Below are positions 1-64,000 of a stretch of 64,000 nucleotides of DNA, piece after piece. The first letter of the stretch is position 1. Each line of letters opens with the position of its first letter. The position numbers were made by a program, and so were the translations under genes. Source of the stretch: Dehalococcoidia bacterium (GTDB lineage: Bacteria; Chloroflexota; Dehalococcoidia; Lucifugimonadales; Lucifugimonadaceae); assembly GCA_022819585.1 (NCBI GenBank), contig JAJEGY010000030.1:1-64000 (forward strand), in the 5' to 3' direction. The notes under the pieces are model-generated. The model was not told the DNA's origin and searched no databases. It saw nothing but the letters and a program-made list of their open reading frames with translations.

Positions 1-919
1 CTCTTCGAGAAGCACGAAGGCCAACGCTCCCAGCAACGACCCTCGAATAGATGCCAGCCCACCGAGGATGACGATGGAGACGAGAAGCATCGACTCCAAC
101 AGGATGAACGAGTTGGGATCGACGAAAGAAGTGAAGCTGCCGAATAGTCCTCCAGCGAGTCCGGCCATCATCGCTGAAATTACCCAGATCGCCAACTTGT
201 AGTAAGTGGTCTGGTAACCGAAAACCTGCGCTACCTGCTCGTCCTCTCGTATCGCCTTCAATACGCGCCCGAACGATGACGAAACCAGGAACCACGAGAT
301 ACCGACCACGATCAGCAGGAAGACGGCGCACACCACGAGGTACTCCATCTCTCCGTCGGCAACCCAACCACCGATCTGCGGTCTCTGCACATCGGGAATG
401 CCGTATGCTCCACGGGTGAGTGCACGCCAACTAAGGAAGACGTTGAACGCGATGATTGCGAAGCCAAAAGAGACCAGGACGTAGATATCGTCACGAAAGC
501 GGTTGAACACAACACCCACAACTACGGCCGCTACACCGGCGAGCAGCACGCATATCGGAAGCGCGGCGAAGAAGGACAACCCGAACTGCGGAATCGGGTC
601 GGTCCGTAAAAGCTCGTAGGAGGTGTCCGATGTCAAGATCGCCATTCCATAAGCACCGATGCCGAAGAAACCGATGTGTCCCACGGAGAGAAGGCCAGTG
701 TATCCGACCACCAGATTGAGGCTGACCGACAGGATGGCCCAGATGCAGAACACCGTTCCAAGCGTGACCGCGAACCCGACGCCTTGCGAGAGCGTGAAGA
801 TCACCGCCCAAGCGATCACGAACACATTAGCATACAGTTCAAGGTCGCCCTTCTCTCGGAGGGTGGTCATCCCTCTTTCGAGGAGCGACCGGTTTGTTGC
901 GACGGGGCTGCTGTTCATC
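1..919 (-). CDS. livM: Branched-chain amino acid ABC transporter permease (LivM), 3' end outside window
   Basis: Manual minus-strand translation from ATG at 919: MNSSPVATNRSLLERGM...ILSVSLNLVVGYTGLLSVGHIGFFGIGAYGMAIL..., a LivM signature; open at window edge. Confidence 0.9.
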
Positions 920-927
920 GTGATCGC

Positions 928-2307
928 CTATTTTCTCGGCAAGATGCCGGCGGGCCAGAACGACAGGAACATTATGAGCACGACAAAGGACACTACATCT
1001 CTCCACTCGCCTGCCAAGTCCCATATCCCGAACTGCTCGAGCATCCCCAAGAGGAAACCGCCTAGGATCGCACCGTGGAGGTTGCCGATGCCGCCCACTA
1101 CAGACGCGATCCACCCCTTCAAGAGCAGCAGAAGTCCCATTCGAGGTTGAATCGCCGTGTCGTGACCGCTCAGGAGGCCCCCCAGCGCCGCGAATACCGC
1201 ACCGATGAAAAAGACCATCGCGACGATTACCGTGGTGTTGATGCCGACGACCTTCGCCACTTCCTCGTCGTCACCGATCGCGCGCACCGTTCGTCCGAAC
1301 GTCGTCATCTTCAGGAGCCACAACAGCCCGAGGAAGCCGATGATTGCGACGGCGATAGTGAAGATGTTGAGGGTCTTGATATTCGCCCCACCGATCTCAT
1401 GTGCTCCGCCTCCAAATGGTTCCGGCAACGGGCGTGGCGTGGATTCGAACACGATAACGATCAACGCGCTGAATGCCAGCAGTATCCCTAGCGTCGCCAC
1501 CAGCATCACCAGCGGAGAACGTGCGCGTTCTCGCATGAAGACGTACAGCCCTCGATACAGCGCCAGCGACACGGTTCCCGCTAAAAAGCAAGACACCCCC
1601 CAGCTCAAGTACAGCTTCGATCCTGGTGTGCCCGAGAACCAGATGGCCGCCAAAATCCCGACCGCGATCCCGACGGCGACCAACGCAATCGTCAGAGCGC
1701 GGGGCGTACCGGATGAGATGAATTTCGCGTACACGGTTCGTCCGATCCAGACAAGTCCGACCGCGATCAGGACGACGATCGCAGGACCCAACGTGATATG
1801 CAGACTTTCCGGGCGCGTCAGAACAATGTCTATGTACGCCCCCGCGATAAGCGCGACCACGCCGAAACCGATACGCAGCACAGTGTCGCTGTACCGATCT
1901 CGCAAACGGTAATACAGAGCCGTGTGCAAAGCCCAAAAAACGACTCCAACTACCACCAGCGAGAAGATGCCATTAACGACCGGGTTGTTGACCTCGTAAA
2001 GACCGCCCAAGGTCTCAGACGAGCGAAGATAAAAGACGCCATACGCCCCCAAGGCAGCCGCAGCCCCGTAGTACATGTCGAAGAACCAGACTGTGCTGTA
2101 CACGATGGTGAACCCCATCGCCACTAGCGCGTACACTGCCCCGACGGATACGCCGTTGAACGCGAATTGCAGCGCCTGATTGGGAGATTCCGTGATCTTC
2201 CAAGCGATATATGCCACCACGAGCGTGACGAGCACCACCGCCAAAGCATTGCCTCGGTTGGATATGTAGCTGCGAACGTCAGTCACCCGATTCGATCCGT
2301 TTGCCAA
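928..2307 (-). CDS. livH: Branched-chain amino acid ABC transporter permease (LivH) with extra membrane segment
   Basis: NGVSVGAVYALVAMGFTIVYSTVWFFDMYYGA...; adjacent to livM; TTG start; 459 aa, long for the family. Confidence 0.88.
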   Translation of the reverse strand: MANGSNRVTDVRSYISNRGNALAVVLVTLVVAYIAWKITESPNQALQFAFNGVSVGAVYALVAMGFTIVYSTVWFFDMYYGAAAALGAYGVFYLRSSETLGGLYEVNNPVVNGIFSLVVVGVVFWALHTALYYRLRDRYSDTVLRIGFGVVALIAGAYIDIVLTRPESLHITLGPAIVVLIAVGLVWIGRTVYAKFISSGTPRALTIALVAVGIAVGILAAIWFSGTPGSKLYLSWGVSCFLAGTVSLALYRGLYVFMRERARSPLVMLVATLGILLAFSALIVIVFESTPRPLPEPFGGGAHEIGGANIKTLNIFTIAVAIIGFLGLLWLLKMTTFGRTVRAIGDDEEVAKVVGINTTVIVAMVFFIGAVFAALGGLLSGHDTAIQPRMGLLLLLKGWIASVVGGIGNLHGAILGGFLLGMLEQFGIWDLAGEWRDVVSFVVLIMFLSFWPAGILPRK

Positions 2308-2371
2308 AACTAGCCCAATATAAACTAGCCCAGCCTAGTCGCACCGTGCTTACAGTATCTACCAGATTCAC

Positions 2372-3571
2372 TCACTCGATCGATGCTGGCCCGAGCACAC
2401 GATAGCCTTGGTTGTCTTGGGTTCTCTGGTCCACTGGCAACACTTCCACCACTGACGGCGCCAGATTTGTCACTTCCCCTTGCTCGTCGAAGCGGTACCC
2501 TTCTCCGATCGCTCCGTTCCAAGTCAAGTCGTAAAGACAGTCTCGGAAACCATCCGCATCTTGGTCATCCCCCGTCTGCTTGAGACACTCCGCGGTGATG
2601 TAGATGTCATCGTAAGTCGATGCGACGTACCAAGCAAGTGTGATGTAGTCGAACCGCTGCTTGAACTTCGTAACCACCTCTTGACCCTTTTCGTTGTTCG
2701 GATCCAGGACCGCCACGACCGCCTTGACACCAGTAGCCGCTTCGCCCGCGATCTCTAGCGCCGTCCATCCCACGGCGACGATCTCGCCGTATATGGGGCC
2801 TTGGTATCCGAGCTCTCCGAGTTGTTTAATGGCCGTGCCGCCGGAGAATTCTGCTTGCGCAGCGATAAATATTGCGTCCGGGTTGCTGCTTATCAATTTG
2901 GTCAACAACGCCCGAAAATCGGTCGTATCCGAAGGATACCTTTCCTCAGCCGTGACCTCGCCGCCTCGCTTTTTGAATTGCTCGGTAGTGGTGAGACGCG
3001 CACCCTCCGCGTAATCCGTCGATTCGCTCAACGTCGCCACAGACTTTATGCCTTCCTCCCACATCAGATTGCCGAGACCAGTCCCGTTCTTCTCCCCATT
3101 GATCGAGTTGCGGAAGATGTAATCGCCGGCATGAGCGATATCAGGATGCACCGCCACTCCTGAGAAGAGGATGTTGCCATCCTTCTCTGCCAGTGGAGCC
3201 ACACCCAGCATTGAGGCACTGCACGAGGGGCCTAAAACGATCTTGACGTTTTCAACGTCGGTGAGTTTGTGGTACGCGGCTATAGCATCCTGCGCGTTGC
3301 ACTTGGAATCTTCGACTACCAGTTCGAGTTTCCGGCCATTGATGCCGCCCGCGGCATTGATCTCATCTGCCGCCATTTGCTTGGCGTTGTTGGCTACGGT
3401 TCCATAGGTTTCGCCCAGACCTGTCAGCGACTCCATGACGCCAACACGATAAGCATCCTGCTCGGTCGAATCGCCGTCCCCGCAGGCTGTAAAGACGACG
3501 ATTGTTGCCAGGACAATCGGAATCGAAAGCCAGAAGGTTCGTGTGCGAGTCACCTCAAACGACCAGTGCAT
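2372..3571 (-). CDS. ABC transporter substrate-binding lipoprotein (LivK-like)
   Basis: Lipobox-like VFTACG; YRVGVMESLTGLGETYGTVANNAKQMAADEINAAGGINGRKLELVVEDSKC. Confidence 0.9.
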   Translation of the reverse strand: MHWSFEVTRTRTFWLSIPIVLATIVVFTACGDGDSTEQDAYRVGVMESLTGLGETYGTVANNAKQMAADEINAAGGINGRKLELVVEDSKCNAQDAIAAYHKLTDVENVKIVLGPSCSASMLGVAPLAEKDGNILFSGVAVHPDIAHAGDYIFRNSINGEKNGTGLGNLMWEEGIKSVATLSESTDYAEGARLTTTEQFKKRGGEVTAEERYPSDTTDFRALLTKLISSNPDAIFIAAQAEFSGGTAIKQLGELGYQGPIYGEIVAVGWTALEIAGEAATGVKAVVAVLDPNNEKGQEVVTKFKQRFDYITLAWYVASTYDDIYITAECLKQTGDDQDADGFRDCLYDLTWNGAIGEGYRFDEQGEVTNLAPSVVEVLPVDQRTQDNQGYRVLGPASIE

Positions 3572-3618
3572 ACGATCGTCGGGAGGCTTTGCCTAGGCGT
3601 CTCTGTTCGGGCCAACGC

Positions 3619-4800
3619 CTATTCGGTCGGTGCAGGACCCAAGACTTTGTAGCCCTGGTTGTCTTCGGTTCGTTCGCCGGTCGGCAGGACCTCGGCGACG
3701 ATGTTCGCCAAGCCAACCACTTCGCCTTGAGAATCGAAGCTGTAGTTGTTGCCGATCGCGCCGCTCCAAGTTATGCCGTAGAGACAGTCACGGAACCCGT
3801 CCGCGTCTTGGTCGTCTTCCGTCTGCTTCAGGCACTCAGCCGTGATGTACACATCGTCGTATGCAGATCCCAGATACCACGGAAGCGTGACATAGTCGTA
3901 CTTCTCTCTGAAGCTCTGGAGAACATCTTGAGCTTTGTTGTTTGCCGGATCGAGATCGGCAGTCACCGCCTTCAACCCGGTCGCGGCATCACCCGCGATC
4001 TCCAACGCCGTCGCACCTATCGGCACAACCTCGCTGTAGATCGGACCGTCGTAACCGAGTTCCCGTACCTGCTTGACAATCGTTCCGCCCGCAAACTCCG
4101 ACTGCGCGGCCAGATGAATCGCATCTGGGCTGGCGTTGATGAGTTTCGTCAGTTGGGTCCTGAAGTCGGTTACATCAGACGCGTAACGTTCTTCAGCGAC
4201 TACCGTTCCGCCACGATTCTCGAACTGCGCAACTGAAGTGCGGCGCACACCTTCGGCGTAGTCGGTCGACTCCGTGATGGTGGCTAGATTGCGGATGCCA
4301 TCGGCCCACAATAGATTGCCCGTATCGACGCCCAACTGCGCGTCGCTCATCGAAGTTCGGAAGATGTAGTCACCAGCAGTCGCGATATCCGGGTTCGTCG
4401 CAAGACCGGAGAAGAGGACGACGCCGTCTTCTTCAGCCAATGGTGCCGCACCGAGCATGGCGCCGCTGCAAGACGTTCCCAAGATGATCTTCACACCATC
4501 CACATCGGTCAACTTGTTGTAAGCCGTGATCGCGTCCTGAGCACCGCATTTCGAATCCTCGACGACCAATTCGATCATCCGCCCATTAACCCCGCCAGCT
4601 GCGTTTATCTCTTCCACCGCCAGCTGCTTGGCCTGGTTTGCCACCGTTCCATACGTCTCACCCGGACCCGTCAACGATTCCATCACTCCGATACGATATG
4701 GTTCGTCATCGCCTCCATCGGATTCGCATCCGTAACCAGCCATGGCAGTTACGGCGATCACAGCTAGGATCAGGACCGGCAAAAATCTTCTTCTATTCAT
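3619..4800 (-). CDS. ABC transporter substrate-binding lipoprotein (LivK-like), tandem paralog
   Basis: Near-colinear with the 2372-3571 product: YRIGVMESLTGPGETYGTVANQAKQLAVEEINAAGGVNGRMIELVVEDSKC. Confidence 0.9.
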   Translation of the reverse strand: MNRRRFLPVLILAVIAVTAMAGYGCESDGGDDEPYRIGVMESLTGPGETYGTVANQAKQLAVEEINAAGGVNGRMIELVVEDSKCGAQDAITAYNKLTDVDGVKIILGTSCSGAMLGAAPLAEEDGVVLFSGLATNPDIATAGDYIFRTSMSDAQLGVDTGNLLWADGIRNLATITESTDYAEGVRRTSVAQFENRGGTVVAEERYASDVTDFRTQLTKLINASPDAIHLAAQSEFAGGTIVKQVRELGYDGPIYSEVVPIGATALEIAGDAATGLKAVTADLDPANNKAQDVLQSFREKYDYVTLPWYLGSAYDDVYITAECLKQTEDDQDADGFRDCLYGITWSGAIGNNYSFDSQGEVVGLANIVAEVLPTGERTEDNQGYKVLGPAPTE

Positions 4801-5016
4801 GACAAGCCCCCGCGAGTTGTTCTATGTATTTCGTCTATCTTTTGAATGTGTTTATACCACTAATTTCGATACGTCGTCTAAATTGAAGTACCTGTGTATT
4901 GAGTTGGGCATGGCGCGGGATTGCCGTCCCGGCGCATATGACCTGCTTCTAACCGATATTTAGGGAAAAACCCGAATACTCGTCGAGTCGGAGAATTGAT
5001 TCCCGTCCAACCGAAT

Positions 5017-6216
5017 TCACCGCATATCCGCTGGGTACACAATTACCTTTGCGCCACGGACTGCAGTGACGGTGACAGGCGCGCCATCCGGCAGTACGGC
5101 GGCGTAAGAGCGGTTGCGGACCTCGAATGTGTCGCCGGAAGGTAGGCGAACGCTGAAATCGGTGAACTCTCCGTGGAACTCGCGAGAGGATATCCGGGCA
5201 ACACAACGACAATCCGTGCCGCATGGCGCGAAGGGTTCGAGGGTCCAGCCATCTTCTTCCTCCCCTCGGGTGTCGTGATGGCGCAACCTGAGCTCCGATG
5301 CTCGCATCAGAGCCGAGACTTCCTGTCCGTCTTTCAACTCATATCCGTTAGCTGCAACAGCCGGGAACTCGCCAGCTTCCGTAAAGACGCTACCGTTGCG
5401 ATAGGTTCCATCTATGAACGATGAACTCCCAATCGTTCGAGCCACGTGCGGGGAGACCGGACTGGCATAAACCTCTTCCGCCGTTCCGATCTGCGCGACC
5501 CGGCCTGAGCGCATCACCGCCACACGATCAGACGTCAGAAACGCGGTCTCACGGTCGTGGGTAACCAAAATAGCGGTCTTGTTGGCTTCGTGGATGATCT
5601 CCTTTACCTGTCTCCGCAACTGTCCGACCAAGCTAGGATCCAGGTTGCTGAATGGCTCGTCGAGCAAGACAGCGACAGAATCAGGTGCGATTGCGCGGGC
5701 CAGCGCTACACGTTGCTGTTCTCCACCCGAGAGTTCGTGAACATCACGGTCCGCATACCCGGCGATGCCGCACATCTCCAAGATTTCAATAGTTCTCCTC
5801 CGTTTCTCCGCATCGGACGAGTCTCTAATCCCGAACTGGACGTTCTGAGCAACCGTCAGGTGCGGAAACAGTGCATAGGACTGGAAAACTAGCCCCAAGG
5901 CACGCTCATGCGGCGGAACATGAATAAACGGAGACCCGACCAACCTGCCTCCCAAACGCACATACCCATTAATGACCCGTTCGAAACCGGCGATTACTCG
6001 GAGAGCAGTCGTCTTGCCGACGCCGCTAGGCCCGAGAAGACAGACAATCTCGCCATCCTGCACCTGCAAGTTGAAACCGTTGAGAACAGGAGGTTCGTCG
6101 GGATGATAACGGGTTTGTACGTTTTCAAGATTGATCGCGCCGATGCCCGACGGACGGTTAAGTCCCGTTTGCATCGGGTTTACTTCGATCTTCTTGGGGC
6201 GTCGAAACAGTTTCAT
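5017..6216 (-). CDS. ABC transporter ATP-binding protein, Fe(3+)/FbpC-like
   Basis: Walker A GPSGVGKTT, signature LSGGEQQRVALARA, Walker B VLLDEPFSNLD; next to FbpB/FbpA-like genes. Confidence 0.9.
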   Translation of the reverse strand: MKLFRRPKKIEVNPMQTGLNRPSGIGAINLENVQTRYHPDEPPVLNGFNLQVQDGEIVCLLGPSGVGKTTALRVIAGFERVINGYVRLGGRLVGSPFIHVPPHERALGLVFQSYALFPHLTVAQNVQFGIRDSSDAEKRRRTIEILEMCGIAGYADRDVHELSGGEQQRVALARAIAPDSVAVLLDEPFSNLDPSLVGQLRRQVKEIIHEANKTAILVTHDRETAFLTSDRVAVMRSGRVAQIGTAEEVYASPVSPHVARTIGSSSFIDGTYRNGSVFTEAGEFPAVAANGYELKDGQEVSALMRASELRLRHHDTRGEEEDGWTLEPFAPCGTDCRCVARISSREFHGEFTDFSVRLPSGDTFEVRNRSYAAVLPDGAPVTVTAVRGAKVIVYPADMR

Positions 6217-6231
6217 CTACCCCAAATGCTA

Positions 6232-7869
6232 TTACCGTGCCCCCGCGTGTTCACGCAACACCAGCCAAGCGGTTGGGATTCCCGCGGCTGCTACCAGGAT
6301 GAGGGATGATGCGGCAGTTTTGGTGAAGAATGCTTCGGAGGACGCGGACCATATCGAGGTGGCAAGGGTGTCGAACCCGGTCGGGCCGAGGATCAATGTT
6401 GCCGGTAGTTCTTTCATGGTCAGCAGGAACACAAGCGCGGCGCTGGCGAAGATGCTGGGCATCAAGATGGGTAGCGTGACTCGGATGAAGGCTCGAAACT
6501 GAGTAACGCCTAGAGATTGTGCGGCTTCCTCGAGATTGGGGTTTATCTGCAACAGTCCGGACCTCAACGATCCTAGCGCGACCGGCAGGAACAGCACGGC
6601 GTATGCGAAGACAAGCAAGAGCATGGTTTGGTACGCGAACAGCGCGAAATTGACGGCAAAGAAGACGAGAGACAACGCGATGACTACCCCGGGCAATCCA
6701 AAACCGATGTAAGCAGATTTCTCCAACAGATCGCTTATCCATGCTCTGTACCGAGCCGTGACGAACGCGACCGGCAGTGCCAATATGATCGTTGCGATGG
6801 CAGCAAGCGCCGAAGCCTGAAGCGAGTTCCATAACGGAGACAAGATCGGCGAGCCCTCAAGCCCCTTGATTGATCCTCGTATAAACCACTCCAACAACAC
6901 CGCGATCGGCACGATCACACCAGCCGCTATCGGTATCAACGTGAATATAAGTGCCGGCACAGTCCAGATGCCTAGTTGAACCTCGCGGCTTGTTCTGCCT
7001 ACGTTGCCTGACGCATCGTCGTATCTCCGTCGTCCACGGATCACCAACTCGATTAGAAGCAGAGCTACGGCGAATAAGACCAGAAGCATCGACATTGCGG
7101 CTCCCGCAGTCCTATCGATAGACGTCTGATAGTTGGTCATGATGGATACGGTGAGAGTGTTATGCCTCATAAGAGCCACTCCGCCATAGTCTCGGAGGGT
7201 GTATAGAGATGCTAGGATCGCGCCGGATCCGATGGCCGGTATCAACAGAGGCAACGTGATTCGTCGAAATGCTCCGAGCACCGGGTATCCCATGCTCCTT
7301 GCCGCTTCGACCAGCTCCGGGTTCAATCCCGCGATTGCGGCTCGAACGGTGAGATAAACATACGGGTATGTCATTAGGACGAGGACGAGGGTCGCGCCGG
7401 GCAGTCCATATATCGAGGGCAGGCGTTCGACGCCTATCGGCTGTAAGAATCCCTGCAAGGTCCCTTTTGGACCGAACGCCTCGATCAGTGTCGTAGCCAT
7501 CACGAAACTCGGAACGACTAGAGGCAGTGCTAGGGCGACGGCTAGCACACGTCGAAACGGCATGTCGGTCCTCATGGTCAGCCATGCGGCCGGTACGGCA
7601 ACGATGAGCGAGACAAGCGTCACGACGAAGATGATGGAGACCGTCCGCCAAATCACCTTGAGTGAATTTGAACGGGTCAGGAAATCGAGGGTGGCATCGC
7701 CGCCTTCAATGCCACGTACAAAGAGATACAGAACTGGCAGCATCGCGGCCGCAACGACGCAACCAGCCGCGATAGCTACCCAGACCGGGGCCCCGCGGGT
7801 GCCGCGACGTACGGCACGGCGGGGCCTCAGAGCGGGCTGAATCGCTGCTTCCGCATTAGAGCGGGTCAC
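6232..7869 (-). CDS. Iron ABC transporter permease, FbpB-like two-domain permease
   Basis: Two BPD_transp_1-like EAA motifs (EAARSMGYPVLGAFRRITLPLLIPA; EAAQSLGVTQFRAFIRVTLPILMPS). Confidence 0.9.
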   Translation of the reverse strand: MTRSNAEAAIQPALRPRRAVRRGTRGAPVWVAIAAGCVVAAAMLPVLYLFVRGIEGGDATLDFLTRSNSLKVIWRTVSIIFVVTLVSLIVAVPAAWLTMRTDMPFRRVLAVALALPLVVPSFVMATTLIEAFGPKGTLQGFLQPIGVERLPSIYGLPGATLVLVLMTYPYVYLTVRAAIAGLNPELVEAARSMGYPVLGAFRRITLPLLIPAIGSGAILASLYTLRDYGGVALMRHNTLTVSIMTNYQTSIDRTAGAAMSMLLVLFAVALLLIELVIRGRRRYDDASGNVGRTSREVQLGIWTVPALIFTLIPIAAGVIVPIAVLLEWFIRGSIKGLEGSPILSPLWNSLQASALAAIATIILALPVAFVTARYRAWISDLLEKSAYIGFGLPGVVIALSLVFFAVNFALFAYQTMLLLVFAYAVLFLPVALGSLRSGLLQINPNLEEAAQSLGVTQFRAFIRVTLPILMPSIFASAALVFLLTMKELPATLILGPTGFDTLATSIWSASSEAFFTKTAASSLILVAAAGIPTAWLVLREHAGAR

Positions 7870-9041
7870 GGAAGAGCACCAACCTCCTGTAGTAGTTGTT
7901 GCGTTCCTGCCAGATCATCCAGCAGGCCTAGATCGATATCGAAACGTTCACCGATATCGCCAAGGTCAGGCAGGAACTCGGACTGTTGCACGCTCGAGTT
8001 GAACGGGTATTCGTGAGTTTGATTGGCGAAATACTGCTGGGCGGTGACACCGAGAAGGAACCTGAGCAGTCGCTCCGCTTCAGGTTGCGCATCCGTTGAT
8101 GCGAGGATTCCTGCCCCGGCCGCCATCACGAGCGATCCTGCGTCGTTTGCAGAAGTGTAGTAGTTGCGCGCCGCAAACTCTTCACCTTCTTCCGCCAAGA
8201 AACGGTGGAGGTAATAGTGGTTGACGAATCCGACATCCACCTCGCCCGCGCCAGCCGCGGCCACAGTCGGAGTGTTCTTGGCATAGAAAATCGGCTCATT
8301 GGCCATGATGCCTTCCAGCCATTCGCGGGTCTTCTCTTCACCCCAATCCAGTCGCATCGCCGTCACCATCACATGAAAAGATCCGTTGGTCGGAGGAAAT
8401 CCGATACGGCCCCTCCACTTAGGATCGGTGAAATCCCAAATCGAATCGGGTAGTTCGCCCTCGGAGACGTTCTCGGTGCTGTATACGATGACTCTGGCTC
8501 GCCCGGAAATGCCGACCCACTTTTTATCGGGATCGCTGGCCCATGTCGCGGAGCTTTCGTAGATATCGTCCGGCAGAGTCATGAAGAGCGACTTGACAGC
8601 GCCCAATCCGCCCGGATCCTGAGCAAAGAACACGTCCGCTGGTGACCTGTCGCCTTCTTCGAGTAGGGTGGCTGCCATCTCCCCGGTACTCGCGTAGCGA
8701 ATCTCGACCGGAATGCCTGTGAGAAGCTCGAACTCCTTGAGGATAGGGTCGACGAGAGACTGGCTGCGCCCGGAGTAAACCGTGAGAGTATTGGATTCAG
8801 CAGCGGGCTTTTCGACCTCGACGACGACTTGCTTCTCGACGATTACAGGTTTTTCGACTTCGACAACCTTCTCGACTTCAATTACGACGGGCGTCGGTTG
8901 CTGTTGTGAGCCGCATGCGATCAGCATCGCGCTCAAGGCTAAGAGTGCAAGACCAAAGGTGATGAGATGGAGCGCCTTGTTGCTCTGCATGAACGCGACG
9001 CGATGTGGAGCAGAGGAGCGGGGCTCCCGACGGCTTATCAT
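7866..9041 (-). CDS. Extracellular solute-binding lipoprotein, iron FbpA-like
   Basis: Lipobox LIACG; LTVYSGRSQSLVDPILKEFELLTGIPVEIRYAST; overlaps permease gene by 4 nt. Confidence 0.9.
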   Translation of the reverse strand: MISRREPRSSAPHRVAFMQSNKALHLITFGLALLALSAMLIACGSQQQPTPVVIEVEKVVEVEKPVIVEKQVVVEVEKPAAESNTLTVYSGRSQSLVDPILKEFELLTGIPVEIRYASTGEMAATLLEEGDRSPADVFFAQDPGGLGAVKSLFMTLPDDIYESSATWASDPDKKWVGISGRARVIVYSTENVSEGELPDSIWDFTDPKWRGRIGFPPTNGSFHVMVTAMRLDWGEEKTREWLEGIMANEPIFYAKNTPTVAAAGAGEVDVGFVNHYYLHRFLAEEGEEFAARNYYTSANDAGSLVMAAGAGILASTDAQPEAERLLRFLLGVTAQQYFANQTHEYPFNSSVQQSEFLPDLGDIGERFDIDLGLLDDLAGTQQLLQEVGALP

Positions 9042-9272
9042 TAGTTACAACCTCGTTTTGGTTTTCTGTATGGGCTGTCTTGATTCCCCGCTCGAATCAT
9101 CAACGCATTAATTATTACCCATAGAGTCAGCATTCCGCAAGTAATCCACGAAATTCCACGGAAATCTCCTCCTTCTACGCGCGCCCTGATATCGCAACAT
9201 CCTCTACTCATCATTTAGCGTAGAAAGTTGTGGCACGCCGGACTTCGCACCGGCGACAGCACGGCAACTCAG

Positions 9273-10505
9273 ATGGCGCAATCCGACGCTCAAAACAACT
9301 CAAGCCTCCGCGCATCCGGCTACGGACCGCGGCTCAGGCAGACCCTCATCATCGTCGTCGCCCTCGGGATCATCGCCATCGCCATCATCCTCGCAGCCCT
9401 CTGGGCAAACAGTCGCGACCCAGAAGTCGGCGTACAACCCACCCCAAGACCTACACAACCTCCTCAACCCACAGAGACGCCCATACCTCCAACCGATACC
9501 GCAACCCCTGAACCCACCGAGCCGCCTGCTGTAAAGATTGCCGACACTCCAACTCCGTCACCCGAAGCGGACACGCCGACGCCAACAGCAGAAACCGCAA
9601 CAGCCACCGAGACACCAACTCCCTCGGCTACCGACACCCCCGTCCCGGACATCGCCCCCACTCCTGAACCGACAGAAGCACCGACCGACACTCCCACACC
9701 AGTCCCGCCCACTCCCGAACCCGCGCCAACCGCCACAAACACACCACCACCTACATCAACGCCAACAATCCCTCCCACTCCCGAACCAACTGCAACACCA
9801 ACCGTCACGGCCACGCCAGCACCAACGGTCCCCACTCGACTCGAGATCTACGCCCGAGGTCAACTCATCGACCAAGGCATCGAACAGGGCGACTTGAAGA
9901 TCTTGAGCGTCACAGAACACGTCTGGCCAGACACCACACTGGGATGCGGATATGTCGAAGGCAACAACCCCGCTCAGGCAGTCGAGGGTTGGATCCTAGA
10001 AATAGGAAACGAGCAAAAGACCTACACATTCCACATCGCAAGCACGGAGAACAAGAGCAACGCACACCTTTCCGACGACATCATCGCCAACTGCACCGAT
10101 GTCGCAAACCGAGTGCAACCAACCGTCAACCTAGTCCACGACCTCCGACTCCACGAAGCGCGCCGTGCCGTCCTGTACCGCGGCTCCCCAGGTGGAGAGG
10201 AGCAACCAGTTCAAGACATCGACAACCCGGCACAGGTTCAAATCCTCATCGACGCTCTCAACACCCCGATACCAATCGGCAACACCGCAATATGCGAAAC
10301 CGCCTTCAGGCTCGATTTCTACATCCTCCGAGGCATCGAAACCGTCAGATTCTTCTGCCGCGACGACTGGTACAGGGTCGGCGGACAACAAACAGTCTGG
10401 GGAGAAACGCAAGGAGCACTGACCAAAGCACTCCTAGACGCCGTTTCTCCGTACTTTGCAGCCGAACCTATACCGGCACTCCCCACCTTTGAACCCGAGG
10501 ATTGA
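9273..10505 (+). CDS. Hypothetical membrane-anchored protein with Thr/Pro-rich spacer
   Basis: N-terminal TM (LIIVVALGIIAIAIILAALWA) followed by about 120 aa TPTP/TETP-rich stretch and globular C-terminus; ATG at 9273 preferred over the listed TTG at 9228. Confidence 0.75.
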   Translation: MAQSDAQNNSSLRASGYGPRLRQTLIIVVALGIIAIAIILAALWANSRDPEVGVQPTPRPTQPPQPTETPIPPTDTATPEPTEPPAVKIADTPTPSPEADTPTPTAETATATETPTPSATDTPVPDIAPTPEPTEAPTDTPTPVPPTPEPAPTATNTPPPTSTPTIPPTPEPTATPTVTATPAPTVPTRLEIYARGQLIDQGIEQGDLKILSVTEHVWPDTTLGCGYVEGNNPAQAVEGWILEIGNEQKTYTFHIASTENKSNAHLSDDIIANCTDVANRVQPTVNLVHDLRLHEARRAVLYRGSPGGEEQPVQDIDNPAQVQILIDALNTPIPIGNTAICETAFRLDFYILRGIETVRFFCRDDWYRVGGQQTVWGETQGALTKALLDAVSPYFAAEPIPALPTFEPED

Positions 10506-10560
10506 TGCCGCCGAAAACGGTATCATCTATTGCTCAAACCCTCATGGCAAATCTGTTTGA

Positions 10561-11631
10561 GTGACTTCCATGTCAAACGAAAGCCGAGTGCTCAAAACTG
10601 GCAAATTGCCAGGTCCGCTTCTCCAAAACCTGATCGAAGGTCTACCCAAATCGGACGACGATAAACGCCTGCTCGTCGGTCCCGGCCTTGGCGAAGATGC
10701 CGCACACATCCTGTACGGCGAAAACACCATCCTCGCAAAGACCGACCCCATTACCTTCACCACCGACCGCATCGGCTGGTACGCCTTAAACGTCAACGCC
10801 AACGACATCGCCGTCGCCGGAGGCACGCCCAAGTGGTTCCTAGCCACGCTCATGATGCCGCCAGGATCAACTGAAGCCGAAGTCCGAGACATATTCACCC
10901 AACTCGGCGAAGCAGCTTCCGAACTCGGCGTCCAACTCGCCGGCGGCCACACCGAGATAACCCCATCCGTCACCCAACCCGTCATCTGCGGATTCATGCT
11001 CGGTGAAGCACCCACCAGCCGCACCGTCACAGCATCCGGCGCACAACCCGGCGACGCTGTAATCCTCACCAAAGGCATCGCCATCGAGGGCACCGCAATC
11101 CTCGCAAACGAGTGTCGCGAAGCCCTCACCCGTGCCGGCGTACCGACATCTGACATCAACGCCGCTTCCAAACTCCTAGAGGATCCAGGCATCTCCGTCG
11201 TTAAAGATGCTCAGATCGTCGTCGAGACAGGCGGCGTAACCGCTATGCACGACCCCACAGAAGGCGGACTAGCAACCGCTCTCCAAGAACTCGCATTCGC
11301 CTCAAAAGTCAACATCACCATCAACCCTAGCGCAGTAAACATCTTCCCCCTCTGTCAAACCATCTCCAACGCCCTAGGGATCGACCCATGGGGCCTGATC
11401 TCCTCCGGAGCCCTAATCGCAACCGTCGGTCCCGAACATCAAGGTCCCGTAGTCAACGCCCTCCAAGAATCCAACATCCAAGCACAAGTCATCGGAACCG
11501 CTGAGCAACCGTCAGACGAAGGTGAGCGACCTTCGGTAAGCATCCAAACCGACCCTGAAGCTCCCGGACAACCTATAACCACATTCGAACGCGACGAATT
11601 GGCTAGGTACCTCGAAGAGCTACCGAACTGA
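10561..11631 (+). CDS. AIR synthase-related / HypE-like protein
   Basis: GPGLGEDAAHI..., NANDIAVAGGTPKWFLATLMMPPG..., GGHTEITPSVTQPVICGFMLG...; GTG 10561 or ATG 10570 start. Confidence 0.8.
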   Translation: MTSMSNESRVLKTGKLPGPLLQNLIEGLPKSDDDKRLLVGPGLGEDAAHILYGENTILAKTDPITFTTDRIGWYALNVNANDIAVAGGTPKWFLATLMMPPGSTEAEVRDIFTQLGEAASELGVQLAGGHTEITPSVTQPVICGFMLGEAPTSRTVTASGAQPGDAVILTKGIAIEGTAILANECREALTRAGVPTSDINAASKLLEDPGISVVKDAQIVVETGGVTAMHDPTEGGLATALQELAFASKVNITINPSAVNIFPLCQTISNALGIDPWGLISSGALIATVGPEHQGPVVNALQESNIQAQVIGTAEQPSDEGERPSVSIQTDPEAPGQPITTFERDELARYLEELPN

Positions 11632-11703
11632 GGTTCTTAAACCTGGTTTCGTGGCCCGCGTTCGGTCGAAATGTAGCCGACAGATCGAGTCTGTGCGTCC
11701 GTT

Positions 11704-13272
11704 TCACCGCACAACCGCAAACCCCAACCGAAAAACCCGCTTGAACCGAGCAGCAAATCGCGTCGGATCCCAAGCACTCAACTCCGGAGCTCTCACCTCT
11801 AAACAATCGTCAACTAGCTCCATCCCGATCCGCGAATAACGCTCCGCACCCAATCGTCGCTCCATCTCATCCGAGATTCTCAGCACACTCGCAGCACGTC
11901 GCACTACCGGCCTGTCCCGCTTCTTCAACTCGGGACGGTATCGCGACATCGATGCGGAATTGCTATTCCCAAATCGCAACACCGCCGCCATCAGACCAAT
12001 ATCACGATGCGAAAAACCTCCAAGTTCACCCAACTCGATGATGCTCGCAGCATGAATATATCGGTCGTAGTAATTCACGCTCCGCCCCGTATCGATCAGA
12101 CGCGCTATATACGGAATCAAAGCCATCATCTCATCCTCCAAATGCTCTGAGAGCAATTCCGACATCTTCCGCGCAATCGCCGCCCGACGATCCGCTCGCA
12201 ACCTGTCCCAAGTATCGAACCGCGCCCCCAGCGCATAGATCGAGCGACGCCGCACCTCATCTATCGACGGCAGCTCCTTGATCAATCCCGACATCGCCAG
12301 ACCCTCACGTATCCCCCGTCCCGAAACGATAATCGGCTTCTTGTCGAAATACTTGGCAATCTCAGACGCAACTATCGCACCTCCAAGGATGCTGTCCGTC
12401 CTCTCAGGATTCAACCCCGGCATATACATCAAACTCGTCTGGTCCAAACCCCGCAACCCGTTGACAATCCTTTTCAAAGACCCATATCCGACCACAGAAC
12501 CATGCAACCGACCGAAAGAATGTTCTTTGGTACCTCGGTCGATCTTCGTCATGTTTCGAATAGTGCCACCGGCACCAATCAGAACACCGCTCTCCTGCAT
12601 CGGCGGCATTCCCGAACTCTTCAACATCTGCTTCACATGACGCCTCAAAGCCGACACCGCCTCTTGTTCAGGCTTCTCAGTGTTCAAGAACTCGTTGCTC
12701 ATTCGCAGCGCACCCAGATCCAAGGTAAAGACCTGTTTCAAAGACCGATCCTCAAAAAACGAGAACTCCACACTCCCTCCGCCAATGTCAAACAAGACAC
12801 CATCCACAGCCGGCAACGAAAACACCGCGCCTAAAAAACCATACTCCGCCTCACGCTCCCCCGTTATCACCTCCAAATCGATCCCCGTCTCCTGTTTAAC
12901 CTCCTCCACAATCTCCTCCACATTCGTCGCATCCCGCATCGCAGACGTCGCCACCGCGCGTATGTCATCCACATTCGAAGCCCTCGCAACCGTGGCGAAA
13001 TCCGAAATCAATCGACAAAGATCCGATACCGCTGACGGCAATAGACGCCCATCCTTCGACTTCCGACTCGCCAGCCGCAGCAACGCCTTGACCTCCGACA
13101 TAACCCGCAGGTCATAATCCGCCGTAAGCTGTAGCACCTCCATTCGGGTGGAGTTCGAACCCACATCGATCACCGCAACCTGATGCGACCCCGGCTCGCC
13201 CGGAATATGCACACGATTCAACACGTTGCCCGGAAATACCCGGAAGATGTTGGAACGTGTCTCTACCGCCAT
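11704..13272 (-). CDS. Ppx/GppA family phosphatase (exopolyphosphatase-like) with C-terminal HD-like region
   Basis: VAVIDVGSNSTRMEV; DIGGGSVEFSFF; SGRGIREGL. Confidence 0.88.
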   Translation of the reverse strand: MAVETRSNIFRVFPGNVLNRVHIPGEPGSHQVAVIDVGSNSTRMEVLQLTADYDLRVMSEVKALLRLASRKSKDGRLLPSAVSDLCRLISDFATVARASNVDDIRAVATSAMRDATNVEEIVEEVKQETGIDLEVITGEREAEYGFLGAVFSLPAVDGVLFDIGGGSVEFSFFEDRSLKQVFTLDLGALRMSNEFLNTEKPEQEAVSALRRHVKQMLKSSGMPPMQESGVLIGAGGTIRNMTKIDRGTKEHSFGRLHGSVVGYGSLKRIVNGLRGLDQTSLMYMPGLNPERTDSILGGAIVASEIAKYFDKKPIIVSGRGIREGLAMSGLIKELPSIDEVRRRSIYALGARFDTWDRLRADRRAAIARKMSELLSEHLEDEMMALIPYIARLIDTGRSVNYYDRYIHAASIIELGELGGFSHRDIGLMAAVLRFGNSNSASMSRYRPELKKRDRPVVRRAASVLRISDEMERRLGAERYSRIGMELVDDCLEVRAPELSAWDPTRFAARFKRVFRLGFAVVR

Positions 13273-13345
13273 TGATGCCTTTGCTGCGAAGCCGCCTAAT
13301 CGTGCCCGTTTACAATGATTCTAGTAGCCCCGCACTACGCTAGTT

Positions 13346-13421
13346 GCCCCTGTAGCTCAGAGGATAGAGCAACGGTTTCCTAAACCGTGTGCCACAGGTT
13401 CGAGTCCTGTCAGGGGCGCCA
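13346..13421 (+). tRNA. tRNA-Arg (anticodon CCT)
   Basis: GCCCCTG...CAGGGGC acceptor, ACGGT-TTCCTAA-ACCGT anticodon arm, ACAGG-TTCGAGT-CCTGT T arm, encoded CCA. Confidence 0.95.
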
Positions 13422-13436
13422 TCTCTGAGTCTAGGC

Positions 13437-14555
13437 TCAACCATCACCGGAACTCACATCCTCAACTTTGCGCGCCTCATTTCTTCCCGCGGTTCGCCTG
13501 ACCGTCATCACCAGAAACACCAGACCTCCGATGCCCACTATGCTGAGCCAGGAAATCGACCTGTCCAGTAACGTCAACGTAAACGCGTCCGTGTGATTCA
13601 ATCCCGTCAGCAACAGCACCGTCACGAGCGTAGTCTCCACAAATCCCAACCCGCCCGGCACCGGAATCGTCGTCATGATCGCATTCGCAAGCGCCGCAAA
13701 CATCGCTATGCTCATCGCCATATCCAACCCCATCGCCTGCGCCACGAAGTAGAAACGCAGCACCTCCATAATCCAACCCAAGATGCCCAACGCGATCTGC
13801 AACGGTAGGTCCTTCCCGCTGAAACTGTTCAGCGTCCCATCCTGAAATCTCAAATACTGCCTCTGCACCCGCTCCGGCAACCAGCGCGCAAAACTCTCTC
13901 CCGCCTTCCCCATCACATAAAGAATCAGCAGCAACACCAACACCAGCACCGAAGCAACCGCCATCACGATCACCGCAACATCCACAATCCTCCCCGAAGC
14001 CGCGAAACCATCCACCAGCAGTGCCCAAACCGCCGACACCACAACAAGCACCAGAACAACCGCCATATCCTGTACCCGCTCCGCAAATACCGTCCCCAGC
14101 GCCGACGGCACATCGCTCGACGTCCGATCAGCCAATGCCCAACCACGATACGCGTCCCCCACACGGAAAAACATCACCGAATTCACGAACCACCCCATCA
14201 ATATCAACACCGCCATCGTGGCCGTTGATGGAACTTCCGAACGCTTCAGATCAGGATCGTTCGAATGTGTCGCCAAAGAGCTGTAAATCAAACGCCAACG
14301 CCACCCTCTGAACACGAAACTGACGTAATACAGCACTCCCGCCAACAAAAACATCCACCACTTGATCCCCCTCACATGATTCACGAACTCATCCCACTCG
14401 AAATCCAGCACCCGCCACAATAAAAACCCGATTATCGCCAGCCCAAACCCCACACTCAAGATCGTCTGCAACGAAAACACCCGACGCACAACATCAGCGA
14501 CGCCCAGGTCTTGACCGTTGCCCCCGGGTCTCGAATTATTGCCAAAAAAGCGCAA
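13437..14555 (-). CDS. Lysylphosphatidylglycerol synthase TM / UPF0104-like flippase family membrane protein
   Basis: Polytopic; VPGGLGFVETTLVTVLLLTGL near C-terminus typical of the family. Confidence 0.8.
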   Translation of the reverse strand: MRFFGNNSRPGGNGQDLGVADVVRRVFSLQTILSVGFGLAIIGFLLWRVLDFEWDEFVNHVRGIKWWMFLLAGVLYYVSFVFRGWRWRLIYSSLATHSNDPDLKRSEVPSTATMAVLILMGWFVNSVMFFRVGDAYRGWALADRTSSDVPSALGTVFAERVQDMAVVLVLVVVSAVWALLVDGFAASGRIVDVAVIVMAVASVLVLVLLLILYVMGKAGESFARWLPERVQRQYLRFQDGTLNSFSGKDLPLQIALGILGWIMEVLRFYFVAQAMGLDMAMSIAMFAALANAIMTTIPVPGGLGFVETTLVTVLLLTGLNHTDAFTLTLLDRSISWLSIVGIGGLVFLVMTVRRTAGRNEARKVEDVSSGDG

Positions 14556-14562
14556 ACTTCAC

Positions 14563-15321
14563 CTAAGCACTCACGCGTTCGGCAACGATAGGTCGCTTCG
14601 AAGGCATCCCCGCTCGCCGCGGATACCGATCCGGTGTCGGCTGAACCTTCATCCAATAGACGATATGGTCCGTCGCCGACCTCCCCGGATGCGCCACCGG
14701 CTGAATGATCGCCGGAGCCGCACCCATCACATCCGCCGCACGCGCCGCATCATCCGCTTCCTTACTCACGCCCTCTCTATTCGGTCCCTTCGGCAATACA
14801 GCCACACCACCTAATCGCAAAAACGGAAGACAATACTCCGCCAAAACCGATAGCTTCGCCACGCCACGTGCCGTCGCAAGATCATACTCCTCCCGATGAC
14901 CAGCAAGCCGTCCCGCATCCTCCGCACGAGCATTCAACACCGTTACACCGTCCAAACCCAAATCCGCCACCACATGCTCCATGAATTCACACTTCCTGCC
15001 ATTCGACTCCAGTAACGTAACTTCAGCCCCCGGCAACACCAACTTCAAAACCAGACCCGGTATCCCCGCACCCGATCCGACATCAATCACCCGCCGTCCA
15101 TCAAACCAACCCGACGTCGAAACACTCCCGCCTGCAGGCACCGCTACCCTCAACGAACGAATAAACAACTCCTCAACGACCGCATCAGGATCCTTCACCC
15201 CTGTCAGATTCATGCGCCTACCCCACTCCGACAGCAACTCCCGGTAGCGCTCAAACCGCTCGACCTGACCTTCATCAACGTCGATGCCAACGGTTTTCGC
15301 AGCCTCGATTAACGTCTCCAT
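14563..15321 (-). CDS. rsmG: 16S rRNA (guanine527-N7)-methyltransferase RsmG
   Basis: ERYRELLSEWGRRMNLTGVKDP...; VIDVGSGAGIPGLVLKLVLPGAEVTLLESNGRKCEFM. Confidence 0.93.
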   Translation of the reverse strand: METLIEAAKTVGIDVDEGQVERFERYRELLSEWGRRMNLTGVKDPDAVVEELFIRSLRVAVPAGGSVSTSGWFDGRRVIDVGSGAGIPGLVLKLVLPGAEVTLLESNGRKCEFMEHVVADLGLDGVTVLNARAEDAGRLAGHREEYDLATARGVAKLSVLAEYCLPFLRLGGVAVLPKGPNREGVSKEADDAARAADVMGAAPAIIQPVAHPGRSATDHIVYWMKVQPTPDRYPRRAGMPSKRPIVAERVSA

Positions 15322-15450
15322 ACCATGCCTTTAACTGCCAAACTCATTGAAACTTTATCCCGAATATCCATCGCCGAACGCACGACTTAACATGATAACG
15401 ACGCAACGCATCGACACACGCCAAAACCTAATACGGAAACCCAAATCACC

Positions 15451-16224
15451 ATGAAAATCCTCATCACCGGCGCAACCGGACTCATCGGCACCGTACTCCG
15501 AGTCCGCCTAGGCGACACTGGCAGATACACCATCTCCGGCATCGACGCTCGCCCCATAGACGACGATTCACTAGCAAACTTCACCCTCGCCGACTGCTTT
15601 GACTACGACGCCATCGAACCCGCATTCGAAGGTCAGGACGCCGTCATACACCTCGCCGCAAACGCCCCCGTCGAAACTCCATGGCCCGACGTCCTGCGCA
15701 ACAACATCGCATCCACTCACAACGTCTACGAAGCCGCAAGACAACACGGTCTCAAACGCCTAGTCTTCGCAAGCTCAAACCACGCCGTAGGAAACTTCGA
15801 ACTCGACGAACCATACAAAAGCATCGGAAAAGGCGACTACTCCCTCATCGACAACGACCCCGAAAACATCCCCCAAGTCGATCACCACGTCCCCATCCGA
15901 CCCGACAGCGACTACGGCGTCAGCAAAGTCTTCGGCGAAGCCACCGGACGCTACTACAACGAACACTTCGGCCTTGAGGTCGCATGCCTCCGCATCGGCA
16001 GCGTCGTCCCCCAGAACCGCCCCACCAACATACGAGCCTACGCCACATGGCTCTCCCACGGAGACCTCGCACACCTCGTCGACCGCTGCCTCACCGCCGA
16101 CCTCAGCTTCGAAATCTTCTACGGGGTCTCAAACAACCGATGGCGCTTCTGGGACATAGAACACGCCCGAAAAACCATCAACTACAACCCCCAAGACCGC
16201 GCCGAAGACCATCCTCTAGACTGA
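15451..16224 (+). CDS. NAD-dependent epimerase/dehydratase (uronate dehydrogenase-like)
   Basis: MKILITGATGLIGTVL Rossmann; YGVSKVFGEATGRYY active-site YxxxK. Confidence 0.88.
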   Translation: MKILITGATGLIGTVLRVRLGDTGRYTISGIDARPIDDDSLANFTLADCFDYDAIEPAFEGQDAVIHLAANAPVETPWPDVLRNNIASTHNVYEAARQHGLKRLVFASSNHAVGNFELDEPYKSIGKGDYSLIDNDPENIPQVDHHVPIRPDSDYGVSKVFGEATGRYYNEHFGLEVACLRIGSVVPQNRPTNIRAYATWLSHGDLAHLVDRCLTADLSFEIFYGVSNNRWRFWDIEHARKTINYNPQDRAEDHPLD

Positions 16225-16251
16225 TCCAACCTCCTATCCCCACATCCCTAG

Positions 16252-16293
16252 GTCATTCCCGCGTTCTACCCGTCATTCCCGCGAAAGCGGGAA
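16252..16293. repeat. GTCATTCCCGCG(AAAGCGGGAA) extragenic hairpin repeat, one partial and one full copy
   Basis: ggtcattcccgcgttctacccgtcattcccgcgaaagcgggaac; TTCCCGC-GAAA-GCGGGAA hairpin. Confidence 0.8.
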
Positions 16294-16419
16294 CCCAAGG
16301 GTGGTGAGGAGTGAGGGTGACCGGGGCGAACAAACGGGAGAGGTACCCCAAACAACTAACACCAAATCCCAAGAATCCCCCAACCAAATCCTCAAAATCC
16401 CAATTCAAAATCCCACGAC

Positions 16420-16809
16420 CTACCCCTCCTCATAAAACGCATCTTTCAGAGCGCGATCAAACGTCATCACGTCTTCAACATCCCTACGCACGCAGCTGGC
16501 CAGATAACACAAATCTCTCGCACTCAAAGTCGGATGTCGATCATGCAACTCCCGCGCCAGTTCCACATCCTCAGGCTCCAACGACCAAATCCCAACTCCA
16601 TAGGTCACCATCAATCGCATCGCAACATCGAATTCTCCGATCCTTCTCCCTCCGACAAACACATGCATGAGTTCCTGCAAAACCTCGGTTGACGTGAACA
16701 AAGGGATGTTGCCACGAAGTGATTGCCAGAAGAACATCCTAGAGTAGTTCTGGTTCGGGTGCGGCTTGCCAACCGCGTATACGAAAACGTTAGTGTCTAC
16801 GAAGATCAA
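16420..16809 (-). CDS. PIN-domain (VapC-like) putative toxin
   Basis: MIFVDTNVFVYAVG...; STEVLQELMHVF; LSARDLCYLASC; VMTFDRAL acidic motifs. Confidence 0.82.
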   Translation of the reverse strand: MIFVDTNVFVYAVGKPHPNQNYSRMFFWQSLRGNIPLFTSTEVLQELMHVFVGGRRIGEFDVAMRLMVTYGVGIWSLEPEDVELARELHDRHPTLSARDLCYLASCVRRDVEDVMTFDRALKDAFYEEG

Positions 16810-17114
16810 ACGTCCAGCAACCCGCGCATACGCGATTCGTTAATCGTCTTCAAATGCTCTTCCCAATCCGGCTCCCGACCCGGTCCGGCAACCTCATTGC
16901 ACATTCGCCAAAACGCTTCATTTTCTTCGGATGTCAGCAGACTTTCAGGTTTTCGAGGTTCCACACTGACCACTGAACCCGGTACGACACCATCCATCGC
17001 CTTCGAAATATCAACCACGAAATCACGCCATGTAACATCCTGATCGGACGAATCCAAGTCCGACACCCGACGTCGCCACTCCTTGTCCGATTTCGAAAAC
17101 TGCTCTATCGCCAT
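16806..17114 (-). CDS. Putative antitoxin of non-canonical type, partner of the PIN protein
   Basis: 102 aa, ATGA overlap with downstream PIN gene, same strand. Confidence 0.6.
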   Translation of the reverse strand: MAIEQFSKSDKEWRRRVSDLDSSDQDVTWRDFVVDISKAMDGVVPGSVVSVEPRKPESLLTSEENEAFWRMCNEVAGPGREPDWEEHLKTINESRMRGLLDV

Positions 17115-17170
17115 CTCGCACCTCGCCAGATGAATTGCTATGACCTAAATCTTACACACCATCCAACACC

Positions 17171-17220
17171 GCTAGGGTTTCCCCTGTTAGCGGGGTAAAT
17201 GTCCGAAGGACAAAGGGAGC
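17171..17220. repeat. Multi-stem intergenic element
   Basis: gggtttcccctgttagcggggtaaatgtccgaaggacaaagggagccc: near-complementary ends plus CCCC/GGGG and TGTCC-GAA-GGACA hairpins. Confidence 0.55.
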
Positions 17221-17312
17221 CCACCCCCAGTAAAATCCCAAGAATCCCAATCCAAAAACACCCCGATGTTATCCTTAATCGGTTGTGCAGATCGCAACTC
17301 GCGATCACTCCC

Positions 17313-17389
17313 GCCCCGTTGGTGCAGCGGCCTAGCACGTCGGCCTTTCAAGCCGGAGATCACGGGTTCGAATCCCGTACGGGGTACCA
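17313..17389 (+). tRNA. tRNA-Glu (anticodon TTC)
   Basis: GCCCCGT...ACGGGGT, anticodon loop CTTTCAA, T arm ACGGG-TTCGAAT-CCCGT, encoded CCA. Confidence 0.93.
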
Positions 17390-17405
17390 AAAAACCGCCC
17401 GACCT

Positions 17406-17651
17406 CTACTCCTCGTCACCTTCCGCGTCGTCCACCGCAGGCCCGTTTCGCAGCGACATGTAGATAAGCCAAATCGGCACCGCTACGATCGCCAATCCGA
17501 ACACTACCACGAACGTCCAAGGGCCCCAACCGAGCAGATCGTGCAGCAGATCGTTGATCCAACCCGCAAGCGTCGGGTCCACCGATTCCGTATGGTGCAT
17601 GTGCACCGAAACGCTCGGACCTATCTCTTTTGTATTCATCGGCGCGTGCAT
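17406..17651 (-). CDS. Small hypothetical protein with one TM helix
   Basis: 81 aa; WTFVVVFGLAIVAVPIWLIYMSL TM; intergenic slot on same strand as MFS gene. Confidence 0.6.
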   Translation of the reverse strand: MHAPMNTKEIGPSVSVHMHHTESVDPTLAGWINDLLHDLLGWGPWTFVVVFGLAIVAVPIWLIYMSLRNGPAVDDAEGDEE

Positions 17652-17675
17652 AGTGCTAATCGCCCTTGATCACCC

Positions 17676-19064
17676 TCATCGAACCGCCAAACCAGCCGCC
17701 GTCGGTCTCGCCGCCGGTGCATATCTGACGGAGTACTTCTTCTCTTTGATGGTCAGAATCACAATCCCCGCAATCGCCAGCCATATCGCACCACCGGCAA
17801 ACGCAGGGTCATAGGTTCCAAGCCGGTCAAACGTCAATCCGAAAATCAGCACCGCCGCGCCACCGCCCATCTGGTGTGAAAAGTTGATCAATCCGCCCAA
17901 CATCCCCACGTTCCGGACTCCATACACATCCGCCGTAAGACCCGTCGTCAACGGCACCGTCGCAAGCCAGGACGCCCCACCTATCGCCGCAAACGCCCAC
18001 ATCGCCGCACTGCCGGGCAACACGATCAACGTCACGAAAGCCACCCCTCGCACAAGATAGACCAGCGCAAGCAGATAGTGACGTTGGATGTAGTCCGACA
18101 TCAGCCCGATAAGAACCACGCCGCCCGCGTTGATACCCATCAGAATCCCGAACGCCCACGCCGCATTAGCCTGCGAAATCCCCTCGCTGATCGCCCAGCG
18201 CACGAAGTGAGTCGAGATGCTCGCCGTCGTGATGCCACAAACAAAGTAACCGATCGAAAGTTGCCACATCGGCCACGATTTGAACGCCTCGGTCCATCGA
18301 TCCGACCCCAAAGGCCCTCCGCGCATCAAAGACTGCGCACGCATCCGTTGATCCGCCGAAGCCTGCGAACCTTTGGCACGCGCCTCTCCGTCGGGCAGGA
18401 CCCCTAGCTCATCGGGACTGTTGCGGATGATCAGTATCGACACCGGCAGACCTAGGACCAGCACAAGAATCCCCGACACGAACCACGTCGTCTGCCAGCT
18501 CGTCGCAAGCATCAACTGAGCAAGAAACGGAACCATCACCAGACCGCCGAGGGAGCCGCCTGCCGCAACGACGCTCATGGCCACGCCCCGTTTTCGTTGG
18601 AACCATCGCGTGATCACAGCTCCCGAAGTCCCGGGCGAGATACCGCCGGCGAAGAACGACACCACACCCCCGAACAGCACCGCAAGCATCAACACACCTT
18701 CTATAAACGCCAGCAGCAGATACGAAATCCCCAACACCACGAAACTCACCACAACCACGATCTTCCCGCCATACCTATCCACGATCTTCCCGAGCACCGG
18801 CTGAGAAACCCCATTCACGATCCACCCAATCGCCGCCGCCACCGATATCTCCCCCGTCGTGACTCCCCACTCACGCTCCCAAGTCTCCACAAAAACCCCA
18901 AACCCGTTCCGCGTCCCCAAAACCAGAAACATCCCGAAGAACATCGCCCCAACAACATTCCATCCATAAAAATGATTCCGCCTACGCGCCCCAACCCTCG
19001 CACGGCGAGCGAGACGACTAACGCTAAACATCGACATCAGATAACCAATCGGCCAAAGGCCCAA
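17676..19064 (-). CDS. MFS transporter (oxalate/formate antiporter-like/monocarboxylate type)
   Basis: 12-TM-like protein; FYGWNVVGAMFFGMFLVLGTRNGFGVFVETWEREWG; VLGKIVDRYGGK. Confidence 0.88.
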   Translation of the reverse strand: MGLWPIGYLMSMFSVSRLARRARVGARRRNHFYGWNVVGAMFFGMFLVLGTRNGFGVFVETWEREWGVTTGEISVAAAIGWIVNGVSQPVLGKIVDRYGGKIVVVVSFVVLGISYLLLAFIEGVLMLAVLFGGVVSFFAGGISPGTSGAVITRWFQRKRGVAMSVVAAGGSLGGLVMVPFLAQLMLATSWQTTWFVSGILVLVLGLPVSILIIRNSPDELGVLPDGEARAKGSQASADQRMRAQSLMRGGPLGSDRWTEAFKSWPMWQLSIGYFVCGITTASISTHFVRWAISEGISQANAAWAFGILMGINAGGVVLIGLMSDYIQRHYLLALVYLVRGVAFVTLIVLPGSAAMWAFAAIGGASWLATVPLTTGLTADVYGVRNVGMLGGLINFSHQMGGGAAVLIFGLTFDRLGTYDPAFAGGAIWLAIAGIVILTIKEKKYSVRYAPAARPTAAGLAVR

Positions 19065-19233
19065 GACGATCCCCCAAGTTTAACCCCCAACAACCACAAC
19101 AAGGGGTGTGCTCCTTTCGCAAAGCGAAGGCGGCGCACACAATGCCCGCCGAGGCGAGAAACCCCAACAACCACCACATCCTCCCACACCCCCAAAACCC
19201 CAACTAAAACCGTCACCGGCTATGGACGAAATC

Positions 19234-19258
19234 CCCTCTCCCGCCGGGCGGGAGAGGG
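19234..19258. repeat. CCCTCTCCC-type extragenic hairpin (family member 1)
   Basis: CCCTCTCCCGCC-G-GGCGGGAGAGGG followed by ctagggtgagggcgagggg. Confidence 0.8.
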
Positions 19259-19380
19259 CTAGGGTGAGGGCGAGGGGAGGAGCGGGGCCAGACAGACTCC
19301 CCCAGCGCAATCCCCCGACAGCGCAACAACAAAATCCCAAAAATCCCCCTGATCCCAAGAATCCCAGTTCAGACAACAAC

Positions 19381-19411
19381 TTGACAACACCAACATCCGT
19401 ATTAATATAGT
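19381..19411 (+). promoter_or_regulatory. Putative sigma70-type promoter upstream of the structured region
   Basis: TTGACA (19381-19386) and TATAGT (19406-19411, spacer 19) or AATATA (19404-19409, spacer 17). Confidence 0.55.
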
Positions 19412-19417
19412 AATCAG

Positions 19418-20230
19418 TTTGATCGACAGACTTGCGCCGCGCAACGGAAGCGGCCACCCCCAGCCCGGGGAACCATCGGGACAAGCGTCGGACGTGAAAG
19501 CGCCCGCGGCCGGACCTCCGAAAGAGGCGAGGCGCGGATCCGCCCAAGCGTCCGTGGCGACGCCCCCGCAGCGGCTGCCGAGTCGCTGAAAGGCTAACCG
19601 GGTCCTGTTGGAAACGCACCTCGGACGAGGGTCTCAGCCGCGGCGAGTCAGGGATGTCCAGTCGCCGCCGGTCCGCAAGGACCAAGCCGGTCAGCGCCGA
19701 AGCCGCGAGAAGCGGCGTCGGCGAAGGGGCTCGGGAGGACGTGCGTGGATGCAGGGAGACGTCGTACCCGCTCGCCACGAGAACGGCTACAGGTTCCAGG
19801 CCGTAAGGCCGATGGAAGGCGACGAACTCGTCAACCCCTCGGCCCCCTTCGCTTTAGCGTAAGGGGGCGCGAGACGGCGCTCGCAACGCCGTCGAGCGGG
19901 GGATGCCCGTCGTCTCCCGGGCAGGAGCGCTGGCGGCTCCCGCAGAACCTGGCTATGGGACGGATCCTGGTGTTTCGCCCCGTCAAACGGCGCAAGTCGA
20001 CCGTGGATCGGCGGCGCAGCGACGCGAAAACGCTGCGCCGCCGGGAAGCGGAGCAAAAGTGCGTAACTCCGAAGCAGGAGCCGTGCAGAGCACACGGCCC
20101 TCCTTCGGCCGCCACCGTAAGTCCGAAGGGCGCATCGCAAGGCGATCGCGGCAGGGAGAGAACCTCGCGATGCCCCCCGGCAAAACCAGAAACCGAGAAA
20201 TCGGAAAAATCAAGAAGGGCTGAAAAGCCC
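19418..20230 (+). ncRNA. Candidate large structured noncoding RNA, family unassigned; boundaries approximate
   Basis: No recognisable protein in six frames; many strong hairpins, e.g. GGTCC-GCAA-GGACC (19670-19683), CGCCGA/GCCGC-GAGAA-GCGGC/TCGGCG (19695-19723), GACGGCG-N7-CGCCGTC (19873-19893), 12-bp GGCGGCGCAGCG/CGCTGCGCCGCC (20010-20042); promoter-like site immediately upstream. Confidence 0.65.
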
Positions 20231-20335
20231 CAACTGAACGCGTCTACACCACCATCAGATAACCTTCGCATAGTAAAGAGAACCAACCTGCCCCAAAGCA
20301 CCAACCAAAAGGCACCAACCAAAAGGCACAACCCA

Positions 20336-21904
20336 ATGCGCATCCCACTACTCGGCATCTCCCACGAAACAAACACATTCTCATCCGTTCCAGCCGATTA
20401 CGCCGCCTTCGAAGCATCCGGCATCCTCCGAGGCGAAGAGATCTTCGACAAATTCCGCGACGCCGCCTACACAATCTCCGGCTACATGCAAGCCGCCGAG
20501 GAACTCGGATTCGAACTCGTACCCCTCATGTACGCCGTCACAGGACCCATCGGAACCATCACCAAAGACGCCTACGACCGCCTAACCGCCGAGATGTTCG
20601 GCATGCTCCGAGATCAAGGCCCATGGGACGCCGTCCTAATCTCCAACCACGGCGCAGCAGTCAGCGAAGAGTTCCCAGACATGGACGGCGAATTCTGCCG
20701 CGCAGTCCGCGAAATCGTCGGACCCGACATGCGCGTCGGCGTAACCCTCGACATGCACGGCAACGTATCCAAACCCGTAGTCGAACACACCGACGTCTGC
20801 ATCGTCTGGAGGACAAACCCCCACCTCGATCCCAAACCCCGAGGCCGCAAAGCAGCCGAACTCATCGTTCGCGCCGCAAACGGCGAGATCGACCCCGTCC
20901 AGTGGATCGAGATGCCCCCCATGTACGTCAACATCGTCAAACAGTTCACCGGCGAAGACCCCATGAAATCATTCGTCGCCGACGCCGTCGCTGCTAACGA
21001 GACCCCGGGCATCCTAGACACCTCCGTCGCCGAAGGATACCCGTACTCCGACGTCGAAGAGATGGGAATGTCATGGGTAGCCATCGCCGACGGCGACCTT
21101 GAACTCGCAAAATCCGTCGCCAAAGACATGGCCGCAAAAGCATGGGAACGACGCGCCGAACTCAACGTCCAAGTCGCATCCATCACCGAAGCACTCGACT
21201 ACGCAGTCGCCAACTACAAAGGCCCTCGCGACCTCAACGAAGCTGATGTCGTCGCCACCGACGGAACCGCACTCGCACCCCCTGAAGACGATGAAGTCCG
21301 AAACGGACCCATCGTTCTCATGGACGTCGGCGACAACATCGGCGGAGGATCATCAGCCGACTCCACACACATCCTCGCAGAAGCCGTCGAACGCGGAATC
21401 TCTGGATTCCTCCAAACCCTCTACGACCCCGACTCGGTCGATGCCTGCGTAGCCGCCGGCGTCGGTGCCACCGTCACCTTAGACGTAGGCGGCAAGACCG
21501 ACGATATGCACGGCAAACCCGTACGAGTTACCGGAACCGTCCGCGCCATCACCGACGGCCAATACGAAGAACTCGGACCATCCCACGGAGGCTTCCGCTT
21601 CTACAACTCCGGCGTCACTGCCCGCCTAGACACCGACGGCGGACAAACCCTCGTCCTAACCTCCGCCCGCGCCGGAAACACCGTCCGCGCCCAGATGTAT
21701 CACATCGGGATAATCCCCGAACGATACCGCATCGTCGTCGCAAAAGGCGTCGTCTCGCCACGACCCGCCTACCAACCAATCGCCGGAAAAGTCATCCTCG
21801 TAAACACCCCCGGCGTAACCACCGCCGACATGTCCACCTTCACCTACCACCGCCGCCGCATCCCCCTCTACCCGATGGAACAAGACGCCCAATACAATCC
21901 TTGA
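20336..21904 (+). CDS. M81 family metallopeptidase (MlrC-like)
   Basis: MRIPLLGISHETNTFSSVPADYAAFE...; VLISNHGAAVSEEFPDMDGEFCRAVREIVG; DVGDNIGGGSSADST; ATG at 20336 in frame with the over-extended ORF. Confidence 0.9.
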   Translation: MRIPLLGISHETNTFSSVPADYAAFEASGILRGEEIFDKFRDAAYTISGYMQAAEELGFELVPLMYAVTGPIGTITKDAYDRLTAEMFGMLRDQGPWDAVLISNHGAAVSEEFPDMDGEFCRAVREIVGPDMRVGVTLDMHGNVSKPVVEHTDVCIVWRTNPHLDPKPRGRKAAELIVRAANGEIDPVQWIEMPPMYVNIVKQFTGEDPMKSFVADAVAANETPGILDTSVAEGYPYSDVEEMGMSWVAIADGDLELAKSVAKDMAAKAWERRAELNVQVASITEALDYAVANYKGPRDLNEADVVATDGTALAPPEDDEVRNGPIVLMDVGDNIGGGSSADSTHILAEAVERGISGFLQTLYDPDSVDACVAAGVGATVTLDVGGKTDDMHGKPVRVTGTVRAITDGQYEELGPSHGGFRFYNSGVTARLDTDGGQTLVLTSARAGNTVRAQMYHIGIIPERYRIVVAKGVVSPRPAYQPIAGKVILVNTPGVTTADMSTFTYHRRRIPLYPMEQDAQYNP

Positions 21905-23628
21905 TCGTCAGCCAAACCGAACCACTAGCTCAGAACCAGAAAGGCTCAGAATTGACCAACGAAACGGAATCCGCTCGCCCGAATGTCATCGTCATCATGG
22001 TCGATGACCTCGGTTTCTCTGACATCGGCTGCTACGGCGGCGAAATCAACACTCCGAACCTCGACTCCCTCGGCTACAACGGAATCCGTTTCACTCAGAT
22101 GTATAACGGCGCTAGGTGCTGCCCGTCCCGCGCCGCCCTCCTAACCGGACTCGACGCCCACCAAGCAGGTATCGGCCAGATGACCGGCGACCTCGGCGTC
22201 CCGAGCTACCAAGGCTACCTCACCGACAACTGCGTCACCATGGCCGAAGTAGCCAAAACCGCCGGATACCGCACCCTCATGTCCGGCAAATGGCACGTCG
22301 GCGGAGGCTACGACCGGCGCCTGCGCGACCAGTGGACTCCCGGAGATGCCACTCACCCAATGCCGACCCAACGAGGCTTCGACAAATACTTCGGACTCCT
22401 AGAAGCCGCCGACTCATTCTGGAACCCCAAGGCCCTAGTCCTGCAGGAATCCTTGATCCAAGTCGAAACAACCGACTTCCACCTCACAGACGCCATCGCT
22501 GACCACGCCACCTCCCAAATCGACGACGCAATGTCGAACGGCGAGTCATTCTTCCAATACATCGCCTTCACCGCTCCGCACTGGCCTCTCCACGCATGGG
22601 AAGAAGACATCGTCAAATACGAAGGCAAATACATGCGCGGATGGGACGAGATCCGAGGCTCTCGACACGAACAACAGAAATCGCTAGGCATCGTAGACGA
22701 GAAATGGCCCATCTCCGCACGTGATGAAGACGCTCCACCGTGGGAGGAAGTCGAAAATCAAGAGTACGAAGACATCCGAATGGCAGTCTACTGCGCCATG
22801 ATCGAACAGGTAGACCGTGGCGTCGGTCGAGTAATCGACACCCTCAAAAAGCATGGCCAATTCGATAACACCATGATCATGTTCCTCTCGGACAACGGCG
22901 GCTGCGCCGAACTCTTCCAAGAGGATACCGATTGGCCCGATCCATCGCAATGGGCCACAACTCCAACCCTCGAAGGCGAACCGGTCCGTGTCGGCGACAT
23001 CCCAGAACTCAGACCAGGCCCCGACACAACATTCCAAGCCGTCGAACTCCCCTGGGCAAACGTCTCCAACACGCCGTTCCGCTTCTTCAAACGTTGGATC
23101 CACGAAGGTGGCGTCTCCACACCTTTCATCGTCCACTGGCCATCGCGGATAACCGAAAGCGCAATCGTCGACAACGTCCCGATGTCCATCACCGACATCG
23201 CCGCCACCGTCTACGACGCCATCGGTGCGACCTATCCCACCGAATACAACGACAACGAAATCACGCCCTTGGAAGGTGAATCCATCACCCCCATCTTCGA
23301 CGGAAAGGAATGGTCACGCGAACGCCCAGTGGCCGTCGAGCACGAGGGCAACCGAGGTATCCGCATCGGCGAATGGAAACTAGTCGCAGAGTGGGACGGC
23401 CCTTGGGAGCTTTACAACATCCCCGAAGACCGCACCGAACAGCACGACCACGCCGCATCCGAACCAGCCCGAGCCGCATCGATGCTCAAGGAGTACGAAG
23501 CCTGGGCCGAACGCTGCGGCGTCCTTACCTGGCCCGTCAAAGAAGGCGTCTTGGCAAAACGCACCAAAGGAAAACGCGACCACATCTCCCAGCACCGCGG
23601 CCCGATCGGAGGTCGAACAATGAGGTAG
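21901..23628 (+). CDS. Sulfatase (arylsulfatase family, Cys-type)
   Basis: NVIVIMVDDLGFSDIGCYGGEINTPNLD; GARCCPSRAALLTG (CxPSR FGE recognition motif); TTG start at 21901 or 21952. Confidence 0.92.
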   Translation: MIVSQTEPLAQNQKGSELTNETESARPNVIVIMVDDLGFSDIGCYGGEINTPNLDSLGYNGIRFTQMYNGARCCPSRAALLTGLDAHQAGIGQMTGDLGVPSYQGYLTDNCVTMAEVAKTAGYRTLMSGKWHVGGGYDRRLRDQWTPGDATHPMPTQRGFDKYFGLLEAADSFWNPKALVLQESLIQVETTDFHLTDAIADHATSQIDDAMSNGESFFQYIAFTAPHWPLHAWEEDIVKYEGKYMRGWDEIRGSRHEQQKSLGIVDEKWPISARDEDAPPWEEVENQEYEDIRMAVYCAMIEQVDRGVGRVIDTLKKHGQFDNTMIMFLSDNGGCAELFQEDTDWPDPSQWATTPTLEGEPVRVGDIPELRPGPDTTFQAVELPWANVSNTPFRFFKRWIHEGGVSTPFIVHWPSRITESAIVDNVPMSITDIAATVYDAIGATYPTEYNDNEITPLEGESITPIFDGKEWSRERPVAVEHEGNRGIRIGEWKLVAEWDGPWELYNIPEDRTEQHDHAASEPARAASMLKEYEAWAERCGVLTWPVKEGVLAKRTKGKRDHISQHRGPIGGRTMR

Positions 23629-23637
23629 GAAACGGCA

Positions 23638-24123
23638 TCAAGTTACGGCTCTACCAATAAGGACGGCAACATTGATCACCGCCGCCGCCAAGAGCCCAGC
23701 TGCCAAATCGTCCAACATGATGCCCCAGCCACCGCCAATCGCTTCCAACCGTCGAATACCCAGAGGCTTCAAAACATCAAAAATCCGGAAAAGCACAAAC
23801 GCCGCAAGCACAGACCACCACTCCACAGGAGCCAGTATCAACAACGCCGCCAACTGACCCACAACCTCGTCAATCACAACCTTGCTCGGATCAGGATCAT
23901 CCTCAGACTTCACCCGAGCAGACACCGCAACACCAACGAAGAACAAGACCACAACAATCCCGACAACCATCACGTTGAAACTCACCTCGCCAAGAGCGAT
24001 CACAAAGTACACCACCGCGGTAACCCCGCTAGCCAAAGTGGCCTTCGCAATTGGCGTTAGGTAAGCTACCCCAAAACCAGTCGCTAATATGAGAGACACG
24101 AAGTTCAAGATGCGTGTGGACAC
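23638..24123 (-). CDS. pgpA: Phosphatidylglycerophosphatase A
   Basis: DPSKVVIDEVVGQLAALLIL...FRIFDVLKPLGIRRLE...GGWGIMLDDLAAG. Confidence 0.88.
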   Translation of the reverse strand: MSTRILNFVSLILATGFGVAYLTPIAKATLASGVTAVVYFVIALGEVSFNVMVVGIVVVLFFVGVAVSARVKSEDDPDPSKVVIDEVVGQLAALLILAPVEWWSVLAAFVLFRIFDVLKPLGIRRLEAIGGGWGIMLDDLAAGLLAAAVINVAVLIGRAVT

Positions 24124-24285
24124 GGAAGACTATTGTGTAATCGGCGTGGTGGCTAAATCTTATCGTTCGTTCAATGCAAGTGAATGTCGCAAGACGTTTT
24201 GGGCCTCCGAAGTCACGAGAAACACGCTTTATGGTGCGTTTCTCGCCATAAACGGCACATGAATTAACGAATAACACCTAGAAGT

Positions 24286-24314
24286 TTGACAAGCAGAACG
24301 ATTTAGAGTAACTT
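24286..24314 (+). promoter_or_regulatory. Putative sigma70-type promoter of the peptide-type ABC operon
   Basis: TTGACA-N17-TAACTT upstream of the gene at 24392. Confidence 0.5.
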
Positions 24315-24391
24315 TCCCCATACCGCCTTTTACGTCTCGCGGCCAGTGAGACATGCGTCCGGTGGCAGACTGACTATTAAAGAGGTTGTCG

Positions 24392-26515
24392 ATGAAGAAC
24401 AAATTGCAATCAATACCAAGACCGCGTTGGGTCTGGTTAGCGATGCTGTCATCCCTTGCGGGCATCGCCTCGTTCGCTATCTTCGCGTGCGGAGGCGAGA
24501 GGATCGTTGAGGTCACTGTCCAGACTGAGGTTATCCGCACCGTCGAGGTCGAGGTCCCCGTAGAAGTTGAGAGGGAGGTTGTTCGCGAAGTCGAGGTTGA
24601 AGTCCCGGTCGAGGTCGTCAAGGAAGTCGTCCGCGAGGTTGAGAAGGAAGTCGCCGTCGAGGTCGTCAAGGAAGTCGTCCAGACAGTCGAAGTCGAGAAG
24701 GAAGTCGCCGTCGAGGTCGTCAAAGAGGTCATCAAGGAAGTCGAAAAGGAAGTTGCCGTTGAGGTTGTGAAAGAGGTTCAGGTCGAGGTCGTAGTCACGG
24801 CCACCCCCGTCCTCCCACCCACCGCCACACCGGTTCCCGCAGCAACCGACGCCCCACCATCTCGCCAGGCGCCTGGCGAATTGGTCTGGGCAATCGGCGA
24901 CAGTCAACGCAACTGGTCAGGCTTCAACGCCGGAAACCTATGTTGCGGAGCCAAGGCTTTAAGCGTTGTCGAGACGCTGTTCAAGCCCGTCGGCACGAAC
25001 ATCGCCGAGAATCTGCTTGCCGAGAGCTTCGAGTTCGATTCAGACCTCACTTACGTCGATGTCAAGGTCCGACAAGGCGTCGAATTCCACAAGGGATTTG
25101 GGTCGTTGACCGCTGAAGACATCGCATGGTCGACCAATGACACTAACCCCAACCTGTCTAACGAGTTGGGTTCTGGCCAAACCAGCGTTACCGACGGCTC
25201 AGGCACGTGGGCAGGCTTCTTGGGCGCCAATCCGAGCGAGGCAATCGACGACCAGACCGTCCGTATTCGGTGGGAGAACTTTGACCCGCGCTGGGACACC
25301 TGGTTCTTCGGACAAGATGGACTTGGGGCTGGCATAGTCAGCAAGAGGGCATTTGAAGAGATGGGCAAGGATTGGAACAACGACAACATCGTTGGGACAG
25401 GCCCATTCGAATTCACCAACTGGGTACGCGGCGACCGCACAGAATACACGGCTCTAAGCGAGCACTGGCGAGCGGTGCCCGAGATCGCAAAGATCACTCG
25501 CGTGTCGGTTCCTGACGAAAGCGTCAGAATCGTGATGCTGCAGAACGGTGAAGCAGACATCGCCGAGATCGGGACCAGCAACATCCCGACCGTCGAGCGT
25601 TTCGGTATGGTACGCAACGGTTCCGGGACCGCCCGAATGGTCACAGTAATGTTCGCTGGCAACCTGTGGGAGACGAACCACCCCACTACCGGCGATCCCT
25701 TGGAGATCGTCACTTACACGCACGACCTCCCATGGTTGGGCAATCCTCACAAACCTGACGACGGCAACAACCCAGCCGGCATGGACGACATGGAACAGGC
25801 AAGGCTGGTCCGCCAAGCTCTAGCCATGGCGATCGACCGTCAGCTGATTAACGAAGCCGTTATCGGCGGTGTCGGATGGCCAGTCGAGATCCCGTATTTC
25901 GACATCAACCACCCGGACTGGGAAAAGGACCGATGGGGCGTCGGATATGACCCTGCCATGGCTGAGGCACTGCTTGATCAGGCAGGATTCCCGCGCGGCG
26001 GCAACGGCACTCGATTCAAGATCGCCATGTTCGCCTGGCCAGTCGGACACTTCTTCGGCGACATCGGCGACGCTGTAGCCCAATTCTGGGAAGAAGTCGG
26101 CGTAGATGTAGACGTTCTGCACTACGAATACACTGTGTTCCGCCCAACCCTAGTGGGACGCTCTGCTACTCAAGCATGGACTGACACGGGTCCGCTGGAG
26201 AACTTTGCGACCACGCCTTGGGACTTCCCACGCGGTATTCAAATGAGCGCCATCGCTCGCGGAGGTAAGAGCCACGGTATCGAGATACCCGAAGCGACAG
26301 CCAACTACAAGAACGTATCGGCTGAACCAGACCGCGCTGCTCGGATCAACCTGAACAAGGACTTCGCAGACTTCCTGAGGCACTGGATGCCTGGATTCGG
26401 CGTTGTAGCGGTACCCAGCTTGATCGTCTACAACCCGAACGCGATCGGTTCGTGGGACATGGAGCCTGGTCTTCGACAGGCGATCAACTCCCCGGAGAAG
26501 ATCACCCTCCCGTAG
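24392..26515 (+). CDS. ABC transporter substrate-binding protein (family 5, Opp/Dpp-like) with long V-E-K repeat tether
   Basis: IASFAIFACGG lipobox; EVEVPVEVEREVVREVEVEVPVEVVKEV... repeats; SBP_bac_5-like body; ATG at 24392. Confidence 0.9.
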   Translation: MKNKLQSIPRPRWVWLAMLSSLAGIASFAIFACGGERIVEVTVQTEVIRTVEVEVPVEVEREVVREVEVEVPVEVVKEVVREVEKEVAVEVVKEVVQTVEVEKEVAVEVVKEVIKEVEKEVAVEVVKEVQVEVVVTATPVLPPTATPVPAATDAPPSRQAPGELVWAIGDSQRNWSGFNAGNLCCGAKALSVVETLFKPVGTNIAENLLAESFEFDSDLTYVDVKVRQGVEFHKGFGSLTAEDIAWSTNDTNPNLSNELGSGQTSVTDGSGTWAGFLGANPSEAIDDQTVRIRWENFDPRWDTWFFGQDGLGAGIVSKRAFEEMGKDWNNDNIVGTGPFEFTNWVRGDRTEYTALSEHWRAVPEIAKITRVSVPDESVRIVMLQNGEADIAEIGTSNIPTVERFGMVRNGSGTARMVTVMFAGNLWETNHPTTGDPLEIVTYTHDLPWLGNPHKPDDGNNPAGMDDMEQARLVRQALAMAIDRQLINEAVIGGVGWPVEIPYFDINHPDWEKDRWGVGYDPAMAEALLDQAGFPRGGNGTRFKIAMFAWPVGHFFGDIGDAVAQFWEEVGVDVDVLHYEYTVFRPTLVGRSATQAWTDTGPLENFATTPWDFPRGIQMSAIARGGKSHGIEIPEATANYKNVSAEPDRAARINLNKDFADFLRHWMPGFGVVAVPSLIVYNPNAIGSWDMEPGLRQAINSPEKITLP

Positions 26516-26587
26516 CCGGACTTCAGCCGCACAGGCTCGAACCCTTGAATCGATATAAGGTTCGGATCAAGGATCGAGCCGATCCAT

Positions 26588-26616
26588 CCCCTCTCCCGCT
26601 GAAAGTGGGAGAGGGG
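26588..26616 (+). repeat. CCCTCTCCC-type hairpin (family member 2), intercistronic
   Basis: CCCCTCTCCC-gctgaaagt-GGGAGAGGGG between SBP and permease genes. Confidence 0.8.
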
Positions 26617-26661
26617 TATCGTTACTCCGTGGATTGGGATCAGGAGACCTGAAGTTCAAAG

Positions 26662-27612
26662 ATGCGTAGGTATCTCGCACGCCGTCTGCTCTTTGCAGTG
26701 TTAACGCTTTGGGGCGTGACAATTCTGGTGTTTGGACTTTCTCGCTTAGGCCCAGATCCGCTTCTGGCTTACGTGCGCGACGACACCTACGGCTTGGCCG
26801 CCGATACCGTAGCAGAACTTAAGGCTAAGTGGGGTTTGGATAGACCCGTCTATGTCCAATATTTCGTCTGGCTAGGTAACATCTTGCAAGGCGATATGGG
26901 TGAGAGCATCGCCACTCAGCGATCAGTCTCGCAGACCATCATGGAAGCGTTGCCCAACAGTCTCCAACTCGCCGCTGTTGCGTGGGTCTTGGGCACCATA
27001 CCCGGAGTGATGCTGGGAGTGATTTCCGCCGTAAAACGCGGCAGCGGCATCGACTACTTCGGACGTGCCATCGCCCTTGTGGGGCAAGCCACACCAGCAT
27101 TCTGGCTGGCGATTTTATGCATTCTGCTATTCGCCGGGTACCTGCAATGGTTGCCGTCAGCGACGAAAGCACCGGCGACATCCCCACTGTTGACGCAAGC
27201 CAAGCACTTCATCATGCCTGCGTTCGTGCTGGCTTTCGACCCTTGGGCGACGTACCTGCGCTTGACGCGATCTTCGATGCTCGAGGTACTCGATTCCGAA
27301 TACGTGAAACTAGCTCGCGCCAAGGGAGCTTCTACCGGCTCCGTGATCTTGAAGCACGCCCTGCACAACGCCCTCATCCAGCCAATTACCGTATCCGCGT
27401 TGGTATTGGCCGCGTTCATAACTGGATCGGTCTTTGTGGAAACCGTGTTTGCCTGGCCCGGAATCGGACGATTAGCAGTTCAAGGTGCTTTGGACAACGA
27501 TGCGCCTATCGTCGCGGGAACAGCTCTGATCTTTGGCGCCGGCTACGTCGTCCTCAACTTTGTCGCAGACATGCTCTACCTTGTGATCGACCCGAGGATC
27601 CGCTACTCCTGA
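26662..27612 (+). CDS. ABC transporter permease (DppB/OppB-like)
   Basis: MRRYLARRLLFAVLTLWGVTILVFGLSRLGPDP...; C-terminal VIDPRIRYS. Confidence 0.93.
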   Translation: MRRYLARRLLFAVLTLWGVTILVFGLSRLGPDPLLAYVRDDTYGLAADTVAELKAKWGLDRPVYVQYFVWLGNILQGDMGESIATQRSVSQTIMEALPNSLQLAAVAWVLGTIPGVMLGVISAVKRGSGIDYFGRAIALVGQATPAFWLAILCILLFAGYLQWLPSATKAPATSPLLTQAKHFIMPAFVLAFDPWATYLRLTRSSMLEVLDSEYVKLARAKGASTGSVILKHALHNALIQPITVSALVLAAFITGSVFVETVFAWPGIGRLAVQGALDNDAPIVAGTALIFGAGYVVLNFVADMLYLVIDPRIRYS

Positions 27613-28538
27613 TGAACACTACCAGCCAGATCCAGAGTGCAGACGGCGCTCCCAAGGTAGTTTCCACCGATTACGTTTGGTACTCACCCCTCGACTGGTG
27701 GCGGTTCCTGCGTCGATGGCCCGTCATCCCGGTGTCGATATTGGTTTTGGTGGCCCTCGGTGCGATCTTCGCCAATCAGATAAGCCCTCACGAACCCGAT
27801 AAAGGTAACTTGCGAGCACGGGACATCCCGCCTCTGTGGTTCGAAGGCAGCAGCACCGAATACCCGTTGGGCACCAACAACCTCGGTCAAGACATGCTGG
27901 TCCGTGTTTTGGAAGGAGCACGAGTATCTCTCGTCGTCGCCAGCGTTGCAGTGTTATTCGGCCTGTTCGTAGGCACATTGACGGGTATGTTGGCGGGATA
28001 CTTCGGGGGATTGCTAGACGAGATACTCATGCGTCTGGTCGACCTTTGGTCTTCTTTGCCTTTGTTGATGATCGCCATAATCTGGGCGGTCAGCATTCAA
28101 CCGAGTCTTTGGTCCGTCACATTATTGCTATCAATCTTCTCCTGGTCCGCGGGCACTAGGAACATTCGCGGAGAGATCCTATCCCTAAAAGGCCGCGACT
28201 TCGTAATCGCGGCACGTACGATGGGCGCCAGCGACTTCCGAATCTTGTGGCGACACCTCTTCCCTCAGATCGTCCACATCGTCATCGTCGTGACGACTTT
28301 GCGAACGGGAGCTTTGATTGTTGCGGAATCTGGTCTCTCGTTTCTGGGAGTCGGCCTGCCTGCCTCCGTTCCCAGTTGGGGTCTATTGATCACTCAAGGC
28401 CGAGCATTCTTGACAACCACGAACTGGTGGATGTCCATCGTCCCCGGTCTGTTCCTGTTTTTCACGGTCATGTCACTCAACTTCCTTGGCGACTGGTTGA
28501 GAGACCGACTGGACCCGCGGTTGCGTCAGATCGACTAA
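27612..28538 (+). CDS. ABC transporter permease (DppC/OppC-like)
   Basis: ATG at 27612 overlapping the TGA of the upstream gene; YPLGTNNLGQDMLVRVLEGARVSL; SGLSFLGVGLPASVPSWGLLI. Confidence 0.93.
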   Translation: MNTTSQIQSADGAPKVVSTDYVWYSPLDWWRFLRRWPVIPVSILVLVALGAIFANQISPHEPDKGNLRARDIPPLWFEGSSTEYPLGTNNLGQDMLVRVLEGARVSLVVASVAVLFGLFVGTLTGMLAGYFGGLLDEILMRLVDLWSSLPLLMIAIIWAVSIQPSLWSVTLLLSIFSWSAGTRNIRGEILSLKGRDFVIAARTMGASDFRILWRHLFPQIVHIVIVVTTLRTGALIVAESGLSFLGVGLPASVPSWGLLITQGRAFLTTTNWWMSIVPGLFLFFTVMSLNFLGDWLRDRLDPRLRQID

Positions 28539-28578
28539 CCGGCGCTGTCATTCAATGCCCGCGCGATAATTGAGCGCC

Positions 28579-30177
28579 ATGACCACCCATGACGCGTCCC
28601 CGATTTCCGCATCGAGTTTGACCGAACGTCTATCCGACGGCTTCTCAGTTGCAATCGAGATAGAAACCTCCCGTGGATTGGCCTTGGGGGACGACGCCCG
28701 CCACTCCGTCGAACTGGCTCAAACAGCTGCCGACGAAGGCCGCATCGACGCGGTATGCTTCACCGACAACCCCGGCGGTAATCCACACATAACCCCAGAA
28801 ACATTAGGCCTAGAACTTCTCGACCGCGATGTTGAGGTGGTAATCAACCTTTCGTGTAAGGACTACAACCGCAACTCTCTGGAAGGCCGTCTATGGTCGC
28901 TCTCGAGCCTCGGTTTCAGCAACGTCCTATGCCTTTCCGGCGACTATCCTGTCGCTGGATTTTCAGGCCAAGCACAACCAGTTTTCGATACCGATTCAGT
29001 CGGATTGCTCGAGATGATCCGACAAATGAACAATGGCTTGCGAGTCACACTCCCCGGACGACGCAGTTCCGAAACCGAACTCGACCACACCAACTTCCAT
29101 CCCGGCGCAGCAGTCAACCCCTTCAAGTTGCACGAGGGCGAGTACCTCACGCAGCTCTACAAGATGGATTTCAAGCTACGTACCGGTGCCGAATGGCTAG
29201 TGTCCCAGATAGGATACGACGCCCGAAAACACCACGAACTGATCCGATACCTCAACTGGAAACACGGCGACAACGGCATCGTGCCCCCAGTGCTGGGTTC
29301 CATCTATGTCCTAAGCGCCCCAGCCGCTAGGTTTTTCGGGCGTTGGGGGATCCCGGGTGTAGCCGTCAATTCTGAGTTGGTTGAAGTCGCTAACAGCGCC
29401 GCCAAATCAAAAGACCGCGGCCGAGCCTTCTTCAACGAGCTCGCAGCCAAACAGATCGCCGTCCTCCGCGGCTGCGGATACAGCGGAGTCTATCTGTCGG
29501 GCAGGTTGACCTACAAGCGCATCGAGCAGATCCTCGACATAGCAGAAGGCATCAAAGGCGCAGGATGGAAAGACGCAGCCGCTGAGATCGGCTACTCGCA
29601 ACCAAACGAGTTCTACCTCTTCGAACCGGGAGAGAGGCCAAACACCGCGTCCCATGAACTCAATCGAGAATACGCCAAGCGCCGCGGCAAACGATCGTCA
29701 TTCCTAAGACGCGCACTCCATCCTGACCTCCCATATCGCGTCGGCCGATTCGGAAAACACTTCGTTTTCGATCACAACGCCCCCGCTTTCAAACCTAGCG
29801 CCGCTATCTATCGCCAGATCGAAAAGAGCAAGATCGCTACCAAAGCCGCGCACGCCGCAGAGCAGATGATGAAGGTGCCCCTTTACGGTTGCCGAGACTG
29901 CGGCGACTGCTCTCTGCCCGACATCGCCGAACTCTGCCCAGAATCGCAATGCGTGAAGAACCAACGCAACGGCCCATGCGGCGGCACTCACGCCGGAAAA
30001 TGCGAAATCCTTGACAAGGACTGCATCTACCTCCGTGCCTACAACACTCTCAAGCTTTACGGCGAAGAGGAAACAATGCTCGAACACCCCGTTGTGTTCA
30101 AAGACTCCTCTCTCCAAGGCACCGCATCGTGGGCCAACACCTTCTCCAAACGCGACCACTACGGCACTCAAGACTAA
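28579..30177 (+). CDS. Methylenetetrahydrofolate reductase (MetF-like) fused to a MetV-like Cys-rich C-terminal domain
   Basis: N-terminal MetF-like barrel (IDAVCFTDNPGGNPHI...); C-terminal YGCRDCGDCSLPDIAELCPESQCVKNQRNGPCGGTHAGKCEI. Confidence 0.88.
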   Translation: MTTHDASPISASSLTERLSDGFSVAIEIETSRGLALGDDARHSVELAQTAADEGRIDAVCFTDNPGGNPHITPETLGLELLDRDVEVVINLSCKDYNRNSLEGRLWSLSSLGFSNVLCLSGDYPVAGFSGQAQPVFDTDSVGLLEMIRQMNNGLRVTLPGRRSSETELDHTNFHPGAAVNPFKLHEGEYLTQLYKMDFKLRTGAEWLVSQIGYDARKHHELIRYLNWKHGDNGIVPPVLGSIYVLSAPAARFFGRWGIPGVAVNSELVEVANSAAKSKDRGRAFFNELAAKQIAVLRGCGYSGVYLSGRLTYKRIEQILDIAEGIKGAGWKDAAAEIGYSQPNEFYLFEPGERPNTASHELNREYAKRRGKRSSFLRRALHPDLPYRVGRFGKHFVFDHNAPAFKPSAAIYRQIEKSKIATKAAHAAEQMMKVPLYGCRDCGDCSLPDIAELCPESQCVKNQRNGPCGGTHAGKCEILDKDCIYLRAYNTLKLYGEEETMLEHPVVFKDSSLQGTASWANTFSKRDHYGTQD

Positions 30178-30260
30178 ACGCCGATTCCTGTCCGAAATAG
30201 CGGCTTAACAGTCGCCGCGTAGGATATTCTGCAAGCCACCCAACAATGGCTCTGTAGCGA

Positions 30261-31859
30261 ATGGACGGTAATCCGATGCAATTCGATCTTCTCATCATCA
30301 ACGGCACGGTATACGATGGCACTGGTGCACCCGGGATCAAAGCTGACGTTGGCATCGATGGCAAGCGAGTATCTGTAGTCGACGATCTCTCCTCCGCCAC
30401 CGCGACTCGAGTTATCAATGCCACCGGCCTAGCCGTAACCCCCGGTTTTATAGATGTCCACTCCCATGCCGATGCCGCACTACTGCGCGACGGTCAACAC
30501 GCCTGCGGTATCCGCCAAGGCGTAACCACCGAGATCATCGCCCCTGACGGCCTCACGCTAGCCCCACTCTCGCATGACAACTACCTGATGTACATGCACT
30601 ACTTGAGCGGCATCTTAGGTTACGCATCTGAAGACCTTGACATGTCGACTTACGCGACAGCAATGTCCAACTACCACAACAAGACCTCATGCAATGTCGC
30701 AATGTTTCTCGGACACGGTCCAGTTCGGCTGGAAGCGGTAGGGATGAAAGACGAGCCCTTGATTGGAGATGCTTGGGATCGCGCAGAACGAATCATCCGA
30801 GAGAGCTTCGAGCAGGGCGCATGTGGCTTCGCGACCGGCCTGTCTTACTATCCAAACTCTTATTCCGACACCGACGAACTCGTGAACATCATGAACGTCG
30901 TCAAGGAGTACGAGCGACCGTTGTCTATACATCTCAGGAACCACAACACTGATCGGGGCTTCGCGGGTGGCGGTGTTGAAGAGGCTATGGAGATTGGACG
31001 CAGATCAGGAGCGCAGATCCATCTTGAGCACTATCGCACTCAACCCAATTCCGCGGGAGACTTGGAATCGATCTTGGAGCCTGTAGAGAGGGCAAAGGCC
31101 GATGGAGTCGACGTGACGTTGGAGACGTACCCTTACCCCGTTGGATCAAGCTTCCCCCAGACATTCTTCCCTGGATGGTTCCATGAGGGCGGACCGGAAG
31201 CGATGTTGAAACTCTTATCGGACGGTGAGACACGCGAAGAAGTCACAGCCGGCATAAGAAGTGGGACGCGTGGCGGAGTATCAGGCAACGTTTGGTCAAG
31301 CATCGGCTCTGAAGCCAATAAACATTTGGAGGGGATGTCGTTTGACGACGTTGCTGACGAGTGGGGTGTCTCTCTCGAAGAAATGATGTGCCGAGTGATG
31401 TTGGAGGAGGACCTGAACTGCGGTTTCCGTGGTGCGCCACCCGCAAGCACTCGTGTCTGGCAACAAGTTGAGGCGGACATCATGGAGCTGATGCAACGTC
31501 CTGATTACATGGTGGGTTCGGACGCCATCCCGACAGGCGGAATGGTGCACCCGCGTGCCTATGGATGCTTCCCACGCATGATCGGCCGCCTCCGCCGACG
31601 TCACAACATCCCTCTTGAATTGATGGTTCAAAGGCTGTCGCAAAACGCCGCGTTGCGCTTCGGATTGAAGGACCGAGGAGGGATCGCAGTTGGGAAGTTC
31701 GCAGACATCGTTGTCTTCGACTCTGAACGTATTACTGATCGAGCTACTTTCGAAGATCCTGAGCAATACCCGGAGGGCATACCGTTCGTAGTAGTAAATG
31801 GTCAAGTAGCCGTCGATCACGAAAGGCTGACCGGAGTTTTAGCAGGGGAAGCCGTATAG
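30261..31859 (+). CDS. N-acyl-D-amino-acid deacylase family amidohydrolase
   Basis: DLLIINGTVYDGTGAPGIKADVGIDGKRV; TPGFIDVHSHADAALL; start at 30261 or 30276. Confidence 0.9.
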   Translation: MDGNPMQFDLLIINGTVYDGTGAPGIKADVGIDGKRVSVVDDLSSATATRVINATGLAVTPGFIDVHSHADAALLRDGQHACGIRQGVTTEIIAPDGLTLAPLSHDNYLMYMHYLSGILGYASEDLDMSTYATAMSNYHNKTSCNVAMFLGHGPVRLEAVGMKDEPLIGDAWDRAERIIRESFEQGACGFATGLSYYPNSYSDTDELVNIMNVVKEYERPLSIHLRNHNTDRGFAGGGVEEAMEIGRRSGAQIHLEHYRTQPNSAGDLESILEPVERAKADGVDVTLETYPYPVGSSFPQTFFPGWFHEGGPEAMLKLLSDGETREEVTAGIRSGTRGGVSGNVWSSIGSEANKHLEGMSFDDVADEWGVSLEEMMCRVMLEEDLNCGFRGAPPASTRVWQQVEADIMELMQRPDYMVGSDAIPTGGMVHPRAYGCFPRMIGRLRRRHNIPLELMVQRLSQNAALRFGLKDRGGIAVGKFADIVVFDSERITDRATFEDPEQYPEGIPFVVVNGQVAVDHERLTGVLAGEAV

Positions 31860-31869
31860 GAGGAAATAC

Positions 31870-33078
31870 ATGCGGTTGCTCGATGCCGCATTCGATGTAT
31901 TGAGACGCGCTGGCGAGCCGCTCTCGCCAGCCGAGATCGTGCGTCAGATCAAATCGGCACGTATACCGATTGATGCCAACGAACCGCTCGACGACGAATC
32001 GGTCAAGGTGGAACTCGAGCACGTTGCAACAGACGGTCACGATGACACCGGTATTGTTCAAACTCCTTCAGGAAGGTTCACTCTTCCCTCGATGCTGGAT
32101 CGAACGATTCGAACTGGAGCATCGATAGCGACGACAACCGCTTCGACGATGAATCCGATCAGCATCGCGTCTGCCATAGCCCGCGCCAACTTGGGCGCGA
32201 TGTGGACGCTCCAAGATGCGACCAAAGAGGTCCTGAAGCACGCCAAACGCCCCTTGAGCATCAGCGAAATGACAACTATGCTCCGTGCCGCTGGTGTCTT
32301 GAAGGGAACGCGATCGAAGGACGAAGCAGAGGTTCGTTCCCAACTGATCCAAGACATGCTCCAGCGCGGGCGTGAATCGGCCTTCGTGCGCGTCGGCAAC
32401 AACACCTACGCGTTGCGGTACTACTCTGCAGACGGAACAAAAGACGACGAGATTGAGGGAGACGTTGGCAAAGTAACAGACTATCAATCAGCGGTTGGTT
32501 CGTTGGCGAATGGTTCTGGCGATTCTGAAGCAACTGTGCGTGAGGACATGCTGCAAGAAACTTCAAAGCCACTCATCCGCGGAGGATTGACTCACGCCGT
32601 CACGACTCCTGTGCGGTTGGCGCGCAATCTTGCTGATGAGACGTTACCTGGGCAAAATCGCGAACCCAGCCAAGCGTTGCTTCGTCGCATCCGTAGCTTG
32701 AGCAACCAGCGGTTTGAACGCTTTATAGTCGTCTTTCTCGCCAGCATCGGCATGACCGATGTCGTAGTTATTAACCGTATGCGACCCGGCGAGTTGGATA
32801 TCCATGCCAGCCTCTCTATCGCCGACATCACGGAAGTTCGCTTCTCCATCCAAGCGTTGAACTGGCGCCGCGATATCCACGGCGGCGATGTCCAACTCCT
32901 CCGCGGCGGCATGAGAATCGGCGACCACGGATTGATTGTCACGACGTCAGACTTCCAACGAGGCGCACTTGAAGAAGCCAACCGCCAAGGAGCGATACCG
33001 ATCGCGGTGATCAACGGCGAGCGCTTAGTGGATCTGGCGCGGGAGCGTGGGGCGGTGAAGGTATTGGGGGTTACCTAG
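31870..33078 (+). CDS. Two HARE-HTH-like winged-helix domains plus a C-terminal Mrr-like nuclease-fold domain
   Basis: MRLLDAAFDVLRRAGEPLSPAEIVRQI..., LQDATKEVLKHAKRPLSISEMTTML...SAFVRVGNNTYAL; C-terminal FERFIVVFLASIGM...GELDI...IQALNW...GLIVTTSDFQRGALEEAN...IAVINGERLVDLA. Confidence 0.7.
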   Translation: MRLLDAAFDVLRRAGEPLSPAEIVRQIKSARIPIDANEPLDDESVKVELEHVATDGHDDTGIVQTPSGRFTLPSMLDRTIRTGASIATTTASTMNPISIASAIARANLGAMWTLQDATKEVLKHAKRPLSISEMTTMLRAAGVLKGTRSKDEAEVRSQLIQDMLQRGRESAFVRVGNNTYALRYYSADGTKDDEIEGDVGKVTDYQSAVGSLANGSGDSEATVREDMLQETSKPLIRGGLTHAVTTPVRLARNLADETLPGQNREPSQALLRRIRSLSNQRFERFIVVFLASIGMTDVVVINRMRPGELDIHASLSIADITEVRFSIQALNWRRDIHGGDVQLLRGGMRIGDHGLIVTTSDFQRGALEEANRQGAIPIAVINGERLVDLARERGAVKVLGVT

Positions 33079-33133
33079 CACAGTTCGCGGCAACAACCCA
33101 CCGGCCTCCACAAGCTGTCATTGGGCAATCAGA

Positions 33134-34792
33134 CTAGTAACCCAATGCAAATCCGTCCCGACGCGGATCCGCCGCACCGAGGTAAGAGCCGTGCGATGTG
33201 CGATGTATCGCATGAGCACCACCCACCGCATTGGTGTATGGAGGCAACAACCCGTACTCGTAACCCATAGCCCCCAGTTGCTCTAACATCCCAGCATCGA
33301 ACCGCGACTCGAACATCAATGCACCGACATCGTAGTAGCGGAATCTAGGCGCCTCAATCGCTTCTTGTATGTTCTTGCCGCAGTCTAGGAACTGGTGGAT
33401 CATCTGGATCGTGGTATGGAGGATTCCGTAGCTGCCCGGCGTACCGATGGATGCCACGAAGGTGGCATCGTCGCCCAAATAGATCTGTGAAGGGGCGATG
33501 ACGAAGTCGACGGCGCGTCCGCCTCCGAGATCGTTAGGGCTGCCTTGGTTGAGGTCGAACCACTTGCCCATGTTGTTGATGAATACGCCAGTGCCTTTCG
33601 GGGCGTGACAGGATCCGAAACCGCCGCCGAGAGTCTGGGTGACAGTGACCACGTTGCCCCACTGATCGGCGGTGGCGAAATGGGTTGTCATGGGCGATTG
33701 GGCTGCGGGAACTGGGTTCCAAACTCCAGGCAGCGATGCCTCGACTGCTGATCGGTTCCAGCGCTCCGCGGGAAATCCGCTGAACTTGTCGGGTGAAATT
33801 GATCCCCTGATCTCTTCCGCATACTCCTGGGAGAGCAGACGGTCCAGAGGGATATCGACATCCCGCGGATCGCCGGAATAGTGAGTGCGGTCGTCCGCGG
33901 CTCTTAGGACAGCTTCGATGATGAGGTGTTCGGTAGTGGCAGTCCCGGGATCGAGATCGTACCCGTCCAAGATGTTGAGGGTCTCGAGCATCTGGAACGC
34001 TGAGGAGTTGGGTTTGGGGACTCGCAGTTCGTAGTCTCGGTATGTGGAGGAGAGTGGTTCCTCCCAATATGGCCGATACGCTGCGAGTTCTTCGCGGTTG
34101 ATAACGCCGTTGAATGCTCTCTGTCCCTCGTAGATTTCGTCGCCTAGGGAGCCTTCGTAGAACTCTGTGAGGCCACCTTCGACTACACGCCTGAAGCTCT
34201 CGGCGAGTTGTTGCTGGTGGAGCAGTGCTCCGGCTTCTACGGCGGAGAACTCGAGTGGCGGCATTGCGTCGTCTTCGGTTAGTTCTTGGATCTTGTCAAT
34301 TGAGTCGGCGACTGTAGTCGCTATCAACGGTGTCATCGGGACGCCGTTCTCTGCGAGGTCGATGGCGTATTCGAAGACCTGTGCGCGGGGCAGTTTGCCG
34401 TACTCATCATGCATCGTGAGCCAACCGCCGATGTTACCGGGCACCAGCATCGACAGCGGGCCGTACTCCATGTCGTCACGCGTCATGGTTGACGGGTCAA
34501 TGTCGTTAGGCGCATGCCCCGAGTAGTTGATGGTGCGAGTTTTTCCCTCATCGGCCATGTAGACAAGTGCAATGCCGACACCTCCCATTCCCGACATAAA
34601 CGGTTCGGCGACGTTTAGCCCCGCTGCAATTGCTACGGCTGCATCGACCGCGTTGCCGCCCGCTTGAAGGGCTCGCAAACCTGCAATGGTGGCGTGCTGT
34701 GATGCCGATGCGACCATTCCGCGCCTGCCAGTCGCGGGTGGACGTGTCGATTCTCCGTGAGGGGTTGGGCCTGCTTGTGCTGCTAATGCCAT
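33134..34792 (-). CDS. ggt: Gamma-glutamyltransferase family protein
   Basis: MVASASQHATIAGLRALQAGGNAVDAAVAIAAGLNVAEPFMSGMGG; TTHFATADQWGNVVTVTQTLGGGFG catalytic Thr region. Confidence 0.92.
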   Translation of the reverse strand: MALAAQAGPTPHGESTRPPATGRRGMVASASQHATIAGLRALQAGGNAVDAAVAIAAGLNVAEPFMSGMGGVGIALVYMADEGKTRTINYSGHAPNDIDPSTMTRDDMEYGPLSMLVPGNIGGWLTMHDEYGKLPRAQVFEYAIDLAENGVPMTPLIATTVADSIDKIQELTEDDAMPPLEFSAVEAGALLHQQQLAESFRRVVEGGLTEFYEGSLGDEIYEGQRAFNGVINREELAAYRPYWEEPLSSTYRDYELRVPKPNSSAFQMLETLNILDGYDLDPGTATTEHLIIEAVLRAADDRTHYSGDPRDVDIPLDRLLSQEYAEEIRGSISPDKFSGFPAERWNRSAVEASLPGVWNPVPAAQSPMTTHFATADQWGNVVTVTQTLGGGFGSCHAPKGTGVFINNMGKWFDLNQGSPNDLGGGRAVDFVIAPSQIYLGDDATFVASIGTPGSYGILHTTIQMIHQFLDCGKNIQEAIEAPRFRYYDVGALMFESRFDAGMLEQLGAMGYEYGLLPPYTNAVGGAHAIHRTSHGSYLGAADPRRDGFALGY

Positions 34793-34806
34793 GTCGGGGG
34801 TCTCCG

Positions 34807-35613
34807 TTAGTCGACTAACGACGCTAGATGTTTGCGAGAAGCGATCTTCTCTTCGGGTGATCCGTATACCATCGAATAGTGACCTCGATATCCGAGGTCC
34901 TCTAGGCGGTTGAAGCAGGATTCGAAATCAATCGTGCCCTCACCAGGGATCATGTGTATTTCGTATTCGCCAGTGTTGTCGGCGAGGCGGACTTCACCGA
35001 GACGCTCGATGCCAAACGCGTCTATGAACCCGTCAATACCCTCCGGCACAAGATGAGCATGGTTGACGGTGAATGCCCAGCCTAATCGGCTTGCCGGTAT
35101 AGCATCGAAGATTTGCTTGCACTCCTCGATGTCGTGGGCAAGGTATTTGATCTCGGCGTGTTCAGGTTCTGCGTTGTGGTTTTCGAGAAGGATGCGCTGG
35201 CCGGTGTCGGAGGCGTACGTTGCGGCGCGATCTAGTCTCGCGATAGCTGCGGCCATTCGGGCATCGGGATCGGATGAGAAATGGTATCCGGCGTGGACCA
35301 CGGTCCATTTGCAACCTAGACGATTTGCCAAGTCGATGCAGGCTCGCATGTAGTTTTCTACGCCCCGAGAGACGTAGGGGGAGAGTTCGGCGACATTGAC
35401 GGCGCTGAGAGTGTGGAGACCGATGCTGATGCCTGTCATTTCGCATCGGTCACGGAGAGCTGCGATGCGTTCTGGCGACCATGTCTCCATGTGGTTCGGT
35501 CCAGTGTCGGCATTGAAATCTAAGTAGTAGAAGCCGTTTTTCTCCGCGAAATCTAAAGCGTCTTCTAGTCGGACTGTGCCAGCGTCGTAGCCGATGCGGT
35601 CGAATATTGCCAT
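34807..35613 (-). CDS. Sugar phosphate isomerase/epimerase (xylose isomerase-like TIM barrel)
   Basis: GLHTLSAVNVAELSP..., ILLENHNAEPEHAEI..., HMIPGEGTIDFESCFNRLEDLGYRGHYSMV. Confidence 0.88.
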   Translation of the reverse strand: MAIFDRIGYDAGTVRLEDALDFAEKNGFYYLDFNADTGPNHMETWSPERIAALRDRCEMTGISIGLHTLSAVNVAELSPYVSRGVENYMRACIDLANRLGCKWTVVHAGYHFSSDPDARMAAAIARLDRAATYASDTGQRILLENHNAEPEHAEIKYLAHDIEECKQIFDAIPASRLGWAFTVNHAHLVPEGIDGFIDAFGIERLGEVRLADNTGEYEIHMIPGEGTIDFESCFNRLEDLGYRGHYSMVYGSPEEKIASRKHLASLVD

Positions 35614-35684
35614 GGGTAACAGGTCCTGAGTTGCGGCGATGGATGAGGTGATTCTACGTTGGTGAAGACGAAACCGAGTCGGGA

Positions 35685-36776
35685 TCAGTTGAAGGTCAGG
35701 ACGGATCTTGCGGCTTCACCAGCCACCATATCGGCGAAGGCTTCGTTGATCTCGCTGAGCGGACGGTATCGAGTGATCATCTCGTCAAGTTTGAGCTTGC
35801 CCTGCTTCTCCATCTCGAGAAGCCAGAGGAAGTCCACCCTAGGTCGTCCATCGCCATGCCAGTTCCCGAGTATGGTTCTTCCACGCAGCAGTTCCCAACC
35901 GTCGACAGCCATCTCTGCGCCCGTAGGAAAGACACCTACGAGGACTGTGGTCCCTAGTGGGCGCGTCGAGTTGAAGGCTTGTTTCGCTATGGAAGGCAGT
36001 CCAACAACCTCAAACGCGTAATCGGCACCCCCACCAGTGATTTCGTGGATCCTCGCAACAGGGTCTTCCTTTGACGCATTCACAAAGTGCGTCGCACCCA
36101 TCTCCTCTGCTTTTTCCAGTTTGAAATCAACAGTATCGACCGCAATGATTTGACCAGCGTTCGCCAGTCTTCCGCCTTGGACTACGCTCAGCCCCACGCC
36201 ACCGCAACCAAAGACCGCCATCGTTGATCCCGTGGGGACTTTGGCACGGTTGACGACTGCACCGACGCCTGTGATGATCCCGCAGGAGATAAGGCATGCT
36301 GCTTCGAGGTTTGTGTCTGGCGGCACGAGGACGCATTTGTCTTCGGGAGCCATCGAATACTCGGTAAATGTGGGCGTTCGGTGGTTGATGCGCTCGCCGT
36401 TTTTGTGGAACCGAGTGGTGCCGTCGGGCATCGAGGCACCATAGGTGAAGTTGGTTTCGCAGAGAGAGGGGTGACCGTTCGTGCAGTTACGGCATCGCCC
36501 GCACATGGAATCGAGAGACAGGATCACTTTGTCGCCGGGCTTCAACCAGTTGACGCCTTCGCCAACTTCTGCAACTGTGCCGGCACCTTCATGTCCGAGG
36601 ATCATCGGGCCTACGAAGTTCTTGGTGTGTCCATCTACGGCGTGGTAGTCGGAGTGGCAAACGCCGGCGCCGACCATTTTGAGCAGGATTTCGCCTCGTT
36701 TGGGCGGATCGATCTGCAAGGTTTCTACTGATACAGGTTGCTTCTGGGCACGGAGTACGGCGGCTTGGGTTTCCAT
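35685..36776 (-). CDS. Zn-dependent alcohol dehydrogenase
   Basis: GVCHSDYHAVDG, GHEGAGTVAEVGEGV, CGRCRNCTNGHPSLC structural Zn, VFGCGGVGLSVVQGGRLA. Confidence 0.93.
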   Translation of the reverse strand: METQAAVLRAQKQPVSVETLQIDPPKRGEILLKMVGAGVCHSDYHAVDGHTKNFVGPMILGHEGAGTVAEVGEGVNWLKPGDKVILSLDSMCGRCRNCTNGHPSLCETNFTYGASMPDGTTRFHKNGERINHRTPTFTEYSMAPEDKCVLVPPDTNLEAACLISCGIITGVGAVVNRAKVPTGSTMAVFGCGGVGLSVVQGGRLANAGQIIAVDTVDFKLEKAEEMGATHFVNASKEDPVARIHEITGGGADYAFEVVGLPSIAKQAFNSTRPLGTTVLVGVFPTGAEMAVDGWELLRGRTILGNWHGDGRPRVDFLWLLEMEKQGKLKLDEMITRYRPLSEINEAFADMVAGEAARSVLTFN

Positions 36777-36870
36777 GTTTGATTGGTCCGTGGATGGTCG
36801 TTGGTATGGGTATGAATGTTAGCGTCTTGGTGATGTGGATGTTGGGGGATTCTGGGAATAGAATGCGGGT

Positions 36871-37884
36871 ATGGTTGAGGGTTCTGATAGTCAATCTTGT
36901 TGCGTGCCGGATCGGGGTGAGGAATCTGCCGTTTTTGCCGCAACACCCAAGCAAGTTGCGGCAAATTCGTCTGAACTTGCCGGAGATTCGGGGTGTCTAG
37001 CGGCAGAAAACGGCAATAATGCGGCTAGTTTTGATCTGGTCAGACTGGACGGCGGCAACTTTCGGATGGGGACGGATGATCGGAGGTTTCCGGCTGATGG
37101 GGAGGGACCGGTGAGAGAGGTGTCGGTGGATGGATTCGGGGTGTCGGCGAGGTTGGTGACGAATGAGGATTTCGATGCTTTTGTTTCGGCGACTGGTCAT
37201 GTGACGGATGCTGAGAGATTCGGTTGGTCGTTTGTGTTTAAGGATTTTGTGAGTGCTGAGGTTGAGCGTGAGGTGTCTCAGGTGGTGCAGGGATCGGAGT
37301 GGTGGTGGCGAGTTGATGGATCGTATTGGCGAGAGCCGGAGGGGCTGGGATCGGGTGTCGAGGATCGTGGGGATCATCCGGTGACGCATGTTTCGTGGAC
37401 GGATGCGATGGCTTATTGCGATTGGGTCGGTGGTCGATTGCCGACGGAGGCGGAGTGGGAGTTTGCGGCGCGTGGCGGGTTGGATCAGGCGCGGTTTGCG
37501 TGGGGTGATGAGCTGGAGCCAGAGGGTGAGCATATGTGCAATATCTGGCAGGGGGAGTTTCCGAGTGTGAACACGTTGGGGGATGGGTGGCATGGGACTT
37601 CGCCGGTGGGTAGTTTTTCGGCGAACGGGTACGGTATCTACGATGTTGCGGGGAATGTTTGGGAGTGGTGCTCGGACTGGTTTTCGGCTTCGTTCCATCG
37701 GAACGCGCGGAGGGTCACGAGGGAGAATCCGAAGGGGCCGCGGAATGGGTCGGCGAAGGTTATTCGCGGTGGGTCGTATCTGTGTCATGACTCTTACTGC
37801 AATCGGTATCGTGTGGGGGCTAGGACTGCCAATACGCCGGACTCGAGCACGGGGAATTTGGGTTTCAGGGTTGTGGTGGGTTGA
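36871..37884 (+). CDS. Formylglycine-generating enzyme (FGE/SUMF1-type sulfatase-modifying factor)
   Basis: RLDGGNFRMGTDD...LPTEAEWEFAARGGL...GNVWEWCSDWF...VIRGGSYLCHDSYCNRYRVGARTANTPDSSTGNLGFR; retains the C-x4-C active-site pair. Confidence 0.93.
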   Translation: MVEGSDSQSCCVPDRGEESAVFAATPKQVAANSSELAGDSGCLAAENGNNAASFDLVRLDGGNFRMGTDDRRFPADGEGPVREVSVDGFGVSARLVTNEDFDAFVSATGHVTDAERFGWSFVFKDFVSAEVEREVSQVVQGSEWWWRVDGSYWREPEGLGSGVEDRGDHPVTHVSWTDAMAYCDWVGGRLPTEAEWEFAARGGLDQARFAWGDELEPEGEHMCNIWQGEFPSVNTLGDGWHGTSPVGSFSANGYGIYDVAGNVWEWCSDWFSASFHRNARRVTRENPKGPRNGSAKVIRGGSYLCHDSYCNRYRVGARTANTPDSSTGNLGFRVVVG

Positions 37885-37936
37885 GGGGTGTTGGTTGGCG
37901 TGCCCCCTCCCTTCCACCCTTGCCCCCTCACCCCGG

Positions 37937-37959
37937 CCCTCTCCCTCGAGGGGAGAGGG
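37937..37959. repeat. CCCTCTCCC-type hairpin (family member 3)
   Basis: cctcaccccggCCCTCTCCCtcgagGGGAGAGGG. Confidence 0.75.
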
Positions 37960-38051
37960 GGATTGCCCCCCACCCTCCCCTGTGTGATGGGGTATTATCT
38001 CTGTAGCTGAATAGTTGCTTCTCAAGGAAATGGAAGCGGGAGACTTAATCG

Positions 38052-39695
38052 ATGTATCTGCTTGAAGTGCTGAACCCTGTTGCGCAGCAGCGCGGGTTGA
38101 TGAACACGATGAAGATCAATGAGCGTCCGGAGACGCTCGATGACCGGACGGTAGGTCTGATCTGGAGCGGGACGCATGGGGGTGATGTGGCGTTGAAGCG
38201 TGCGGGTGAGATGATCCAGGAGCGTTTCAAGAATGTGCGGGTGAATTTTTACACAGGCGGGAACTATCCGGCACCGCCGCCGATCGTGAGGCAAGCAGGA
38301 GAGGAGTGTGACGTCGTCATCGGCGCCACGGCTGATTGAGGGACCTGCGCGTCGTGGATGGTCCACGACATGATCGAGATCGAGAAGATGGGGAAGCCTG
38401 CGATCCCCATCGTGTCTGGTCGGTTTGAGGAGGATGCGATTGCGAGTTCACGGGCGTTTGGGATGCCTGACTTGCAGTTCGTGATCGTTCCTCGTATATA
38501 TCGGAACTTGGCGATTGAGGAGTGTGTTTCGCAGACCGAGGCGGCGATAGATGACATCGTCGATGTGCTGACGGTTGATCAGCAGCATGGCCGAGGGGTG
38601 CGTGACGAGACGGCGGAAATACAGCGGTTCGAGGGTGAGGACCGGTGGGATGCGATCCTGAAGATGAATGAGCAGTGGTTGATGCGGGACTGGGGAGACT
38701 CATTCATCTTGCATCCGCCGACTGCCGAGGCGGTGGATGAGTTGATCGCCGGTACGAACATGGATGCAGACGAGCTGGTGTGCGACATGCCGCCGGGATT
38801 TGGTCTGGCAACCGTCGAGAAGATCGCCATTAACGCGGCTATGGCCGGTGCGAAGCCGGAGCATATGCCTGTGATTATGGCAGGCGTGAAGGCGCTGTCG
38901 CAGATGGGATCGCATGGCGGGAAGTCGCTGCTGATGTCGACGAGTCCGCAAGCTCCCTTGCTGGTTGTGAATGGTCCGATAGCGAAGGAGATCGGGATCA
39001 ATGCTCGGTCGGCGCTCGGACCCGGTCGGGACAATGAGGTGAACATCACCATCGGTCGTGCTTTCTCGTTGTGTTTGCGGAACATCGGTTACTGGTATCC
39101 CGGTCAGATGGATATGGACACGATCGGAACGACGCGTAAGTTCGTGCACTGCATCGCCGAGAATGAGGACATGAGCCCTTGGGAGCCGTTCCATGTGAAC
39201 CAGGGCTTCCGTGCCAGCGAGAGCACGGTTAGCGTGTTCATAACCAACGGCGAACTAGATGTCCAAGACCAAGGCAACACCAAGGCCGAGGACCTGCTCA
39301 AGACGCTGGCTTACGGCTCGATATTCGGCACTCGTGGGCTGGGGATGCATGGCGGCGGCCAGAGGCTGATTCTGATGCCTCCTGATGTCGCCGGGCCTGT
39401 TGGTGATCAGGGCTTCTCGAAAGACGACGCCCGAGGCTTCATCCATCTGAACGCCAATCACAGCTTGGGCAAGATGATCCAGTACACGCCGTTGAAGGGC
39501 GAGGCTAGGATCAGTCCGATGTGGCGCTGGTTGGAGGACCTTACCGAGAAGGAGCGGCTGGAGATCGAGGTTCCGGTGGTGGACAACCCGGAGAGCTGGC
39601 ACATCGTGGTCGTTGGCGCTGATAGGGCTAAGACCGCGGTGATGCCTACTGGGGATGGAGTGGCTACGGTGGGGGTTGATCAGTATCAGGTTTGA
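38052..39695 (+). CDS. UGSC family selenoprotein, Sec encoded by in-frame TGA 38337-38339
   Basis: ORFs 38052-38339 and 38358-39695 share one frame, separated only by TGA; readthrough gives ...EECDVVIGATAD-U-GTCASWMVHDMIEIEKMGKPAIPIV... Confidence 0.88.
38351..38369 (+). promoter_or_regulatory. Candidate bacterial SECIS hairpin
   Basis: GTCGTGGA-TGG-TCCACGAC, 8 bp perfect stem starting 11 nt after the TGA; apical loop starts 20 nt after it. Confidence 0.65.
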
Positions 39696-39813
39696 ACTGA
39701 ATTGGTTGTTGGCGAGGCTACGCTATGTTAGTAGCCCGCCAAGGTCGTTCACGAACTGACTTTGGGAAGAATGTTCGTGGATGTCTCTGTGCAAAGGAGG
39801 CGCATTTAGCCGT

Positions 39814-40278
39814 TTATGGAGAGTGCGCGATGGGGTATGGGTCGATATAGACGGCGGCTTCGCCGTTCATTACTTCTGTGTTGGTTTGGTTGGTGCAGGA
39901 TACTGCTAGTTTGACGATGGGTTTGTCTTCTCGGACGGAGGTTACGGTGCAGGTTGCGGTGATTTTGTCGTCGATGTATACGGGGTTTGTGAAGTTGGTG
40001 TTTAGGCCGAGGAAGATGATGGTGGCTTCTTGTCCGGCCATTTTGACTCCGAGGACGGCGGAGACCATGCCGACTAGGAGAGCGCCGTGGGCGATGCGTT
40101 TTTCGAATCTGGTTTGAGCGGCGTAGGTGTCGTCGAGGTGGAGGGGTTGGGTGTCGCCGCTTAGGATTGCGAATTCACGGACGGTTTCGTCGGTGATGGT
40201 GCGGGTTACTGATGCTGAGGAGCCTAGGGTGAAGTTTGAGGGGATGTTGGGCATGGTGGTGGAGATGGCTTGGCACAA
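39814..40278 (-). CDS. MaoC-like dehydratase / (R)-specific enoyl-CoA hydratase family
   Basis: ITDETVREFAILSGDTQPLHLDDTYAAQTRFEKRIAHGALLVGMVSAVLG. Confidence 0.92.
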   Translation of the reverse strand: MCQAISTTMPNIPSNFTLGSSASVTRTITDETVREFAILSGDTQPLHLDDTYAAQTRFEKRIAHGALLVGMVSAVLGVKMAGQEATIIFLGLNTNFTNPVYIDDKITATCTVTSVREDKPIVKLAVSCTNQTNTEVMNGEAAVYIDPYPIAHSP

Positions 40279-40305
40279 ATGGATCGCGTGCGATTCGACT
40301 GAGTA

Positions 40306-40698
40306 TCAAAGGGTTTCGATCCTGACACCTTCGATGCGTTCGAAATCCCTGCGGTTGTTGGTCAATACGGTCAAGTCGTGGTACACAGCCGTACAACCTA
40401 TCAATAGATCGAAATCGCCGATCGGCGTACCTCGAGTTTGAAGGCGAGCTCGTTGTTCCCCGAAGAGTCGGCAAATTTCGTCGTTAAGTCCAATGATTTC
40501 GAAATCGCTCAAAAACTCTAGAAGTATGACTTCGGCATTTGCAGGTTGCGGCGACCTGAATACGCCATGGTAGAGTTCAGCCACAGAAATTGCGCTAATG
40601 GCGATTCCTTCTGGTGCTCGTAGTTGCAGCTGCTCCGCGATGGCTCGTGACCCTCGGAGGTTGTGGATCGCCCAATCGGAGTCGACGAGGAATTTCAC
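40306..40698 (-). CDS. PIN-domain VapC-like toxin
   Basis: MKFLVDSDWAIHNLRG...ISVAELYHGVF...PIGDFDLLIGCTAVYHDLTVLTNNRRDFERI. Confidence 0.9.
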   Translation of the reverse strand: MKFLVDSDWAIHNLRGSRAIAEQLQLRAPEGIAISAISVAELYHGVFRSPQPANAEVILLEFLSDFEIIGLNDEICRLFGEQRARLQTRGTPIGDFDLLIGCTAVYHDLTVLTNNRRDFERIEGVRIETL

Positions 40699-40943
40699 TT
40701 CAGTTCTGGGAGTGGTCGGCTACGCGATTCGGTAGATCGATATGCGTAGATCTCGTCGATTAATTGTTCGCAATCTACGATCCCTTTCCAACCTCCGAAG
40801 CTTGATCGCAAGCCCCTGAATTCGGATTGTCCTTCTTCGCGCTCCGACACGGAGATCACGACTTCGGCACCTTCGTCGAGGTCAACCGGAGTTTCCAGTT
40901 TGAATACGCCATTTGAGTAGGTTGCTTTGAGATTTTCAATCAT
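40695..40943 (-). CDS. DUF104-like antitoxin
   Basis: MIENLKATYSNGVFKLETPVDLDEGAEVVISV; 4-nt overlap with toxin gene. Confidence 0.85.
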   Translation of the reverse strand: MIENLKATYSNGVFKLETPVDLDEGAEVVISVSEREEGQSEFRGLRSSFGGWKGIVDCEQLIDEIYAYRSTESRSRPLPELK

Positions 40944-41076
40944 GGTGGATCAGGTACCACGTTAATGTCAATCGTGTATTTTCAGTATACGGGGAAGATC
41001 GATGGCAGTACATTGAGGGTTGAACGACAGATACGGCACTAAGTACTTGTCCGCACACATCGCGGTGGGATGGTCA

Positions 41077-42042
41077 CTACTGTCTTTGGGCGATGTAGGA
41101 GCCGATGATTACTAGGACTGCTCCGGCCCATAATTCTGGTCCGATGGCTTCGCCTAGGATTAGCCAAGCTAGGATGGCGGTTGTGACGGGGGATGAGAGG
41201 GATATGAGGGTCACTCGGCTGGGGAGGTAGTTGCTGAGGAGCCATGTCTGGGCTAGGAAGGCGAATCCAGCGATGATGACGCCTTGGTAGAAGAGGGATG
41301 TGAGAAGGATGAATGTCAAGCGTGTTGGTTCAGGTTCGAAGATGAGTGAGCCGGCGAGGAATGTGACTGATCCGAAGATGCCTTGGGCCATGAGCATCTT
41401 GAAGAGCGATATGTTCTGGCCGAGTTGGGAGAGGTATACCTGTCGGAGTCCGAGTAGAACGGCGGAGCACATGATGAGAAGATCGCCCAACCACGGGTTT
41501 ATGGCGTCGATGCCTTCGGTGCCGGCTATGATGCTGCGGACGAAGACGGCGGCGGCTCCCATATAGGCGATCATGGCACCGAGTACTCGCCGTTTGGAGA
41601 GGTTGTCGTTAGGGACAAAGAAGTGGGCGAAGACGCTTGCCCAAAGCGGGAAGGTGGTTATTAGAACTCCGGTGTGGCCAGCGGTTGTGAAGTACTGGCC
41701 GATGTTCATGAATGCGGTCTGTATGGAGAAGAGGATTCCGAGAACGAAGAGAGGGAAGTATTCCGATCGTTCGACTTTGATGCTTTGCCTCGTGACGATG
41801 GCGTAGATGATTACGACGATCATGCCCAAAATGAATCGCCAGAAACCGATTCGGAGCGGGGGCGCGTATTCCAGACCTGCCTTTACGGCGATGGGGAGGC
41901 CTGCCCACAAGGAGGCGAGGGTGAATGCGAGGCTGCCAGCGCGGAGGTTGAGCGGTTTACGTCGGTCTACGCGTGGGATGTCAGGCTCTGACCGAGATGC
42001 GGTCTTTTGCTGAGCTTCGGATTGTGAGGAGGTTGGGCGCAA
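41077..42042 (-). CDS. EamA/DMT family transporter
   Basis: Ten-TM-like; AFLAQTWLLSNYLPSRVTLISLSSPVTTAILAWLILGEAIGPELWAGAVLVIIG. Confidence 0.9.
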   Translation of the reverse strand: MRPTSSQSEAQQKTASRSEPDIPRVDRRKPLNLRAGSLAFTLASLWAGLPIAVKAGLEYAPPLRIGFWRFILGMIVVIIYAIVTRQSIKVERSEYFPLFVLGILFSIQTAFMNIGQYFTTAGHTGVLITTFPLWASVFAHFFVPNDNLSKRRVLGAMIAYMGAAAVFVRSIIAGTEGIDAINPWLGDLLIMCSAVLLGLRQVYLSQLGQNISLFKMLMAQGIFGSVTFLAGSLIFEPEPTRLTFILLTSLFYQGVIIAGFAFLAQTWLLSNYLPSRVTLISLSSPVTTAILAWLILGEAIGPELWAGAVLVIIGSYIAQRQ

Positions 42043-42188
42043 CGTCGATTAGGTGATTGATAAGAACGAGTTGCGCGATGTGCGACGGTTTAGCGTGGTG
42101 ACCAAACCCCCTTGTATTCCCCCTTGGGCTTCAAGGGGGAAGGTAACGTGGAATTCCCTCTTGGACATCGAGGGAGAGGAGTACGTGG

Positions 42189-43124
42189 TCAGCCTTCCAA
42201 CCGTTTCAGATATTGGCCGACCCAGTCGAAGTCGACGAGGTCAACGTAGGCGTCCATGAGGGCTTTTGTGACTGGTCCGGGGACGTTTCCGTCGCCTACG
42301 GTCGAGCCTTGGACGGTGCGTACGGGGCAGATGCAGAGGGATGTGGAGGTCAGGAACATTTCGTCGGAGGTCGTGGCGTCGAACATGTCGAGATCGGTTT
42401 CGACCACATCCAGATCGATCTCCTCGGCGAGTTCGATGGCTGTCTCACGTGAGATTCCGCCGAGGACGAACTGGGCTTTGGGGGTGTATGCGACGCCGTC
42501 TTTGACGACGAAGATATTGGATCCGATACCTTCGGTGAGGAATCCTCGGCTGTCGAGGAGGATTGCCCATGCCTCTTCGTCGAACTCCTTGGCCTCGAGG
42601 TCGGCCATGATGAGGTTCAGGTAGTTGTGGGATTTGGCTCGTGGGCTTAGGGATTCCGGGCTGATGCGTCGGGTTGAGGGGATCCAGACGTCGATGCCGT
42701 CGCGGTAGAGGCGTGCTCTTGGTTCAAGTGGGAGTGGTGTGCACTCGATGATGACGGTAGGTCCGCCGTCAGTTGCCCACATGTCGCCTCCTACGAGGTC
42801 AACGCCGCGGGATACACGCTGCCCTACCCAGTAGTCATCGTCGTCGCCGAGAAGCTTCAGGTTCTGCTCGACAACCTGCATGGTAGCGTCTCGCATCTCT
42901 TCTTTGGAGATGCCGGGGTCGATGCGGACGTAGTTGAGTGAGTTGTAGAAGCGGTCGAGGTGTTCGTCGAGTTTGAATATGCGGTGGCCGAAGGTTCGGG
43001 TCATGTCGAATACGGCGTCGCCGTATTTGAAGCCTCGGTCGCGGAAAGGCACTAGTGCTTGGCTTTCGGGAACGATCTCGCCGTTGAAGTAGGCGACACG
43101 CTCGTTTCGGGATTCTGACGGCAT
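42189..43124 (-). CDS. Class IV aminotransferase (branched-chain/D-amino acid aminotransferase-like)
   Basis: YFNGEIVPESQALVPFRDRGFKYGDAVFDMTRTFGHRIFKLDEHLDRF; LTEGIGSNIFVVKDG. Confidence 0.92.
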   Translation of the reverse strand: MPSESRNERVAYFNGEIVPESQALVPFRDRGFKYGDAVFDMTRTFGHRIFKLDEHLDRFYNSLNYVRIDPGISKEEMRDATMQVVEQNLKLLGDDDDYWVGQRVSRGVDLVGGDMWATDGGPTVIIECTPLPLEPRARLYRDGIDVWIPSTRRISPESLSPRAKSHNYLNLIMADLEAKEFDEEAWAILLDSRGFLTEGIGSNIFVVKDGVAYTPKAQFVLGGISRETAIELAEEIDLDVVETDLDMFDATTSDEMFLTSTSLCICPVRTVQGSTVGDGNVPGPVTKALMDAYVDLVDFDWVGQYLKRLEG

Positions 43125-43192
43125 CGGAGCAATCCTTGGGGGAGTTTGAATCGTCTAGAGTTATGTTATAGCCCGTGTGATGACGAGGGATT

Positions 43193-46100
43193 ATGGGCGC
43201 GCGGCGTTCACTAGAATCTCTACGTTTTATGGAAGCACATTCTGCCCCTCCAAAGACCGACGCAGTAGAAGAGTCTGCGTCTGATGATTCGCCGCGTGAC
43301 GTTGAAGACGTAAAGGTGGGCGATGAAGATGCGTTTGTGGTTCCAGAGTGGAAGCCTCAGATCAATATTCGATTAGGTGCAGGTGGTCGTGGCGTCGGGG
43401 AAACTGAAGCGAATGGGAGGGCATCGTCTAGATCGACGGATGGCGGAGTCAGGGGCCCGGAGGCCATTCCGAGGCGGATCGACGCGATCAATGTCTTGCT
43501 TGGTTTGATTCTGCTGCTCGCACTCGTCCTTCGGGTTGTCGGCACGGATTGGGACCAAGGCGGGTTGTATCACCCTGACGAACGCGACTTCCTAGGGCGT
43601 GCGGAGCGTTTGGATTTTGGGCAGCTGACGGAGCCGGGGTTGTTCAGTGTGGAGTCGCGGTTGAATCCGCACTGGTTCAACTATGGCAGTTTGCCGTTGT
43701 ACGCGTTGGCGGGATGGAAGGCTTTAGCGTCGCCGTTTGCGGATGGGGACTGGAACCTGTTTGATTTGCGGTTCCCCGGCCGGAATATGTCGGCGGTGGC
43801 GGATACGGTGACGGTGCTTTTTGTGTTCTTGCTAGCGACGCGACTGGCGAGGGATCGTCGTGCCGGGTTGATAGCGGCGTTGCTGGCTGCGTTGGCAGTG
43901 ATTCATATCCAGAACGCGCACTACACGGCTGTGGATGCGCCGATGACGATGTTCATTGTGGCGACGATCTATTTCTCGGTGCGGATGGTGCAGGCGCGTC
44001 AACAGAGGGATGCGTTGCTGGCGGGAGCGATGCTGGGGTTTGCAATTGCGACGAAGGTGACGGCGGGGCCGGTTGCGCTTGCGGTGGCTACGGCGCATGT
44101 TCTGATGCTCGTTGGACCGAGCATCGTTGCGGGGAAGGCACGGGAGATTACTGCTGACGACGTGAAGCTGGTGTTGCGTTACGGGGTGTTGACAGGTGCG
44201 GCTACGGTGATTGCGTTGCTGGTGACGCAGCCGTACATGATCATCGACTGGGACACGTATTTCGGGAACATCTTCCGGCAGTCGGAGATGGTGCGTAGGG
44301 TTGTGGATTTTCCATTTACTCGGCAGTACATCGATACGCCTGCGTACCTGTACCAGATTCGTCAGTTGTCCACTTGGGGACTAGGTATCTCGTTGGGGAT
44401 TGCGGTCTGGTTAGGGTTGGTCTGGGCACTGGCTCGGACGGTTGTTAAGCGTGACTTGGCGCTATTGGTGGTGTTGTCGTTTTTGCTGCCGTACCTGTTG
44501 GTGAACGGGCAGTTTGCGGTGAAGTTCTTGCGGTACATGCTCCCGGCTACGCCGTTATTGATCGTGTTCACGGGTTGTGCCATCTGGTGGGTTTACAGCT
44601 GGATGTTTCCGCGGATTCACCGGGTGGCACGAGTGCCGGTGTACGCGGTTGGGGCGGTGGCGTTTCTGCTGTTGATTCATTACACGGTTGCGTATCTGAA
44701 TGTGTTCACGGGTTCGCATCCGGCGCAGGAGGTTTCGAGTTATCTGAGGCAGAACGCGGAGGCTGGGACTGTGGTGATTCAAGAGCACTGGGAGGAGGGT
44801 ATACCGAACATTCCGACGTTCAACATGCATCAGAAGTTGGGGATGTATGAGGCGGATACGAATGCGAAGTTTTCGACGGTGTCGAGGTTGATGTCCGAGG
44901 CCGATTACTTCGTGCTTTACAGCAACCGATTGGCGGCGACTATACCTCGGTTGCCTGAGCGGTATCCGATCTCGGCGCGGTTCTATGAGATGCTGTTCAA
45001 CGGGGAGTTGGGTTATGAGGTTGTTTATTCGTCGGTGAGGGTGCCGGAGTTTTTGGGTGTTGTTTATTGGGACGATCCGTATGCTCGGGTGTCGTTCGGA
45101 GTCCCCGAAGGTTATGCCCAGCCTCGTGGGAGTGTTTACAACTGGGACTGGTTCGGATGGGCTGATGAGAGTTTCACCGTTTATGAGCATCCTCATGCGA
45201 TCGTGTTCAAGAATGTTGAGGAGTTGAGTCAGATCAGTCTTCTCGGTCGGATCTATCGAGATGGTCGGCCGGATGATTTCCAGCGAGTATTGACAGGCGG
45301 CGTGGGTCTGGTCTACGACGATACGCAGTTGAGCACGCAACAGTCTGGCGGGAGTTGGGATAGCGTCTATTTCCTGCGTGATCTGCCGAACGAGTATGCG
45401 TGGCTGGTGTGGTTGTTGGCGGTGCAGGTGATCGCTTTGGCGGCTTGGCCCTTGACGTATCTGGTTTTCAGACCGTTGACGGACCGGGGTTATTTGTTCA
45501 GCAAGCCTTTGGGATTGTTGATTGTGGCGACGATTGCTTGGTTGTTGGCGAGTCTAGGGATTTTGGGTTTCAGCGCTTTGAGCGTTGGGATTTCGGTCTT
45601 GGTTTTGGCGTTGATTTCGTTGATCGTGTTGTGGCGGATCGGGGATGAGATCTGGTACTTTGTAAAGGCTCATTTGAGGACGATTGCGATTGCTGAGGCG
45701 ATCTTCTTGGTGGCGTTTCTGGCGTTTTTGGCGATACGGTTGGCGAATCCTGACCTTTGGCATGCTTGGCGTGGCGGAGAGAAGCCGATGGACTTCGCGT
45801 ATTTGAACGCAATCACTCGGTCTACGATCATGCCGCCGTATGATCCTTGGTTCGCCGGGGGTTATCTGAACTACTACTACTATGGTCAATTCATCGTTGC
45901 GTCGTTGATACGGGTTACGGGGATAGTGCCGACGGTTGCGTATAACTTGGCGGTGCCGTTGATCTTCGCGCTGTCTGCTACTGCGATTTACACGGTCGGG
46001 TATAACTTGATTGCGATGTCGATGCGGGCACGTGGGGCGATTCGGTTGGGGAAGGTGCCGATCTTGTTCGGGTTGCTGGCGGCGTTGCTGGCGGTTGTTG

Positions 46101-47725
46101 CGGCGAATATTGATGGGCTGGCGCAGGTTATTGCCGGGTTGTACGAGTCATACGTCCAAGGTGGAGATTTTCCGCGTTTCGACTATTGGCGGAGCACTCG
46201 GCTGTTTGAGCATGGGACTGGTGGGAATGAGATTACGGAGTTTCCGTTCTTCACGTTCTTGTATGCGGATCTACATGCACACATGATCGCGATACCGTTT
46301 GCGGTGTTGGCCTTGGGCTTGGCGGTTGTGGCGTTTCTGAGGGCGGGGATGGAGAGGTTGTCGAAGTTTGAGACGTTGTTGTCGTTGGTGGTTTTGGGAG
46401 TCGCTGTAGGTTCGTTGCGGTTGATCAACTCTTGGGACTATCCGACGCAGTTGATGTTGGCCGCAGGATTCATATTTGCCGGCGAGTTTCTGTACGGGCA
46501 CAAAGGGAAGCTGGTCGGGTTTGGTCAGGCGTTGGTAAAGGTGGCTGTCGTGGGGATCGTTGGGTATTTGGTGTATCTGCCTTTCCATTCGAACTTTGAG
46601 TTGTTCAACAATGGGATTGAGCCTAGCCAGTTCCAGACGGCTTTGTGGCGGTTCTTGTTGATACACGGTTTGTTTGTGTTCGCGGTCGGATCTTGGCTGG
46701 TGATCGAATGGGAGCGTGGGACGTTCAGATATGGGGAGATCATCGGGAAGTTGCGGGATGATTATGGGTATCCGAAGTGGGCGTCACCGTTGATTGTGGG
46801 GGCGTTCGTGTTGGTATGGTTGGCGGTGGTTGTTTCGTATCCGCACTACATCACGGTGGTGGCCACGTTGACTGCGTCGGTGCTTCTCGGGTTTACGGGG
46901 CTGATGGCTTATCTGAGACGGCATCTGGGACAGCGATACATCATCATCACGGTGGCGCTGGTGATCATGTCGTTGTTGATGATTGCGGGGGTGGATGTTG
47001 TGACGGTGACGAACGATATTGGGCGTCAGAACACGATCTTCAAGTTCTACATTCAGGCCTGGTGGTTGTTGGCGATCGCGTCGACGTATGCGATCTGGCG
47101 TATTTGGGATGTGGGCGCGTTCGTGACGAAGCAGTGGACGGCGGTTAAAGTGGCTTGGTTGGGAGTTTTCGCTCTGCTGGGGGTTGGTGTATTCATCTAT
47201 CCATTGATGGCGACTGATGTTCGGTTGGATGATCGTTTCAGTGCTATCGGGCCCGGCATCGACGGTGAGGCTTATATGGATGCGGCTGTTTACTTAAGGA
47301 AGGGTATCGAGCTGGAATTCGCGACTGATCGTCCGGGAATCGAGTGGTTGAGGGAGAATGTTGACGGATCTCCGGTGGTTGTGGAGGCGCAATGGGATCT
47401 GTATACATGGGCGAATCGGGTTTCGATATACACAGGGTTACCGACAGTCTTGGGTTGGGACTGGCACCAGACGCAGCAGCGGCACGACTATCGTTGGGAG
47501 GTTCAGCGTCGGCGCGCGGCGGTGAACGAGTTTTACACGACGCGTGATGTTGAGGAGGCGCGTGGTTTTCTGGATGAGTTCAATGTGAAGTATGTGTATG
47601 TAGGGGAGCTTGAACGTGGGGCGTATCCGACTAGCGGGATAGCAAAGTTCGACGATATGCCGGAATTGAATCTGCATCCGGTGTTTGAACAGGGGCCTGT
47701 CAAGATTTACGAATATCGGGGTTGA
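43193..47725 (+). CDS. Giant polytopic protein: N-terminal PMT/GT39-like glycosyltransferase region plus C-terminal DUF2298 (Chlor_Arch_YYY-like) region
   Basis: 1510 aa; YHPDERDFLGRAE...; second half WRGGEKPMDFAYLNAITRSTIMPPYDPWFAGGYLNYYYYGQ...; ATG at 43229 also possible. Confidence 0.85.
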   Translation: MGARRSLESLRFMEAHSAPPKTDAVEESASDDSPRDVEDVKVGDEDAFVVPEWKPQINIRLGAGGRGVGETEANGRASSRSTDGGVRGPEAIPRRIDAINVLLGLILLLALVLRVVGTDWDQGGLYHPDERDFLGRAERLDFGQLTEPGLFSVESRLNPHWFNYGSLPLYALAGWKALASPFADGDWNLFDLRFPGRNMSAVADTVTVLFVFLLATRLARDRRAGLIAALLAALAVIHIQNAHYTAVDAPMTMFIVATIYFSVRMVQARQQRDALLAGAMLGFAIATKVTAGPVALAVATAHVLMLVGPSIVAGKAREITADDVKLVLRYGVLTGAATVIALLVTQPYMIIDWDTYFGNIFRQSEMVRRVVDFPFTRQYIDTPAYLYQIRQLSTWGLGISLGIAVWLGLVWALARTVVKRDLALLVVLSFLLPYLLVNGQFAVKFLRYMLPATPLLIVFTGCAIWWVYSWMFPRIHRVARVPVYAVGAVAFLLLIHYTVAYLNVFTGSHPAQEVSSYLRQNAEAGTVVIQEHWEEGIPNIPTFNMHQKLGMYEADTNAKFSTVSRLMSEADYFVLYSNRLAATIPRLPERYPISARFYEMLFNGELGYEVVYSSVRVPEFLGVVYWDDPYARVSFGVPEGYAQPRGSVYNWDWFGWADESFTVYEHPHAIVFKNVEELSQISLLGRIYRDGRPDDFQRVLTGGVGLVYDDTQLSTQQSGGSWDSVYFLRDLPNEYAWLVWLLAVQVIALAAWPLTYLVFRPLTDRGYLFSKPLGLLIVATIAWLLASLGILGFSALSVGISVLVLALISLIVLWRIGDEIWYFVKAHLRTIAIAEAIFLVAFLAFLAIRLANPDLWHAWRGGEKPMDFAYLNAITRSTIMPPYDPWFAGGYLNYYYYGQFIVASLIRVTGIVPTVAYNLAVPLIFALSATAIYTVGYNLIAMSMRARGAIRLGKVPILFGLLAALLAVVAANIDGLAQVIAGLYESYVQGGDFPRFDYWRSTRLFEHGTGGNEITEFPFFTFLYADLHAHMIAIPFAVLALGLAVVAFLRAGMERLSKFETLLSLVVLGVAVGSLRLINSWDYPTQLMLAAGFIFAGEFLYGHKGKLVGFGQALVKVAVVGIVGYLVYLPFHSNFELFNNGIEPSQFQTALWRFLLIHGLFVFAVGSWLVIEWERGTFRYGEIIGKLRDDYGYPKWASPLIVGAFVLVWLAVVVSYPHYITVVATLTASVLLGFTGLMAYLRRHLGQRYIIITVALVIMSLLMIAGVDVVTVTNDIGRQNTIFKFYIQAWWLLAIASTYAIWRIWDVGAFVTKQWTAVKVAWLGVFALLGVGVFIYPLMATDVRLDDRFSAIGPGIDGEAYMDAAVYLRKGIELEFATDRPGIEWLRENVDGSPVVVEAQWDLYTWANRVSIYTGLPTVLGWDWHQTQQRHDYRWEVQRRRAAVNEFYTTRDVEEARGFLDEFNVKYVYVGELERGAYPTSGIAKFDDMPELNLHPVFEQGPVKIYEYRG

Positions 47726-47746
47726 CGCGGTACGATTCACATTAGG

Positions 47747-48487
47747 ATGTCAGCGCAGATGATAGAGACGGTTTCGAATGCCTTGAAGGTGGCGGTCGAT
47801 TTCGTCTTGCCGGTTGTTTGCGTGCATTGCGAAACTGAGGGCGCGTTGCTGTGCGCCGAGTGTCTGGACGATGCTCCTGCGCTGCCTAGAAATGCTTGTG
47901 TGAAGTGTGGAGAGCGGACGCGGGAGTTTTTGAGGTTGTGCGGTGATTGTGTTGCGTTGCCGCCGCCGCTTGATCGGTTGGTTTCACGGCATCGGTATGG
48001 CGGGGCTGTGCGGAGCGCTGTGCATGCTTTGAAGTATCGGGGGATTACAGCGATTGCGCCTTTGATGGCGAGAGAGATGTCGAGGAATGTATTCTTTCGA
48101 CGAGCGAAGATTGATTGTGTCGTGCCAGTACCGGTGCATGATGATCGATTGAGGGAACGGGGCTATAATCAGGCGGCTCTGTTGGCGCGGGAGATAGCCG
48201 ATGGATTGGGGCTTCGATATGTTGAGGATGGGCTGATCAAGGTGCGTGCTACCGAATCTCAGGTGGAGTTGTCGAGGCAGGAGCGTACGATGTCGTTGAG
48301 GAACGCGTTCGAGGCCAAATACGGCTTTAGGGATGCGCACGTATTGCTTGTTGACGATGTATGCACTACAGGGAGCACGTTGATGAATTGTGCTGCCACA
48401 TTGAAGCGAGCGGGGGCAAGGCGTGTTTCGGCGGTTGTGTTTGCGAAGGAGATGCTTGTTGATGAGGGTGAGGAGCAGAGACTGTGA
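47747..48487 (+). CDS. comF: ComF family phosphoribosyltransferase-like protein
   Basis: Cys-rich N-terminus; VLLVDDVCTTGSTLMNCAATLKRAGARRVSAVVFAK PRPP motif. Confidence 0.9.
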   Translation: MSAQMIETVSNALKVAVDFVLPVVCVHCETEGALLCAECLDDAPALPRNACVKCGERTREFLRLCGDCVALPPPLDRLVSRHRYGGAVRSAVHALKYRGITAIAPLMAREMSRNVFFRRAKIDCVVPVPVHDDRLRERGYNQAALLAREIADGLGLRYVEDGLIKVRATESQVELSRQERTMSLRNAFEAKYGFRDAHVLLVDDVCTTGSTLMNCAATLKRAGARRVSAVVFAKEMLVDEGEEQRL

Positions 48488-49206
48488 TACGGAATATCAA
48501 GACGGTTTTGTTCGATGTTTATGGAACGTTGGCGACGTGGTATCCGGACCGGTATGTGTTGCACGCGAATGCGGCTGGGCAGTTTGGGATTGAGGTGACG
48601 AAGGAGGGGATTGATGCGGGATATGCGGTGGCGGAGGCTTACATGACGCGGCAGAATTCGGAGTCGCCGATACGACTAATGACCAACGAAGAGCGATCTC
48701 GGTTTTTTGCTCGGTTTGAGCAGATGATTCTTGAGGGTTGTGGGATTGAGGTGGATATCGACTTGGCGGATCGGATCTGGAGGGAAGTGGCGAAGCAGGA
48801 GTATGAGATGGTGTTGTTTGACGATGTTCTTGAAAATCTGAACGCTCTAAGGGAGAGGGGATTTATCGTCGGGGTCGTTTCGAATGTTCCGAGTGGCGGT
48901 GATGAGTTGGCTGATCAGTTGGGTTTGTCGGGGAGTATTGATTTTGCGGTGACGAGTAGCGAGGTAGGGGTGGAGAAGCCAGACCGTCGGATATTTGATG
49001 AAGCGTTGTGCAGGGCTGATGAGACACCGGCGGATGCTGCGGTGATGGTGGGTGATCAGATCGATTCGGATGTCAAAGGTGCTGTTGGTGCTGGGATTCA
49101 GCCGGTGCTGTTGGACCGGAACGATAACCATACAGACTTTGTGGATCATCCACGAATAAAGCATCTCGACCAGTTGCACAGTTTGCTGTCAGACAATGGA
49201 GATTGA
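48484..49206 (+). CDS. HAD superfamily hydrolase
   Basis: VLFDVYGTLATWYPD; VGVVSNVPSG; EKPDRRIFDEAL; VMVGDQIDSDVKGAVGAG. Confidence 0.92.
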   Translation: MIRNIKTVLFDVYGTLATWYPDRYVLHANAAGQFGIEVTKEGIDAGYAVAEAYMTRQNSESPIRLMTNEERSRFFARFEQMILEGCGIEVDIDLADRIWREVAKQEYEMVLFDDVLENLNALRERGFIVGVVSNVPSGGDELADQLGLSGSIDFAVTSSEVGVEKPDRRIFDEALCRADETPADAAVMVGDQIDSDVKGAVGAGIQPVLLDRNDNHTDFVDHPRIKHLDQLHSLLSDNGD

Positions 49207-49233
49207 GGATTAAAGGAACGGATAGAGAATCAG

Positions 49234-49908
49234 GTGATGATGAACAAGACGCAACGCCTTCAACGCTGGTATGACGAAAATGCGACTGCGGACAGTTTGC
49301 TGTTCGGGGAGTTCATGCATCTTGGGGCCAACCAGACGATTTTGAAGGTTGGGCTTCTCGGTGTCGAGCCGGGCGAGGAGTCGGTGGTGTTGGATATGGC
49401 TTGTGCAGTTGGTGGGAATGCTCGCTGGTTGGCGTCGCTTTATGGATGCACGGTTTACGGGAACGATATTGATGAGCAGGCGATTGCTACTGCTAACGAT
49501 CTAGCGCGGATCGAGGGAGTGGAAGATCGATGCAACTTCTTAGTGGCGCCGGTTGAGGATACGGGTTTGGAAGCGAACTCGGTGGATCTGGTGGTGTCGA
49601 CCGACGTGTTTGATATCGATGAAGTCGTGAGGGTATTGAAGCCTGGTGGGAGGTTCTTGCTGAGCGCGTTGTTCAGGTTGGGAGCAGAGACGCCGGAGGA
49701 GATTGCATCTGGTCACGGGTTGGAGGTTGAATTGAGGCGAGATGTCACGGAGCTGGCGCAGACGTTTTTGCACTCGAAGGAGGAAGAAGCGAGGTTGTTG
49801 CAGAAGTCGAATGTGATCACGGATAGGCAGTTGGTGCAGGTGATTAACGACGCGTTGCGACGGAGAGGCGGGCACCACATGTTGGTCAGGTGGCGGAAGA
49901 CGGCTTAG
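49234..49908 (+). CDS. Class I SAM-dependent methyltransferase
   Basis: VVLDMACAVGGNARWLASLYGCTVYGNDIDEQAI; VDLVVSTDVFDIDEVVRVLKPGGRFLLSALF. Confidence 0.88.
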   Translation: MMMNKTQRLQRWYDENATADSLLFGEFMHLGANQTILKVGLLGVEPGEESVVLDMACAVGGNARWLASLYGCTVYGNDIDEQAIATANDLARIEGVEDRCNFLVAPVEDTGLEANSVDLVVSTDVFDIDEVVRVLKPGGRFLLSALFRLGAETPEEIASGHGLEVELRRDVTELAQTFLHSKEEEARLLQKSNVITDRQLVQVINDALRRRGGHHMLVRWRKTA

Positions 49909-50022
49909 GCTAAGTTGCGTTTCATCTAACGACCGCGCTTCGTTGGCTGCAATGTCTGGACTTTACGGATAAACCGCCAGCGTCTTGGACATAGTTTCGC
50001 CTAGCTTCCTTGGGGATTGGCT

Positions 50023-50421
50023 CTATTCCACAGGTTGCCGTCGCTGTTTGACGTACTCGACTACGGCGTGGATTCCGTCTGGGGGAGCGCCGAGTTCGAT
50101 AGCCGATTTGATGTCCTGTTCAGCCAGTTCGTCTTGGCCCAGCGCGGTTCTAGCCACGGCGCGGTTGCCTAAGGCGTCGGAATTGTGGGGTTGCATCTCG
50201 ATTGCGCGATCTAGGTTAACGACGGCCTGCTCAAAGAAACCCATGCTGAGGTAGGCGGTACCCAGGTTGAATTGGATCGTGGGGTTATGGGGATCGAGCC
50301 ATGCCGCCTCCTCGAAGTCGCGTGCTGCAGCGTCGGGTTGACCGAGTTGGGCGGATTTCAGACCGCGGGCAAAGAACTCAGCAGATGTCGTCGGTTCGGG
50401 GGTTTTTGGTTCGTCGGTCAT
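50023..50421 (-). CDS. Tetratricopeptide repeat protein
   Basis: QPDAAARDFEEAAWLDPHNPTIQFNLGTAYLSMGFFEQAVVNLDRAIEMQPHNSDALGNRAVA. Confidence 0.85.
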   Translation of the reverse strand: MTDEPKTPEPTTSAEFFARGLKSAQLGQPDAAARDFEEAAWLDPHNPTIQFNLGTAYLSMGFFEQAVVNLDRAIEMQPHNSDALGNRAVARTALGQDELAEQDIKSAIELGAPPDGIHAVVEYVKQRRQPVE

Positions 50422-50479
50422 CTAGTAACAGCGAGATTTACACTTTCATCCACGCAGATTCAAGGATAAGTCTCGCCCT

Positions 50480-51388
50480 ATGAAGATCGCACTTATTGGT
50501 CAATCGGCTTTCGGCAAAGCAGTACTTGAGGCACTTGCGGCTCGTGAGGAGCACCAGATCGCAGGCGTATTCGCTGCACCAGATCGCAGTCGGAGCCGCG
50601 AGCCTTTGGCAGTTGCCGCAGAGGGAATGGGATTGCCTCTGCGGCAGTTCAAGCGGATGAGGGATCAGGAGTGTGTCGATGTGTTCCGGTCGTTGGGCGC
50701 AGATTTGTGCGTTATGGCGTATGTGACAGACATCGTTCCGAATGAGATTATCGAAGCGCCTTCGCGCGGAACGATCCAGTATCATCCGTCGTTGCTTCCC
50801 CTGCACCGTGGACCGAGTTCGATAAATTGGGCGATTATCGATGGGGATACGGAGACAGGGTTGTCGATTTTCTGGCCGGATGAGGGGCTGGATACTGGGC
50901 CGATACTGCTTCAGAAACGGGTTGAAATCGGGCCGAATGACTCCGTGGGATCGCTCTATTTCAACCACTTGTTTCCGATGGGGGTCGATGCGATTTTGGA
51001 GTCGGTAGATTTGGTCGCCGCGGGGGATGCGCCGAAGATAGTGCAGGATGAATCGGCGGCAACGTATGAGGGATGGTGTGGCGCTGATGATGCACATGTC
51101 GATTGGTCGAAAGACGCGAACACGATTCATAACTTGATCCGAGGATGCGACCCGCAGCCGGGTGCGTGGTCTATGTTGAACGGCGAGAAGGTGGCGTTTT
51201 TCGGGAGCACGATTGCGTCTAGTGAAGACGAAAGTGCGGCACCCGGGACAATCATAGGGTTGAGTGATGAAGGGATGGTTGTGGCCTGCGACGCGGGCGC
51301 TGTGCAGGTGAGGCGCGCTCGGATCGGGCGTGGTCGTAAGTCGCGTGCAAACGAGGTCGGATTAAGCGTCGGAGACCGCTTCAGTTAG
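50480..51388 (+). CDS. Formyltransferase family protein resembling the N-terminal domain of 10-formyl-THF dehydrogenase
   Basis: MKIALIGQSAFGKAVLEAL; YHPSLLPLHRGPSSINWAIIDGDTETGLSIFWPDEGLDTGPILLQK. Confidence 0.88.
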   Translation: MKIALIGQSAFGKAVLEALAAREEHQIAGVFAAPDRSRSREPLAVAAEGMGLPLRQFKRMRDQECVDVFRSLGADLCVMAYVTDIVPNEIIEAPSRGTIQYHPSLLPLHRGPSSINWAIIDGDTETGLSIFWPDEGLDTGPILLQKRVEIGPNDSVGSLYFNHLFPMGVDAILESVDLVAAGDAPKIVQDESAATYEGWCGADDAHVDWSKDANTIHNLIRGCDPQPGAWSMLNGEKVAFFGSTIASSEDESAAPGTIIGLSDEGMVVACDAGAVQVRRARIGRGRKSRANEVGLSVGDRFS

Positions 51389-52313
51389 TTCGGAACCAAT
51401 CGACCATTAGTTCTGTCACGCGCTCGGGGGCTTCCAAGTGCACGACATGGCCGCAGTTTTTGATGATTTCGAGGTGGGAGTTGGGTATGGATTGAGATGC
51501 CCTGCTGCTGTGACGGGTGGGGACTATCCGGTCTGAATCGCCCCAGACCAAGAGCGTAGGAAGTTTCACTGCGCTGAGCGTTTCGTCGCTGAGAACATCG
51601 TGCTGTCCCAAAACCCCGGTGAAGCTGCGCAGCCCTTCAAAGAACGCGTCGGTCGCGTGGTTTCGGTTCCCGATCCGGAAGACCATCTCTTTCCATGCTT
51701 CGCGCTCGTCGGATGGTCCTGATCTCTGCGCTTCGTAGTGGTCGAAAAAGAAGTAGCGGTCACGTCGCGAGTCGTAGCGGATGAAACGTCTCAGAGCGGG
51801 TATCGATGAGAGTCTCAGCAGAAAGTTCAATCCACGCCCAAACCCGGGCGATGACATGAGAATAGCGCGGTTGAAACGATCAGGCGCATTGATGATGGCG
51901 CCCAAACTGCCGATTGCTCCTAGGGAATGGCCGGCGATGTCCGCGGTCTCGATGTCGAACTGATCCATCACGCCTAGGATCACGTCGGCGATCTGTTTTC
52001 GCGGCGCAGATATGTGTCGGGGCATGTCCGACATGCCGAACATCGGGATGTCGGGGACGATGACTCGGTGATCGTGTGCGAGTGCTGCGATTTGTCGGTG
52101 CCATACAGGTCCGCCCATACCGGCTCCGTGCATCAAAATCACTGGCGGTCCGTCGCCGAATTCCATCACGTGGACACGTTCAAATTCGGCTGCCGAGACG
52201 AAGCGTCCTTCGTACTTCAGGCCCGAGAACGACATCAGTCGGTCTCCAGCTTCTCTGATCTGATCCAGGCTCTCGTCCCACACCGTTGAATGATGTTCAG
52301 CCGTTAAATCCAA
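51381..52313 (-). CDS. Alpha/beta hydrolase
   Basis: PPVILMHGAGMGGPVWHRQI; IAGHSLGAIGSLGA; LVWGDSDRIVP; NCGHVVHLEAPE. Confidence 0.92.
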   Translation of the reverse strand: MDLTAEHHSTVWDESLDQIREAGDRLMSFSGLKYEGRFVSAAEFERVHVMEFGDGPPVILMHGAGMGGPVWHRQIAALAHDHRVIVPDIPMFGMSDMPRHISAPRKQIADVILGVMDQFDIETADIAGHSLGAIGSLGAIINAPDRFNRAILMSSPGFGRGLNFLLRLSSIPALRRFIRYDSRRDRYFFFDHYEAQRSGPSDEREAWKEMVFRIGNRNHATDAFFEGLRSFTGVLGQHDVLSDETLSAVKLPTLLVWGDSDRIVPTRHSSRASQSIPNSHLEIIKNCGHVVHLEAPERVTELMVDWFRTN

Positions 52314-52374
52314 AACATGACTGCCTAACTGTTGACCTAGTCCGAAAATGCGTCAGGTCTAGAATTGGGGTTGC

Positions 52375-54843
52375 ATGACATTATCCGCTACGAAAACTGA
52401 ACCTGAGCAATTGGAATCTCCTTCTGGTTCCACTCCCGAATCCATGCTCCTCGAAGCCGAGCGGCTGTTGGAGTTTGACCGCGTGCGTGAAATGTTGGCC
52501 GCGGAGGCACGGTTCTACATGTCGCGAGAGATTGTTCGCGAGTCGAAACCGGTGCGTCATCCCGAAGATGTCGCACGACTACAGGACGAGACCGCTGAAG
52601 CCGTGCATCTTCTCGATAGCAAAGGCGACATCGGATTGGCAGGAATGAGGGATCCTAGAGACCCGCTGAAACGCGCGATGCTCGGCGGAGTTCTGAACGG
52701 TTCTGAGTTGCTGATCCTGTGCGGAATCTTCCAGTCGATGTGGATCGCTCGAAACACTGTGATGGCGATTGAAGAAGACGTGCCGCGTCTCGTCGAGATC
52801 GCTTCACACATCCAAGATTTGAGGTCGGTGCGATCCGAGATCGTCGCCGCACTGTCCGACTCTGGCGATGTGCTTGACAGCGCCACGCCGAGGTTGGGAC
52901 AGCTTCGTGAACGCGCACGTACCGCATACCAACGCGCGATGCGGACCATGGAGCGAATCGTGTCTCGCGACGCGTTCCGGTCCGCACTTCAATCCAACGT
53001 CATCGCCTCCAGAAACGACCGCCTAGTCCTTGAGGTGAAGTCTTCGGAACGTAGCACCTTGCCCGGCATTATCCACGATATTTCATCAAGCGGACAGACC
53101 GCATTCATCGAGCCGTTTCAAGTGGTGGGCGCCACGAACGAGTGGCGTCAGATGGCGTTGGAGGCCGAGAAGGAAGAGGAGAGAATCCTGCGCAAATTCT
53201 CGCGAGCGATCGCAGCGCGCGGCGAAGATGCAATGGCGTCGATGCAGGCCGCTGCGAATCTGGACGCTGTAGTCGCTAGAGGCCGTTTGTCGTTAAAAAT
53301 AGGTGGGATTCGACCTAAATCCAGCTTTGATACCGATTCAAACAGCCGAACTGAACTATCGCTCATCGAGGCCCGTCACCCCCTCCTCGGAGACGAAGCG
53401 GTGCCGATATCGATGCATCTCGATGAGACGCGGCGCGGCCTTGTAGTGACCGGACCCAACACCGGGGGCAAGACAGTCGCTCTCAAAACGCTCGGATTGA
53501 TGGCATTGATGCATCAGTCGGGGATTCAGATACCCGCCCGTGAATCGTCCGAACTGCCAGTGTTCGATGGTGTCTACGCGGATATAGGCGATGCTCAAAG
53601 CATCGACAGGTCAATGTCCACGTTCTCATCCCACATGGAGAGGGTCATCAAGATCATCGCCCGTGCATCCAATCATTCCCTAGTGTTGCTAGACGAATTG
53701 GGAACAGGCACCGATCCTGAGGAGGGATCGGCGCTCGCCCGCGCCATTCTGGATCGACTGGTAAAGACGGGTGCCTGGACATGCATCACAACCCACCATC
53801 GGCAAGTCTCGGAATATGCCGCGACGCACGACAACTTGGTCAATGCCTCGGTCGAACTCGACCCCGAAACGATGTTGCCTAACTATCGGTTAATCATGGA
53901 CTTACCCGGCCAGAGCTACGCCATGCAGGTTGCTCAACGCCTCGGTCTTGAGCAGCCGATACTCGACCATGCGGAGACGATGCTGGATCCGTTGCGGACT
54001 CAGACCGAATCACTTCTGAAATCGTTGCAACGTGAACGCGACAATGTCCGAGAGATACAGGAGCAGGTGACCCGAGACCGCGCCGAAGCGGAAAAGCTGC
54101 GCGTAGAGGCCGAGGCGAATTTGACTCAATCCGAACAGGAACGGGACAAGTCGATCGAGCAGACCCGGGATCAGCTGAAGCAAGAAGCTCAACGAGTGCG
54201 CCGTCAGATGCGCCGACTTATGAGAGAGGCTGAGCGGAACCAGACTTGGCAAGAGGCCAGAGAGTCGGCCGCTGAGATCGTCAGGGAGGTCAACAGCGCG
54301 GACTGGATGGATGATGAACAGTCCGACGATGCGAAAGCGAACCGTAGAAGCACTGAACCTCGGCCCGATGAGACGCCTCAGTTCTCTGTTGGCGACACGG
54401 TGCGCGTGGAAAGTCTGGGACTGACCGGAGAGATCATCGAGATGGACCGAGATAATCGTGCGGTCATATTGGCCGGGACGATGCGGTTTCAGGCGCGTCC
54501 CCACATGATGACACTGGTCAAATCTGCCGATGTTGCTCCAGCTATCAACCAAGCTCCAACCCGCGCTTCGGGTGCTCCAAGGATGAGTCTCGTGTCAGAT
54601 GCCGCTGGCGATCTGGATGTGCGCGGATCACGAGTCCATATGGTTGAGTCGATGATCCCGCAATTCATCGATCGGGCCTTCATGCAAGGCCTCACAAGTG
54701 TGCGCATCATACACGGCGAAGGCACCGGCGCACTCCGACAAGCCGTACGCGACATGCTCTCACGCGAACCGCACGTCGAAACATTTCACCCAGCCCCACG
54801 AAACGCCGGCGGCAACGGCGTCACAATCGCGATGCTAGGGTAG
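52375..54843 (+). CDS. mutS2: Endonuclease MutS2
   Basis: VVTGPNTGGKTVALKTLGL Walker A; LLDELGTGTDPEEGSALARAIL; C-terminal Smr domain LDVRGSR...IHGEGTGALRQAVRDML. Confidence 0.96.
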   Translation: MTLSATKTEPEQLESPSGSTPESMLLEAERLLEFDRVREMLAAEARFYMSREIVRESKPVRHPEDVARLQDETAEAVHLLDSKGDIGLAGMRDPRDPLKRAMLGGVLNGSELLILCGIFQSMWIARNTVMAIEEDVPRLVEIASHIQDLRSVRSEIVAALSDSGDVLDSATPRLGQLRERARTAYQRAMRTMERIVSRDAFRSALQSNVIASRNDRLVLEVKSSERSTLPGIIHDISSSGQTAFIEPFQVVGATNEWRQMALEAEKEEERILRKFSRAIAARGEDAMASMQAAANLDAVVARGRLSLKIGGIRPKSSFDTDSNSRTELSLIEARHPLLGDEAVPISMHLDETRRGLVVTGPNTGGKTVALKTLGLMALMHQSGIQIPARESSELPVFDGVYADIGDAQSIDRSMSTFSSHMERVIKIIARASNHSLVLLDELGTGTDPEEGSALARAILDRLVKTGAWTCITTHHRQVSEYAATHDNLVNASVELDPETMLPNYRLIMDLPGQSYAMQVAQRLGLEQPILDHAETMLDPLRTQTESLLKSLQRERDNVREIQEQVTRDRAEAEKLRVEAEANLTQSEQERDKSIEQTRDQLKQEAQRVRRQMRRLMREAERNQTWQEARESAAEIVREVNSADWMDDEQSDDAKANRRSTEPRPDETPQFSVGDTVRVESLGLTGEIIEMDRDNRAVILAGTMRFQARPHMMTLVKSADVAPAINQAPTRASGAPRMSLVSDAAGDLDVRGSRVHMVESMIPQFIDRAFMQGLTSVRIIHGEGTGALRQAVRDMLSREPHVETFHPAPRNAGGNGVTIAMLG

Positions 54844-54902
54844 CCGTCGCACACCCTTGTCTCTTCTTTCCCTGAATCCGCGGTTCCGTCAAAAACCGCC
54901 AT

Positions 54903-56030
54903 TCACATAACCCGCGCCCGCAACTGACCGCAACCCGCATCTATATCTATACCCTTCTCGATCCGCACCGTTGAGGGCACACCGAACCGTCGCAACTCGA
55001 CCTGAAAAAGCTCTGCATCGTCCCGGCTAGTGCGCTCGTAAGGACCGTCTGATGTGGGGTTGACAGGAATGAGGTTGACATGGCAGAGCATCCCGGAAAG
55101 GAGGTTTCCGAGTTTGCGGGCATGGCTGATCGTGTCGTTCTGGCCTTTGAGCAGCACGTACTCGAAGAAGATCCGCCGATCCGTCGACTCGACGTATCTA
55201 CGGCAAGCATCCAAGAGGACCGACAACGGATATCGACGATTTATCGGCATCGTCTCGGAACGAGTCTCGTCATCGGGGGCATGGAGTGAGACTGCTAGAT
55301 TGATCTGGATGTTCTCGCCTGCGAGTTGAATGATTTGGGGAGCAAGGCCGACTGTCGAAAGGGTGATGTGTCGAGCACCGACGGCCAAGCCATTCGCATC
55401 GTTGATCGACCGAATCGCCGCCATCGTGTTGTCGTAGTTCGCCAATGGCTCACCCATACCCATGAATACGACGTTCGTCACGCCCTGCACACTCCCGAGG
55501 TCACGCCGCCCATCCTCAACTTCGGCACGATCCTCAGCCAACCCGATTCGCTGCATGAAGATGATCTGGGCTACGATTTCTCCGACGCTGAGTTGTCGGC
55601 GAAATCCCTGCTGTCCCGTGGCGCAGAACGTGCAGCCCAAGGCACAACCCGCCTGCGTCGACACGCAAACCGTCTTTCTAGCCTTGCGATGACTATCCGA
55701 CTTGTACCGCATCAAAACCGTCTCGATCAATTCCCCATCCGGCAACCGGAACAACGCTTTATCGGTAGACCCATCCCGCGAAGTCAGATGCAGCACCTTT
55801 TCCAGCGGATCGACCACGTAACGCTCAGAGAGTTCGTTCCTTAGTGCCTTCGGAAGCGTCGTGATTGCATCGAAATCGTCGATGCACTCGCGATGAACGG
55901 CCTGCCAGATCTGCTTTGCACGATATCGAGATTGGCCGAACGAGTCGACAACTTCGCGTTCCAATTCGGAACGCCCAAGGTCGAGAATCGTGGGTTTGGT
56001 GCGCGAAGGCGCGTTGATAGCGACAGCCAT
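54903..56030 (-). CDS. rlmN: 23S rRNA (adenine2503-C2)-methyltransferase RlmN
   Basis: VCVSTQAGCALGCTFCATGQQGFRRQLSVGEIV radical SAM; VVFMGMGEPLANYDNTMAAI. Confidence 0.96.
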   Translation of the reverse strand: MAVAINAPSRTKPTILDLGRSELEREVVDSFGQSRYRAKQIWQAVHRECIDDFDAITTLPKALRNELSERYVVDPLEKVLHLTSRDGSTDKALFRLPDGELIETVLMRYKSDSHRKARKTVCVSTQAGCALGCTFCATGQQGFRRQLSVGEIVAQIIFMQRIGLAEDRAEVEDGRRDLGSVQGVTNVVFMGMGEPLANYDNTMAAIRSINDANGLAVGARHITLSTVGLAPQIIQLAGENIQINLAVSLHAPDDETRSETMPINRRYPLSVLLDACRRYVESTDRRIFFEYVLLKGQNDTISHARKLGNLLSGMLCHVNLIPVNPTSDGPYERTSRDDAELFQVELRRFGVPSTVRIEKGIDIDAGCGQLRARVM

Positions 56031-56086
56031 GCACTAAATGCTAAAGGGTGGGGGCGGATGCTTTGGCTATGCTCAAGGTTGTGCGC

Positions 56087-56302
56087 CTAACGGAATCTCA
56101 AACAGTTCCAGCTCCTGCACTCGTCAACATCACTCTTGCCGGTTTCGCGAACCTTCATCCAAGCCTCTTCTAAGCTTGCATAAGGACCGTGCCAACGGTT
56201 GTCTGGGCGACGATTCGCTTTACGCTTCTGATAGCAATCTGAATGTTCGAAGTGGATGCGCGCCCGCTTAGTGACATCGTCCTCATAGACTCGATACGTC
56301 AT
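56087..56302 (-). CDS. Small hypothetical protein
   Basis: 71 aa charged ORF downstream of DUF433 gene on same strand: MTYRVYEDDVTKRARIHFEHSDCYQKRK... Confidence 0.45.
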   Translation of the reverse strand: MTYRVYEDDVTKRARIHFEHSDCYQKRKANRRPDNRWHGPYASLEEAWMKVRETGKSDVDECRSWNCLRFR

Positions 56303-56350
56303 GTGCAGGCGTAGTTGATCTCGCAGATTAAGGGCTACGATGGTTCGAGT

Positions 56351-56635
56351 TCAGACTGAACACCGAAGTTTTGCTCTCGACATGGAGCGGTGAGCAAAAA
56401 GCAGACAAGCTTGGATATCTTCCGCTTCAAGAAACGCATATTCCCGGAGAATGGTATCCGCACTTTCGCCCGACGCCAACATCCCCAAAATGTGCTCCAC
56501 CGCTACGCGCATATCGCGGATGATCGGTTTACCGCCGAACACATCCGCGCGCACCGTGATACGGCTCAACAATTCTTCATCCCTTGACACGGTTTCCTCC
56601 ATCGCAGGATATTTTAACGCGGTATCAATACTCAC
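56351..56635 (-). CDS. DUF433 domain protein (putative antitoxin)
   Basis: ITVRADVFGGKPIIRDMRVAVEHILGMLASGESADTILREYAFLEAEDIQACLLFA. Confidence 0.88.
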   Translation of the reverse strand: MSIDTALKYPAMEETVSRDEELLSRITVRADVFGGKPIIRDMRVAVEHILGMLASGESADTILREYAFLEAEDIQACLLFAHRSMSRAKLRCSV

Positions 56636-56705
56636 TCGTCGAAATCAACCAGCACAGAAAGGATGCGGTGTTCGAGCTCGGATATCAGGGTGATGGAATG
56701 TTGGC

Positions 56706-57869
56706 TCATCTAACTATCAGCACGTCGCCGACCCGGAAATGTTCAAGCGCGTCCTCGTTTACCTCAATGCCGAGCCCAGGAGATTCCGGAACATCGACCC
56801 ACCCATCGGTCTGAGTGAAGAAAGGATCGGTCAAAGCGCTCCTTACAGGGTGGATAGTCTGATCAAACTCCGTTACTGGTTCGTTGACGAGTGGCTCTTT
56901 CGGATGCGCCGGTGGTGCCTGTGAGATGGTGGCCAAGACATGGAGGATGGCGGCGAGGCTGATGTGTGTATTGAAGAAGTGTGGGACGAACTGGATGTTG
57001 AAGGCTTCGGCCATCTGGGCGCAGAGCTTGAGTTCTGAGATGCCGCCGACGTTGACGATCTCGGGTTGGATCATGTCGAAGATGCGGCGGCGGAGCAGAC
57101 GTGCTACATCTCGGCGTGTGCTCGCAGATTCTCCTCCTGCGATCGGCACGGGGGATTGCGTGGTGATTAGCAGGTTGTCGTCGAGAGCGCGTGAGGAGGT
57201 TGGTTCTTCGAACCATCCGACGTTCGCGTCGGCGATCCGGCGTGCCATGACGAGGGCTGTGCCTGTGTCGTAGGCCTCGTTGGCATCGACCATTATTCGG
57301 ATGTCATCGCCGACGGTTCTTCGCAGCGTGTGGACGCGGTTGACATCTTCGTCGACGGTCAGGCCGCCAATTTTCATCTTCATCGCCTTGAACCCGGCCT
57401 CCGCGTGAGATTGCGCCTCCTCGCGTAGGTCGGGCCACGTCGGATCAGTCACGTCTCTCTCGGTGTAGAAGAGGCCGGTGGCGTAGGTGAAGATTCTGTC
57501 TCGGACCTTGCCGCCTAGGAGTTCGTAGACGGGGAGGCCACGAGATTTGCCGACCAGGTCGTGGAGTGCGATGTCGATGGCGCTCGCCACCTTGGATGCG
57601 ATGCCGCTATAGCCGCCGCCTTGATATCGCGTGTTGACTATCGACTGCCAGATGCTACCGAAGTGTTCCGGATCCATTCCGATGACGCCTTGGGCGACGT
57701 CGGCGAAGTCTTTGGCTCCCGCACCAGTTTCGCCCCATCCGTAGGTACCGTCGTCAGCGATGACTTTGACCGCGAGCGTGTTGCGAGTCGTTTTCCATCC
57801 CATCGACGATTTGTAGGGATCATCGATCTTGCCGACGAGATTGTGGAGTTCGATGCGTTGGATCTTCAT
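56706..57869 (-). CDS. Mandelate racemase/muconate lactonizing enzyme family (enolase superfamily)
   Basis: AMKMKIGGL KxK motif, IMVDANEAYD, WFEEPTSS, GGESASTRRDVARLL; 387 aa. Confidence 0.92.
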   Translation of the reverse strand: MKIQRIELHNLVGKIDDPYKSSMGWKTTRNTLAVKVIADDGTYGWGETGAGAKDFADVAQGVIGMDPEHFGSIWQSIVNTRYQGGGYSGIASKVASAIDIALHDLVGKSRGLPVYELLGGKVRDRIFTYATGLFYTERDVTDPTWPDLREEAQSHAEAGFKAMKMKIGGLTVDEDVNRVHTLRRTVGDDIRIMVDANEAYDTGTALVMARRIADANVGWFEEPTSSRALDDNLLITTQSPVPIAGGESASTRRDVARLLRRRIFDMIQPEIVNVGGISELKLCAQMAEAFNIQFVPHFFNTHISLAAILHVLATISQAPPAHPKEPLVNEPVTEFDQTIHPVRSALTDPFFTQTDGWVDVPESPGLGIEVNEDALEHFRVGDVLIVR

Positions 57870-57884
57870 GGCGCTGGTGTTGGT

Positions 57885-59048
57885 CTATTGAACGACGATT
57901 GCGTCGCCCTGTCGGAAATGCGCCAATGCGCCTTCGTCAACCTCAACCCCGAGCCCTGGTTTATCGGGGACCGCGACGTGGCTGTCGGCCTGTTTGAAGA
58001 TCGGATCGGTTAGGTTTTCGCGGATCGGGTGTGGCGTCTGGTCGAACTCGGTCACCGGCTCGTTGACGTACGGTTCTTTGGGATGTGCCGGGGGAGATTG
58101 AGCTACGGTGGCGAGGGTGTGAAGGATGGCCGAAAAGCTGATCGCGGTGTTCCAGAAATGCGGGACGAATCGGACGTTGCAGGCTTCGGCCATGGATGCC
58201 GAGAGTTTGAGTTCGGAGATTCCTCCGACGTTCACGATCTCCGGTTGGATGATGTCGAAGACACGGTCTTTGAGGATACGGGCCACTTCGCGCCGAGTGC
58301 TCGCTGATTCACCGCCGGATGTTGGGATCGGGGATCGGCTGGTTACTAGAAGGTTGTCTTCGTCTTCGCGAGAGGAGCACGGCTCTTCGAACCAAGTCAC
58401 ATCCGCGTCGGCCATCTGGTATGAGGCTTGGATCGCCGTCATCGGGTCGTACGCCTCGTTTGCGTCGACCATGATGCGTATGTCCTCGCCGACTTGATCG
58501 CGGAGCGCGTAGATCCTGTCGATATCTTCTTTGAGAGTCAGGCCACCGATCTTCATCTTCATGCCGGAGAAGCCTTCGTCGACGTAGCCTTGGGCCTCCT
58601 CTCGGAAGTCGGACCATGTTTTGTCTTCGAGATCGGAGGGGACGTCGTAGAGGCCGGTGGCGTAGGTGCAGATTCGGTCGCGGACCTTGCCGCCGAGGAT
58701 TTCGTAGACGGGTTTACCTCGGGCGCGGCCGACGAGGTCGTGGAGGGCCATGTCGACTGCGCTCGCGATATTGGATGCTGGTCCCGCGTATCCGCCGCTC
58801 TGGTAGTTGGGGTTGACGATGGATTGCCAGATGGCCCCGATGCGTTCGGGGTTCTCGCCGATGAGCTTCGTGGCGGCACCGGCAAGAGCGTCTGGGCTAC
58901 AGCCGGTTTCGCCCCAGCCGTATGCGCCGTTGTCCGCGATGATGCGGACGACCTGGGTAGCGCGCTCGTGTGTCCAGCGTTGCGACCAACCAAATGGCTG
59001 GTTGAGTTTGCCGACGAGCGGATGTATCTCGATCCGTTCGATCTTCAC
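57885..59048 (-). CDS. Mandelate racemase/muconate lactonizing enzyme family, tandem paralog
   Basis: Also 387 aa and colinear; GMKMKIGGL, IMVDANEAYD, WFEEPCSS, GGESASTRREVARIL. Confidence 0.92.
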   Translation of the reverse strand: MKIERIEIHPLVGKLNQPFGWSQRWTHERATQVVRIIADNGAYGWGETGCSPDALAGAATKLIGENPERIGAIWQSIVNPNYQSGGYAGPASNIASAVDMALHDLVGRARGKPVYEILGGKVRDRICTYATGLYDVPSDLEDKTWSDFREEAQGYVDEGFSGMKMKIGGLTLKEDIDRIYALRDQVGEDIRIMVDANEAYDPMTAIQASYQMADADVTWFEEPCSSREDEDNLLVTSRSPIPTSGGESASTRREVARILKDRVFDIIQPEIVNVGGISELKLSASMAEACNVRFVPHFWNTAISFSAILHTLATVAQSPPAHPKEPYVNEPVTEFDQTPHPIRENLTDPIFKQADSHVAVPDKPGLGVEVDEGALAHFRQGDAIVVQ

Positions 59049-59971
59049 GTGAGTTGCCGCCAGTCGTCGTCGAGTTCGGCGAAGCGGTCATGCATAGCGT
59101 CGACGAAAGTCCCGTCGATACCCAACGCGTCGTCTAGCGTCTCGATGTTGGAGACCATGTGGCGCGGGTTCTTGGTGCCGATGATTGCGACGTGGATTTC
59201 AGGATGAGCCAATGTGAAGCCCATGGCAGCGATGATCGGGTCATCCGGTTCGCCGGGCACGTCTCCCGCGGCTTGGACCTTCGCGGAGCGCTGGAGGTAG
59301 GTGTCATCGTAACTTCGCCTTGAGCTGGACATGCCGGATTTGGCCATGCCCCAAGTTGCACCAGCGATTGGTCTTTTGACGATGACGCCCGTGCCCGCCT
59401 TGGCGCATTTTTCGAGGAGGCCGGTCGTGTAAGCGCGTTGCTCAACTAGGTTGAAGCTGGTCTGGAGGGTGTCGAAAATACCGGAGTCAACGGCCCAATG
59501 CGCGGCTTCGTTGTCGCCGGAGTAGCCGATCATGCGGGTCTTGCCGGCATCGCGGGCGTCTTCGAGGGCTCGGATGATGTCGCCCTTCTCAAGGTCGGGA
59601 ATACCGCAGGAGTGGAGCTGCACTAGGTCAACGTATTCGGTGTTCAAGCGTCGGAGGCTTCGGTCGATGGAATCGCGTACGGTTTCGTAGGTCCAGTCGC
59701 TTCCGTTTAAGCCGTCGCCGCGGGCGTGACCCGCTTTGGTGACGAGGGCGTATTCATCTCGACGATTGGCGACGGTGCGCCCGATGAGTTCTTCGGAGAT
59801 GCCGTAGCATGCGGCGGTGTCGAGGAAGTTGATGCCCATGTCGAGGGCGTTGTTGAGCACGTTTCCAGCCTGTTCGACGTCATCGAAGTCGAGTTCTGAG
59901 CCGATTTCCGCTAGCCCGGCTCCGAGGCGTGAGACTTTATAACCTGTTTTTCCAAAATCAACCATCTGCAT
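59045..59971 (-). CDS. Aldo/keto reductase
   Basis: MQMVDFGKTGYKVSRLGAGLAEIGSELDF...FLDTAACYGISEELIGRTV; ATG at 59971 behind GGAGGA Shine-Dalgarno; upstream ORF extension rejected. Confidence 0.92.
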   Translation of the reverse strand: MQMVDFGKTGYKVSRLGAGLAEIGSELDFDDVEQAGNVLNNALDMGINFLDTAACYGISEELIGRTVANRRDEYALVTKAGHARGDGLNGSDWTYETVRDSIDRSLRRLNTEYVDLVQLHSCGIPDLEKGDIIRALEDARDAGKTRMIGYSGDNEAAHWAVDSGIFDTLQTSFNLVEQRAYTTGLLEKCAKAGTGVIVKRPIAGATWGMAKSGMSSSRRSYDDTYLQRSAKVQAAGDVPGEPDDPIIAAMGFTLAHPEIHVAIIGTKNPRHMVSNIETLDDALGIDGTFVDAMHDRFAELDDDWRQLT

Positions 59972-60000
59972 ATTTGTGTCCTCCTTGGGATCGTCGTTAT

Positions 60001-60528
60001 CTATTGGTTCGTGTCGGGCCAGATGACTTTGGCGGTCCATGCCCCGTTGAAGTTCGTGCCATCGTTCAGTATTGCGTCTCTCAGTATGCAACGGTACATG
60101 TTGGTGTTGCTCAGGTTGGCGTCGCTCAGATCTGCGCCAGCGAGACTTGTGCGAAAAAGTGCTGCATCGCTCAGATCGGCGTTTACAAATTTGGTTCGCC
60201 TTGCCCAGCCTTCGGAGAGGTCGGCGCCTTTTAGGGATGATCCCGTGAGGTCGGCGTTGTCCAGAATGACGCGGGAGAGGTTCCAACCGCTGAAGTTCAT
60301 GCCTGTTAGGTCCGCACCTGAGAGATCGAGTCTGTCGGCTGGATGTTCCGACCGCCAATCATCAACCGCGGCGGCACCCATCTTGACTGCTTGGAGGTGG
60401 TGGGGATTCAATGCGAAGGGTTGTTCGTCTCGCCGTAGGGAATTCGTGACCCAACGGGCATTCTTGGCAAATGGTAATCCATGGTCGTTAGGGACCTGAC
60501 AATAGGTGGTGAAACAACTATGAAACAT
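60001..60528 (-). CDS. Pentapeptide repeat protein
   Basis: LDLSGADLTGMNFSGWNLSRVILDNADLTGSSLKGADLSEG...ADLSDAALFRTSLAGADLSDANLSNTNM. Confidence 0.88.
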   Translation of the reverse strand: MFHSCFTTYCQVPNDHGLPFAKNARWVTNSLRRDEQPFALNPHHLQAVKMGAAAVDDWRSEHPADRLDLSGADLTGMNFSGWNLSRVILDNADLTGSSLKGADLSEGWARRTKFVNADLSDAALFRTSLAGADLSDANLSNTNMYRCILRDAILNDGTNFNGAWTAKVIWPDTNQ

Positions 60529-60551
60529 ATCTTTTTTAGTTTGAAATGTGT

Positions 60552-60571
60552 TGACGCGCTACCGCGTCAAG
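60552..60571. promoter_or_regulatory. Inverted repeat in glnA 5' region
   Basis: TTGACGCG-CTAC-CGCGTCAA, 8-bp perfect arms, about 35 nt upstream of the glnA ATG. Confidence 0.5.
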
Positions 60572-60605
60572 GACGACTCGATCAGTTTCACGAGAGAGGA
60601 ACAAG

Positions 60606-62024
60606 ATGGCAAATGCCGATGATGTGATCAAGTTGATGGAGGAATCGGGGTCGAAATGGTTAGACATTCGATTCACAGATGTCCCAGGCACTTGGCAACA
60701 CGTATCTTTCCCCAAACACGAAGTCACTGAAGACCTTTTCGCAGAAGGCACGGGATTTGATGGCTCCAGCATCCGCGGGTTCCAGACCATCGACGAATCC
60801 GACATGCTGCTGTTCCCGGACGCATCGACCGCTACCGTCGACCCGTTCATTCCGAACACCGTTTCGATCATCGCCGACGTCAAAGACCCGATCACAGGCG
60901 CATCCTATGACCGAAGCCCGCGCCACGTAGCGGCGAAAGCGGAAGCGTACTTGAAATCGACCGGGATTGGCGACACCTCGTACTGGGGCGCCGAGGCTGA
61001 GTTCTTCATCTTCGACAGCGTTTCGTACGGCGGCGCTTCCAACTCCGCGCATTACGAGGTCGACTCGGAAGAGGCGATCTGGAACTCGGGCAACGCCACC
61101 GACCTCTCGGGTGAAGGGCCAAACCTAGGTCACAAACTTCGCCACAAGGGCGGTTACTTCCCCGCACCTCCTTCGGACACTCAGACATTGATCCGACACG
61201 AAGCATGCGAGGCGATGGCCCGTTTCGGGATTGAGATCGAGAAGCACCATCACGAGGTAGCGACTGCTGGCCAAGGTGAGATCAACTGGCGTTTTTCACC
61301 GTTGAAGCAGGCGGCTGACCATGTCATGGCCTACAAGTACTGCCTCAAGAACACGGCAGCCAAGCACGGCAAGTCGGCGACCTTCATGCCGAAACCTCTT
61401 TTTGAGGACAACGGCACAGGGATGCACACGCACCAGTCGATCTGGAAAGATGGCAGCCCGATGTTTGCGGGTGACCGTTACGTCGGATTGAGTGATTTGG
61501 CACTCAATTACATCGGGGGACTGCTGAAACACGGCGATGCGCTGATGGCGCTGGTCGCTCCGTCGAGCAACTCGTACAAGCGATTGGTCCCGGGCTTCGA
61601 GGCTCCGACGATCTTGGCTTTGTCGGCACGAAACCGCTCTGCTGCTGCGCGCATTCCGATGTACTCGAACTCGCCGAACGCGAAGCGTGTTGAATTCCGA
61701 CCTCCGGACCCCACTTGCAACCCGTACCTCGCCTTCTCAGCGATGTTGATGGCGGGGCTCGATGGCATCGCCACCGGCGCAAGCCCGGGTGATCCGATCG
61801 AAGAGGACCTTTACGAGGTTGACCCTGCGACGTTGAACCAGGTTCCAGGCAGCTTGGCAGAGGCGCTTGACGCCCTAGAAGCCGATCACGACTTCTTGCT
61901 CAAGGGCGGCGTCTTCACGCCGGACCTGCTTGAAGCGTACATCGACTTCAAGCGCGAGAACGAGGTAGATGCAGTTCGCCTCCGCCCGCACCCGTACGAG
62001 TTCTTCCTCAGCTACGATGCATAG
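60606..62024 (+). CDS. glnA: Type I glutamine synthetase
   Basis: SGSKWLDIRFTDVPGTWQHVSFP; GTGFDGSSIRGFQTIDESDMLL; GTGMHTHQSIWKDG; NRSAAARIPMYSNSPNAKRVEFRPPDPTCNPYLAFSAMLMAGLDG. Confidence 0.97.
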   Translation: MANADDVIKLMEESGSKWLDIRFTDVPGTWQHVSFPKHEVTEDLFAEGTGFDGSSIRGFQTIDESDMLLFPDASTATVDPFIPNTVSIIADVKDPITGASYDRSPRHVAAKAEAYLKSTGIGDTSYWGAEAEFFIFDSVSYGGASNSAHYEVDSEEAIWNSGNATDLSGEGPNLGHKLRHKGGYFPAPPSDTQTLIRHEACEAMARFGIEIEKHHHEVATAGQGEINWRFSPLKQAADHVMAYKYCLKNTAAKHGKSATFMPKPLFEDNGTGMHTHQSIWKDGSPMFAGDRYVGLSDLALNYIGGLLKHGDALMALVAPSSNSYKRLVPGFEAPTILALSARNRSAAARIPMYSNSPNAKRVEFRPPDPTCNPYLAFSAMLMAGLDGIATGASPGDPIEEDLYEVDPATLNQVPGSLAEALDALEADHDFLLKGGVFTPDLLEAYIDFKRENEVDAVRLRPHPYEFFLSYDA

Positions 62025-62053
62025 TCCTTAGCATCTGGACGAAACCAAATGAG

Positions 62054-62080
62054 ACGCCCCGGCATAAATCTCCGGGGCGT
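62054..62080. terminator. Hairpin terminator between convergent glnA and dipeptidase genes
   Basis: ACGCCCCGG-cataaatct-CCGGGGCGT followed by ttcgatt. Confidence 0.6.
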
Positions 62081-62102
62081 TTCGATTCTGGGCAGAAGAA
62101 AA

Positions 62103-63122
62103 CTAAGCCCAAACCTCTTCGAACAGTCGCAGCCAGTTGCCGCCGAGAATCTTGATCACGTCGTCGTCGGAGTAGCCTCGGTTCAAGAGGGATTCGGACA
62201 TTATCGGCAATTGATCTGGCGTCTTCAGCCCTACTGGGTACTGGTCCTCCCAGGCCAAGGGCATGCCGCTGTGGGCTGTGAAACTTGAGGGATACTTTGT
62301 CCCCTGCTGTCCGCCGATATACATCCAGAACTCTTCCGGTTGATCTTGGGTGTGGTCGGTGCCGATGCCCACGTGATCCACGCCGACCATGTCGATGAGG
62401 TGATCGATAGCGTCGAGATAGTCGTCGAGCGTGGATGAGTATGTGTTTCGGAGGAAGCCTTGGATGCAGGTGGCGCCGATTACGCCCCCTTTTTCGGCCA
62501 TCGTCTTGATGGCTTTGTCGGTCTTGTTGCGGCGGTGGTCGAAGTATGACTTGGCGTTGGCGTGTGTGATGGCGACCGGTTTTTCGGAGACTTCGATGCT
62601 TTCTTGGGTGGTTGCGATGCCGACGTGTGAGAGGTCTAGGAGAATGCCCAGTCGGTTCATCTCTGCGACGGCGTCGATGCCGAAGTTTGTTAGCCCGCCG
62701 TCTTGGCGTTCCATGCAGCCGTCGCCTAGGAGGTTTCGCTCGTGGTAGGTGACCTGCATGATGCGGACCCCGAGTTTGTGGAAGAGGGCGAGGCGGTCGA
62801 GGTCGTTTTCGATGGGCGAGGTGTTTTGCCATCCGAAGATGATGCCGGTCTTGCCTTCGCGCTTGGCGCGATGTATGTCGTCGACGGTTTCGACCAACAG
62901 GATCTGATCAGGTCGTTCGCGGAAGCGGACGTACCACTTTGCGATCATGTCTAGCGTCTCTTCGTAGCCTTCCCACGTGGCTTGCGTGGCGTTGATGGCT
63001 GCGACGCTTCCCGCGTTGAGGCTCTCGAAGACTGCGTCGCTGTCCCAGTTGCTGACGTTTAGGGCGTCGATGACGACGGCTTGGTCGTATAGGTTTCGGG
63101 CGTGTGTCGGGTTAGTGGTCAT
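62103..63122 (-). CDS. Membrane dipeptidase-like (peptidase M19)
   Basis: LGVRIMQVTYHERNLLGDGCMERQDGGLTNFGIDAVAEMNRLGILLDLSHVG; VGVDHVGIGTDH; ATG at 63122 after GGAGACCAA. Confidence 0.92.
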   Translation of the reverse strand: MTTNPTHARNLYDQAVVIDALNVSNWDSDAVFESLNAGSVAAINATQATWEGYEETLDMIAKWYVRFRERPDQILLVETVDDIHRAKREGKTGIIFGWQNTSPIENDLDRLALFHKLGVRIMQVTYHERNLLGDGCMERQDGGLTNFGIDAVAEMNRLGILLDLSHVGIATTQESIEVSEKPVAITHANAKSYFDHRRNKTDKAIKTMAEKGGVIGATCIQGFLRNTYSSTLDDYLDAIDHLIDMVGVDHVGIGTDHTQDQPEEFWMYIGGQQGTKYPSSFTAHSGMPLAWEDQYPVGLKTPDQLPIMSESLLNRGYSDDDVIKILGGNWLRLFEEVWA

Positions 63123-63264
63123 TTGGTCTCCAGACAAATTGGATGCGCTTGGAATGGGTGGTAGTTTATGATGCGTCGCTGCTTTTACGGATTGCAATTA
63201 AACTTCAATCAAGCGTTCGGGGCTTACGAGCCAAGAAATCCTGTTCAACCTCTGGAGATACGAG

Positions 63265-64000
63265 ATGCAGCAATCAGCAATATCGACGAACGGCGCGGCG
63301 GACTCTGCTTTGATGGCGGTTGGCGCTGCTGAAATGAACCAGGCGATGGCGTCTGGTCCGGCGGTCTGGCTGGCGGGTGACCCTGAGGACCTGAAGCCTT
63401 GGATGGAGCGTGGCGCGGCGGGGATTGTGACGAACACAGTGGTGCTGAACGAAATGGTGCAGAAGTATGGGCAGATGACGGATGTTATTCAGCGGTATCT
63501 CGACATCACCGACAAGAAGGTGGCGGTGGAGATCGATGGACACTCAACAGAGGAACTGTTGGATGTCGGTGAGGTGTTTACGAAGATGTCGGATCGAGTG
63601 ATCTTGAAGATACCGTGCACGGTGAACGCTTTAGGCGCTTTTGCGGAGTTGAAGAAGGCGGGAGTCGAGACGTTCTGCACGACGGTCTTTACGTTGAATC
63701 AAGCTGTCGCCGTCGCCCAAGCCGGAGTTACCCACGTGCTGCCGTTCTGTGAGCCCTATCGAGACGTGTCGGGTGATCCGACCGCTTTGGTGCGGGACCT
63801 GCGAGACACGTTCGCCGACTGGGCGCAACGGCCTTACATCACAGCGGCACTGGTGCGGTCGAAGGATACGGCGGAGGCGGCAATTAAGGATGGCGCGGAT
63901 GGAATCATTGTGTTCTGGCCGATCTTTGAGGAGATGCTGCAGGCGAAGTTGACTGATGAGTGGAACACAACGTTCTTGAATGAGTGGAACGCTATGTATG
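63265..64000 (+). CDS. Transaldolase/fructose-6-phosphate aldolase-like, truncated at window end
   Basis: MQQSAISTNGAADSAL...VAVEIDG...VILKIPCTVNALGAFAELKKAGVETFCTTVFTLNQAVAVAQAGVTHVLPF; GGAG upstream. Confidence 0.85.
   Translation, partial: MQQSAISTNGAADSALMAVGAAEMNQAMASGPAVWLAGDPEDLKPWMERGAAGIVTNTVVLNEMVQKYGQMTDVIQRYLDITDKKVAVEIDGHSTEELLDVGEVFTKMSDRVILKIPCTVNALGAFAELKKAGVETFCTTVFTLNQAVAVAQAGVTHVLPFCEPYRDVSGDPTALVRDLRDTFADWAQRPYITAALVRSKDTAEAAIKDGADGIIVFWPIFEEMLQAKLTDEWNTTFLNEWNAMY

Follow-up and report, generated by a model that had tools for sequence, protein, structure and literature searches.

Two open reading frames (ORFs), 38052-38339 and 38358-39695, lie in one shared plus-strand frame in the window, the 64-kb stretch of DNA analyzed here (contig C31 of a Dehalococcoidia-like Chloroflexota genome of 2.47 Mb, 93% complete). 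Does the TGA that parts them at 38337-38339 end a gene, or is it read as selenocysteine (Sec)?

Results and discussion

One reading frame across an internal TGA

The first-pass annotation had described a single UGSC-family selenoprotein gene misread as two ORFs, and the layout on which it relied was borne out by the sequence. The TGA is followed by the sense codons GGG ACC TGC GCG TCG TGG and then by the ATG at 38358, and the frame is open from 38340 to the stop TGA at 39693-39695. Translation with TGA as Sec gave 547 residues containing the read-through segment GATAD-U-GTC-ASWMVHDMIEIEKMGKPAIPIV that had been foreseen, with Sec96 in the context ATAD-U-GTC-ASW. The start residue is common to the homologs in the alignment, and the gene is single-copy in the host genome. 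We consider it very probable that 38052-39695 is one gene whose internal UGA is read as Sec and which encodes a two-domain redox protein; Sec decoding and membership in the UGSC family, taken as one claim, appear nearly certain from sequence comparison. One gene that standard annotation divides into two is thereby put right. The features are collected in Table 1.

Table 1. Coordinates of the predicted selenoprotein gene and its parts in the window.
Feature	Position	Strand	Basis
Putative UGSC-family selenoprotein gene, 547 codons including Sec96	38052-39695	+	Read-through frame; PF24696, 105.9 bits; homologs with the same TGA
Possible ribosome-binding site GGGAG, 9 nt upstream of the ATG	38038-38042	+	Inference from sequence
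N-terminal UGSC domain, residues 6-174	38067-38573	+	PF24696 match; AlphaFold2 model; Foldseek
In-frame TGA, predicted Sec codon (residue 96), U-G-T-C motif	38337-38339	+	Sequence; homolog alignment
Cys99, proposed resolving Cys	38346-38348	+	U-G-T-C motif
SECIS-like hairpin: GUCGUGGA (38351-38358), loop UGG (38359-38361), UCCACGAC (38362-38369)	38351-38369	+	Hairpin analysis
C-terminal 'Unknown_1' domain, about residues 205-535	38664-39656	+	Homologs; stand-alone and adjacent-gene forms in other genomes

The product belongs to the UGSC family

The proposed family identity was upheld when the read-through product was searched against profiles: PF24696 (UGSC) matched with 105.9 bits (E=3e-30) over residues 6-174, continuously across the TGA, against a gathering cut-off of 25. 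The short NCBIfam equivalog NF041046 (UGSC_fam) scored 96.2 bits and did not reach its curated cut-off of 125, so the protein is placed in the broader PF24696 family and not in that equivalog. Residues U96-G97-T98-C99 fit the pattern Sec/Cys-G-x-C, and across a set of 20 sequences U/C96, G97, C99, and E111 do not vary. The Thr that had been noted at the third motif residue was confirmed; relatives also vary there (UGSC, UGTC, UGAC, UGGC, UGQC, UGDC), and UGTC in place of UGSC is ordinary variation.

The gene is a further member of a known family, for which both the UGSC selenoprotein and its fusion to Unknown_1 were described in 2008 (Zhang & Gladyshev, PMC2398784). The Global Ocean Sampling (GOS) data held 255 Sec sequences of this family, which is among the commonest selenoproteins of aquatic metagenomes (PMC2398784), and a 2026 review still lists it under proteins of uncharacterised function (PMC13188914). 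Our protein shares with the UGSC-containing selenoprotein the N-terminal domain, the U/CxxC position, and the occurrence of Sec and Cys forms, but it differs in having UGTC and in missing the NF041046 cut-off. Its C-terminal domain is here provisionally equated with the Unknown_1 of the paper.

TGA and Cys codons exchange at residue 96 of homologs

In the 77 readable loci from named genomes, codon 96 is TGA in 69 and TGC or TGT in 8, which is the Sec or Cys occupancy for which the first-pass annotation had proposed to check this column. The recurrence of TGA at the homologous codon in dozens of independent assemblies, together with the uninterrupted PF24696 match, puts the observation well outside what chance would give. 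Two further loci, L072 (whose contig begins after the TGA) and L073 (Ns), are uninformative and are not counter-examples. Nonomuraea, Sphingomonas, and Oryzicola account for the Cys forms, along with a few metagenome-assembled genomes (MAGs). A homolog match was found in 90 of 294 same-class genomes, many of them matching the C-domain alone; the six closest (65-72% identity) each carry one internal TGA, which is shared by the full-length homologs of 65-90% identity. The nearest named relative, L054 (record title Chloroflexi bacterium SB0664_bin_6), is a TGA form 90% identical to our protein, and the records of other relatives are titled SAR202, Dehalococcoidia, and Entotheonella.

Against L054, synonymous and non-synonymous substitutions numbered 38 and 6 before the TGA and 23 and 4 after it. 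This predominance of synonymous changes on both flanks indicates that the region after the TGA is translated under constraint, in keeping with the earlier view that the gene is no decayed pseudogene. All 14 sampled TGA-form genomes had selA and selB above cut-off, whereas selA above cut-off was absent from five of the eight Cys-form genomes (exact-test probability of about 0.002, calculated by hand from the counts).

Two further observations concern other genomes. A groundwater Chloroflexi MAG (JACPQD01) holds at least 8 Sec-type UGSC paralogs (L078, L079, L080, L082, L083, L084, L114, L120). MAGs titled Bordetella parapertussis (L116, L128, L132) carry Sec-type UGSC genes nearly identical to environmental betaproteobacterial ones, and this species label looks doubtful.

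The host genome encodes the Sec machinery

A Sec gene had been taken to imply SelA, SelB, SelD, and tRNA-Sec in the host, and all four were found in its genome: one tRNA-Sec with anticodon UCA (69.7 bits against a cut-off of 47) and profile matches for SelA (537 bits), SelB (336 bits), and SelD (375 bits; C8:52811-53740). The selD gene has an in-frame TGA of its own (...CAGUAGKLS...), which makes it a second host selenoprotein gene that standard annotation would also split. It had rightly been remarked that the window lacks sel genes: the one selD-profile match there (C31:10603-11367) scored 77 bits, far under the curated cut-off of 125. The UGSC gene would mean that this sponge/marine Chloroflexota lineage employs selenium beyond SelD; a literature search for SAR202 with selenoprotein found no paper.

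A SECIS-like hairpin follows the UGA

The predicted hairpin, a feature absent from the first-pass annotation, begins 11 nt past the UGA and has a perfect stem of 8 bp closed by the UGG loop. Its energy of -12.6 kcal/mol gave p=0.006 against synonymous recoding of this gene, a modest value because the protein sequence already permits much of the stem. Under the same recoding, the combined p was 5.5e-14 for 20 diverged TGA homologs compared with 0.62 for three diverged Cys forms. Across 87 distinct TGA homologs, the stem forms 6.9 of its 8 pairs on average, and shifting the partners by 1-3 positions lowers this to 1.5-3.8; because kin sequences are counted repeatedly in this sample, the diverged set tests the hairpin better. 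TGA forms had a mean local hairpin energy of -10.2 kcal/mol, and Cys forms one of -4.0. Compensatory stems were seen as GUCAUGG/CCAUGAC in L029, L101, and L103, as GUUCCUGG/CCAGGAAC in L037 and L040, and as GGCGUGGA/UCCACGCC in L041. A strong hairpin at this exact place was absent from the TGA homologs L097, L104, L105, and L130, and half of the homologs have no G at either of the first two positions of the loop. As judged by recoding and folding of the sequences, codon choice does not account for the full strength of the hairpin, which in Cys forms is weak, and the predicted element at 38351-38369 is a hairpin of the SECIS type of bacterial selenoproteins.

Other readings of the TGA

The existence of Cys homologs and the origin of the window in a draft assembly would agree with a TGA that arose in sequencing or assembly where the true codon, such as TGC, is one for Cys. 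However, the corresponding codon is TGA in 69 loci of unrelated assemblies, L054 among them, and also in the six same-class relatives, and an error is further opposed by the SECIS-like hairpin and by a genome that makes Sec; we regard it as extremely improbable. That the gene is a pseudogene with a nonsense mutation, or that the TGA is a true stop and the downstream ORF is translated on its own from the ATG at 38358, is very unlikely as well. The in-frame ATG 18 nt past the TGA would suit such a restart, but no Shine-Dalgarno-like sequence is evident upstream of it, and the UGSC domain extends across the TGA; this codon falls at a helix start in mid-fold according to the PF24696 match and the AlphaFold2 model. 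The Cys homologs are continuous, and purifying selection on both flanks of the TGA speaks against a pseudogene. Reassignment of TGA in the organism, for example to Trp, would likewise leave the in-frame TGA open in reading, yet the same gene terminates in TGA, homologs put Cys and not Trp at the column, and the genome has tRNA-Sec, SelA, SelB, and SelD; the probability of this reading is negligible. All four alternatives (sequencing error, pseudogene, true stop, and reassignment of TGA) are refuted.

Predicted fold of the N-terminal domain

The AlphaFold2 model (m4191b4efed0b, mean pLDDT 83.8) has an N-domain of five alternating strands and helices, with the Sec position predicted at the start of the helix that follows the third strand. 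The best Foldseek folds were WrbA and flavodiiron protein, and none was thioredoxin. The N-domain is thus predicted to be flavodoxin-like, by which only the general fold class is meant since the TM-scores were low. Neither the protein nor its profile had a significant match in sequence searches of the PDB.

A thioredoxin-like fold was supposed for the UGSC family in 2008 (PMC2398784), and a thioredoxin-fold thiol oxidoreductase would fit the UxxC redox motif, which is common to our protein and the thioredoxin-like selenoproteins. In L053, moreover, an apparent thioredoxin-like CxxC domain (by eye; no Pfam match) takes the place of the UGSC domain ahead of the same C-domain. The thioredoxin fold has a beta-alpha-beta-alpha-beta-beta-alpha core with UxxC at the first helix, whereas the model and the Foldseek matches give an alternating beta/alpha order, flavodoxin-like, with Sec after strand 3. 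The Pfam search of the protein also returned no thioredoxin family, and we think a thioredoxin-fold function improbable.

The C-terminal domain and its partners

A Pfam search of the C-domain returned no family. The domain occurs as a stand-alone protein (L047, L048, L050-L052), as a separate gene after a UGSC gene (L041, L044, L045), and, in L053, behind the different N-terminal domain. In L049 (1013-2950, minus strand), a single frame encodes the UGSC domain and the C-domain together with the catalytic chain of a ferredoxin:thioredoxin reductase (PF02943, 60.6 bits). This mix of architectures supports the idea that the two domains are redox partners, the Sec domain working for the C-domain. 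A Foldseek likeness of the C-domain to class I fumarase was rejected as weak (best E 2.7e-4, TM 0.25-0.29); the Cys of AGC is Ala here, so an iron-sulfur lyase is not claimed.

Possible relation to the selenium domain of GrdB/PrdB

GrdB and PrdB are the selenoprotein B of glycine/betaine/D-proline reductase (PF07355). Comparison of the Sec segment by hhalign with GrdB-family profiles, built from PF07355 proteins of Chloroflexota genomes, gave a probability of 96.7 over 74 columns only, and 84.2 with the four UGTC columns masked, against 0.4-0.5 for reversed-profile controls. The aligned segment has the form D-A/V-V...U-G-T/S-C...E-I-E-x-x-G-x-P-x-x-x-I, followed by PHPLG in some members. The remaining protein is unrelated, however, and UxxC here lacks the third Cys of UxxCxxC. 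The PF07355 (GRDB) Pfam model did not match the protein up to E 10, a PF07355 gene was not found in the host genome, comparison of the C-domain with the GrdB profile gave 0.1, and a search of the GrdB-family profile against the PDB retrieved no relevant structure. On the profile evidence, the selenium segments of the UGSC protein and GrdB/PrdB likely share an origin, which is not family membership. If true, the link would give the UGSC family a testable chemistry; it is the part worth pursuing and is more interesting than the gene itself.

More speculatively, and in our estimate rather unlikely, UGSC/Unknown_1 proteins could be selenium-dependent reductases of a hitherto undescribed class, found widely among aerobic and uncultured bacteria, that combine a GrdB/PrdB-type selenium domain with an unrelated substrate domain and in some lineages are re-reduced by a fused ferredoxin:thioredoxin reductase. 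The flavodoxin-like fold, the GrdB/PrdB similarity, and the ferredoxin:thioredoxin reductase fusion were not found in the papers examined.

Among Chloroflexota ORFs, the PF07355 (GrdB-like) L133-L138, L143-L146, and L150 end exactly at a TGA. Read-through continues them into UGTC, UGSC, UPLC, UPIC, and similar motifs, which suggests that ORF calling has cut Sec genes short.

Possible mechanism and gene context

SelA, SelD, and tRNA-Sec of the host would make Sec-tRNA, and SelB would bind the hairpin just past the UGA and deliver Sec-tRNA, so that translation would run on to the TGA at 39693. The product would carry the redox pair Sec96-Gly-Thr-Cys99 in a flavodoxin-like N-domain before the C-terminal domain, and it is probably a Sec/Cys-dependent reductase. 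The Sec96 selenolate may attack or reduce a small substrate that the C-terminal domain holds or that lies near it. Cys99 may then resolve the intermediate, giving a selenenylsulfide, and a donor of the thioredoxin or ferredoxin type may re-reduce the Sec/Cys pair as in the selenium domain of GrdB/PrdB, whose description (PMC13188914) is the basis of the analogy. The setting could be catabolism of an imported organic compound. We put forward this chemistry and its catabolic setting tentatively.

The commonest families among 144 ORFs neighboring family members (simple ORF calls, two genes per side only) were SBP_bac_5 (10), TctC (9), ABC permeases (7), and CoA-transferases (4), and this richness in solute-binding proteins, permeases, and CoA-transferases suggests a catabolic role. 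No transporter adjoins the gene in the window, where the neighbors are alcohol dehydrogenase, formylglycine-generating-enzyme-like, and MaoC-like genes. The window and L054 have in common the gene order gamma-glutamyltransferase, TIM-barrel protein, alcohol dehydrogenase, UGSC, which was not found at the more distant loci examined alongside L054. By eye, 36871-37884, directly upstream of the selenoprotein gene, resembles a formylglycine-generating-enzyme-type protein, and 40306-40943 (minus strand) a small gene pair like a PIN-domain toxin and its antitoxin.
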